DNA of 37,605 nucleotides from an uncultured Nitratifractor sp. (GTDB lineage: Bacteria; Campylobacterota; Campylobacteria; Campylobacterales; Sulfurovaceae): positions 1-37,605 of the forward strand of contig CAMZLH010000055.1 of the NCBI GenBank assembly GCA_947311565.1, read 5' to 3'. This document shows positions 1 through 37,605 of the stretch, one piece after another. The notes under the pieces are model-generated. The model did not search any database and was not told the DNA's origin. It worked only from the letters and a program-made list of their open reading frames with translations. Numbering within the stretch: position 1 is the stretch's first letter; each line of letters opens with the position of its first letter. The position numbers and the translations under genes are program-made.

Positions 1-132
1 AGCAAAAAAGCTACTTGGCAAGCTCTTGGCAAAGGACGGTGCATCGCTCTTTGGCACAGTAGTAAGATAGAGCAAAAACACCACACCCAAAAGCCCCAAC
101 GCACCAAAAAACCAAATAAATTTTTTTAGCAT
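1..132 (-). CDS. N-terminal part of a membrane-anchored or exported protein, cut by window edge
   Basis: I do not recognise the protein. Only the first 44 codons are present, reading leftward from an ATG at 132 and running open to the window edge. The start is MLKKFIWFFGALGLLGVVFL, a basic N-terminus and one hydrophobic segment (about residues 5-22), so it is a signal anchor or signal peptide, followed by a Ser/Pro-rich stretch. A purine-rich site (AAAGGTGGTGG) precedes the ATG. Codons here favour TTG, CTT, GTG and GCG, whereas neighbouring genes favour TTA and ATA. That suggests a different origin from the core genome. Function unknown. Confidence 0.55.
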   Translation of the reverse strand, partial: MLKKFIWFFGALGLLGVVFLLYLTTVPKSDAPSFAKSLPSSFFA

Positions 133-366
133 AACCACCACCTTTTGCTATATATTTTACTAATATTGTATCTAGTTTGACTAAGTATATAATAAAATCT
201 CTATCTTCAACCTAAAAAATCTCCTGCTTCGCCTCGCATTGTACCTGCACAATTATTGGTTCTTCCACATCGAGCCGTGCCATGGTTAATGCTTTGCCTA
301 AGATAACCTATAATATAGTGCTAGTATCTTTTCTTTATTATCTAGCTAAGTAAATAACTTTAATAT
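133..366. other. Non-coding gap with possible transposase remnant
   Basis: No full gene is visible. The part from about 215 to 300 is richer in G+C than its surroundings. On the minus strand it holds a 23-codon open frame (283 down to 212) that starts with MARLD and ends with ..EIF before a stop. REP-associated (Y1-type) transposases often start MARLD.. and reach an IF pair about 24 residues in, so this may be the broken N-terminus of one. The match is short and weak. Confidence 0.2.
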
Positions 367-894
367 CTATTTTCGTAACTCGTTTTGCATTGCTTTATAG
401 AGAGCTTTTGGGTTGAAGTCTAGTAGTGGTTCTTTGTATATGTAGCTTGGGATTATCTCTAGTAGTAGGTACATTATTAGCATCATTGGATAGAATATTT
501 TATACTCAATCTCAAAAGCTTTTATACTGTAGTGTTTTTTAAACCAATTTATTGCACTTTTAACACCATTATGCGCTAATAGAAGCTCTATAGTGAAGGC
601 AAAACCCCATACTATATATGTCATTAGCACTGCTACTAATCCAGCTTTTACTCCTAGTAGTGATATAATCATTGCTAATATTATTGCTAACATAATACCA
701 AACTCTTTAAATCCATGCCAAAGTACAACAAGTGTAACTGAGGCTATAAATAGAACTGCTAAAAAATAGATAATAGAGTTAAATAGTTGAATCTTTTGTG
801 CATATGTTGGGCTAGTATATACCCCTAATATAAGTATTGCTATTATAGCAATAGATAAACCTACAAGCAACCAAAAGTCATTAACTTTTTGCAT
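367..894 (-). CDS. Small polytopic inner-membrane protein, unknown function
   Basis: A 175-residue protein with four or five hydrophobic segments (about residues 8-27, 40-60, 66-84, 86-106 and 130-150) and an amphipathic basic C-terminus. I recognise no catalytic motif or named family. The ATG at 894 lies inside the end of the upstream oligopeptidase gene (14-bp overlap), so the two are almost certainly co-transcribed and translationally coupled. The coupling hints at a role near peptide turnover, but nothing in the protein itself confirms that. It is clearly real coding sequence: the host's AT-rich codon usage continues throughout and the membrane pattern is regular. Confidence 0.75.
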   Translation of the reverse strand: MQKVNDFWLLVGLSIAIIAILILGVYTSPTYAQKIQLFNSIIYFLAVLFIASVTLVVLWHGFKEFGIMLAIILAMIISLLGVKAGLVAVLMTYIVWGFAFTIELLLAHNGVKSAINWFKKHYSIKAFEIEYKIFYPMMLIMYLLLEIIPSYIYKEPLLDFNPKALYKAMQNELRK

Positions 895-2836
895 CTTCTA
901 TCTCGTAAAGTTTAATTAGCGACTTACTATTTGGTCTATTACCTAGCCACTCTTTATATAGTGTACTCATCTCTTTAGTTGCGCCTTTCTCTAAGATATT
1001 CTCTTTATACTCTTTAGCTTTTTGTAGGTTAAAGTTACCATCTTCTAAGCAAGCAAAAAATGCATCAGCACTAAAAACTTCTGCCCATTTATAGCTATAG
1101 TAACCTGCAGCATATCCACCTGCAAAGATATGTGCAAAGCCATGCTCAAATTTAACATAACTTGGTGGCTTAATAATTGATGTCTCTTCTCTAATTGTAT
1201 CTAATAATTTAGAAATTTCGAAGCCTTTATATAGTTTTTGATGTAGTTTAAAATCAAATAGAGAAAACTCTAGCTGTCTTAGAATACCTGTTGCTGCTTG
1301 AAAGTTTTTACTTCTCTTTATCTTTGTAAGGAGCTCGTCTGATATTGGTTCTCTTGTCTTATGGTGGTAGCCAAACTCTTTTACTATTTGCTTCTCGTAT
1401 GCGAAGTTCTCTAAAAATTGTGATGGAAACTCTACAACATCCCATGCAACTCCCTCTATACCACTGATATGTCTTTGTGGAACTTTACTAAATAGATGGT
1501 GTATAGCATGACCCATCTCATGAAATAGAGTTACTACATCGTCATGTCTTAAAAGAGATGGCAAATCTTTAGAAGATGGTGCAAAGTTACAAACTACAAA
1601 TGCAGATGCTAAGTTCTCTTGACCACAACTATCTACAAAGTGTCCTTGCCAATTGTGCATCCACGCTCCACCTCTTTTTGTATCTCTAGCTTCTAGATCG
1701 AAATAGATTCTTGCAAATGGTTTATTATTGTTTGAAATATCATAAACTTTTACATCACTATGCCAAGTTTTAACATCTACCTCTTTAAACTCTACACTAA
1801 AGAGTTTAGATACTAAATTTAACATTCCATTTAGTGTGTTATTAAGCTCAAAATATGGCTTGGTATCTGACTCTTCATAATTAAACTTCTCTCTTTTGAA
1901 TTTTTGGCTATAGTATGCTACATCATATGACTCTAGCTTTTCAATGCCATCTAACTTATTTGCAAACTCTTCTAACTCAGATACCTCTTTTTTAGCCTGA
2001 TTTTTAGACAATTGTAAAAGCTCTTCTAGAAACCCTATTACATCTTCGCAACTACTTGCATCTCGTGTTTCTAGTGCATAGTGCGAGTAAGATTTAAAAC
2101 CAAGTATCTTAGATTTTTTATACTTTAACTCTAAAATTTGCTCTATTACCTCTTGATTTTGAGGGGCTCTTGTATTATATGCTTTATAAAGTTTCTCTCT
2201 AAACTCTCTATTGATACCATATGTCATATAGGCTAAAAAACTAGGAATTTGTAGTGTAAATTTATATTTAAGCTCTCCATTCTCTTCTATTTTTGCTTGT
2301 TCTAGTTCGTTCTTTGGCATACCTTCTAAATCTTTTGGGTCTGTAACTATTAGTTCGAACTCTTTAGTTGCATCTAGTAAATTTTGACTAAAGTTATTAC
2401 TTAATTCGCTAAGTTTTAAATTTATCTCTTCTAGTTTCTCTTTATTCTCTCTATTTAACTCTGCTCCAGATAGTAGAAAATCTCTTTTTAGAAGTTTTAG
2501 TACCCTTTTTTCTAAATCGTTACTATCAACAATAGACTTTATCTTCTCATAAAGCTCATTATGCGAAGATATATAGCTACTAAATTTAGAGAGTAGCGGA
2601 ATTGAGTTCTCATATGCCTCTTGAGTCTCTTTAGAGTTTAATACACTATTTAAATGAGAAAGTGGAGTAAAGAATCTCTCTAGCTCTTCATCTAAATCTT
2701 CTAATTTTTTAATAGACTCATTATAGTTTGTTGCCTCTTTTGCAATTTTGTCTATCTGCTCTTTTTGATTGTTAAGTAGTTTTTCTAACTTATTTGGAAA
2801 ATCTTTTAAATTATCTATACTAAATTCTATAAACAT
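881..2836 (-). CDS. prlC: M3 family oligopeptidase (oligopeptidase A-like)
   Basis: A cytoplasmic zinc metallopeptidase that degrades short peptides, including cleaved signal peptides and proteasome-type products. The zinc site HEMGHAIHH (HExxH) lies near residue 440. It is followed by the third-ligand helix GVAWDVVEFPSQFLE, and preceded by DLEARDTKRGGAW, typical of the thimet oligopeptidase/OpdA (M3A) branch rather than PepF. About 651 residues, close to E. coli OpdA (680), with no signal peptide. A TTG codon at 2839 also extends the frame by one residue, but the ATG at 2836 has AAGG about 8 nt upstream and is preferred. Its 3' end overlaps the small membrane-protein gene. Upstream, a 62-nt gap holds the divergent promoters for it and rplI. 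Confidence 0.93.
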   Translation of the reverse strand: MFIEFSIDNLKDFPNKLEKLLNNQKEQIDKIAKEATNYNESIKKLEDLDEELERFFTPLSHLNSVLNSKETQEAYENSIPLLSKFSSYISSHNELYEKIKSIVDSNDLEKRVLKLLKRDFLLSGAELNRENKEKLEEINLKLSELSNNFSQNLLDATKEFELIVTDPKDLEGMPKNELEQAKIEENGELKYKFTLQIPSFLAYMTYGINREFREKLYKAYNTRAPQNQEVIEQILELKYKKSKILGFKSYSHYALETRDASSCEDVIGFLEELLQLSKNQAKKEVSELEEFANKLDGIEKLESYDVAYYSQKFKREKFNYEESDTKPYFELNNTLNGMLNLVSKLFSVEFKEVDVKTWHSDVKVYDISNNNKPFARIYFDLEARDTKRGGAWMHNWQGHFVDSCGQENLASAFVVCNFAPSSKDLPSLLRHDDVVTLFHEMGHAIHHLFSKVPQRHISGIEGVAWDVVEFPSQFLENFAYEKQIVKEFGYHHKTREPISDELLTKIKRSKNFQAATGILRQLEFSLFDFKLHQKLYKGFEISKLLDTIREETSIIKPPSYVKFEHGFAHIFAGGYAAGYYSYKWAEVFSADAFFACLEDGNFNLQKAKEYKENILEKGATKEMSTLYKEWLGNRPNSKSLIKLYEIEDAKS

Positions 2837-2898
2837 CAATAACCTTTTGAATATTTTTAGATAAAATACTATAACTAATATTAAATAAAGGAAAAAGT

Positions 2899-3345
2899 AT
2901 GAGAGTTTTATTAATAAAAGATGTAAAAAGTTTAGGCAAAGCTGGAGAGATAAAAGAAGTTAAAGATGGGTATGGACAAAATTTTTTAATAAATAAAGGT
3001 TTAGCAAAACTTGCAACTCCTGAAGTTGTTAAAGGGTGGGAAGAGCAAAAAGCTAAAGATAAAGCTAAATTAGAAGCAGAGTTAAAGAGATTAAATGACT
3101 ATAAAGAAAAAATAGAAAAAGAGACTTTAAAAATAGAGCGAGAGCAAGCACCTGTTGGGATTAAAGGTTCAGTTACTAATACAAATATAGCAGATGAGTT
3201 AAATAGTCAATGGAGTATAGATATTGATAAAAAATCTATATCTTTAAAAAAGGCTATTAAGAGCGAAGGATTACACGATATAGATATTAAATTAGGTCAT
3301 GGTATTCATGCAACTTTAAAAGTAAATATAGTTGGTGTTAAGTAA
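2899..3345 (+). CDS. rplI: 50S ribosomal protein bL9
   Basis: Large-subunit ribosomal protein L9: two globular rRNA-binding domains joined by a long helix. The N-terminal domain shows the family signature ([26 protein letters not shown], paraphrased: a GKAGE..V..GY..N..I/L pattern at residues 12-30). The charged helix spans about residues 45-80, and the C-terminal domain ends in [15 protein letters not shown]. 148 residues is the normal length. AAAGGAAAAAGT precedes the ATG. It heads the rplI-hslV-hslU-era series, the same order as in H. pylori. Its TAA overlaps the hslV ATG (TAATG). Confidence 0.97.
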
Positions 3346-3878
3346 TGTTTGATGCAACTACCATACTAGCATATAAAAGTAACGAATGTGCAGTTATTGG
3401 AGGAGATGGGCAAGTAACTTTTGGAAATACTATTTTAAAAGGTAATGCTACAAAAATTAGAACCTTACACAATGGAGAGATTTTAGCAGGGTTTGCAGGT
3501 AGTACAGCAGATGCTTTTAGGCTCTTTGATATGTTCGAAGTAATACTAAGTGAAAAAAGAGGGGACTTACTAAAGTCTGTAATAGAGTTTGCTAAGCAGT
3601 GGCGAGGGGACAAACACTTAAGACAGTTAGAGGCTATGATGTTAGTTCTTAATAAAAAACATATATTTATACTTAGTGGAACAGGTGATGTTGTAGAGCC
3701 AGAAGATGGAGAGTTGGCATCTATTGGAAGTGGTGGAAACTTTGCAATATCAGCTGCAAGAGCACTAAAAAAGCATAGTAACTTAGATCCACTAGAGTTA
3801 GTAAAAGAGAGCCTTCAGGTTGCTGGAGAGCTATGTATATATACAAATACAAATATTAAAACACTGGAGTTAAAGTAG
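3345..3878 (+). CDS. hslV: ATP-dependent protease proteolytic subunit HslV (ClpQ)
   Basis: Threonine peptidase forming the two hexameric rings of the HslUV (ClpYQ) protease, fed by HslU. The family pattern is clear: TTI at residues 5-7, [19 protein letters not shown] (residues 18-36), then [10 protein letters not shown] and GSGGNFA. The catalytic Thr is normally residue 2, exposed by Met removal. Here it is Thr5, behind MFDA, so a short propeptide must be removed. Helicobacter HslV has a comparable N-terminal extension, so this is a lineage trait and not an error. The start overlaps the rplI stop by one base, and the stop TAG overlaps the hslU GTG start (TAGTG). Confidence 0.96.
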
Positions 3879-5212
3879 TGAACAGTAGTAGTATGACACC
3901 AAAAGAGATTGTAGAGTATTTAGATAAGTATGTAATTGGACAAGCAAATGCAAAAAAAGTAATTGCAATTGCACTTAGAAATAGATGGAGAAGAATGCAG
4001 TTAGAGCCACAAATGGCAAATGAAGTAACACCTAAAAATATATTAATGATTGGTAATACTGGTGTTGGTAAAACTGAGATTGCAAGACGCTTAGCTAAAA
4101 TGATGAATTTACCATTTATAAAAGTAGAAGCTAGTAAATATACAGAGGTTGGTTTTGTAGGTAGAGATGTAGAGTCTATGGTTAGAGATTTAGCTTTAGA
4201 GTCACTATCTATTACCAAAAAAGAGGAAGCTGCTAACAATAAAGAGAAGATAGAGGCTTATATAGAGAATAAAATTATAGAAAAGCTTCTGCCAAAACTT
4301 CCAACTGGTGCTAGCGAAGAGAAGTTAGCAGATTATGACAGGGCTTTTGCAAAAAAACAAGAGCAGTTAGCTAGTGGTAAACTTGATCACTTAAAAATTG
4401 AGATAGAAGTTAGTGGCAGAGCTATAGATGTATCTTCTGCTGGTAATGTACCACCAGAGATGGCAGAGGTGCAAGAGTCTATTATAAAAGTAATTGGTGG
4501 TATGAATAAAAAGAAGAAAAAAGAGGTAAGTGTAAAAGATGCAAAAAAACTACTAGAGTATGAAGCACAAAATGAACTCTTTAATGAAGAAGATATGAAA
4601 CAAAAAGCTTTATTAAAAGCACAAAGTGGTGGTATTATTTTTATCGACGAAATAGATAAAGTTGCAGTATCTGCAAACTCAAACTCAAGACAAGATCCAA
4701 GTAAAGAGGGCGTACAAAGAGACCTATTACCAATTGTAGAGGGTAGTAGCGTAAAAACTAGTGTTGGACAGCTAGAGACTGACCATATACTATTTATAGC
4801 AGCTGGTGCTTTCCACTTAAGTAAACCAAGTGATTTAATTCCAGAGCTTCAAGGTCGTTTTCCTCTTCGTGTAGAGCTAGATAGCTTAACACAAGAGACA
4901 CTATATAGAATTTTAACAGAGCCTAAGAACTCTTTAATTAAGCAGTATCAAGCACTATTAAAAGTAGAAGATGTAGAGCTAACTTTTAGAGAAGATACGC
5001 TACAAGCTATTGCAAAGTATAGCTTTTTAGCAAATGAGAAGACAGAAGATATTGGTGCTAGAAGACTACATACTGTAATGGAGAGAATATTAGAAGATAT
5101 TAGCTTTGAAGCAGATACTCTAAATGGTAAAGTAGAGGTTACTAAAGAGCTTGTAGATGAGAAGCTAGAAGAGCTTGTAGATAGCGAAGATACAACAAGG
5201 TATATACTATAA
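3878..5212 (+). CDS. hslU: ATP-dependent protease ATPase subunit HslU (ClpY)
   Basis: AAA+ unfoldase that feeds substrates to HslV. Residues 6-50 carry the family N-terminus (TPKEIVEYLDKYVIGQ, then ALRNRWRRMQLE). Walker A is GNTGVGKTE (about 59-67), the I-domain lies in the middle, Walker B is IIFIDEIDK (about 250), and the sensor region is GRFPLRVEL. The C-terminus ends RYIL, resembling the tail that docks into HslV pockets. 444 residues is the usual length. The start is a GTG inside the hslV stop (TAGTG). The ATG six codons in (3893) is a possible alternative. Its TAA overlaps the era ATG. Confidence 0.97.
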   Translation: MNSSSMTPKEIVEYLDKYVIGQANAKKVIAIALRNRWRRMQLEPQMANEVTPKNILMIGNTGVGKTEIARRLAKMMNLPFIKVEASKYTEVGFVGRDVESMVRDLALESLSITKKEEAANNKEKIEAYIENKIIEKLLPKLPTGASEEKLADYDRAFAKKQEQLASGKLDHLKIEIEVSGRAIDVSSAGNVPPEMAEVQESIIKVIGGMNKKKKKEVSVKDAKKLLEYEAQNELFNEEDMKQKALLKAQSGGIIFIDEIDKVAVSANSNSRQDPSKEGVQRDLLPIVEGSSVKTSVGQLETDHILFIAAGAFHLSKPSDLIPELQGRFPLRVELDSLTQETLYRILTEPKNSLIKQYQALLKVEDVELTFREDTLQAIAKYSFLANEKTEDIGARRLHTVMERILEDISFEADTLNGKVEVTKELVDEKLEELVDSEDTTRYIL

Positions 5213-6102
5213 TGAGTAGTCAAAAATGTGGCTTTGTAGCCGTTGTAGGACGCCCTAATGCTGGTAAGAGTACTCTACTTAACTTCTTAAGCGAGTATAA
5301 ACTTGCTATGGTCTCTAAAAAGGCGCAAGCTACTAGAAAGAGAATGAATATTATAGTTATGCATAAAGAGTCTCAGGTTGTATTTGTTGATACTCCAGGA
5401 ATTCATAGAAAAGAGAAACTACTTAACCAATTTATGCTAGAAGAGGCAATGAAAGCTCTAGGTGATAGTGATCTACATATATTTTTAGCACCAGTTACTG
5501 ACTCTGTAGAACACTATAAAGATTTTTTAGAGATGAGAAAGAGAAAAGATATACCACATATTATACTACTAACAAAAGTTGATAGAGCCGACAATAAAAG
5601 AGTTTTACAGAAGTTGCAAGAGTATAGTGAATTCTCGAGTGAATTTAAAGCTATTATCCCATTCTCTGTAAAGAGAGGTGGTGTAACAAAAGATATGCTT
5701 TTATCTGAGATAAGTAAGTATCTGCCAGAGCATCCTTGGCTTTACGATAGTGAGCTACTAACTACAGAGAATATAAGAGATATATATAAAGAGTTAATCA
5801 GAGAAGCTATATTTGAAAAACTTAGCGATGAGATACCATACGAGAGTGATGTTTTTATAGATAAAGTGGATGAGAAGGATAATTTAGATGTTGTAACTGC
5901 ATCTATAGTTGTAGAAAAAGATACACAAAAGCGTATGATTATAGGTAAAGGAGCACAAAGTATTAAACGAGTAGGAAAGTATGCAAGAGAGCAAATGGAA
6001 GAGTTTAGTGGCAAAAAAATATACCTAGATTTAAATGTAATTGTTAGAAAAGGATGGAGCAGAAATAAAAGTTTTTTAGAGGATTTAGGGTATATATTTT
6101 AA
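5212..6102 (+). CDS. era: GTPase Era, 16S rRNA maturation
   Basis: Essential GTPase that binds the 3' end of 16S rRNA during 30S assembly. G1 is GRPNAGKST (residues 13-21), the switch region includes QATRKRMN (39-46), G3 is DTPG (60-63) and G4 is TKVD (121-124). The C-terminal KH RNA-binding domain contains IIGKGAQSIKRVGKYAR (about 244-260). 296 residues, full length. The start overlaps the hslU stop (TAATG), so it is the last member of the rplI-hslV-hslU-era chain. A T-rich stretch follows the stop, but I see no convincing hairpin terminator. Confidence 0.97.
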   Translation: MSSQKCGFVAVVGRPNAGKSTLLNFLSEYKLAMVSKKAQATRKRMNIIVMHKESQVVFVDTPGIHRKEKLLNQFMLEEAMKALGDSDLHIFLAPVTDSVEHYKDFLEMRKRKDIPHIILLTKVDRADNKRVLQKLQEYSEFSSEFKAIIPFSVKRGGVTKDMLLSEISKYLPEHPWLYDSELLTTENIRDIYKELIREAIFEKLSDEIPYESDVFIDKVDEKDNLDVVTASIVVEKDTQKRMIIGKGAQSIKRVGKYAREQMEEFSGKKIYLDLNVIVRKGWSRNKSFLEDLGYIF

Positions 6103-6164
6103 GTTTTTTTTTCATATAAATGCTATTTAATCGTTCTATATAAAAAAAATTATCTCTTTAAGTC

Positions 6165-6190
6165 TGTTTTAATATTAAAACATATATAAT
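6165..6190 (+). promoter_or_regulatory. Promoter with perfect 18-bp palindromic operator for the MSHA-like operon
   Basis: TGTTTTAATATTAAAACA at 6165-6182 is a perfect 18-bp palindrome. Two bases later is TATAAT (6185-6190), a consensus -10 box. The palindrome would cover about -32 to -15, the place where a dimeric repressor would block RNA polymerase. The first gene starts at 6256, giving a leader of about 60 nt. The palindrome and box are read directly. Operator function is inferred, and AT-rich palindromes also arise by chance. Confidence 0.5.
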
Positions 6191-6255
6191 TTAATTTAGT
6201 ATGATTATTATAAGAATTTAGTTTTAAGATTAATATTATTAGATAGGATTTAGCT

Positions 6256-7776
6256 GTGAAAAGTAGTAAAGGTTTTGTAACGATAGATAGCTATAACTCT
6301 CTTGTCTATAAAGTAGATAAGAGTAAATTCTATCTATCAACTAAAATCAAAAGATCTAAAAATGATATTTTAATATCTTATGTTGATAATAAAGATTTAA
6401 TAATAGATCCTGTAGAGCTTAGCTCTAATTTACCAGATGAACACTTAGATGAAATAATAGCAGACAAGGTGTATGAAGATTTACGTCTTGACCCTTCAGT
6501 TGAGTACTCAATATCTGCTATAAAAACTTCACTCAATAAAGATAAAACTAAGTACCAAGCAATTATTAACGATACTAATGCTCTAAAAGATAGAGTAGAG
6601 CCCATACTAAAAAAAGTTAAATATATTGATTATATAGTGCCAGCTCCACTACTTTATAAATCTTTATATCAAGAGAAACTACTTGATAGTAGTTTAACAG
6701 ATATGTTTATTTTCTTTGATAACCATGATACAACTATTACTTTCTACCATAAAGGTGAGTATATATACTCTAAGTCTATTAAGTACTCTTTAGAAAACAT
6801 ATACAATAGATTTGTAGAGATTATGCAAGATACTAAAGTAAGCAGAGATAAGTTTGTTACCATATTAAAAGATAGTGGGCTAAAGCATAGCAATGAACTA
6901 TATAGAGAGACTATTATTAAGATAATGAATGAGTGTTTCTTATCTATAAATGAAGTTGATATATATGTAAAAAGAGCTTATGATATAAAAAAGGTAGATA
7001 AAATATATATTGATTTTAGCTGGGGATATCTTGATGGGGTTGAGTCTTATGTAAAAAGTTATCTGAATTCAAACTCAAATACTCTCTCCTCTATTTATGA
7101 AGCAATGGAACCTAGTAGTAATATAAGTCCTTTTCACTACTTAATGTACTTGAGCGCTAATCAACTTGAAAGAGCTACCTTAGATATACCAAATTTAACA
7201 CCATATCCTAAGCCCAAACCATTTACTCAACGAATTGCAAGTAAATTGATTTTAGGTTTTATTTTAACAATTGCCCTATTTATGATACCTATAGTATATA
7301 GCTACTTTATTGGAATTACACTAAAGGGTCAAAATATTATTTTGCAACAAAAAGAGTATAAACTTACTAGAAGTGCAAATATATACAAAAAAAATATAAA
7401 GAAGAGAAGAGAAGATTTAAAGATATTAGAGAAAGAGGCAGAGAAAACAAGTAAACTTTTTAGATATAAAAAGAGTGAGCTTGCAAAAGTTTATAGTAAG
7501 AAATTTAACTATAAATTACGCTCCGAAAAATTAGCAGAGATTACAAATATATTTAAAAAATATGATATTAAAAGTAAAGAAATTAGAGTTATTAATAATT
7601 TATATACTATAGAAATAGATGCTGAAAAGGAGAAGAGTATTACAGCTTTTGTAAATGAATTAACAAATTACTTTAGAGAAAATATAGATAAAATAAATAT
7701 TAAAGAGATTATATACAGAAAAAAAGATAAAATGTATGAAGGTACTCTTGATATAATCTTTAAGGAGAATGTATGA
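6256..7776 (+). CDS. MshI/PilM-PilN-like pilus or secretion assembly protein
   Basis: First gene of the eight-gene pilus/secretion operon. The 506-residue protein has a soluble N-terminal half (1-325) that by position and shape corresponds to the actin-like cytoplasmic domain of PilM/GspL/MshI. One membrane span follows (about 331-354), then a coiled coil (about 365-425) and a small alpha/beta domain like PilN. Sequence similarity is weak to my eye, so the identification rests on topology and on the downstream genes. The expected role is linking the cytoplasmic motor to the periplasmic alignment proteins. The start is a GTG with TAGGATT upstream. The stop overlaps the next start by 4 bp. Confident it is real and part of this machine, less sure of the exact orthologue. 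Confidence 0.75.
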   Translation: MKSSKGFVTIDSYNSLVYKVDKSKFYLSTKIKRSKNDILISYVDNKDLIIDPVELSSNLPDEHLDEIIADKVYEDLRLDPSVEYSISAIKTSLNKDKTKYQAIINDTNALKDRVEPILKKVKYIDYIVPAPLLYKSLYQEKLLDSSLTDMFIFFDNHDTTITFYHKGEYIYSKSIKYSLENIYNRFVEIMQDTKVSRDKFVTILKDSGLKHSNELYRETIIKIMNECFLSINEVDIYVKRAYDIKKVDKIYIDFSWGYLDGVESYVKSYLNSNSNTLSSIYEAMEPSSNISPFHYLMYLSANQLERATLDIPNLTPYPKPKPFTQRIASKLILGFILTIALFMIPIVYSYFIGITLKGQNIILQQKEYKLTRSANIYKKNIKKRREDLKILEKEAEKTSKLFRYKKSELAKVYSKKFNYKLRSEKLAEITNIFKKYDIKSKEIRVINNLYTIEIDAEKEKSITAFVNELTNYFRENIDKINIKEIIYRKKDKMYEGTLDIIFKENV

Positions 7777-8408
7777 ATTTTTTAGATAGATTAGATAACT
7801 ACTACTATAGTAAAAAGCCTAGTGAAGCATGGATTATGATTATACTTGTAGCTCTATTAATTGGCTATCTACTCTATAATCTTATATCTGATATATCATA
7901 CGACTACAAAGAGAGACAGAAAAGTAAAAATGTAAAGTTGCATAATAATATAGATTTAGCTAATAGCTATTTAGACTCTATAACTATTAATGGTGATAAA
8001 AACTATACAATAAAAGAGCTAAATAAAAAAATAATTAACAAGAAATCAGAACTTAATACCAATAGAGCGAAATTGTCTAAATTGGATGGAGCATCAAGAA
8101 AATTAACTTCTGTTTTATACAATAATGTCAACTGGTCTATTTTCTTACATAATATTACAACAAAAGCTGAAGATAATAATTTGAAACTATATAATATTGA
8201 AAATAGAGTATATGACCAAAATGATAGCTTTGGAAAAGTTATGGATGTATATATTAAATGCAAAGGGGAGTTTGGAGAGATATTATCGTTTGTAAATGAT
8301 TTAGAGAGAACTAAATTAGTTGCAAATGTTTCTATGCTTAAACTTAAGTCATCTAGTAATAATCCTATTGCTGATATAAACTTTACAGTTTGGGGTATTA
8401 AACAATGA
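7773..8408 (+). CDS. MshJ/PilO-like inner-membrane alignment protein
   Basis: A 211-residue bitopic protein: short cytoplasmic N-terminus, one membrane helix (about residues 19-41), a coiled coil with many Lys/Asn (about 60-110) and a C-terminal ferredoxin-like periplasmic domain. This is the layout of PilO, GspM and MshJ, which pair with PilN/GspL-type proteins. It overlaps the upstream gene by 4 bp and the downstream gene by 4 bp, so it is translationally coupled on both sides. Name assigned from architecture and gene order. The sequence alone would not distinguish MshJ from PilO. Confidence 0.7.
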   Translation: MNFLDRLDNYYYSKKPSEAWIMIILVALLIGYLLYNLISDISYDYKERQKSKNVKLHNNIDLANSYLDSITINGDKNYTIKELNKKIINKKSELNTNRAKLSKLDGASRKLTSVLYNNVNWSIFLHNITTKAEDNNLKLYNIENRVYDQNDSFGKVMDVYIKCKGEFGEILSFVNDLERTKLVANVSMLKLKSSSNNPIADINFTVWGIKQ

Positions 8409-8827
8409 GAAAGAGAGTACTATTTATAATTCTATATATACAAGTTACAGTTGTATTTGGAGATGAGATCGATACAATGATTAATAAAATTAATCAAAAT
8501 AGAGATAGCAATATGACAAAATCTCAATTTATATCATTAGACTCTCCGATAAAGAAGATCTTTATTAAAGAGTCTAATAGCTCTATGGAAGATGGTAATA
8601 ATACAAATATAGCTATAGATAATAACTATACTCAATTAACATTAACTGCCATTGTAAATGATAGTGCATACATTAATAAACATTGGTTAAAAGAGAGTGA
8701 AGAGATAGAAGGCTATAAATTAATTGATATTATGGATGACTCAGTATATTTGGAATCTAAGAGTAAAAAGCAATTGATCTTTTTTAAAAAGAGAATTAAC
8801 AAAGTAAATATTTTAATAGATAGGTAA
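8405..8827 (+). CDS. Small periplasmic MshK/PilP-like protein (position of CtsR)
   Basis: 140 residues with an N-terminal signal peptide (hydrophobic residues 5-18, likely cleavage after VFG) and a small beta-rich C-terminal domain (about 78-138) resembling PilP/GspC homology regions: LTAIVNDSAYINKHWLKESE, then YKLIDI. Such proteins connect the inner-membrane alignment complex to the secretin. It lies just before the secretin gene, the slot of mshK in Vibrio and of ctsR in Campylobacter. Four bases separate its stop from the secretin start. The family assignment is by context, and the protein is short and diverged. Confidence 0.65.
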   Translation: MRKRVLFIILYIQVTVVFGDEIDTMINKINQNRDSNMTKSQFISLDSPIKKIFIKESNSSMEDGNNTNIAIDNNYTQLTLTAIVNDSAYINKHWLKESEEIEGYKLIDIMDDSVYLESKSKKQLIFFKKRINKVNILIDR

Positions 8828-8830
8828 ATT

Positions 8831-10345
8831 ATGAATAAATTTTTTATTATAACATCATCTTTATTACTGTCAATATCAATAATGAATGCAAATGTCTGCG
8901 AGAAACAGAACTTTTCAGTTACTATTCAAAAAGAGATATCTATCTCTGAAGCACTAGATAGCTTAGCTGATAGTTGTGAACTTAGTGTAGTTGTAAAAGA
9001 TGCAATAGCTCAAGAGAGATTAAATAAGAAACTCTACTATATTAAATTAAAAAACTCATCTTTAAATAAATTTTTAAATACACTACTAAGCGACAATGGT
9101 TTAAGCTATAAACTTAAAAATAATAAGTTAGAGATATCTTATTTAACAACTAGAACATTTAAAGTACACTATATATCTAGTAGTAGAGTTGGTAGTAGTA
9201 GTGCTAATATTAATATCGCAAATGCTGGTAGAGATAAAAAAGGTACATCTTCAAAAAGTGGAATAAGTATTACTAGTGATGATAAATTTGATTTCTGGAA
9301 TAAACTTAAAGGTGAGATTCATAGAGTTTTAGTAACATCTGGCGATGGAAGTATGCATTTTACTAAAAAAAATGGTGTATGGATTGACAATAAAGGACAT
9401 AGTTGGCAGTTTAACCCTTTAGAGCCAATTGTTGATGCTGAAGCTGGACTAATTACAGTAACTGGTACACCAGATCAGATAGAGAAGGTTGGACACTATA
9501 TTAGAGCTTTAGCAAAACAGATAAAATCTCAGGTTATGATAGATGTTAAAATATTATCTGTAACCTTAAATAATGATAAAAGAACAGGAATAGACTGGTC
9601 TCAACTATATGGTATGCAAAACTTTACTATTAGTACTTTAGCAATGAGTCAAAAAAATATGTCATCATGGAAGAGTGAAGATGGAAAAATAACAGATGCA
9701 GAGTTTGCTGAAGGAACAAGACCAAGTAGTGCAACTCTATTTGATGCTAGGGGTGCTAGAATAATAGATGATTTAATTAAATTCTTAAAAACACAAGGTA
9801 ATGTAAAAACAGTCTCTAATCCTAAAATAATGACACTAAATAATCAGCCAGCACTTATTAGTGTTGGTAAAGAGCTATTTTATAAAACTACATCAACAAG
9901 TACTACAAAAGATGGTAAAGAGACAAGTTCTACTAGAATTGACTCTGTTTTTGCTGGTGTATTGTTAGATATTACACCAGAAATTGATAAACGTGGTATG
10001 ATTACATTAAAGATTAATCCATCTATTAGTGAAACAGATGGTCCTATTGGTACAGAAGGAGCTCGAACAATGCCACCAGATTTAATTAGAAGACAGATAT
10101 CAACAGTTATTAAAGTTAAAAATGGTAAACATGCAATACTTGGTGGATTAATATCGACAGCAACAAGTAGTGTAAATAGTAAAGTGCCTCTACTTGGTGA
10201 TATACCAATATTTGGAGAGGCTTTCAAAAGAGAGAGAAAGATATCTAAAACTGAGGAGTTAGTTTTAATAATAACTCCAAGAATTACTAATGGTAGGAGT
10301 CATATTTCTCTTAAAAAACTAGGATATAGGAGTATTAACAGATGA
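8831..10345 (+). CDS. mshL: Outer-membrane secretin, MshL/CtsD type
   Basis: Forms the multimeric outer-membrane channel for pilus extrusion, secretion or DNA uptake. It has a signal peptide (about 1-20, ending NANVC), then an STN/secretin N domain (about 30-100: ISISEALDSLADSCELSVVV and following), a linker, an N1-like domain (about 205-260) and the secretin beta domain (about 320-490). The secretin signature VPLLGDIPIFGEAF and the ending ELVLIITPRI are clear. 504 residues, close to MshL. If the signal peptide ends at the Cys it could be a lipoprotein, but there is no strong lipobox. It overlaps the ATPase gene by 4 bp (ATGA). Confidence 0.9.
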   Translation: MNKFFIITSSLLLSISIMNANVCEKQNFSVTIQKEISISEALDSLADSCELSVVVKDAIAQERLNKKLYYIKLKNSSLNKFLNTLLSDNGLSYKLKNNKLEISYLTTRTFKVHYISSSRVGSSSANINIANAGRDKKGTSSKSGISITSDDKFDFWNKLKGEIHRVLVTSGDGSMHFTKKNGVWIDNKGHSWQFNPLEPIVDAEAGLITVTGTPDQIEKVGHYIRALAKQIKSQVMIDVKILSVTLNNDKRTGIDWSQLYGMQNFTISTLAMSQKNMSSWKSEDGKITDAEFAEGTRPSSATLFDARGARIIDDLIKFLKTQGNVKTVSNPKIMTLNNQPALISVGKELFYKTTSTSTTKDGKETSSTRIDSVFAGVLLDITPEIDKRGMITLKINPSISETDGPIGTEGARTMPPDLIRRQISTVIKVKNGKHAILGGLISTATSSVNSKVPLLGDIPIFGEAFKRERKISKTEELVLIITPRITNGRSHISLKKLGYRSINR

Positions 10346-11151
10346 GTTATTTCGATACAGCAAAAGAGTCTTTCATAGATGAGATTAATCTAGATACTTA
10401 TATTGAGTTACCAAGTGCTATTTCTGCCTACGAAGAGCTAGAGCAAGCTTTTGAGAAACCTTTTAAGCTTATGTTACTATATGGAGAACCAGGTACTGGA
10501 AAAAGCCTACTACTTAGTAGACTATATGATAAAAAAAAGTATCAAAAAGAGCTACACTATATAAACTCTCCACTTTTAGATGAAGAGGAGTTTTTTAGAA
10601 GGCTATTTGATATTCTAATTCAAAAACCTATGCCTAAAAATACAAAGGTAGATTTTAATACTTTTGTTGAATTTTGTAAGGTTATTAAGGGTCAAAGGGA
10701 GATTATTATTTTATTAGATGAGGCACAGCTATATCCTAAAAAAATTTTAGAACAAATTAGAATTCTCTCTGATACTGGTGTATTAAGATTTGTAATAGCA
10801 GTGCATAAAACAACAGATGAAGATATAATAGCAAAATCTCATTTTCAGACAAGAATATGGGGGAGTATTGAACTTAAAAATGCTACAAAAGATGAGCTTA
10901 AAACTTATATACATCAAAGACTCTTAAAATACAACCAATTTGAAATTGCAAACTTAATTAAACAAAAACATATTGACTTTATACATAAATGTACTAATGG
11001 GAATTTTAGAGCATGTGGTAAATTAATGTATACAACTTTTGAGATATATCAGTACTATGAGAAACATGACCCATCACAATTTAGTACTAATATGTTTTCT
11101 CATAAATTTATTGAAATGGCAGCAATTGCGATAGGAGCTATAGATGTATAA
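10342..11151 (+). CDS. mshM: ExeA/MshM-type AAA ATPase (position of CtsP)
   Basis: 269-residue P-loop ATPase with Walker A GEPGTGKS (about residues 48-55) and Walker B IIILLDEAQ (about 124-132), then RIWGSIELKNATKDEL as sensor-like region. GspA/ExeA and MshM proteins of this family help place or assemble the secretin. It corresponds by order to Campylobacter CtsP, an NTP-binding protein needed for transformation. No membrane segment or peptidoglycan-binding domain is present, so it should be cytoplasmic or peripheral, probably partnering the next gene's membrane protein. It overlaps its neighbours by 4 bp upstream and 8 bp downstream. Confidence 0.88.
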   Translation: MSYFDTAKESFIDEINLDTYIELPSAISAYEELEQAFEKPFKLMLLYGEPGTGKSLLLSRLYDKKKYQKELHYINSPLLDEEEFFRRLFDILIQKPMPKNTKVDFNTFVEFCKVIKGQREIIILLDEAQLYPKKILEQIRILSDTGVLRFVIAVHKTTDEDIIAKSHFQTRIWGSIELKNATKDELKTYIHQRLLKYNQFEIANLIKQKHIDFIHKCTNGNFRACGKLMYTTFEIYQYYEKHDPSQFSTNMFSHKFIEMAAIAIGAIDV

Positions 11152-11890
11152 TATTCCAGAACTAGAGAAGAAATGGCGTAAATATAAGAGAGCTAAATTA
11201 AAGAGAGTTATTTATATTTCGGCACTCTCTATATTATTAGTTGCAGGTGTAGCGACTGCCGTTAATACATATTTAAATAAAAAAGCTATTACACCAGTAA
11301 GTATAGTTAATAGTAGTTTAAATAATAGTAATAATACAAATATAACAAAAAATTCTCAACCATCAATTATAATAGAAAAAAATAGTTTAGATAGTAATGT
11401 TAATGCCTTAATTTCTACTCAGAGGAGTAATGGTAGTATAGATATAACTAAAGCGACTATAGTAAAAACTAATATCCCCGATCAAGAGATTAGAGTAATT
11501 GGTTTTAGCAATAAAGATAAGCAAGAGTTAAAAAAGAAATATGGAGATATACTACTACCAACTAATGCAACTCAAGATATTAATGATAGAGAGCATATTA
11601 AAGAGTTAGAGGATAATTTTAAAGATTCACAAGATCCAAATGATTCTCTAGAAATTGCTAAATACTATTATAAAAAAGGTAACTATAAAAAGTCTGAAGA
11701 TTGGGCAGTTAATACTAATAATATAGATGGAGATCTTGAGGATAGCTGGCTTATATTTGCAAAATCTAGGGCAAAACAAGGTGATAGAGTAGATGCTATA
11801 AAGGTTTTACAATCATTCTATGATGAGACAAACTCACTTAAAGCTAAAAAACTATTAAATAAGTTAAGACATGGTAAAAGTATAGATTAA
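11144..11890 (+). CDS. MshN-like membrane protein with TPR-like C-terminus (position of CtsX)
   Basis: 248 residues: a basic cytoplasmic N-terminus, one membrane span (about 20-43), a long Asn/Ser/Thr-rich periplasmic linker (about 44-110) and a C-terminal helical region (about 160-243) with TPR-like pairs (SLEIAKYYYKKGNYKKSEDW, then a second ~35-residue unit). Vibrio MshN is also a bitopic TPR protein, and Campylobacter ctsX lies at this spot and encodes a membrane partner of CtsP. Low complexity in the linker means the sequence evolves fast, so the name rests on topology and order. The start lies within the end of the ATPase gene. Confidence 0.7.
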   Translation: MYNIPELEKKWRKYKRAKLKRVIYISALSILLVAGVATAVNTYLNKKAITPVSIVNSSLNNSNNTNITKNSQPSIIIEKNSLDSNVNALISTQRSNGSIDITKATIVKTNIPDQEIRVIGFSNKDKQELKKKYGDILLPTNATQDINDREHIKELEDNFKDSQDPNDSLEIAKYYYKKGNYKKSEDWAVNTNNIDGDLEDSWLIFAKSRAKQGDRVDAIKVLQSFYDETNSLKAKKLLNKLRHGKSID

Positions 11891-11898
11891 AGTAAAAA

Positions 11899-13644
11899 AT
11901 GAATAGATATATAGAGTATTTAATTATTAATGGTTTAATCAGTAAAGAGGCTTTAATTAACTATGTATCTACCAATCCAAATAAAGTACTTAATTTAGGT
12001 AGATTACTAGAGGCAAACCTTATAGAAAAAGATAATCTCTACAACTATTTTATACAAGAGTTAAAAGATGGAGATTTAAAATTTACCGATATTGACAAAC
12101 TAGATAGAGAAGATATTGATGTAATAGATTGTTATAGATATATAGCAGATAAATTGCATATAGAGTATATTGACCTTAATAATAAAGAGATTGATATCTC
12201 ACTATTAGATAAAGTACCAATATCTCTATTAATAAAAAATAAAATAATTATTGTTGAGGAGAATGAGTTTCATATTCTTGTCATATTTTCTGACCCTCTT
12301 GATTTAGCGGCTCAGGATCTTATATCTAGGCGATTTAATAAAAAGATATTAAAAGTTGCAATATCAAGATTTTCTGATATTAAAGATAAACTACTACAAA
12401 TTGAGACATATGAGAGTTTAAAGGTATATGTAGAAGATATTAAAAAAGATTTAAATAGTAGCTCAGATAGTGATGAGGAGGAATCACCTGCTGTTCTTAA
12501 ATTGATTGAGTTAATTTTAAGAAACTCAATTGTTAGTAGAGCTAGTGATATCCATATTGAAGCTAGTGAAAAAAATACTATTGTAAGAAATAGAGTAGAT
12601 GGCATGTTGCAGCAAGTATTTCTATTTGATAAGATAATATTTAATCCATTAGCTTCAAGAGTTAAACTTTTAGCAAAATTAGATATAGCAGAGAAAAGAA
12701 AACCTCAAGATGGTAGATTTGGTACTACTGTACTCGATAAACCTTATGACTTTAGGGTATCTACACTTCCAACTCTACTTGGCGAATCTATTGTAATGAG
12801 AATTTTAGATAAATCTAAAGCTCTAATTGCCTTAGAAGATATGGGTATGAGTGATATTAGTTTTAATAATTTTAATTCAGCAATTAAGGCACCTTATGGA
12901 ATTGTCTTAGTTACTGGACCAACTGGAAGTGGTAAGACAACAACACTTTATGGTGCACTTAATGCAATCAAGAGTGTTAAAGATAAGACAATTACTGTAG
13001 AAGACCCTGTTGAGTACCAGATGGGTGGTATTCAGCAAGTTCAAGTTAATAACTCAGCTGGACTATCATTTGCTAGTGCTCTTAGATCTATATTAAGGCA
13101 AGATCCAGATAAAATAATGATTGGAGAGATTAGAGATAATGAGACACTAAGAATTGCTATACAAGCCGCAATGACAGGACACTTAGTTCTATCTACACTA
13201 CATACTAATGATGCCATATCTTCTATATTTAGAATGATAGATATGGGTATTGAATCATACTTGGTTAGTGGGTCTTTAGTCGCAATACAGGCACAAAGGC
13301 TAGTAAGAAAAATATGTCCCTATTGTAAAAAAGAGACAAAAATTAGCGCCAATCTTTTATATAGTGTATCTCCATACATTAATGAGGGGGTAGATATTAA
13401 GTTTTATAAAGGGGAAGGCTGTAGAGAGTGTTTTCAAACTGGCTACTTAGGAAGAGAGATGATTTCAGAAGTTTTAACAGTTAGTAATGTTATATCTAGA
13501 ATGATAGCTGCTGAAGCATCAAAAGAGGAGATAGAGAAACAAGCTAACATAGAAGGGTTTGTACCAATGTTTAGCGATGGTGTCAGTAAAGCTTTAAGTG
13601 GTGTTACAACGATAGATGAGATATTTAGAGTTGCAAGGTTATAG
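11899..13644 (+). CDS. mshE: GspE/MshE-type assembly ATPase (CtsE-like)
   Basis: Cytoplasmic hexameric motor that powers pilus or pseudopilus assembly. The N-terminal MshEN/T2SSE_N region covers about 1-150. It is followed by the catalytic core with Walker A GPTGSGKT (about 340-347), Asp box ITVEDPVEYQ, Walker B IMIGEIRDNET (about 407-417) and His box. The zinc-binding CxxC pairs typical of GspE/PilB are present: CPYC (about 473-476) and CREC (about 505-508). 581 residues is the family length. N-terminal MshEN domains in relatives bind c-di-GMP, but I cannot confirm the binding residues here. Spacing of 8 nt upstream and 3 nt downstream places it firmly in the operon. Confidence 0.95.
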   Translation: MNRYIEYLIINGLISKEALINYVSTNPNKVLNLGRLLEANLIEKDNLYNYFIQELKDGDLKFTDIDKLDREDIDVIDCYRYIADKLHIEYIDLNNKEIDISLLDKVPISLLIKNKIIIVEENEFHILVIFSDPLDLAAQDLISRRFNKKILKVAISRFSDIKDKLLQIETYESLKVYVEDIKKDLNSSSDSDEEESPAVLKLIELILRNSIVSRASDIHIEASEKNTIVRNRVDGMLQQVFLFDKIIFNPLASRVKLLAKLDIAEKRKPQDGRFGTTVLDKPYDFRVSTLPTLLGESIVMRILDKSKALIALEDMGMSDISFNNFNSAIKAPYGIVLVTGPTGSGKTTTLYGALNAIKSVKDKTITVEDPVEYQMGGIQQVQVNNSAGLSFASALRSILRQDPDKIMIGEIRDNETLRIAIQAAMTGHLVLSTLHTNDAISSIFRMIDMGIESYLVSGSLVAIQAQRLVRKICPYCKKETKISANLLYSVSPYINEGVDIKFYKGEGCRECFQTGYLGREMISEVLTVSNVISRMIAAEASKEEIEKQANIEGFVPMFSDGVSKALSGVTTIDEIFRVARL

Positions 13645-13647
13645 TCT

Positions 13648-14889
13648 ATGTATTTTAAAGTAACTTATATTTTTAGAGGAAAAAGAGAGACAAAAGTTGT
13701 TAAAGCAAATAATCAATTTGAAGCCTCTAAGTTGGTTAAACAAGAGAAGAGTAATATTGTAGTAATATCAACTGTTAAAACTTCTGAACCAATTGCAGAT
13801 AGTTTTAGTGGTTTTTCAAAGAGTTTTGAGACTATCTTTAAACAAAAGCTTAGCATAGATGATAAAATATCTTTTATAAGACAAACTGCGGTAATGACAG
13901 AAGCTGGAATACCTATACATGATGTATTAGAAGATATATCAAAAAATACAACAAATAAAACACTAAAAGATATACTTGCATCTATAGCAAACGATATAAA
14001 TGCAGGTAAAAGTATGTCACAAGCACTAAATATATATTATGAGCAGATGGGACATATTGTTATTGCTATGACAAAACTAGGTGAAAAAACTGGTAACTTT
14101 CCCGAGAGTTACCATAAATTAGCAGATATTCTAGAGAGTATTAGAGATAATAAAAATAAATTCAAAAAAGCTATGAGATATCCCGTTATGGTTGTAATAT
14201 CTTTAGTAATAGCCTTTGTTACAGTTATTATGGCTGTTGTACCTAAATTTAGGCAAATTTTTGAAGAGCTAGGAGGAGACCTACCTGTTGCAACAAAAGT
14301 GTTACTATCTGCAGAGAGTTTTTTTAGTAGCTATGGCTATTTAATTATAATATTTATAATGGTAGTAGTATTCCTACATAAACACTACTACAAAAATAAT
14401 AGAGATTATAATTATAGTGTAGATAGAATTTTAGCACATCCCAAATTTTACCTTATTGGTAAATTGGTATATCTATCTAATATATATAACTATACACTAG
14501 TATTTGGCTCTTTAGTAAAGGCTGGAATACCAATATCTGAAGCACTTGAGACATCAATTGGTGTAGTTGATAATTTATATATTAGAAAAAAATTAGAGAG
14601 TATTAATGCAAATATATCTAGAGGTGTCTCTCTATCTGAGGCATTAAATCAGACTGAACTATTTGAAAATATGACACTACAAATGATACGAGCAGGTGAA
14701 AGTAGTGGACAACTTGATAGTATGCTAGACAAAGTATCTGAGAGCTATAATATGAAGTTTCAATATCTAATAGATAATTTATCTGCATATATTGAACCTA
14801 TAATGATAGCAATGATAGCAGGTTTAGTGTTACTGCTAGCTCTTGGTATATTTATGCCAATGTGGGATTTAGGAAAAGTAGCAAAATAG
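13648..14889 (+). CDS. mshG: GspF/PilC/MshG-type inner-membrane platform protein (CtsF-like)
   Basis: Polytopic platform protein against which the MshE motor turns to add or remove pilin subunits. Two T2SSF repeats are seen: FIRQTAVMTEAGIPIHDVLE (about residues 75-95) and YTLVFGSLVKAGIPISEALE (about 285-304). Hydrophobic segments lie at about 177-200, 229-248 and 385-408. 413 residues is typical. It ends the operon: no pilin, prepilin peptidase or minor pilin gene follows. The region after the stop has a 7-bp hairpin (14902-14931) without a T-run and then the promoter of the next unit. Confidence 0.94.
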   Translation: MYFKVTYIFRGKRETKVVKANNQFEASKLVKQEKSNIVVISTVKTSEPIADSFSGFSKSFETIFKQKLSIDDKISFIRQTAVMTEAGIPIHDVLEDISKNTTNKTLKDILASIANDINAGKSMSQALNIYYEQMGHIVIAMTKLGEKTGNFPESYHKLADILESIRDNKNKFKKAMRYPVMVVISLVIAFVTVIMAVVPKFRQIFEELGGDLPVATKVLLSAESFFSSYGYLIIIFIMVVVFLHKHYYKNNRDYNYSVDRILAHPKFYLIGKLVYLSNIYNYTLVFGSLVKAGIPISEALETSIGVVDNLYIRKKLESINANISRGVSLSEALNQTELFENMTLQMIRAGESSGQLDSMLDKVSESYNMKFQYLIDNLSAYIEPIMIAMIAGLVLLLALGIFMPMWDLGKVAK

Positions 14890-14991
14890 TCTACTGCTCC
14901 TCCAGATAGCTAAATTAATAATCTTATCTGGATCTAAGTTCTATTAAGAAGTAAGAGCTACTATTTTTAGAAGGAACCAAAATTAGTTTGC

Positions 14992-14997
14992 TATAAT
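14992..14997 (+). promoter_or_regulatory. TATAAT -10 box of the two-component operon leader
   Basis: A consensus TATAAT within TTTGCTATAATTG, with no clear -35 box, as is usual in this phylum. Transcription would start near 15004, just before a strong hairpin. The first gene begins at 15094. Confidence 0.5.
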
Positions 14998-15009
14998 TGT
15001 ATATAGTTT

Positions 15010-15066
15010 AACTCAGATTATACCTACAGGCTATAGAACAATTATCATGGATAACCTGAGTTTTTT
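15010..15066 (+). terminator. Hairpin plus T-run in the leader of the response-regulator gene
   Basis: The arm AACTCAGATTATACC (15010-15024) pairs with GGATAACCTGAGTT (15049-15062), with one A-C mismatch and one bulged A, around a 24-nt loop. Six T residues follow at 15061-15066. This has the form of a Rho-independent terminator. It lies after a TATAAT box and before the response-regulator gene, so it could attenuate that operon, end a short RNA of about 60 nt, or simply terminate read-through from the pilus operon. Confidence 0.6.
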
Positions 15067-15093
15067 AATACGAAAGTAGCTAGAGGAGTTAAA

Positions 15094-15762
15094 ATGTCTA
15101 AGCATAAAATATTTATTTTAGAAGATGATCCAACATTAAACGAGACTTTAGTAGAGTTTTTTGAAGATAATGATTTTTTAGTTGAAACTACACTTGACGG
15201 TTATGAAGCCGAATCTTTACTATATGAAAATAGGTATGACCTACTGATACTAGATGTTAATGTCCCATCTTTAGATGGTTTCTCAGTTTTAAAGAGTGCT
15301 AGAGAGTTTGGAGTAAAAACTCCAGCAATTTTTTTAACTGCAAAAGATACTTTAATAGATATTAAAGAGGGATTTAAGAGTGGCGCAGAAGATTATATAA
15401 AAAAACCTTTTGTGCTAGAAGAGTTATATATTAGAATAGAGGCTATTTTAAAAAGATATGGAGTTAATAGTAGTAAAAATGAGATAGCAAAAGGAGTTTT
15501 CTTTAATAGTAAAATAGGCGAAGTTACAATAGGTAATAATAGATTCAAACTTAGCAATAAGGAGAGTAGATTACTTAACCTTTTAGTAAGATGCAAAGAG
15601 GATATATTGTCTCATGATTATATATTTAATGAATTATGGGACTACAACGAGACACCAAGTGACAGCTCTTTAAGAACATATATTAAGAATCTGAGAAAAA
15701 TACTTGGCAAAGATAGTATAGAGAGTATTAAGAAAAGAGGGTATAGATATATTGCCAAGTAG
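15094..15762 (+). CDS. OmpR-family response regulator
   Basis: 222 residues: a receiver domain (1-120) with acidic pair E10-D11-D12, phosphoacceptor Asp54 (LLILDVNVP), Thr82 and Lys104 (KKPF), then a winged-helix Trans_Reg_C domain (about 130-220, ending KKRGYRYIAK). It would be phosphorylated by the overlapping downstream kinase and act on DNA. TAGAGGAGTTAAA gives a strong ribosome site before ATG 15094. Upstream is a promoter followed by a terminator-like hairpin, suggesting leader control. Targets are unknown. The nearby cytochrome gene and the pilus operon are natural candidates. Confidence 0.93.
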   Translation: MSKHKIFILEDDPTLNETLVEFFEDNDFLVETTLDGYEAESLLYENRYDLLILDVNVPSLDGFSVLKSAREFGVKTPAIFLTAKDTLIDIKEGFKSGAEDYIKKPFVLEELYIRIEAILKRYGVNSSKNEIAKGVFFNSKIGEVTIGNNRFKLSNKESRLLNLLVRCKEDILSHDYIFNELWDYNETPSDSSLRTYIKNLRKILGKDSIESIKKRGYRYIAK

Positions 15763-16906
15763 TGAAAAGAAGTCACTATATAGATTTATCTCTATTTACA
15801 TTACATTTGTAATAACGATAATATTTACAATATCAGTAATATATTATAACTCTAACATAGATAGAGTAAAACTAGAGTATAAAAGCATTATGCAAGATTT
15901 TGCTACACTTCAGATTAGAAGATTAAAATGGTTACATAGCCACTATCCAAATTATAGTAGATATCCTAGAGACAATAGATTTAAAAGTGCTATATATGAC
16001 CTTGAGTACAGAGAAATTTTTTCGACACTCAATAGTAAATATATTAACTTAGAAGCTACATTATACTTTAATAAAGAGTATGCCATCTATGTTGAGACTT
16101 TAAGTGACTACTACTTAGGTGCAAAATACCTTTTAATAGAGATACCTAAAGATAATAAAATGTTATATAAAATATATAAAAATATAGCAATATATAGTTC
16201 TATATTTTTTATTGTAATGCTATTGATTGGCTTATATTTAGCAAGACTATTTATACAACCAATGAAGAGTTCTATTGAGATTTTAAACAATTTTATAAAA
16301 GATACAACACATGAAATCAATACACCAATCTCGATAATTAATAGTAATATAGAGATGTTAAAGTTGGATCAATTTAACCCAAAAGATAGTAAAAAATTAA
16401 AGAGAATAAAGATAGCATCAAGAACTTTAGAGGGAATATATAAAGATTTAAAGTTTACTACACTAGAGCAGATAAATAAGAGCGACAACGAAGAGATATC
16501 TTTAAAACTACTAATCAAAGAGAGGATTGAATATTTTTCGTATCTATTAGACTCTAAGCAATTGAGTATCTATTTAGATTTAAATGAGTCTATTATAAAA
16601 GGCAATAGAGCACTATATATTCGTCTAATAGATAATATCATCTCTAATGCAATTAAATATAATAAAGTTGGTGGAAGAGTAGATATATATCTAAATAGTA
16701 GTGAGTTAATAGTTGAAGATAGTGGTATTGGTATGAATAGTAAAGAGATAAACAGAGTATTTGATAGATATAGTAGATTTAGCGAGCATGAAGGTGGATT
16801 TGGATTAGGTTTAAATATAGTTAAAAAAATAGCTGATTATTATAACTTAAAAATTGACATAGAGTCTAAAAAAAATATAGGTACAAGGTTTATTATAAGA
16901 TGGTAA
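15752..16906 (+). CDS. Membrane sensor histidine kinase
   Basis: 384 residues with two membrane spans (about 11-31 and 145-167) enclosing a roughly 115-residue periplasmic sensor domain of no recognised family. The HisKA domain carries His187 in TTHEINTP. The HATPase domain shows the N box LIDNIISNAIKYN (N295, N299), G1 DSGIGM (323-328), F box FDRYSRF and G2 GGFGLGL (348-354). It lacks a clear HAMP domain. The start is a TTG lying 11 bp inside the response-regulator gene, and no ATG lies before the first span. The stop overlaps a small heme-protein gene by 7 bp, which may encode a periplasmic partner. Confidence 0.92.
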   Translation: MPSSEKKSLYRFISIYITFVITIIFTISVIYYNSNIDRVKLEYKSIMQDFATLQIRRLKWLHSHYPNYSRYPRDNRFKSAIYDLEYREIFSTLNSKYINLEATLYFNKEYAIYVETLSDYYLGAKYLLIEIPKDNKMLYKIYKNIAIYSSIFFIVMLLIGLYLARLFIQPMKSSIEILNNFIKDTTHEINTPISIINSNIEMLKLDQFNPKDSKKLKRIKIASRTLEGIYKDLKFTTLEQINKSDNEEISLKLLIKERIEYFSYLLDSKQLSIYLDLNESIIKGNRALYIRLIDNIISNAIKYNKVGGRVDIYLNSSELIVEDSGIGMNSKEINRVFDRYSRFSEHEGGFGLGLNIVKKIADYYNLKIDIESKKNIGTRFIIRW

Positions 16907-17229
16907 GAAAAATATATATGTTACTTTTATTAACACTATTAATTAATGCTGATTTTAATAGCAGTTGTGTAGTGTGTCATAGTAAAGAGAAGATAGATTT
17001 AAGAAAAACTTTCATGTGGGCTCTTTTAGTCTATGGAGGAGAGAATAACTTTAAAACGGCACTATTTTACTACTGTAAGAACCCAATATCTACTTCATCA
17101 GTCATGAGTGATGAGTTTTTAAATGAGTATATTCCATTAAGAAAATATATCGATATAGGTGATATAGAACTAAAAAAATCAATTAATATATATTGGGAAA
17201 AATATAAAATAGAGGGTAATTTAAAATGA
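16900..17229 (+). CDS. Small periplasmic protein with one c-type heme motif
   Basis: 109 residues with a signal peptide (about 1-18, ending INA) and a CVVCH heme attachment motif at 23-27. Met69 (SSVMSDEFL) is a possible axial ligand, and Cys59 is extra. It resembles a short monoheme cytochrome c but without the usual GxxLY and GCxxCHG context. The ATG lies within the last codons of the kinase gene, so it is the third member of the two-component operon. That position suggests a heme-based accessory sensor or an electron carrier whose redox state is read by the kinase. This is inference. I know of no named family for it. Confidence 0.75.
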   Translation: MVRKIYMLLLLTLLINADFNSSCVVCHSKEKIDLRKTFMWALLVYGGENNFKTALFYYCKNPISTSSVMSDEFLNEYIPLRKYIDIGDIELKKSINIYWEKYKIEGNLK

Positions 17230-17266
17230 AACTGAAAAATTCACTTTAATTTCACGTTTTAAATGA

Positions 17267-17299
17267 TATAATGTCATTACAATAAAACAAGGAGATATA
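17267..17299 (+). promoter_or_regulatory. Promoter and ribosome site of the cytochrome c gene
   Basis: TATAAT at 17267-17272, about 27 nt before the ATG, and a strong AAGGAG at 17289-17294. The cytochrome can therefore be transcribed on its own, apart from the two-component operon 70 nt upstream. Confidence 0.55.
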
Positions 17300-17659
17300 A
17301 TGAAAAAAATCGCATTATCATTAATTTTTGCCTCAGCTGCACTTATGGCATCTGAGGCTAACGCAACAACTGAAACTAAAGCAGTAGCTACAGCTGCACC
17401 AGCTGCTAACGCTGCAAATGGTGAAGCATTATATAAAAAATGTGTAGGTTGTCATGGTGCTAAAGCTGAGAATAAAGCTCTTGGTAAATCAGATATTATT
17501 GCTGGTTGGGATGCTGCAAAAATTGAAGAGGCTCTTAAAGGTTATAAAGCAGGAACTAGAAATGTACACACAATGGGTGCTTTAATGAAAGGTCAAGTTG
17601 CTTCTTATAGTGATGCAGATATCAAAGCAGTAGCTGAGTATATTAGTAAACTTAAGTAA
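17300..17659 (+). CDS. Cytochrome c553-type monoheme protein
   Basis: Periplasmic electron carrier of 119 residues. The signal peptide covers about 1-22 and an Ala-rich linker about 23-40. Heme attachment is CVGCH at 48-52, with Met92 or Met96 (TMGALMKG) as the sixth ligand. It ends with the SDADIKAVAEYISKLK helix seen in Helicobacter/Campylobacter c553. In these bacteria such proteins pass electrons from the bc1 complex to cbb3 oxidase or to periplasmic enzymes. It uses more GC-rich codons than its neighbours (GCT, GCA, GGT), as expected for a highly expressed gene. It has its own promoter and a hairpin terminator directly after. Confidence 0.93.
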   Translation: MKKIALSLIFASAALMASEANATTETKAVATAAPAANAANGEALYKKCVGCHGAKAENKALGKSDIIAGWDAAKIEEALKGYKAGTRNVHTMGALMKGQVASYSDADIKAVAEYISKLK

Positions 17660-17667
17660 TTTACCTT

Positions 17668-17693
17668 TAGTCGCCACTTTGGCGGCTATTTTA
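17668..17693 (+). terminator. Rho-independent terminator of cytochrome c
   Basis: TAGTCGCCA (17668-17676) pairs with TGGCGGCTA (17680-17688), with one G-T pair, around a 3-nt loop, and TTTT follows. It ends only 11 nt before the next gene's apparent ATA start and touches that gene's AGGA ribosome site. Confidence 0.8.
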
Positions 17694-17703
17694 GGAAACT
17701 AAC

Positions 17704-18576
17704 ATAGATAATCAATTTAAACTCTTTTTTTATAAATATCCATATATACCTTTTAAGAATATTATTGACTACTACTCTGTTTTTGGTGGATTAGAAAGTG
17801 TAGATTTAAATCTATTTGATAAAATTGAAGAGTCTATTAAATATGCTATTAATAAGAGTGATATAGAAGAAAATATACCATTCTTTACTGATAATAATAT
17901 ATTTAGAGACTTTTTAATAGCTCTAGCTAAAAGTGACGGTAAGCTATTTGCTCTATTTAATAGATTAAATATAGGAAATAATTTAGGTTTAGATATAGTA
18001 AAAGAGTTAATTGAAGCAGATCTTGTAGAGATAGTACAATCTAGAGAGTTACCACTTAAAGAGTACAAAAAACAGCTTATAAAAAAAGAACTTAAAGATT
18101 ATACAATTGAACCAAAACTATATTTCAAAAAACCATTTTTTAGATTTTGGTATCTATGTATTGAACCATATAGAGATAAAAAATTAAAAATTGATAATAG
18201 TTTAGTAGTAAAAAAATTTATTTCAGATGGCTATAGACTCTCTTCTTTGGTATTTGAGCAATTAAGTTTAGAGCTACTTAAAAGAGAGTTCTCTAAAGAT
18301 AGTATATCTTTAACTGGAGCATCATACTGGGATAGGTTTAGTGAATTTGATATATATGCAAAGAGTAGTAGTGGCATATATATACTTGGTGAGTGTAAAT
18401 ATAAAGGTAGAGCAGTAACTAAACTGGAGCTTAGCAGATTAAAAGAGAAGGCTACTATATCTAATTTAACTGTAGATAAGTATGCACTATTCTCTAAAAG
18501 TGGTTTTACTAATGAACTTAAAAAAGATAGCAGTGTACTACTCTATAATTTAGATAGTTTCAAGAGACTAATTTAA
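17704..18576 (+). CDS. DUF234-like PD-(D/E)XK protein with apparent ATA start
   Basis: The frame is open from the TAG at 17692 to the TAA at 18576. No ATG or GTG occurs in frame, and the only TTG is at 18247, deep inside. The first sensible codon is ATA at 17704, with AGGA at 17693-17696, an ideal 7-nt spacing. The protein (290 residues) reads continuously: a helical N-terminal part (YPYIPFKNIIDYYSVFGGLE), then PFFRFWYLCIEPYR (about 145-158), typical of the DUF234 domain that follows archaeal/bacterial STAND-like ATPase domains. A nuclease-like core follows, Asp216, Glu230-x-Lys232 (EFDIYAK..GECKYKG). No ATPase domain is present. Possible DNA-related role, function unknown. Its end overlaps the convergent mltG by 9 bp. 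Confidence 0.75.
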   Translation: MDNQFKLFFYKYPYIPFKNIIDYYSVFGGLESVDLNLFDKIEESIKYAINKSDIEENIPFFTDNNIFRDFLIALAKSDGKLFALFNRLNIGNNLGLDIVKELIEADLVEIVQSRELPLKEYKKQLIKKELKDYTIEPKLYFKKPFFRFWYLCIEPYRDKKLKIDNSLVVKKFISDGYRLSSLVFEQLSLELLKREFSKDSISLTGASYWDRFSEFDIYAKSSSGIYILGECKYKGRAVTKLELSRLKEKATISNLTVDKYALFSKSGFTNELKKDSSVLLYNLDSFKRLI

Positions 18577-19527
18577 ACCTTTTTTAATATCATTTTTTCT
18601 CTTTTTAATATTCTTAATATGGTTTTTATACTCTATTGTAAAGTCATGTACACCATTTGAGTTTTTCATAAAATATAAATAGTTCGTTTTTTTAGGTTTA
18701 ATTGCTGCAATGATAGAAGATTTAGATACATTACATACAGGATATTTAGGAACCCCTTTAAACTTATAGGTATTATAACTACTTTTATCATTTTTAATTC
18801 TATAATGGGTAACTTTTATATGTGAGTATTTACCATAATTTAGTGTTCCATCCATTTGAAGGCGCATTTTTTTAGTAATTCTATTAAATATTACAGATGC
18901 AACTAGAGGCATCTCCTCTTTATTGGCTGCCTCTTTTTCTATAATAGAGGCAATAGTAATAATTTTTCTCCAACTAATTTGATTAAATGAGTTATAATAT
19001 TTTAAAGATATTTTTTTATACTCTTTTAGTGTAGAATCAAGTAGATATCTAATTGTATCTGCTTCTTTAAAATATATAGGAATATTATAAGTATTTGCTA
19101 AAAAATTACCCTCTTTAAATTTTGCTAATATATTGTAATTAGCTTGTAGTTTAAGAAGATTAAGATTTAATTTTTTAGATATATCTTGTAATATAAAGTA
19201 TGTTGTTTCACCTGGAATAATAGTTAGTGGCGTATAGTGATTAGAATAGGAGCCTATCTGCTTTAAAAATTTATATCTTGGAAGAGACCTCTTATTTATA
19301 TAAAGCCACCCTTTCCGTGGGTTTGTAAATATTTTTAAAAATGTTCTATCTAAAATATTAACGTTGTATCCCTTTTTATTAAGAAAGTCTATAATTTCAC
19401 ATGAGCTACTAGATGGAAGTTTTAGATTTTGTTTTGTATTGATAGGTGTTATAAAGTATAATAAGAGAGTAGCTAATATTATAGATATTGCTACAAATAT
19501 ATAAATTAATACTCTCTTTATATTCAT
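18568..19527 (-). CDS. mltG: Endolytic murein transglycosylase MltG
   Basis: Inner-membrane lytic transglycosylase that cleaves nascent glycan strands and is thought to set their length. 319 residues: one N-terminal membrane span (about 7-27), a LysM-like region, then the YceG core with the catalytic-Glu segment IASIIEKEA (about 192-200), RLQMDGTLNYG (222-232) and a C-terminal LYFMKNSNGVHDFT motif. The expected catalytic Glu is present. It is third in the secA-lolC/E-mltG unit, 22 nt after the permease gene. The 3' end overlaps the convergent DUF234-like gene by 9 bp, so there is no room for a dedicated terminator between them. Confidence 0.93.
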   Translation of the reverse strand: MNIKRVLIYIFVAISIILATLLLYFITPINTKQNLKLPSSSSCEIIDFLNKKGYNVNILDRTFLKIFTNPRKGWLYINKRSLPRYKFLKQIGSYSNHYTPLTIIPGETTYFILQDISKKLNLNLLKLQANYNILAKFKEGNFLANTYNIPIYFKEADTIRYLLDSTLKEYKKISLKYYNSFNQISWRKIITIASIIEKEAANKEEMPLVASVIFNRITKKMRLQMDGTLNYGKYSHIKVTHYRIKNDKSSYNTYKFKGVPKYPVCNVSKSSIIAAIKPKKTNYLYFMKNSNGVHDFTIEYKNHIKNIKKRKNDIKKGLN

Positions 19528-19549
19528 ACTTTATATAGTCTTAGTCTTA

Positions 19550-20773
19550 CTATTCATTTCTTAAAACTGTTAATGCATCTGTTTTAGAAGCCTTAACTGC
19601 TGGATATATTGCAGATAAAAGTACAATTATAGCTGTACCAACTATTATAGTTAAATAGTCACTAATTGGTAAGTCAATTGGCAACTTTGAAGTTGCATAT
19701 ATATCTTCTGGCAGAGATATAATATTATAAGTTGTAAGAACCCACATACCAACTATACCTAGCATTGTACCAAGTAGCATTCCAAAGAATCCTATAATTA
19801 AGCCTAAATAAAAGAAGATTCTCTTTATCTCTTTAGATGTTGCTCCAAGTGTTCTCATTAATGCTATTTCACTTCTTCTACTCATTACTGTCATTAGAAG
19901 TGATGATATAATATTAAGAGAAGCAACAAGAATAATTAATAAAAGAACTAAAAAAAGCGCTTTTTTCTCCATCTGCATTGCTTCAAATAAACCACCATTT
20001 TGCTCCCACCAACCCTCTATAATTGTATCTTCTGGTAAGACTTTTTTAATTTTATCTATAATAGCGATAGGATTATCGCTATATATGTGAGCACCATCAT
20101 ATATATTTGCTTCTCTTTTTAAAATCTTCTCAAATGCAGTATGTGTAGTATATATAATACCTTTGTCATATGCACTTAAACCTGAGCTAAAGTTACTAAT
20201 AACTTTTAACCTTTTTTGCAGAGGCATAGTTCCAAAACCAGCTGCCTGCTGTGATGAAAAAAATAGTGTTATCTTCTCACTCTTTTTAACACCTAATGAT
20301 AAAGATAGATCTTTCCCTATAATTGCATCAAATTTAGATATATTTGATATATTTATATCATTAAGTGCTTTATTGAAAATTTTATTTATGTTGGCTTCTT
20401 GTTTAAAATCTACACCATATAATATAGCTCCTTGAACACCATCTGCATTTTTAGCAATTACTTGAGTTGTATAGTATGGACTAATTTTTAAATCTGGAAA
20501 CTCTTTAGCTACCCTATTAAGAGACTCTATAGATACACCTTTATTATTATAGGAAAGAATTGTTAAAGGATAATTCATTACAAATAGTCTCTTTTTGAAT
20601 TCATCATGTGTACCATTTGTAACACCAATACCAATCATTAGTACCATTACACCCATTGCAATACCAATTAGAGCTAGCATTGCAGATATAAAGATAAATG
20701 GATTATCTTTATCATACTTAAGATAGTGTAGTATAAATTTTTTAACAAAAATACCACTATATGAGTATTTCAT
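19550..20773 (-). CDS. LolC/LolE-family lipoprotein-releasing ABC permease
   Basis: 407 residues with the FtsX/MacB-type layout: a membrane span near the N-terminus (about 28-50), a large periplasmic domain (about 55-265) and three C-terminal spans (about 272-295, 318-345 and 372-393). It resembles LolC/E, which extract lipoproteins from the inner membrane and pass them to LolA. Many Campylobacterota carry one such permease serving as both LolC and LolE. The ATPase LolD is not in this window. LolA is encoded about 2.9 kb away on the other strand, past secA. The ATG overlaps the secA stop (TAATG), so it is translationally coupled to secA. Confidence 0.87.
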   Translation of the reverse strand: MKYSYSGIFVKKFILHYLKYDKDNPFIFISAMLALIGIAMGVMVLMIGIGVTNGTHDEFKKRLFVMNYPLTILSYNNKGVSIESLNRVAKEFPDLKISPYYTTQVIAKNADGVQGAILYGVDFKQEANINKIFNKALNDINISNISKFDAIIGKDLSLSLGVKKSEKITLFFSSQQAAGFGTMPLQKRLKVISNFSSGLSAYDKGIIYTTHTAFEKILKREANIYDGAHIYSDNPIAIIDKIKKVLPEDTIIEGWWEQNGGLFEAMQMEKKALFLVLLLIILVASLNIISSLLMTVMSRRSEIALMRTLGATSKEIKRIFFYLGLIIGFFGMLLGTMLGIVGMWVLTTYNIISLPEDIYATSKLPIDLPISDYLTIIVGTAIIVLLSAIYPAVKASKTDALTVLRNE

Positions 20774-23373
20774 TAAGCTAGTAATCCTTTTTTTGGTCCA
20801 CTTTTTCCACAGCAGTTTTTATACTTTTCACCACTTCCGCAAGGACAAGGATCATTTCTTTTTGGTTTTTTAGAGATTGTTTCACTATCTTCTAATTTTT
20901 CAGAAGGAGGAGTGTTTTCTATCTTATCTACATTATTACTATTTAAATTTTCTTGATCTTCTTCATTAGTATCTTCAAAGTTAAACTCTACTCTATGAAC
21001 AAACTTAATAGACTCTATCTTTACTCTTCTAATTAACTCTTCGAATAGTCTAAAACTCTCTTGTTTATACTCTGTAAGTGGATCTTTTTGATTATAACCT
21101 CTAAGTCCAATTCCAGCTTTTAGTGTATCCATCTCATACAGATGGTCTCTCCACATATTATCTAATGTTTGTAGATAGATTAATTTTTCTATCTCATCTC
21201 TTTGAGCTTTATCGAATACGGACATCTTCTCTTCATAAATTTCCTCTAAAACAGATAAAAGTACCTCTTTAATCTCATCTGGCTCTTTTCCATCTATCAT
21301 ATCTTTCGGTAACTCAACTCCACTAATTTCTGCTACATCTTTGATTAAAGCCTCATAATTAAAGTCTTCACTTGGAAGCCCATCAATTATTTCACAATCT
21401 TGCATTATAAAATCTATTACTTCTGCTCTATTCTCTTTAATCTTAGACTCAATATCATACCCTGAATCTATCAATTGATCTCTAAATTTATAGATAGCTT
21501 TTCTTTGAAAGTTTGCTACATCATCGTACTCTATTAAGTTTTTTCTAGACTCATAGTGTAGAGCTTCTACTTTCTTTTGAGCACTCTCTACACTTCTAGT
21601 AACAAGCTTAGAGTCTATAAATTCACCTTTTTTAACGCCAATTCTATTCATTATATTTCTAATTTTATCCCCACCAAAAATACGAAGTAAGTTATCATCT
21701 AAACTTAAGAAAAATTGGCTCTCACCAGCATCACCTTGACGACCAGAACGACCTCTAAGTTGGTTATCTATACGACGTGATTCATGTCTTTCCGTTCCTA
21801 AAATAACTAAACCACCAAGCTCTTTTACATCATCTGTCAATTTGATATCGACTCCACGACCAGCCATATTGGTTGCAACTGTAACTGCACCTTTTAATCC
21901 TGCATTAACAATAATCTCTGCCTCTTGCTCATGGTTCTTAGCATTTAATACATTATGGGGAATTTTCTCTTTTTTTAACTTATTATGTATTAACTCGCTC
22001 TTTTCAATAGAAGCAGTACCAATTAGTACAGGTTGTCCTTTCTCGTTAAGCTCTTTAATTCTAGCTGCAACTGCATCTAGTTTTTCATCTTCTGTATTAA
22101 ATATAAGGTCATTTTTGTCTATTCTAACTACTGGCACATTTGTCGGTATAGATACAACTTCGAGACCATAAATTTCAGCAAACTCTGTAGCTTCAGTCTG
22201 TGCTGTTCCTGTCATTCCTGCTAGTTTATCGTATAGTCTAAAGTAGTTTTGGTATGTAACTTCTGCTAATGTTTGAGACTCCTCTTTTATCTCTACACCC
22301 TCTTTTGCCTCTAGTGCTTGGTGCAGACCTTCACTATATCTTCTACCTTCACTTAATCTTCCTGTAAACTCATCTACAATAATAACTTCACCATCTTTTA
22401 TTACATAATCTACATCTTTTTCAAATATATAGTTTGCTTTAAGTGCCTGATCTAAATGGTGAGTTAACATTGCATTTTCAAGGCTGTATAGATTACCTAC
22501 ACCAAATAGATCTTCTGCTTTCTGAAATCCATCTTCGGTTAGTGTTATCTGTTTATTCTTCTCATCTACTATAAAATCACCTGTAGTTTTTTTATCTTCT
22601 CCTGGCTTAACAGGAAGCTCCTCACCTCTCTCTAATTGTAGAGCTATATTATTAGCAATAGCATAGTGTTTTTGATCTCTCTGGGTTGGACCAGATATAA
22701 TTAGTGGTGTTCTAGCTTCATCAACTAAAATTGAGTCAACTTCATCTACTATAGAGTAGTAGTGCTCTCTTTGCACTTTTTCAGATTGATTACTCTTCAT
22801 ATTGTCTCTTAAGTAGTCAAACCCAAATTCATTATTTGTACCATAAGTTATATCTGCACTATATTGCTCTTTTCTCTCAAAATCATCGTAAATAGCTGCA
22901 GTAATACAACCAGTTTTATAACCTAAAAAACTATATAGTTTAGCCATCTCATCAGCATCTCTTTTTGCAAGGTAATCGTTAACTGTTACTAAGTGCACTC
23001 CCTTGCCAAGCATTGCATTAAGTACAATAGATAAAGTCGCTACTAGAGTCTTACCTTCACCTGTTTTCATTTCAGCAATATCTCCATCATGAAGTACCAT
23101 ACCACCAATTAACTGTACATCGTAGTGACGCATACCTAAAACTCTTTTACTAACTTCTCTAGTAATTGCAAACGAGTCATTTAATACATCATCTAAACTT
23201 TTTTCTTTACTTTGAACACTATCTTTTAACTCTAAAAAAGAACTCTTTAGCTCTTCGTCACTTAGCTCTTTATATTTATCTTCAAGAGCATTAATAAGTT
23301 TTGCTCTTTTTCGATATTTTTTTACTTTTCTATCGTTAGCTGTTCCAAATACTTTAGTAATTGCACCGATCAT
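20773..23373 (-). CDS. secA: Preprotein translocase ATPase SecA
   Basis: Motor of the Sec export pathway. 866 residues, full length. Walker A is MKTGEGKT (102-109) and the DEAD-box equivalent is [13 protein letters not shown] (about 209-221). Further markers are the [14 protein letters not shown] segment, [10 protein letters not shown], and [14 protein letters not shown] in the second motor half. The C-terminal zinc finger is intact, with Cys843, Cys845, Cys854 and Cys855 (CPCGSG..YKNCC), after a flexible acidic linker (about 805-837). AAGG precedes the ATG. It leads the minus-strand unit secA-lolC/E-mltG, which ties protein export to lipoprotein sorting and wall synthesis. Confidence 0.98.
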
Positions 23374-23535
23374 AATAATTTTACCTTGCTATAAATTTGG
23401 GATATTTTATCTAAAATATGTTTAATTATAGGCTATTCTCTTTTTTAGTAATAAAAAATAGATTCATTTTTTGGTTATTTTATCCATTAAATGGTTTTAA
23501 TATTAATAATTATAGATATAATTTTAATAACACCT

Positions 23536-23579
23536 ATATTATTTTACTATCTCTTCACAAAAAGATTGTAAAATAATAT
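23536..23579. repeat. 44-nt inverted repeat between secA and lolA
   Basis: ATATTATTTTAC (23536-23547) and GTAAAATAATAT (23568-23579) are perfect 12-bp reverse complements. The 20-nt spacer can extend the stem further, since ATCTCTT faces AAAGAT with small mismatches. It lies in the 282-nt divergent gap between secA and lolA, about 77 nt before lolA. There is no T-run of terminator type. It may be a cruciform, an operator or a small structured RNA. Confidence 0.5.
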
Positions 23580-23655
23580 TTATAAACCAAACCTTCGCAG
23601 AAGATAGAATAATTCTACTGCATAATCTAGGTTAAAATTTTATTTAAGGATTATA

Positions 23656-24180
23656 ATGAGATTAAAGATTTTAATTACTCTTTTTTTAGTTAGCAATATT
23701 TTTGCAGGGGCTGTAAAAATTCCGACAGCATTTAGTGCTAATTTTTTACAAATTGTAAAAAATACAAAAGGCAAAACAATTAAATATAGAGGAAAAGTTG
23801 TTTTTAACACCCCTTCAGAGACAAAATGGAGATATAAAACACCAACGAAAAAAGAGGTTTGCAGTAGTGGTAACGAGCTAGTTGTAGTTGACCATGATTT
23901 AGAACAGGTTAGTTACTTTTCTATAGATAGAGGTTTAAATTTAGCTAAAGTTTTAAAAAAGGCAAAGCTTCATCATGGTAGAACATACTATACAACATAT
24001 AAGGGTAAGATATATACTGTTGTATTAACAAAGAGTAAAAAGATAGAACAGATAGTTTATAAAGATAATTTAGATAATCAGGTTAATATAATCTTTACAA
24101 ATACAAAATATTTTGATAGACTTCTATCGAATAGAAAATTTGTATGCACAAGACCAAAAGGTTATGACGCTGTATATTAG
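23656..24180 (+). CDS. lolA: LolA-like periplasmic outer-membrane lipoprotein carrier
   Basis: 174 residues with a signal peptide (about 1-17, ending IFAGA) and a single beta-rich domain with LolA features: NFLQIVKNTKGKTIKYRGKV, then FNTPSETKWRYKTPTKKEVC and LVVVDHDLEQVSYF. LolA receives lipoproteins from the LolC/E permease and carries them to the outer membrane. The permease gene is in the same neighbourhood on the opposite strand. Two Cys residues (about 70 and 167) could form a disulfide. AAGGA precedes the ATG. It is followed 8 nt later by the ArsC-like gene. Sequence similarity is low, as usual for epsilon LolA, so the call also rests on size and context. Confidence 0.82.
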   Translation: MRLKILITLFLVSNIFAGAVKIPTAFSANFLQIVKNTKGKTIKYRGKVVFNTPSETKWRYKTPTKKEVCSSGNELVVVDHDLEQVSYFSIDRGLNLAKVLKKAKLHHGRTYYTTYKGKIYTVVLTKSKKIEQIVYKDNLDNQVNIIFTNTKYFDRLLSNRKFVCTRPKGYDAVY

Positions 24181-24188
24181 GAGATAAG

Positions 24189-24527
24189 ATGGTAGAGATA
24201 TTACATAATAGTAGGTGTTCTAAATCTAGAGCAGGTATAAAGTACCTAGATGATAATGGTATTGAGTATAAAGTTATAGAGTATTTAAAAAACCCACTAA
24301 GTAAAGATGAACTTAGTGCTATTTTATCTAAACTAGATATGAAACCTAGTGATTTAGTTAGAAGCAAAGAGTCAATATATAAAGAGTTAAACCTTAAAGA
24401 TGTTGATGAAGATACTCTTTTAGAAGCAATGGTTTCTAATCCAAAATTAATAGAGAGACCAATTGTCATTAATGGCAATAAAGCAGTAGTTGCAAGACCA
24501 GATAGTGAAATAGATAAAGTTCTATAA
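24189..24527 (+). CDS. ArsC/YfgD-family thioredoxin-fold reductase
   Basis: 112 residues of the glutaredoxin-type arsenate reductase family, with catalytic Cys10 in HNSRCSKSR and the C-terminal NPKLIERPIV block that supplies the substrate-binding Arg. The pattern of KEDLYKELNL-type residues (here KESIYKELNL) is closest to E. coli YfgD, an ArsC paralogue whose natural substrate is uncertain, rather than to plasmid ArsC. No ArsB, Acr3 or ArsR gene is nearby, so an arsenic role should not be assumed. AGGAG precedes the ATG. It is co-transcribed with lolA and with the following Crp-like regulator. Confidence 0.9.
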   Translation: MVEILHNSRCSKSRAGIKYLDDNGIEYKVIEYLKNPLSKDELSAILSKLDMKPSDLVRSKESIYKELNLKDVDEDTLLEAMVSNPKLIERPIVINGNKAVVARPDSEIDKVL

Positions 24528-24529
24528 AT

Positions 24530-25204
24530 ATGCCATATCTAGGTAGTTTTTTAGGACCACTAGATAGTTTAGATGAGAGATTAGCAAGTGAGTTTAAAGA
24601 GTTTGGAGAGATTGTAAATTTTGATAAAAATAGCACTATATTTGACTCTGATAATTCGCTAAAGTGGTTCTATATAATAATTAATGGTAAGGTTAAAATT
24701 TATGATATTAACTTTAATACCGATAGGGAGCAGACACTATATCTACTAATTCGCGGAGATATGTTTGATTTAATTACACTTTTAGATAGTAACTCTCATG
24801 AACTAGCTGTAGATATCTTAGAGAGCGGTAGTGCTATTAGATTTCCTATAGATAAAGTTAGAGAGTGGATGCGAATTAATATAACATTTGAACAACTTAT
24901 CTATAGATATATTGCTATGCAGATGAGAAATTTAGAAGAGTTATCTTTAGATTTATCTCTTAGAGAGACAAAAGAGAGGCTACTAAAGTTAATATTAAAA
25001 AATTTTGAGACTATTGATCAAAGAGGTGTAGATATGCTACATAATCTATCTCGTAGTGAAATAGCAAACTTAATTGGAACAGTAAGACATATTATAGATA
25101 AACACTTAAAATCACTTAAAAACGACAATATCATAGATATAGAAAATCGAAAAATATCACTAAAAAATGCTAAAAAAGTCTTAGATATGCTAACTTCTCT
25201 ATAG
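24530..25204 (+). CDS. Crp/Fnr-family transcriptional regulator
   Basis: 224 residues: a cyclic-nucleotide-binding-like beta barrel (about 25-120), a long dimer helix (about 122-150) and a C-terminal winged helix (about 165-222) with recognition region LSRSEIANLIGTVRHIIDKHL. The protein contains no Cys, so it cannot hold an Fnr-type iron-sulfur cluster. The barrel lacks an obvious RxS cAMP motif, so the ligand is unknown. The ATG comes 2 nt after the ArsC-like stop, so the two are coupled. Related epsilonproteobacterial regulators respond to nitrosative or redox stress, but nothing here fixes the signal. Confidence 0.9.
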   Translation: MPYLGSFLGPLDSLDERLASEFKEFGEIVNFDKNSTIFDSDNSLKWFYIIINGKVKIYDINFNTDREQTLYLLIRGDMFDLITLLDSNSHELAVDILESGSAIRFPIDKVREWMRINITFEQLIYRYIAMQMRNLEELSLDLSLRETKERLLKLILKNFETIDQRGVDMLHNLSRSEIANLIGTVRHIIDKHLKSLKNDNIIDIENRKISLKNAKKVLDMLTSL

Positions 25205-25257
25205 AGTCAATCTATAAGTTACATAAAGTAAATAAAAATTTTGATTTATAAAATAAA

Positions 25258-25348
25258 TGGCGGACAGTGAGGGATTCGAACCCTCGGTACCCTTTCGAGT
25301 ACGCACCCTTAGCAGGGGTGTGGTTTCAGCCAACTCACCCAACTGTCC
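25258..25348 (-). tRNA. tRNA-Ser (anticodon GCU)
   Basis: Read on the minus strand, the acceptor arm GGACAGT pairs with ACTGTCC, followed by discriminator G and an encoded CCA (25258-25260). The anticodon stem-loop is CCCCTGCTAAGGGT with anticodon GCT, for AGC/AGT serine codons. The long variable arm GTACTCGAAAGGGTAC is typical of tRNA-Ser, and the T arm contains GGTTCGAATCC. 91 nt including CCA. TAAAAT on the minus strand (25365-25370) could be its -10 box. Confidence 0.97.
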
Positions 25349-25410
25349 TTCTTAAGTGGGCGCAATTTTACACGAGTTTTGCTTAAAGTTTTATTAAACT
25401 AAGAGTATTA

Positions 25411-25440
25411 TTGAAACTTCTTTGAAAATTACGATAAAAT
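25411..25440 (+). promoter_or_regulatory. Candidate sigma-70 promoter for moeA
   Basis: TTGAAA (25411-25416), an 18-nt spacer and TAAAAT (25435-25440), 30 nt before the ATG at 25470. A second TATAAT at 25450-25455 is closer but would leave almost no leader before the GAGG ribosome site. Confidence 0.4.
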
Positions 25441-25469
25441 TTAAAAAATTATAATATTTCGAGGCGATT

Positions 25470-26651
25470 ATGGATTACACTGAAGCATTGAATTTAACTA
25501 TAGATAGTATTACACCTACAACAAAAACAGAGAGAGTAGATATTGACAAAGCACTAAATAGAGTTTTATCAAAAGATATATATACAAAAAGAGACCTACC
25601 CCCATTTAATAACTCAGCAATGGATGGATATGCATTTAAACATAGTGATATTAATAGTAACCTAAAGGTAGTTGCCACAATACTTGCAGGAGATGTACAA
25701 GAGGAGATACTAAATAGTAAAGAGTGCTATAAAATAATGACAGGTTCTAAAGTACCAAATGATTGTGATACTATTGCACCCAAGGAGATATGTAGCCTTA
25801 ATAGTGGCTATATAAATGTTACAAAAAGTATAAAGAGAGGAAATGCACTTAGATTAAAAGGCGAAGAGATAAAGAGAGACTCTTTACTTTTAAATAAAGG
25901 AACTAAATTAGCAGCAGATACTATAGCACTACTAGCTTCTCAAGGTATTGATAAAATAGAGTGCTACAAAGAGCTTAATATAGCTATAGTCTCTACAGGA
26001 AGTGAATTAAAAGAGCTAAATGAAGAGGCTAAAGAGAACGAGTTATACAATATTAATGGTATAAATTTAAAAATGCATCTTAAAAGCTATGGATTTAATG
26101 CTAACTATATTGGTGTTCTTCCTGATGATTTAAAGGTCTCTTCAGATATGTTTAAATCTCTTCATCGTTACGATATATTAATTACAACAGGTGGTGTAAG
26201 TTTAGGTGATGCTGACTTTACAAAAGAGGCACTGATAAATAGTGGTTTTAAAGAGCTATTTCATGGTGCAAAAGTAAAACCAGGTCATCCTATACTTATA
26301 GGTCATATAGATAAGTGTTTAGTTGTAGCACTTCCTGGTAATCCACTAGCTGCCATTTTACAACTTATAATTTTAGCTATACCTGCAATTTTAAAGATGC
26401 AAGGGCATAGAGAGTATAATCACCAAACAAAAAGTATTAGAATAGGAAAAGAGTTAACATTAAAATCTAATAGAGCAAATATTGTCTTAGGAAAAGTAGA
26501 AGAGAATAAATTTTATCCATATAGAGATAATAAGTATGGTTCTGGCATGATATCTCCATTAGTTGAGTCTGATTCTCTTGTTGTTTTTAAAAATGGGATA
26601 GATATAGTAGCTATTAATAGCGAAATAGAGATAATATATTTAAAGAAATAA
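25470..26651 (+). CDS. moeA: Molybdopterin molybdenumtransferase MoeA
   Basis: Inserts molybdate into adenylylated molybdopterin in the last step of Mo-cofactor synthesis. 393 residues: an N-terminal domain with LPPFNNSAMDGYAF (about 39-52) and TGSKVPNDCDTIAPKE (about 91-106), a MoCF-type domain with STGSEL, TTGGVSLGDADF (about 231-242) and LPGNPLAAIL (about 289-298), and a C-terminal beta domain. All family markers are present. It appears to be a single-gene unit with its own promoter, and GAGG lies 6 nt before the ATG. It implies the organism has molybdoenzymes such as formate dehydrogenase or periplasmic nitrate reductase, not seen in this window. Confidence 0.95.
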   Translation: MDYTEALNLTIDSITPTTKTERVDIDKALNRVLSKDIYTKRDLPPFNNSAMDGYAFKHSDINSNLKVVATILAGDVQEEILNSKECYKIMTGSKVPNDCDTIAPKEICSLNSGYINVTKSIKRGNALRLKGEEIKRDSLLLNKGTKLAADTIALLASQGIDKIECYKELNIAIVSTGSELKELNEEAKENELYNINGINLKMHLKSYGFNANYIGVLPDDLKVSSDMFKSLHRYDILITTGGVSLGDADFTKEALINSGFKELFHGAKVKPGHPILIGHIDKCLVVALPGNPLAAILQLIILAIPAILKMQGHREYNHQTKSIRIGKELTLKSNRANIVLGKVEENKFYPYRDNKYGSGMISPLVESDSLVVFKNGIDIVAINSEIEIIYLKK

Positions 26652-27043
26652 CTTTAAATATTTTATATTTTTGATTTAGTAGTTTTGTTCATAATAAAGG
26701 GATATTTCTAAAAGAGGTGCATTAGCAAATTCGAAAAATATAACATATATTATGGGTAGAAATAGTGCACCTATGTAAAAGAGTAAGAGAAGGCAGTATA
26801 TAAGCAAAAAAATCTTTTAATTAATACAGTTGATCCTACAGGTTTTTCACTTATATATTAGCTCCTCTTGTTCTTTCAAATATTGATATAGTTAGTTAGT
26901 GCGATAATATTAAAAAGTCATAAGCTACTTTGTGTAACTATTTAACACTGAATAATGATTCTAACTAGCTTAATTGAGTAATATTAAAGAATCTTATATA
27001 ACGAAAGTAATATAATAAGAGAAATTTTATTCAAGGGTTTTAA
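26652..27043. other. 392-nt AT-rich gap before sdhA, with a possible short hydrophobic ORF
   Basis: No established gene. On the minus strand, 26807 down to 26676 is an open frame of 43 codons from TTG, giving a hydrophobic peptide (LLLLFYIGALFLPIIYVIFF, then ANAPLLEISLYYEQ). It looks like the tail of a membrane protein but has no good ribosome site, so it may be a gene remnant or chance. AGGTGCA (26715-26721) and TGCACCT (26768-26774) form a widely spaced inverted repeat within it. The last 40 nt hold the sdhA promoter. Confidence 0.3.
27011..27037 (+). promoter_or_regulatory. Promoter -10 box and ribosome site of sdhA
   Basis: TATAAT at 27011-27016, followed by AAGGG at about 27033-27037, just before the ATG at 27044. 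The leader would be about 20 nt. No -35 consensus is evident. Confidence 0.45.
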
Positions 27044-28765
27044 ATGCAGCTAAATGATGTTAAAATATATGAGTACGACGCTGTTGTTGTAGGTGCTGGT
27101 CTTGCTGGTCTTGCAGCAGCTAAAGAGTTAAGCGAAGCTGGTAAAAGAGTTGCAGTAATTACAAAACTGCATCCTTTAAGAAGCCACTCAGGTGCAGCAC
27201 AAGGTGGTATTAATGCAGCTTTAGGTGAAGATGATTCTACAGAACTTCACGAGTTCGATACAGTAAAAGGTAGTGACTACTTAGGAGACCAAGATGCAAT
27301 TGAGTTTATGTGCTCAAAAGCTCCAGAGACAATTAGATGGGCAGAGAGAATGGGTGCTGTTTTCTCAAGAAATGATAGTGGTAAAATTGCTGTAAGACCA
27401 TTTGGTGGACAATCTAAACCAAGAGCATGTTATGCAGCAGATAGAACTGGTTTAACACTTTTACAAACAATCTATGAACAAGCTTTCCGTGCCGGCATAG
27501 AAGTATTTGATGAGTGGTATTGTGCAGATTTGCTATACGAAGATGGAAAAGCAAAAGGTGTAGCAGCATATAACATTAGAACAAGTGAACCTGCAATATT
27601 TAATGCTAAAGTTACTATGTTTGCAACTGGTGGTTATGGAAGAGCTTACAAGATTAACTCTAATGCTCATGCAAATACAGGTGATGCACTATCTATTTTT
27701 GCTCGTCGTGGGCTGCCACTTGAAGATATGGAGTTTGTTCAATTTCACCCAAGTGGACTTGGTGGGAGTGGTGTTTTAATCTCTGAAGCAGCAAGAGGAG
27801 AAGGTGGAAGACTATTTAACTCTGAGGGTGAGAGATTTATGGAGAAGTATGCTCCAAATGCAATGGAGTTAGCATCTAGAGATGTTGTAAGCCGTGCAAT
27901 TATGGAAGAGATTAGACAAGGTAAAGGTGTAGGACCAAATAAAGATGCTGTCTATATAGACCTAACTCACCTACCAAAAGAGGTTATCTTAACTAAATTA
28001 CCAGAGCTAAGAGACCTAGCTATTACATTCCTTGGTCAAGATATGCTTAAAGAACCTATTACGATAGCGGCGACTGCACACTACTCTATGGGTGGTATTC
28101 CTGTTAATATTAGATGCCAAGCAAAACATGCACCTACTGAACTAGTAGAGGGTCTGTATGCAGCTGGTGAGTGTAGTTGTGTAAGTGTTCATGGTGCAAA
28201 CAGACTTGGTGCGAACTCTGTACTAGAAGCACTATTCTTTGGTAGAGTAGCAGGAGAGTCTATGGTAGAAGATTTAGATAATATAGAACTACAAGCTGCT
28301 ACTAAAGATGATGCAAAAGGGATGATTGAACAGATAAATGGAATACTCACTAATAATGGTAATGAAAGAGTTCCAGCACTTAGAAGTGAACTTCAAGAGT
28401 CTATGACAATGGATGCTGGTGTGTTTAGAACAGAAGAATCATTACTTAAGCAGAAAGCAAAACTAAAAGAGATCTACGATAGATATAAAAATATCAGAAT
28501 CGATGATAAATCTAATACATTTAATACTGACTTGCAAGAGGCTGTTGAGCTTAAGCATATGATTGACTTCTCTATATTTATTGTAGAGGGAGCACTTGCT
28601 AGAAAAGAGAGCCGTGGGGCTCATTATAGAGAGGATTATACAACAAGAGATGATGAAAACTTCTTAAAGCATACATATGCTAAATTTAATGGCGAGTATG
28701 ATTTAGATATAGAGTATGGTGATGTTGTACTTGGTAAGTTTGAACCACAAGAAAGAAAATATTAA
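27044..28765 (+). CDS. sdhA: Succinate dehydrogenase/fumarate reductase flavoprotein subunit
   Basis: Catalyses succinate-fumarate interconversion. 573 residues with an FAD-binding GAGLAG motif (17-22) and His48 in [10 protein letters not shown] as the covalent FAD site. Catalytic and dicarboxylate-binding segments are [21 protein letters not shown] (split here as two adjacent blocks, about 236-256), [11 protein letters not shown] and [10 protein letters not shown]. There is no Tat signal, so it is cytoplasmic, unlike the periplasmic MfrA of Campylobacter/Wolinella. It is followed by sdhB and a CCG-domain sdhE, so the complex is the SdhABE type. In a reductive-TCA bacterium it would run as fumarate reductase, otherwise as succinate dehydrogenase. 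The sequence alone cannot set the direction. Confidence 0.93.
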
Positions 28766-28776
28766 GGAGCTCTAAG

Positions 28777-29757
28777 ATGGGAAATAAAAAAGAGATTACA
28801 ATAAAAGCATTCCGTTTTAATGCAGAGACAGACTATCTGCCATACTATAAAACTTATAAAATGGAAGTTGGCAGAGATGAGCTTATCTTAGACCTATTAA
28901 ATAGGGTCAAGTGGGAGCATGATGGAAGCTTCTCTTACAGAAGAAGTTGCCGTCACGGAATATGTGGTGCTTGTGCTATTACAGTTAATGGCAAAGCAAC
29001 ACTAGCATGTAAACAAAATGCTATGGATCTTGTAGAACTATTTGGCGATGAACTTATATTTGAGCCACAAAGTAAAAAAAGAGCTGTAAAAGATATGATT
29101 ATCGATAAAGGTGACTTTTGGGAGAAGCATGCTGCAGTTAAACCATATGTAGTAGCTGATGTTGATCCAAATCCATCTAGCGAATCTACTATGAGCCAAG
29201 AGCAAGTAGAGCAGTTTTTAGATGCAGACTACTGTATTCAGTGTGGTGCTTGTCACTATGCATGTCCTGTAGTAGAAGTTAATGAAGAGTACTTTGGACC
29301 AGCAGCATTTGCAGCAGCTTATAGATTTAGTGTTGATCCAAGAGATAATGCTAGTAAAGATAGACTAGAAGCAACAGCAGAGATGGGTCCAGGTGTTTGG
29401 GATTGTGTTAAGTGTTTTGAGTGTGCAGAGGCTTGTCCTAAAGATGTTAATCCAATTGAAAAGATTACAAAACTTCACAATATGCAGTTCGAGCAAGGTG
29501 TAGCAAAAAGAAATGTTGCAACTAAACATGCAGAAGGGTTTATTAGATCGATTAAGAAGTTTGGTTACTTAGATGAACAAGATATTGTTCTATACTCTGA
29601 AGGGCTTGGAGTTGTTAAACACTTAAGTGAAGCATTTAAAATGATTAAAGCAGGAAAAGTGCATCCATTTGATGTTATGAAGAAAAAGATGCCAAGAAGT
29701 AAGAATTTAGATGAGATTCAGAAGCTTATCGAGATATCACAAAAGAATGAACTATAA
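28777..29757 (+). CDS. sdhB: Succinate dehydrogenase/fumarate reductase iron-sulfur subunit
   Basis: Electron-transfer subunit of 326 residues, longer than the usual 240-250. [2Fe-2S] ligands are Cys58, Cys63, Cys66 and Cys78 (SCRHGICGAC). Two four-Cys sets follow, CIQCGACHYAC (Cys153, 156, 159 and 163) and CVKCFECAEAC (Cys210, 213, 216 and 220). Each keeps all four Cys, a pattern fitting two [4Fe-4S] clusters, whereas classical SdhB has one [4Fe-4S] and one [3Fe-4S]. The last 90 residues are an added helical tail that may contact SdhE. AAGGAG precedes the ATG, 11 nt after sdhA. Confidence 0.93.
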   Translation: MGNKKEITIKAFRFNAETDYLPYYKTYKMEVGRDELILDLLNRVKWEHDGSFSYRRSCRHGICGACAITVNGKATLACKQNAMDLVELFGDELIFEPQSKKRAVKDMIIDKGDFWEKHAAVKPYVVADVDPNPSSESTMSQEQVEQFLDADYCIQCGACHYACPVVEVNEEYFGPAAFAAAYRFSVDPRDNASKDRLEATAEMGPGVWDCVKCFECAEACPKDVNPIEKITKLHNMQFEQGVAKRNVATKHAEGFIRSIKKFGYLDEQDIVLYSEGLGVVKHLSEAFKMIKAGKVHPFDVMKKKMPRSKNLDEIQKLIEISQKNEL

Positions 29758-29768
29758 AGGGGCGCGAT

Positions 29769-30650
29769 ATGAGTAACTTAAAATATGCACTATATACTGG
29801 ATGTACAGCAAGAGAGTCAACGCCTGAGCTTCTATCTTCGACTATGGCAGTAGCTAAGAAGCTTGGAATAGAACTTATACTATTAGATGAAGCAAGTTGT
29901 TGTGGCGCAAGCCATCTGCAAGATTTTGATGATTTTTTGTCTTTAGTTTTAAATGCTAGAAATATATGCTATGCAGAAAAACTTGGGCTAGATATGGTAA
30001 CTATCTGTAATACTTGTCAGCTAAACTCTGCAATGACAAAAGAGCGTTTAGATAGTGATCCAGAGCTTAAAGCGAAAGTAAATGAAAAATTAGCAGAGGT
30101 AGGTTTAGAGTACAAAGGAACTAGCAGAGTTAGACACTTTCAGTATGCACTTATCGAAGATTATGGTTTAGATAATTTATCTGCTAAAGTAGAAAAACCA
30201 CTTAGTCACTTTAATATTGCACCATTTTATGGATGTCATAATATTAGACCAAGCGAACTACACCATGAAGTAAATGGTGGCGAAAACCCATATGCTCCAA
30301 CATCTTTAGATGACTTAATAGAAGCACTAGAAGGAAATAGTGTAGATTATGAAAGTAAAAATAAGTGTTGTGGATTCCATGTAGATCTACAAGCTCCAAA
30401 AACATCTAATGCCTTAAGTGGAACTGCACTTGTAGATGCAATCGATAACAATGCAGATTTAATGGTTACACCATGCCCACTTTGTCAGCTAAATATGGAT
30501 TTAAAACAAGATAGCGCAGGTAAACAATTAGGTAGAGAGATCGATCTACCAGTACTACACCTACCACAAATGATTGCATTAGCACTTGGCTGTAGCGCAG
30601 AAGAGATTGGCTTAAAGTTCAATGTAACTAAAGCAACAGAGTTAATATAA
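29769..30650 (+). CDS. SdhE-type CCG-domain subunit (heterodisulfide reductase B-like)
   Basis: 293 residues with two cysteine-rich CCG domains. The first has Cys12, Cys44-Cys45 (SCCGAS) and Cys80/Cys83 (CNTC). The second has Cys156, Cys200-Cys201 (KCCGFH) and Cys236/Cys239 (CPLC). Such HdrB-like subunits replace the heme-b membrane anchor in non-classical SdhABE/MfrABE enzymes and mediate quinone or thiol electron transfer. There is no membrane span, so attachment would be by an amphipathic surface. AAGGGG precedes the ATG, 11 nt after sdhB. This 'SdhE' is not the FAD-assembly factor of the same name. Confidence 0.9.
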   Translation: MSNLKYALYTGCTARESTPELLSSTMAVAKKLGIELILLDEASCCGASHLQDFDDFLSLVLNARNICYAEKLGLDMVTICNTCQLNSAMTKERLDSDPELKAKVNEKLAEVGLEYKGTSRVRHFQYALIEDYGLDNLSAKVEKPLSHFNIAPFYGCHNIRPSELHHEVNGGENPYAPTSLDDLIEALEGNSVDYESKNKCCGFHVDLQAPKTSNALSGTALVDAIDNNADLMVTPCPLCQLNMDLKQDSAGKQLGREIDLPVLHLPQMIALALGCSAEEIGLKFNVTKATELI

Positions 30651-30669
30651 CTACTCTACCCTACTTTAT

Positions 30670-30689
30670 AGCTCCTTCTATTGGGAGCT
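30670..30689 (+). terminator. Hairpin between sdhE and the RlmI-like gene
   Basis: AGCTCC (30670-30675) pairs perfectly with GGAGCT (30684-30689) around an 8-nt loop. No T-run follows. It ends just before the ribosome site TAGGAAA of the next gene (ATG 30702), so it might weaken read-through or influence initiation. Confidence 0.4.
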
Positions 30690-30701
30690 TATAGGAAATT
30701 T

Positions 30702-31892
30702 ATGAATAAAACTATCAGTATAAAACTTAAAAATCAAAAAATTATTAGCTTATATAGTAGTGGATATCCTCTAATTACAAAAGATATTATTGATAGTATC
30801 GACTTTAAAGAGGGATCACTATTTAAACTCGTAAATGGTAGTGGTAAATTTATTGCAAAAGGGTTTTTAGGTAAACAAAATAAAGGTTTTGGTTGGGTTT
30901 TAAGTAATAGAGATGAGAGAATAGATAAAAGTTTTTTCAAAACTAGAATAGAGAAAGCAGTTAAATATAGAGAGTGGCTATTTAACTCTAAAGATACAAC
31001 AGCTTTTAGAGTCTTTAATGCCGAGGGAGATGGCATTGGTGGTTTAACAATAGACTATTATGATGGCTACTATCTAATTACTTGGTATAGCATAGGTATC
31101 TACTATTATAAAGATATAATCTTAGAAGCACTGAAAGAGAGTGTAGAGTATAGAGGTATATATCATAAAAGACGTTTTGATACAAAGGGTCAATATATAG
31201 ATGATAGTAGTGACTATCTAGTTGGTACAAAAGCACCAAAGCCACTAATAGTAAAAGAGAGTGGAAATAGATTTGCTATATATCTTGATGATGGAGCAAT
31301 GGTTGGTGTATTTTTAGATCAAAGAGATGTAAGAAAAAGAATAATGCAGAGATACTCTAAAGGTAAAACTGTACTAAATACATTCTCTTATACAGGAGCA
31401 TTTTCTATTTTTGCTGCAGTTGGAGGAGCAAAAAAAACTACATCTGTGGATTTAGCAAATAGAAGTAGATCTAAAACAAAAGAGCATTTTGAACTTAACA
31501 ATATAGATACTAATTGCCAAGATATAATTGTAGAAGATGTATTTAACTATTTTAAGTATGCAAATAAAAAAGGCTTAAGTTTTGATTTAGTAATACTAGA
31601 TCCACCAAGTTTTGCTCGCTCTAAAAAAAGAGTATTCTCAGCAGCAAAAGATTATACTAAACTACTAGAAGATGCAGTAAAAATTACATCTAAAAATGGT
31701 ACCATAGTAGCCTCTACAAATGCAGCTAACTTTAATATGGATAGATTTAAATCTTTTGTAGATAAAGCCTTTAAAAATTTAAATCTAAAATACTCAATAA
31801 CAGATAGTTTCTCTTTACCAAAAGATTTTAAGGTAGATAAGAACTTCAAAGAGGGAAACTACTTAAAAGTACTATTTATTCATAAAAAATGA
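30702..31892 (+). CDS. rlmI: RlmI-like 23S rRNA m5C methyltransferase
   Basis: Class I SAM methyltransferase of about 396 residues. An N-terminal PUA-like domain covers about 1-75 (LYSSGYPLITKDII, VNGSGKFIAKGF), a central beta region about 95-180, and a Rossmann domain about 195-395. The SAM loop is NTFSYTGAFSIFAA, the acidic loop is VDLANRS, and the DPPSFARSK motif carries the catalytic region. This matches RlmI/YccW (modifying C1962 of 23S rRNA in E. coli). The exact target here is inferred. A TTG at 30681 would add seven residues, but the ATG at 30702 has AGGA at ideal spacing. It sits alone, 51 nt after sdhE and 61 nt before the next gene. Confidence 0.88.
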   Translation: MNKTISIKLKNQKIISLYSSGYPLITKDIIDSIDFKEGSLFKLVNGSGKFIAKGFLGKQNKGFGWVLSNRDERIDKSFFKTRIEKAVKYREWLFNSKDTTAFRVFNAEGDGIGGLTIDYYDGYYLITWYSIGIYYYKDIILEALKESVEYRGIYHKRRFDTKGQYIDDSSDYLVGTKAPKPLIVKESGNRFAIYLDDGAMVGVFLDQRDVRKRIMQRYSKGKTVLNTFSYTGAFSIFAAVGGAKKTTSVDLANRSRSKTKEHFELNNIDTNCQDIIVEDVFNYFKYANKKGLSFDLVILDPPSFARSKKRVFSAAKDYTKLLEDAVKITSKNGTIVASTNAANFNMDRFKSFVDKAFKNLNLKYSITDSFSLPKDFKVDKNFKEGNYLKVLFIHKK

Positions 31893-31953
31893 AATATATC
31901 GATATAAATTAATAATATTGCAGTAAAATGTTTTAAAAAAAATAGGGAATACT

Positions 31954-33165
31954 TTGGCTCATAAACTACCACTTTACTATCCTCTTATAAAAACAAAAAG
32001 AGAACCCATAAAAGATGATGACTTTTGGGATAGAGCAGAGGAGCTTTTTGACAATAAAAATTATAAGAGTTCTATAATAGAGACTCTTAATTATGCAAAT
32101 AAAGATATTTTAAAAGGCGCTAATTTAAAAAAAAATATTGATATAAGCAAAATACATGGGGCTATAGAGGTAAATATAAAAATAGATAAAAAAAACTTTT
32201 CTATATCTACAAAAATAGCAAAAATTGATCAAGATAGTGCTACTACACCTCTACTAAGGAGAGTAGCCGAAATTAACTTTAGCGCCTTAGATTTTGCTCA
32301 AATAAGATTTAAAGATAATCTTCTATATATAGACTATGTAGAGCCTATAGAGCTATGTAGTCCACGAAAAGTGAATTATGTACTACAAGAGATACTATTT
32401 AATGCTGATGAGTTCTATAATGAGTTTATTGAGCTATATGATGCTAAAGAGGCTGTTGAAGTTACTAAAGAGATATTAAACACTTCTCAACAGAGTAGAG
32501 TTATAAGAGATATTAGAGAGTATTTAGGTGAAGTAGATAGCTATATAGAGTATTATGAAAAAAATGATAAATCTAATTATGCATGGGATATTATTATAAT
32601 TACACTATATAGAATATCTAATATGAGCTACTTAAATGGATATATAAAGTATGAAATTATTCAAAAGATATCTATGCTACACAATAGAGATATCGATTTT
32701 CAAGATAGAATAAGTAGAGGTAAAATATATATAAATGAGCTTAAAGAGCTTAGTGATGATTATTACAAAAGTAAACTATACTTTAGAAAAGATATGGTTA
32801 CAATGTTAAAAACTAGTGATATAGATATTATTAAAGATTGGGTATCTGAATATAGTGATACACTAAAAGATATAGAAGAGAGCAACGATAACTTTGCAGC
32901 ATCTTACTACGCTTATGCAATGTTTTTAAGATTAATATACAACTATAACATTAGTCGAAGGCAAAGAGGAGAAATAGAGACTCTATTAGAGAAGATATCA
33001 AGAAAAGATATAAATAGTGCCAAAGATAAATTAATTACACTACACAATCAATTTATTAATAAAAAGATAGAAGATAAAGATGGGTTTATATTTAGCTACT
33101 CAAACATCTTTTGGATTTCTATTTCGGTAGTAATACTACTTAAGTTTATAGTAAGTATATTTTAA
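31954..33165 (+). CDS. Tail-anchored protein of unknown function, partner of the protease gene
   Basis: I do not recognise a named family. 403 residues: a short helix (about 20-55), a beta-rich region (about 65-135) followed by an amphipathic helix (VNYVLQEILFNADEFYNEFIELY, about 139-161) that resembles YbjN/type-III-chaperone-like folds, then a long, mostly helical charged region (165-375). The only membrane span is at the extreme C-terminus (about 383-403), so the bulk should face the cytoplasm. The start is a TTG with AGGGA about 7 nt upstream, and no in-frame ATG is available. The protease gene starts 11 nt after its stop, so the two form a pair. It may hold the protease at the membrane (inference). 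Confidence 0.7.
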   Translation: MAHKLPLYYPLIKTKREPIKDDDFWDRAEELFDNKNYKSSIIETLNYANKDILKGANLKKNIDISKIHGAIEVNIKIDKKNFSISTKIAKIDQDSATTPLLRRVAEINFSALDFAQIRFKDNLLYIDYVEPIELCSPRKVNYVLQEILFNADEFYNEFIELYDAKEAVEVTKEILNTSQQSRVIRDIREYLGEVDSYIEYYEKNDKSNYAWDIIIITLYRISNMSYLNGYIKYEIIQKISMLHNRDIDFQDRISRGKIYINELKELSDDYYKSKLYFRKDMVTMLKTSDIDIIKDWVSEYSDTLKDIEESNDNFAASYYAYAMFLRLIYNYNISRRQRGEIETLLEKISRKDINSAKDKLITLHNQFINKKIEDKDGFIFSYSNIFWISISVVILLKFIVSIF

Positions 33166-33176
33166 ATAGGAAAAGT

Positions 33177-34259
33177 ATGGATTTAGAAAAATATATATAT
33201 AAAGTTGTTACAGGAGATGGTTCTGGAACTGGTTTTATTATTGATGGTTACGACTATATAGTTACAAATTTCCATGTTATCTCTGGTTTTAGAGAGGTAT
33301 TTATAGAGACTAATAGTAAAGATAGATATTTAGCAGAAGTTGTTATGGTAAATAAAGAGGCAGATTTAGCATTTTTAATCTCTAGAGATATGCCAAAAAT
33401 TGATAGTACTATTAAAATAAACAAAAATTTAGATATTAAAAAGCAACAAGTGGTAAATATTGCTGGTTTCCCTTTTGGTATGCCTTTAACCATTACAGAA
33501 GGGATTATATCTTCTGTAAATCAGGTTATGGATAATAGAAAATATATACAAACAGATGCGGCTATAAATAGTGGCAACTCTGGTGGACCAATGATAGATA
33601 AGAGTGGCTCACTAATTGCAGTTGTTAATGCTAAATTTAATAATGCTGATAATGTAGGTTTTGGTATACCCTACCAAGAGTTACTATATGAGTTAGAAAA
33701 CTATAAATTTAGTGAATATATTTTTCGTGTAAAGTGTGATACTTGTGATAACTATATAGAGAATAAGAGTAAGTATTGCAATAGCTGTGGTAACAAAATA
33801 GATGAGACAATTTTTATGGATAAAAGTAACGATAAAGTCTCTACACTAAGTAAGGTAATAAATAGAGCTATAGTAAAAGCGGGCTATAACCCAAAATTAT
33901 GTAAAGTAGGCAAAGAGTACTGGGAGTTTTATCCAAAATCTAATGTAGTACGTTTTTTTGAAAGAGATGACTATACATTCTATGCAAATGCACCACTATG
34001 TAATGTACCAAAAGAGAACTTAAAGAGAGTATTAGAGATAATAAATTCAGATAAATTTAGCCCCTACTCTCTTGGAATATATAGAACAAATAATACAATA
34101 TGTCTATACTATAGAGTATACCAATCAGATATACACAATGAAGAGTATCAAGAAGAGATAGAAGATAACTTCTCGAAATTTATAGCAAAATCTATTGAGC
34201 TAAGTGAATACTTTATATCTGAGTTTAATAGCGAAGTTGCTCTAAGTTCTAAAATTTAA
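33177..34259 (+). CDS. Cytoplasmic trypsin-like serine protease with zinc ribbon and YbjN-like C-terminal domain
   Basis: 360 residues in three parts. Residues 1-175 are a chymotrypsin-fold (S1C/HtrA-like) protease with an intact triad: His33 (VTNFHVISG), Asp63 (EADLAFL) and Ser135 (NSGNSGGPM). Residues 185-207 form a zinc ribbon with Cys187, Cys190, Cys201 and Cys204 (CDTC..CNSC). Residues 225-350 are an alpha/beta domain resembling YbjN or type III secretion chaperones (KVGKEYWEFYPKSN, VVRFFERDDYTFYANAPL, then a C-terminal helix). There is no signal peptide and no PDZ domain, so unlike DegP/HtrA it should work in the cytoplasm. AGGA precedes the ATG. The upstream gene is a tail-anchored protein. 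Target and trigger unknown. Confidence 0.85.
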   Translation: MDLEKYIYKVVTGDGSGTGFIIDGYDYIVTNFHVISGFREVFIETNSKDRYLAEVVMVNKEADLAFLISRDMPKIDSTIKINKNLDIKKQQVVNIAGFPFGMPLTITEGIISSVNQVMDNRKYIQTDAAINSGNSGGPMIDKSGSLIAVVNAKFNNADNVGFGIPYQELLYELENYKFSEYIFRVKCDTCDNYIENKSKYCNSCGNKIDETIFMDKSNDKVSTLSKVINRAIVKAGYNPKLCKVGKEYWEFYPKSNVVRFFERDDYTFYANAPLCNVPKENLKRVLEIINSDKFSPYSLGIYRTNNTICLYYRVYQSDIHNEEYQEEIEDNFSKFIAKSIELSEYFISEFNSEVALSSKI

Positions 34260-34283
34260 AATATCTAGCTAGATGGAGCATAA

Positions 34284-35192
34284 ATGGCAAAACCTACACT
34301 GCAAGATTTTGAAGATAGATTAAATAGCATCTATCTAAATCTATTTGAGTTATTAAGTAAAGAGAATCAAGAGTTTAGTTTTAGAGTTAATCTATTAAAA
34401 TCTTTACCTAGCGAAGTTATAGAGGAGTTAACTAAAGAGGGTTTTAAACCTAAAGAGACTATTTTTGAAGATACATTTACTTTGCCAATAGAGGCAAGAG
34501 ATATATTACCAAAACTAAGAGTCTATACGGATGGTAAAATTTATATTCAGTCGCTCTCTTCAATATTAGCTGCGAAATCTCTAGATATTAATAGTAGTGA
34601 GTGGGTATTAGATTTGGCAGCAGCTCCAGGTGGTAAGAGTTTAATATTTGCTCAAATTGCTAACAAAGTTAGTGCAGTTGAACCAAACAAAAGTAGATTT
34701 TTTAGTATGAAGAGAAACTTTAAAATTATGGGTGCAAAAAATATTCAAACATACAATAAAGATGGAAGATTTATATATAAGAGTTGCAGTGAGTGGTTTG
34801 ATAAAGTTTTTTTAGATGCACCTTGCAGCTCTGAGGCTCATATTGATCTAAAAAAAGGAATTACATGGTGGAGTATGAGGCGTGTATATAAGTTTGCAAA
34901 GCTTCAAAAAGAGTTAATAGTATCAGCTTTCGAGAGTCTAAAAAGTGGTGGAGAGATGATATATGCAACTTGTACATTTGCACCCGAAGAGAATGAAGCA
35001 GTAGTAAACTATCTTCTAAACAGATACAGTAATGCTAAATTAATAGCAATAGATCATAACTTAGAAAAATTTCAAAAAGGTTTAATAGCATTTAAAGATG
35101 AAAAATTTGACAACTCTTTAGAACTAACTATTAGAATATTACCTCATAAATCTTATAGTGGATTTTATATGGCAAAAATTGTAAAACTATAA
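34284..35192 (+). CDS. RsmB/RsmF-type (NOL1/NOP2/Sun) RNA m5C methyltransferase
   Basis: 302 residues. The SAM-binding loop is DLAAAPGGKS (110-119), the acidic residue follows in AVEPNKSR, and the two conserved cysteines are Cys181 (DAPCSSEAH) and Cys230 (ATCTFAPEENE). Those two Cys define RNA cytosine-5 methyltransferases of the NOP2/Sun group, motif VI Cys being the nucleophile. There is no N-terminal NusB-like domain (as in RsmB) and no C-terminal PUA domain (as in RsmF), so it is a short form, target not deducible. The ATG follows the protease stop by 24 nt, a gap that contains a 12-bp palindrome ATCTAGCTAGAT (34263-34274). Confidence 0.9.
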   Translation: MAKPTLQDFEDRLNSIYLNLFELLSKENQEFSFRVNLLKSLPSEVIEELTKEGFKPKETIFEDTFTLPIEARDILPKLRVYTDGKIYIQSLSSILAAKSLDINSSEWVLDLAAAPGGKSLIFAQIANKVSAVEPNKSRFFSMKRNFKIMGAKNIQTYNKDGRFIYKSCSEWFDKVFLDAPCSSEAHIDLKKGITWWSMRRVYKFAKLQKELIVSAFESLKSGGEMIYATCTFAPEENEAVVNYLLNRYSNAKLIAIDHNLEKFQKGLIAFKDEKFDNSLELTIRILPHKSYSGFYMAKIVKL

Positions 35193-35492
35193 ATTAACTA
35201 TAGACAATAAGATACCATAAAAAATTTATCTCTTACACCAGTAATATGCAAAAATATATATTGCAAAATCTACTAGAGCTCGAAAATAGCATAAAGTTAA
35301 TTAAACCCAAATTACCTAAAAATTAGGTAGTTATTAAGTAACAGAGTTTGTAATTAAGTTGATTATAAATATGTAAGTGGGCTAAACCCAATTGACTTTA
35401 ATATTTGATTTTAGATAATACTTTAGCTATAATGGCTAAAAATATAAGGTATAAGCTGAGATATTATTTTTTTACCAAAAAGACTATCTTAA
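35193..35492. other. 300-nt gap before the accessory region
   Basis: No gene is visible. It contains TACCTAA-aaa-TTAGGTA (35313-35329), a 7-bp hairpin without a T-run, the near-repeats TAAACCCAAATT (about 35302) and TAAACCCAATTG (about 35384), and the promoter/operator of the broken regulator gene at 35422-35440. Core genes end here and DNA of accessory character begins. Confidence 0.6.
35422..35440 (+). promoter_or_regulatory. Operator-promoter of the former HTH regulator
   Basis: TTTAGC and GCTAAA are perfect inverted 6-bp arms around TATAATG, so a consensus -10 (35428-35433) lies in the centre of a dyad. This is the usual design of an autorepressed antitoxin promoter. The regulator it would have served, 52 nt downstream, is now frameshifted. 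Confidence 0.5.
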
Positions 35493-35729
35493 ATAGAAGA
35501 TAATCTAAAAATAAAATTTAGAGCTAAACGAAAAGCTTTAAAACTAACTCAAGAAAAACTTGCCATCAAGAGTGGTGTAAGATTAGGCTCTCTTAAACGC
35601 TTTGAGTCTTCTAGGAAAAATCTTTGCAATCGCTTTTGAAGTTGGCTTTTGTGTTGGAGTGTTTAGGGGATTTTGAAGAGGTTTGTAAAGAGAGAAGAGA
35701 TACCTAAGAGTATAGAGGATTTGTTATGA
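35493..35729 (+). pseudogene. Frameshifted HTH (XRE/HipB-like) antitoxin or regulator gene
   Basis: Frame 1 from about 35493 reads KFRAKRKALKLTQEKLAIKS, then GVRLGSLKRFESS, a clear XRE helix-turn-helix. Reading then has to move to another frame at about 35613-35626 to continue TTG CAA TCG.. as LQSLLKLAFVLECLGDFEEV and CKER. It shifts again within a GA-rich tract (about 35690-35700) to finish EIPKSIEDLL and TGA at 35729. The reconstructed product resembles the small HTH proteins paired with HipA toxins. No ATG begins frame 1, so the start is also lost or non-standard. The restored stop overlaps the ATG of the next gene (ATGA), showing the two were once one operon. Confidence 0.75.
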
Positions 35730-36715
35730 GTGATATTGTTATTTATGAAGATGGAACACTTGCACTCAGTGCAACAGTTGAAAATGAGACTGTTTGGTTA
35801 AGTCAAAAGCAGATGGCAGAGTTGTTTGGCAAGAGCATTAAGACCATAAACGAACACATAAAAAATATTTACAAAGAGGGCGAACTTGAAGAGAATTCAA
35901 CTATCCGGAAATTCCAGACAGTTCAAAAAGAGGGAAAGAGAGAGGTTCAAAGAGAGATAGCATACTACAATTTAGATGTCATTATCTCGGTAGGTTATCG
36001 TGTAAAATCTAAAAGAGGAACACAGTTTAGAATATGGGCAAATAAGGTTTTGAAAGACTACATCATCAAAGGCTATGCCTTAAACCAAAAAAGATTACAA
36101 GAGCAAAAGCTACAAGAGCTTGAAGATACACTCCATCTCATCCGACAGACCATCGATCAAAAAGAGTTATCGGCAAATGAGGCAAAAGGTTTTGTGGAGA
36201 TAGTGAGCAACTATGCAAAAAGCTGGGCATTGCTTCAAGGTTATGATGAACAGAGCCTACAAGAGATAGCACAAACAAAAGAGCAAAAGTTTATATTAGA
36301 TTACGAAGAAGCCAAAGAGGCGATAGCAGAGCTAAAGAGAACACTCATAGCTAAAGGCGAAGCCACAGAGCTTTTTGGCAACGAAAAAGCAGGAGAGTTT
36401 AAAGGAAACTTGCTAAATATCTACCAAAGCTTTGGAGGAGTAGAGCTACTGCCATCGGTAGAGCAAAAAGCAGCAAATCTACTATATTACATCATCAAAG
36501 GGCACCCATTTAACGACGGTAATAAACGAATAGGAGCATATTTGTTTGTATTGTTCTTGCACAAAAACGGCATACTTTACAAAGACAATGGAGAAGCGAA
36601 GATAAACGACAATGCCTTGGCTTCATTGGCTCTGTTGGTTGCTACCTCTGCACCTGAGCAGGAGGATATTATTATTAAGTTGGTTATGAATATGTTGCTG
36701 GAGGGGAAGATATAG
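35726..36715 (+). CDS. RhuM-family protein with C-terminal Fic/Doc domain
   Basis: 329 residues. The N-terminal RhuM-type region (about 1-125: VWLSQKQMAELFGKSIKTIN, VISVGYRVKSKRGTQFRIWA) includes a KilA/HTH-like fold. A coiled coil follows (about 115-160), then a Fic/Doc domain with core HPFNDGNKR at about 260-268, keeping the catalytic His and the phosphate-binding Gly-Asn-Lys. Fic proteins transfer AMP or another nucleotide to target proteins, and Doc phosphorylates EF-Tu. The exact activity here is unknown. I see no separate inhibitory (S/T)xxxE(G/N) gene, though a site within the protein is possible. Codon use is more GC-rich than neighbours, and the upstream regulator is broken, so it is likely acquired. 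Confidence 0.88.
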   Translation: MSDIVIYEDGTLALSATVENETVWLSQKQMAELFGKSIKTINEHIKNIYKEGELEENSTIRKFQTVQKEGKREVQREIAYYNLDVIISVGYRVKSKRGTQFRIWANKVLKDYIIKGYALNQKRLQEQKLQELEDTLHLIRQTIDQKELSANEAKGFVEIVSNYAKSWALLQGYDEQSLQEIAQTKEQKFILDYEEAKEAIAELKRTLIAKGEATELFGNEKAGEFKGNLLNIYQSFGGVELLPSVEQKAANLLYYIIKGHPFNDGNKRIGAYLFVLFLHKNGILYKDNGEAKINDNALASLALLVATSAPEQEDIIIKLVMNMLLEGKI

Positions 36716-36716
36716 A

Positions 36717-37605
36717 ATGAGCTTAAATAGTGCCCATGAAGGTTATGATTATCAAGATTTATTAACAAGTTATTTTATATTGAAAGAGATATTAGCAGGT
36801 AGAACAAACTCTATATTTTCAATTGATAAAAAAAATACATCTAATGGTATCCCTGACAGTTTTGATGACTTGGTAATTATAAATAACTCAAATATTCAAA
36901 GAAAACAGATTAAATATAGTAATGATGGAACAGCTAAAAAACTTGAGAAAAGAGACTTAGCAAATAATAGTGGATATAAATTAGCATTGTTTGAGCTCTA
37001 TAGAACTTGGAAAGAATTAAATACATCAGATAGTGAATTTAGACTTTGTTTAGCATGGGATCAGCCAGTAGATGATGATATAAAAAATATTTTAGAGCCC
37101 TTACCTGCAAGCTTATCTTCATTTGAAGATTTTTCTACAAAACTTTATAAAATAAATCTTGAAAACTTATGGAAAGATGGTTCAGAACCACTAGGAACTT
37201 GGAGAAGTTTAAAAATTTTTGTTAGTGATAATAGTATAGGTAGGAATGATTTTAAATCATTTTGTGATTCATTGATTATTGAATTAGAACTACCAAAGGC
37301 AAGTTTAAAATTTAATGAATCAAGTGATTTGGAAAATATTTTATATAAACAAGCAGAAAAACTTGGTATTGGTCAGTACCCAAATGATGATGTTTATATT
37401 CCTGATTTCTTAGAGCGATTGGCTAAAAAAGTAGGAGAGTATAGAACAAGGTCAGCAGTGCTAAATGGGGCTGAAATCTTACAAGATTTAAGAGTAAAAA
37501 CAGATTTTGGAAAGATTGAACAAAAATTTGAAATAGACCAAAGTAAAAATATTAAATTTGATGAGAAATATGCTTCTATTAAAGCAGAAATTATTAAAAA
37601 TAAAA
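36717..37605 (+). CDS. Cap4-type PD-(D/E)XK nuclease-domain protein, 5' part of a probable defence gene
   Basis: An open frame from ATG 36717 (1 nt after the Fic stop) runs to the window edge: 296 codons without a stop. The N-terminus has the pattern of Cap4/dsDNA-nuclease domains: AHEGYDYQDLLTSYFILKEI, then SFDDLVI (Asp50-Asp51) and a β-strand RKQIKYS (Gln64-x-Lys66), i.e. a D-x12-Q-x-K variant of PD-(D/E)XK. Such nucleases stand at the front of CBASS effectors, STAND/Avs NTPases and similar antiphage proteins. The following 230 residues match nothing I recognise. AT-rich codons resume here, unlike the Fic gene. The rest of the protein, which would tell the class, is outside the window. Confidence 0.65.
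   Translation, partial: MSLNSAHEGYDYQDLLTSYFILKEILAGRTNSIFSIDKKNTSNGIPDSFDDLVIINNSNIQRKQIKYSNDGTAKKLEKRDLANNSGYKLALFELYRTWKELNTSDSEFRLCLAWDQPVDDDIKNILEPLPASLSSFEDFSTKLYKINLENLWKDGSEPLGTWRSLKIFVSDNSIGRNDFKSFCDSLIIELELPKASLKFNESSDLENILYKQAEKLGIGQYPNDDVYIPDFLERLAKKVGEYRTRSAVLNGAEILQDLRVKTDFGKIEQKFEIDQSKNIKFDEKYASIKAEIIKNK

Follow-up and report, generated by a model that had tools for sequence, protein, structure and literature searches.

ATP-driven machines (Lon, Clp, HslUV and FtsH) are usually credited with the regulated breakdown of proteins in the cytoplasm of bacteria, and work on HtrA proteases centres on the periplasm. Class I chaperones of type III secretion systems (T3SS) are homo- or heterodimers. 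Proteins of the TY-chaperone/YbjN fold are described as binding other proteins specifically, with no enzymatic action of their own (PMC5398634), and TY-Chap1-3 sit in ADP-ribose-centred systems, in the account of which the words trypsin and protease are absent (PMC9503650). Trypsin-like peptidases, in turn, are known in prokaryotic conflict systems (PMC7159879). Hence, a cytoplasmic trypsin alone is not new, and what sets the locus presented here apart from the known cytoplasmic trypsins is its TY-chaperone pairing.

The locus lies in a window of 37,605 nucleotides, by which we mean the whole stretch of DNA analysed, and consists of two co-directional genes on the + strand at 31954-34259, 11 nt apart. 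The upstream gene encodes a protein that we call the partner and the downstream gene a protease. An initial annotation made from the letters alone had noted both genes, and its coordinates were borne out. The features are as follows.

31954..33165, + strand: partner, 403 aa, TTG start after AGGGA
32011-32457, + strand: partner N-terminal TY-chaperone-fold domain, residues ~20-168 (AlphaFold2, Foldseek, 2PLG E 3e-5)
Partner residues ~177-368, + strand: helical domain (AlphaFold2 model)
33097..33162, + strand: partner C-terminal hydrophobic helix (tail anchor), residues ~382-402 (hydropathy, AlphaFold2)
33166..33176, + strand: spacer of 11 nt, holding the ribosome-binding site of the protease
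33177-34259, + strand: protease, 360 aa, ATG start after AGGA
33177..33696, + strand: HtrA-like trypsin domain of the protease, residues ~1-173 (Pfam, Foldseek, alignment)
33735..33788, + strand: four-cysteine ribbon of the protease, Cys187/Cys190/Cys201/Cys204 (invariant in 39 homologues)
33828..34241, + strand: protease C-terminal TY-chaperone-fold domain, residues 218-355 (hhalign, 2PLG match, model)

No terminator-like site was found on the + strand between the two genes. At 26.8% and 29.3% G+C, the two genes differ little from the window as a whole (30.4%) and from the neighbouring genes (28.8% and 30.3%).

The protease matches Trypsin_2 in Pfam (E 8.2e-23). HtrA-type proteins are closest among PDB sequences (phmmer; best match plant Deg1, E 4.8e-22), and DegS-deltaPDZ is the closest fold when the AlphaFold2 model (pLDDT 89.2) is compared by Foldseek (E 3.6e-16). 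His33, Asp63 and Ser135 align with the HtrA catalytic triad and, together with Cys187, Cys190, Cys201 and Cys204, are invariant in 39 diverse homologues from two phyla, so both the complete triad and the CxxC..CxxC ribbon first seen in the single sequence hold across the set. The ribbon presumably binds zinc. The reported lack of a signal peptide likewise extends to all 39 proteases: neither a signal peptide nor a hydrophobic segment precedes the catalytic domain (0/39), and the protease is predicted to be cytoplasmic. A PDZ domain is missing both from the listed matches of the window protease and from the first 25 families of the 39 homologues, and the full-length HtrA NCBIfam model scores the window protease at 119.8 bits, far below the cut-off of 416.2. 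Identity as a periplasmic HtrA was rejected because signal peptide and PDZ are both absent. The protease has only one other match in the window genome, a distinct HtrA-like gene whose open frame spans 492 aa, and several loci from an early search, including G053, G057 and G039, turned out to be ordinary HtrA/DegS-type proteins. A C-terminal SHOCT-type domain is present on 5/39 proteases, having been gained by five from Bacteroidota (L066:1541-2794, L068:4471-5730, L069:4826-6091, L189:9310-10550 and L190:6960-8216).

The C-terminal domain of the protease and the N-terminal domain of the partner are homologous (hhalign probability 97.8%, E 8e-13), and the order of helices and strands is identical in their models. 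Searched against PDB sequences, the two profiles independently pick 2PLG (E 1.4e-5 for the protease, 3e-5 for the partner), a distantly related YbjN protein (PMC5398634). AlphaFold2 (pLDDT 87.9) gives the partner domain the T3SS-chaperone fold, and this domain combines the alpha-beta3-alpha-beta2-alpha arrangement with profile similarity; the protease domain, too, has both the TY-chaperone fold and the profile similarity. In Foldseek the best partner matches are 2PLG, ExsC, STM2138, CesT and SicP, with YbjN further down, at probabilities of 0.9-1.0 but with modest E values (6e-3 to 0.3). Matches of the partner to Arp2/3 subunits were judged to be chance helical matches, and a weak DUF7795 match below the cut-off was disregarded. 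TY-Chap1 of Pfam is matched by 17/41 diverse partners (best 1.2e-6), the window partner itself not being among them at the level of E 1, and the protease C-terminal domain alone has no direct Pfam match. Enterobacterial YbjN, as an alignment of four gammaproteobacterial sequences, reaches an hhalign probability of <1% with either domain, and PF10722 (YbjN) is weakly matched by 2/41 partners only. Since enterobacterial YbjN is unmatched, our claim is one of fold superfamily: profile comparison led us to reject membership of the YbjN family proper and to keep the fold relation. The resemblance to YbjN and T3SS chaperones that the initial annotation saw in both proteins thus stands at the fold level, through 2PLG and Foldseek, but not for YbjN itself, and its view of the domains as a pair, one in each protein, is upheld insofar as the two are homologous. 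Domain likeness and gene pairing together are far beyond chance, given the E value of the domain alignment and the conservation of the two genes side by side in both phyla.

This conservation was assessed with an alignment of the protease C-terminal region as query, because a partner-based search would bias the pairing count; a single-protein query gave no match in the scan of genome contigs, and the alignment query succeeded. It yielded 79 loci from GTDB genomes, in 77 of which the partner is directly upstream of the protease, while in the remaining two the start of the contig falls within the protease gene. From the partner side, the protease adjoins in 39/42 loci, a set that overlaps in part with the 79. 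In one Sulfurimonadaceae locus (L214:8916-13147) the partner is separated from the protease by two sensor-like genes of the opposite strand, and two Bacteroidota loci (L185:8188-9522 and L188:7454-8821) have a partner gene and no protease within the 17 kb fetched. No common third gene is found across 42 neighbourhoods. We are very nearly certain that the pair exists as a fixed two-gene module, and the proposed check on its conservation came out in its favour in both phyla.

Both genes are present in 4/12 genomes of the window's genus, and the partner in 32/397 genomes of a Campylobacterota sample. With a richer profile, the partner was found in 59/101 genomes of the family holding Sulfurimonas and Sulfuricurvum, which we take from the names to be Sulfurimonadaceae. 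The count for Bacteroidota is 15/395 genomes across the phylum (~4% of those sampled) and 16/299 within one family, where one of the 16 is doubtful (E 5.8e-4). Trees of the two proteins agree in a deep division into one clade of 22 rows and one of 17. Support for each clade is 100/100, and both phyla are represented in each, a pattern that fits transfer of the pair between phyla as a unit. Clade I comprises the window's genus and Flavobacteriaceae, and clade II Sulfurimonadaceae, G038 and other Bacteroidota. The exact placement of the window and of L204 is unsure because both are long branches.

The link to the membrane is more restricted. The initial annotation had placed a single C-terminal anchor on the upstream gene, and the window partner does end in one strongly hydrophobic segment (Kyte-Doolittle 19-residue mean 2.55 from residue 385). 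Such a helix at the extreme C-terminus is found in the window partner and its three congeners (4/4), but in 0/28 partners of other Campylobacterota and in 0/37 other partners of the wider set. As the anchor is confined to the window's genus among the sequences examined, holding the protease at the inner membrane, as was originally envisaged for the pair, is not a general rule. A GFFSKLF-like motif forms the C-terminal end of 12 clade I Bacteroidota partners (0/411 neighbouring proteins), and many clade II partners have a short aromatic N-terminal stretch, for which a loose pattern gives a weak signal (13/42 against a background of 66/411).

A different kind of possible membrane link appears in L190, where the gene immediately before that of the partner encodes a Band_7_1 SPFH protein with SHOCT, and where the protease also ends in SHOCT; in L066 the upstream gene ends in SHOCT, following the same pattern. 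This arrangement is suggestive of membrane-proximal work, not as a general rule: SPFH adjacency is seen in 2/42 loci only, 7/14 genomes carrying the pair have no Band_7_1 match, and one further genome has its SPFH cluster on a different contig from the pair. A partnership with SPFH proteins as a rule is thus unsupported by adjacency or genome content. In the window genome, Band_7_1 genes are present elsewhere and not near the pair; one of them, with a GYF-like C-terminus, adjoins a TelA-like gene on another contig (L223:1273-3300, contig C12; names read from sequence).

The pair is surrounded in the window by genes for RlmI- and RsmB/F-like methyltransferases and by a succinate dehydrogenase/fumarate reductase-like operon. 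The latter (27044-30650) has flavoprotein and iron-sulfur genes followed by a gene for a 293-aa CCG-type cysteine-motif protein and resembles a non-classical SdhE-type operon; further away, a type IV pilus/type II secretion-like cluster (6256-14889) includes PilM/GspL-like, secretin, AAA ATPase, GspE- and GspF-like genes (both assignments as read from the letters). About 1.5 kb downstream of the pair, a gene at 35726-36712 joins Virulence_RhuM (Pfam 4e-30) to Fic/DOC (9.5e-11). Apart from this RhuM-Fic gene, which is not part of the shared pattern in 42 neighbourhoods, no reverse transcriptase (RT) or other defence gene lies next to the pair in the window.

Scoring for defence islands had been proposed as a check, and when 130 neighbours were run through PADLOC the hits were few and generic (no family exceeded 4/130), which does not favour a defence-island location; DpdF hits among them are probably RecQ-type helicases. 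On the protease domain only, PADLOC finds a resemblance to RT-Protease_XI and, for 17/39 proteases, to LmuA, with neither the whole-system architecture nor the island context of these systems. No RT, LmuB, MoxR-vWA, VMAP, EAD or NucA neighbours were noticed, and the Pfam matches of the partners include no Trypco1/2 or MoxR-vWA family, provided that the library contains those models. Copies or relatives of the pair were absent from phage records, plasmid records and viral contigs. The anti-phage role suggested in the initial annotation is therefore unsupported, because mobile or viral copies are missing, the neighbours are ordinary and the prevalence in one family is high (59/101). Overall, the observations of that annotation are confirmed and its interpretation is partly supported.

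We see an even chance that the locus is a two-gene module for regulated cytoplasmic proteolysis in which paired TY domains guide the protease. This reading builds on the catalytic motif, the ribbon, the homologous TY domains, the near-obligate pairing and the lineage-limited anchor, as established by sequence comparison. In the protease, an HtrA/S1C-type catalytic domain is combined with a ribbon and a TY-chaperone domain in place of the usual PDZ, and the obligate partner contains a second TY-family domain and a helical domain. By analogy with class I T3SS chaperones, the TY domains of the two proteins may pair with each other, bind peptide segments of client proteins, and either present these segments to the active site or gate it. 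The tail helix of the partner would hold such a complex at the inner membrane in the window's genus; other lineages lack this helix. The role of the module would be in housekeeping or stress rather than defence. Several findings count against this reading: the anchor is missing outside the window's genus, an SPFH neighbour is rare and in one further genome lies on another contig, the C-terminal protease domain has no Pfam match of its own, and L185 and L188 have a partner with no protease adjacent. A more specific formulation is tentative and, in our estimate, falls somewhat short of an even chance: ATP-independent cytoplasmic proteolysis of an undescribed kind, by a PDZ-less HtrA-like protease whose substrates are chosen by a TY-domain heterodimer, to which the protease and an obligate partner contribute one TY domain each, the partner being able to place the complex at the membrane.

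The partner could instead be chiefly an inhibitor or safety catch until stress disturbs the complex, in a toxin-antitoxin-like or abortive, possibly anti-phage, arrangement. Its gene comes first, the protease never occurs without it where the contig permitted the test, and partners without an adjacent protease exist (L185 and L188), all of which speaks for this alternative; trypsin-like proteases are also known components of conflict systems (PMC7159879), and the protease domain has the RT-Protease_XI and LmuA resemblance given above. However, the missing phage, plasmid and viral copies, the ordinary neighbour genes with few and generic PADLOC hits, and the failure to notice an RT, LmuB, MoxR-vWA or EAD partner argue against it, as does the presence in 59/101 Sulfurimonadaceae with partly conserved neighbours, unlike the patchy occurrence of defence genes. 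We consider it unlikely.

An equally unlikely reading is a membrane-stress module in which partner and protease join an SPFH (Band 7) scaffold in a membrane-associated quality-control complex, like HflKC-FtsH or SPFH-NfeD. The L190 and L066 arrangements, SHOCT on 5/39 proteases and the Band_7_1 genes elsewhere in the window genome speak for it, and membrane recruitment of PspA in B. subtilis requires the SPFH protein YdjI (PMC8581546), but adjacency in only 2/42 loci, the 7/14 pair-bearing genomes without a Band_7_1 match and the distance of the window genome's own Band_7_1 genes from the pair weigh against it. Far less probable still is that the protease is a conventional quality-control enzyme of the HtrA/DegP type whose export follows an unrecognised route: although its catalytic domain is nearest to HtrA proteins, 39/39 proteases have neither a signal peptide nor an N-terminal helix, no PDZ match is listed, four-cysteine ribbons like this one typify cytoplasmic proteins, and a separate HtrA-like gene is present in the same genome.

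The initial annotation knew of no named system with this pair, and we likewise found no paper describing it among the open-access papers that we searched. If TY-guided proteolysis by the pair, which is frequent among Campylobacterota of the Sulfurimonas type and occurs in some Bacteroidota, is true, it adds an adaptor-guided proteolysis route, and the widespread but poorly understood TY-chaperone/YbjN fold gains a concrete, assayable partner activity.

Compared with the MoxR-vWA/VMAP and NucA-trypsin conflict systems with Trypco1/Trypco2 (PMC7159879), the locus likewise joins a trypsin-like peptidase to a dedicated neighbour gene, but here the partner is a TY-chaperone protein, and no MoxR, vWA, VMAP, EAD or NucA neighbours were noticed. 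The likeness to SPFH-protease couples (HflKC-FtsH, stomatin-NfeD) and to YdjI-PspA (PMC8581546) is found in some Flavobacteriaceae, where the pair has an SPFH-SHOCT gene beside it and SHOCT is also part of the protease; unlike those couples, the protease here is a serine protease of another fold, with the SPFH link in few genomes. With HtrA/Do proteins (S1C: DegP, DegS, HTRA2 and AlgW) the protease has the catalytic domain and triad in common, but it is without signal peptide and PDZ and has a four-cysteine ribbon, a TY-chaperone domain and a near-obligate partner gene. With the TY-chaperones (TY-Chap1-3, YbjN, DR1245 and class I T3SS chaperones; PMC9503650, PMC5398634) one domain of each of the two proteins shares the fold and a distant sequence similarity, whereas here, unlike in the described TY-chaperones, the domain is joined to a protease in one protein and to a helical domain in its partner.
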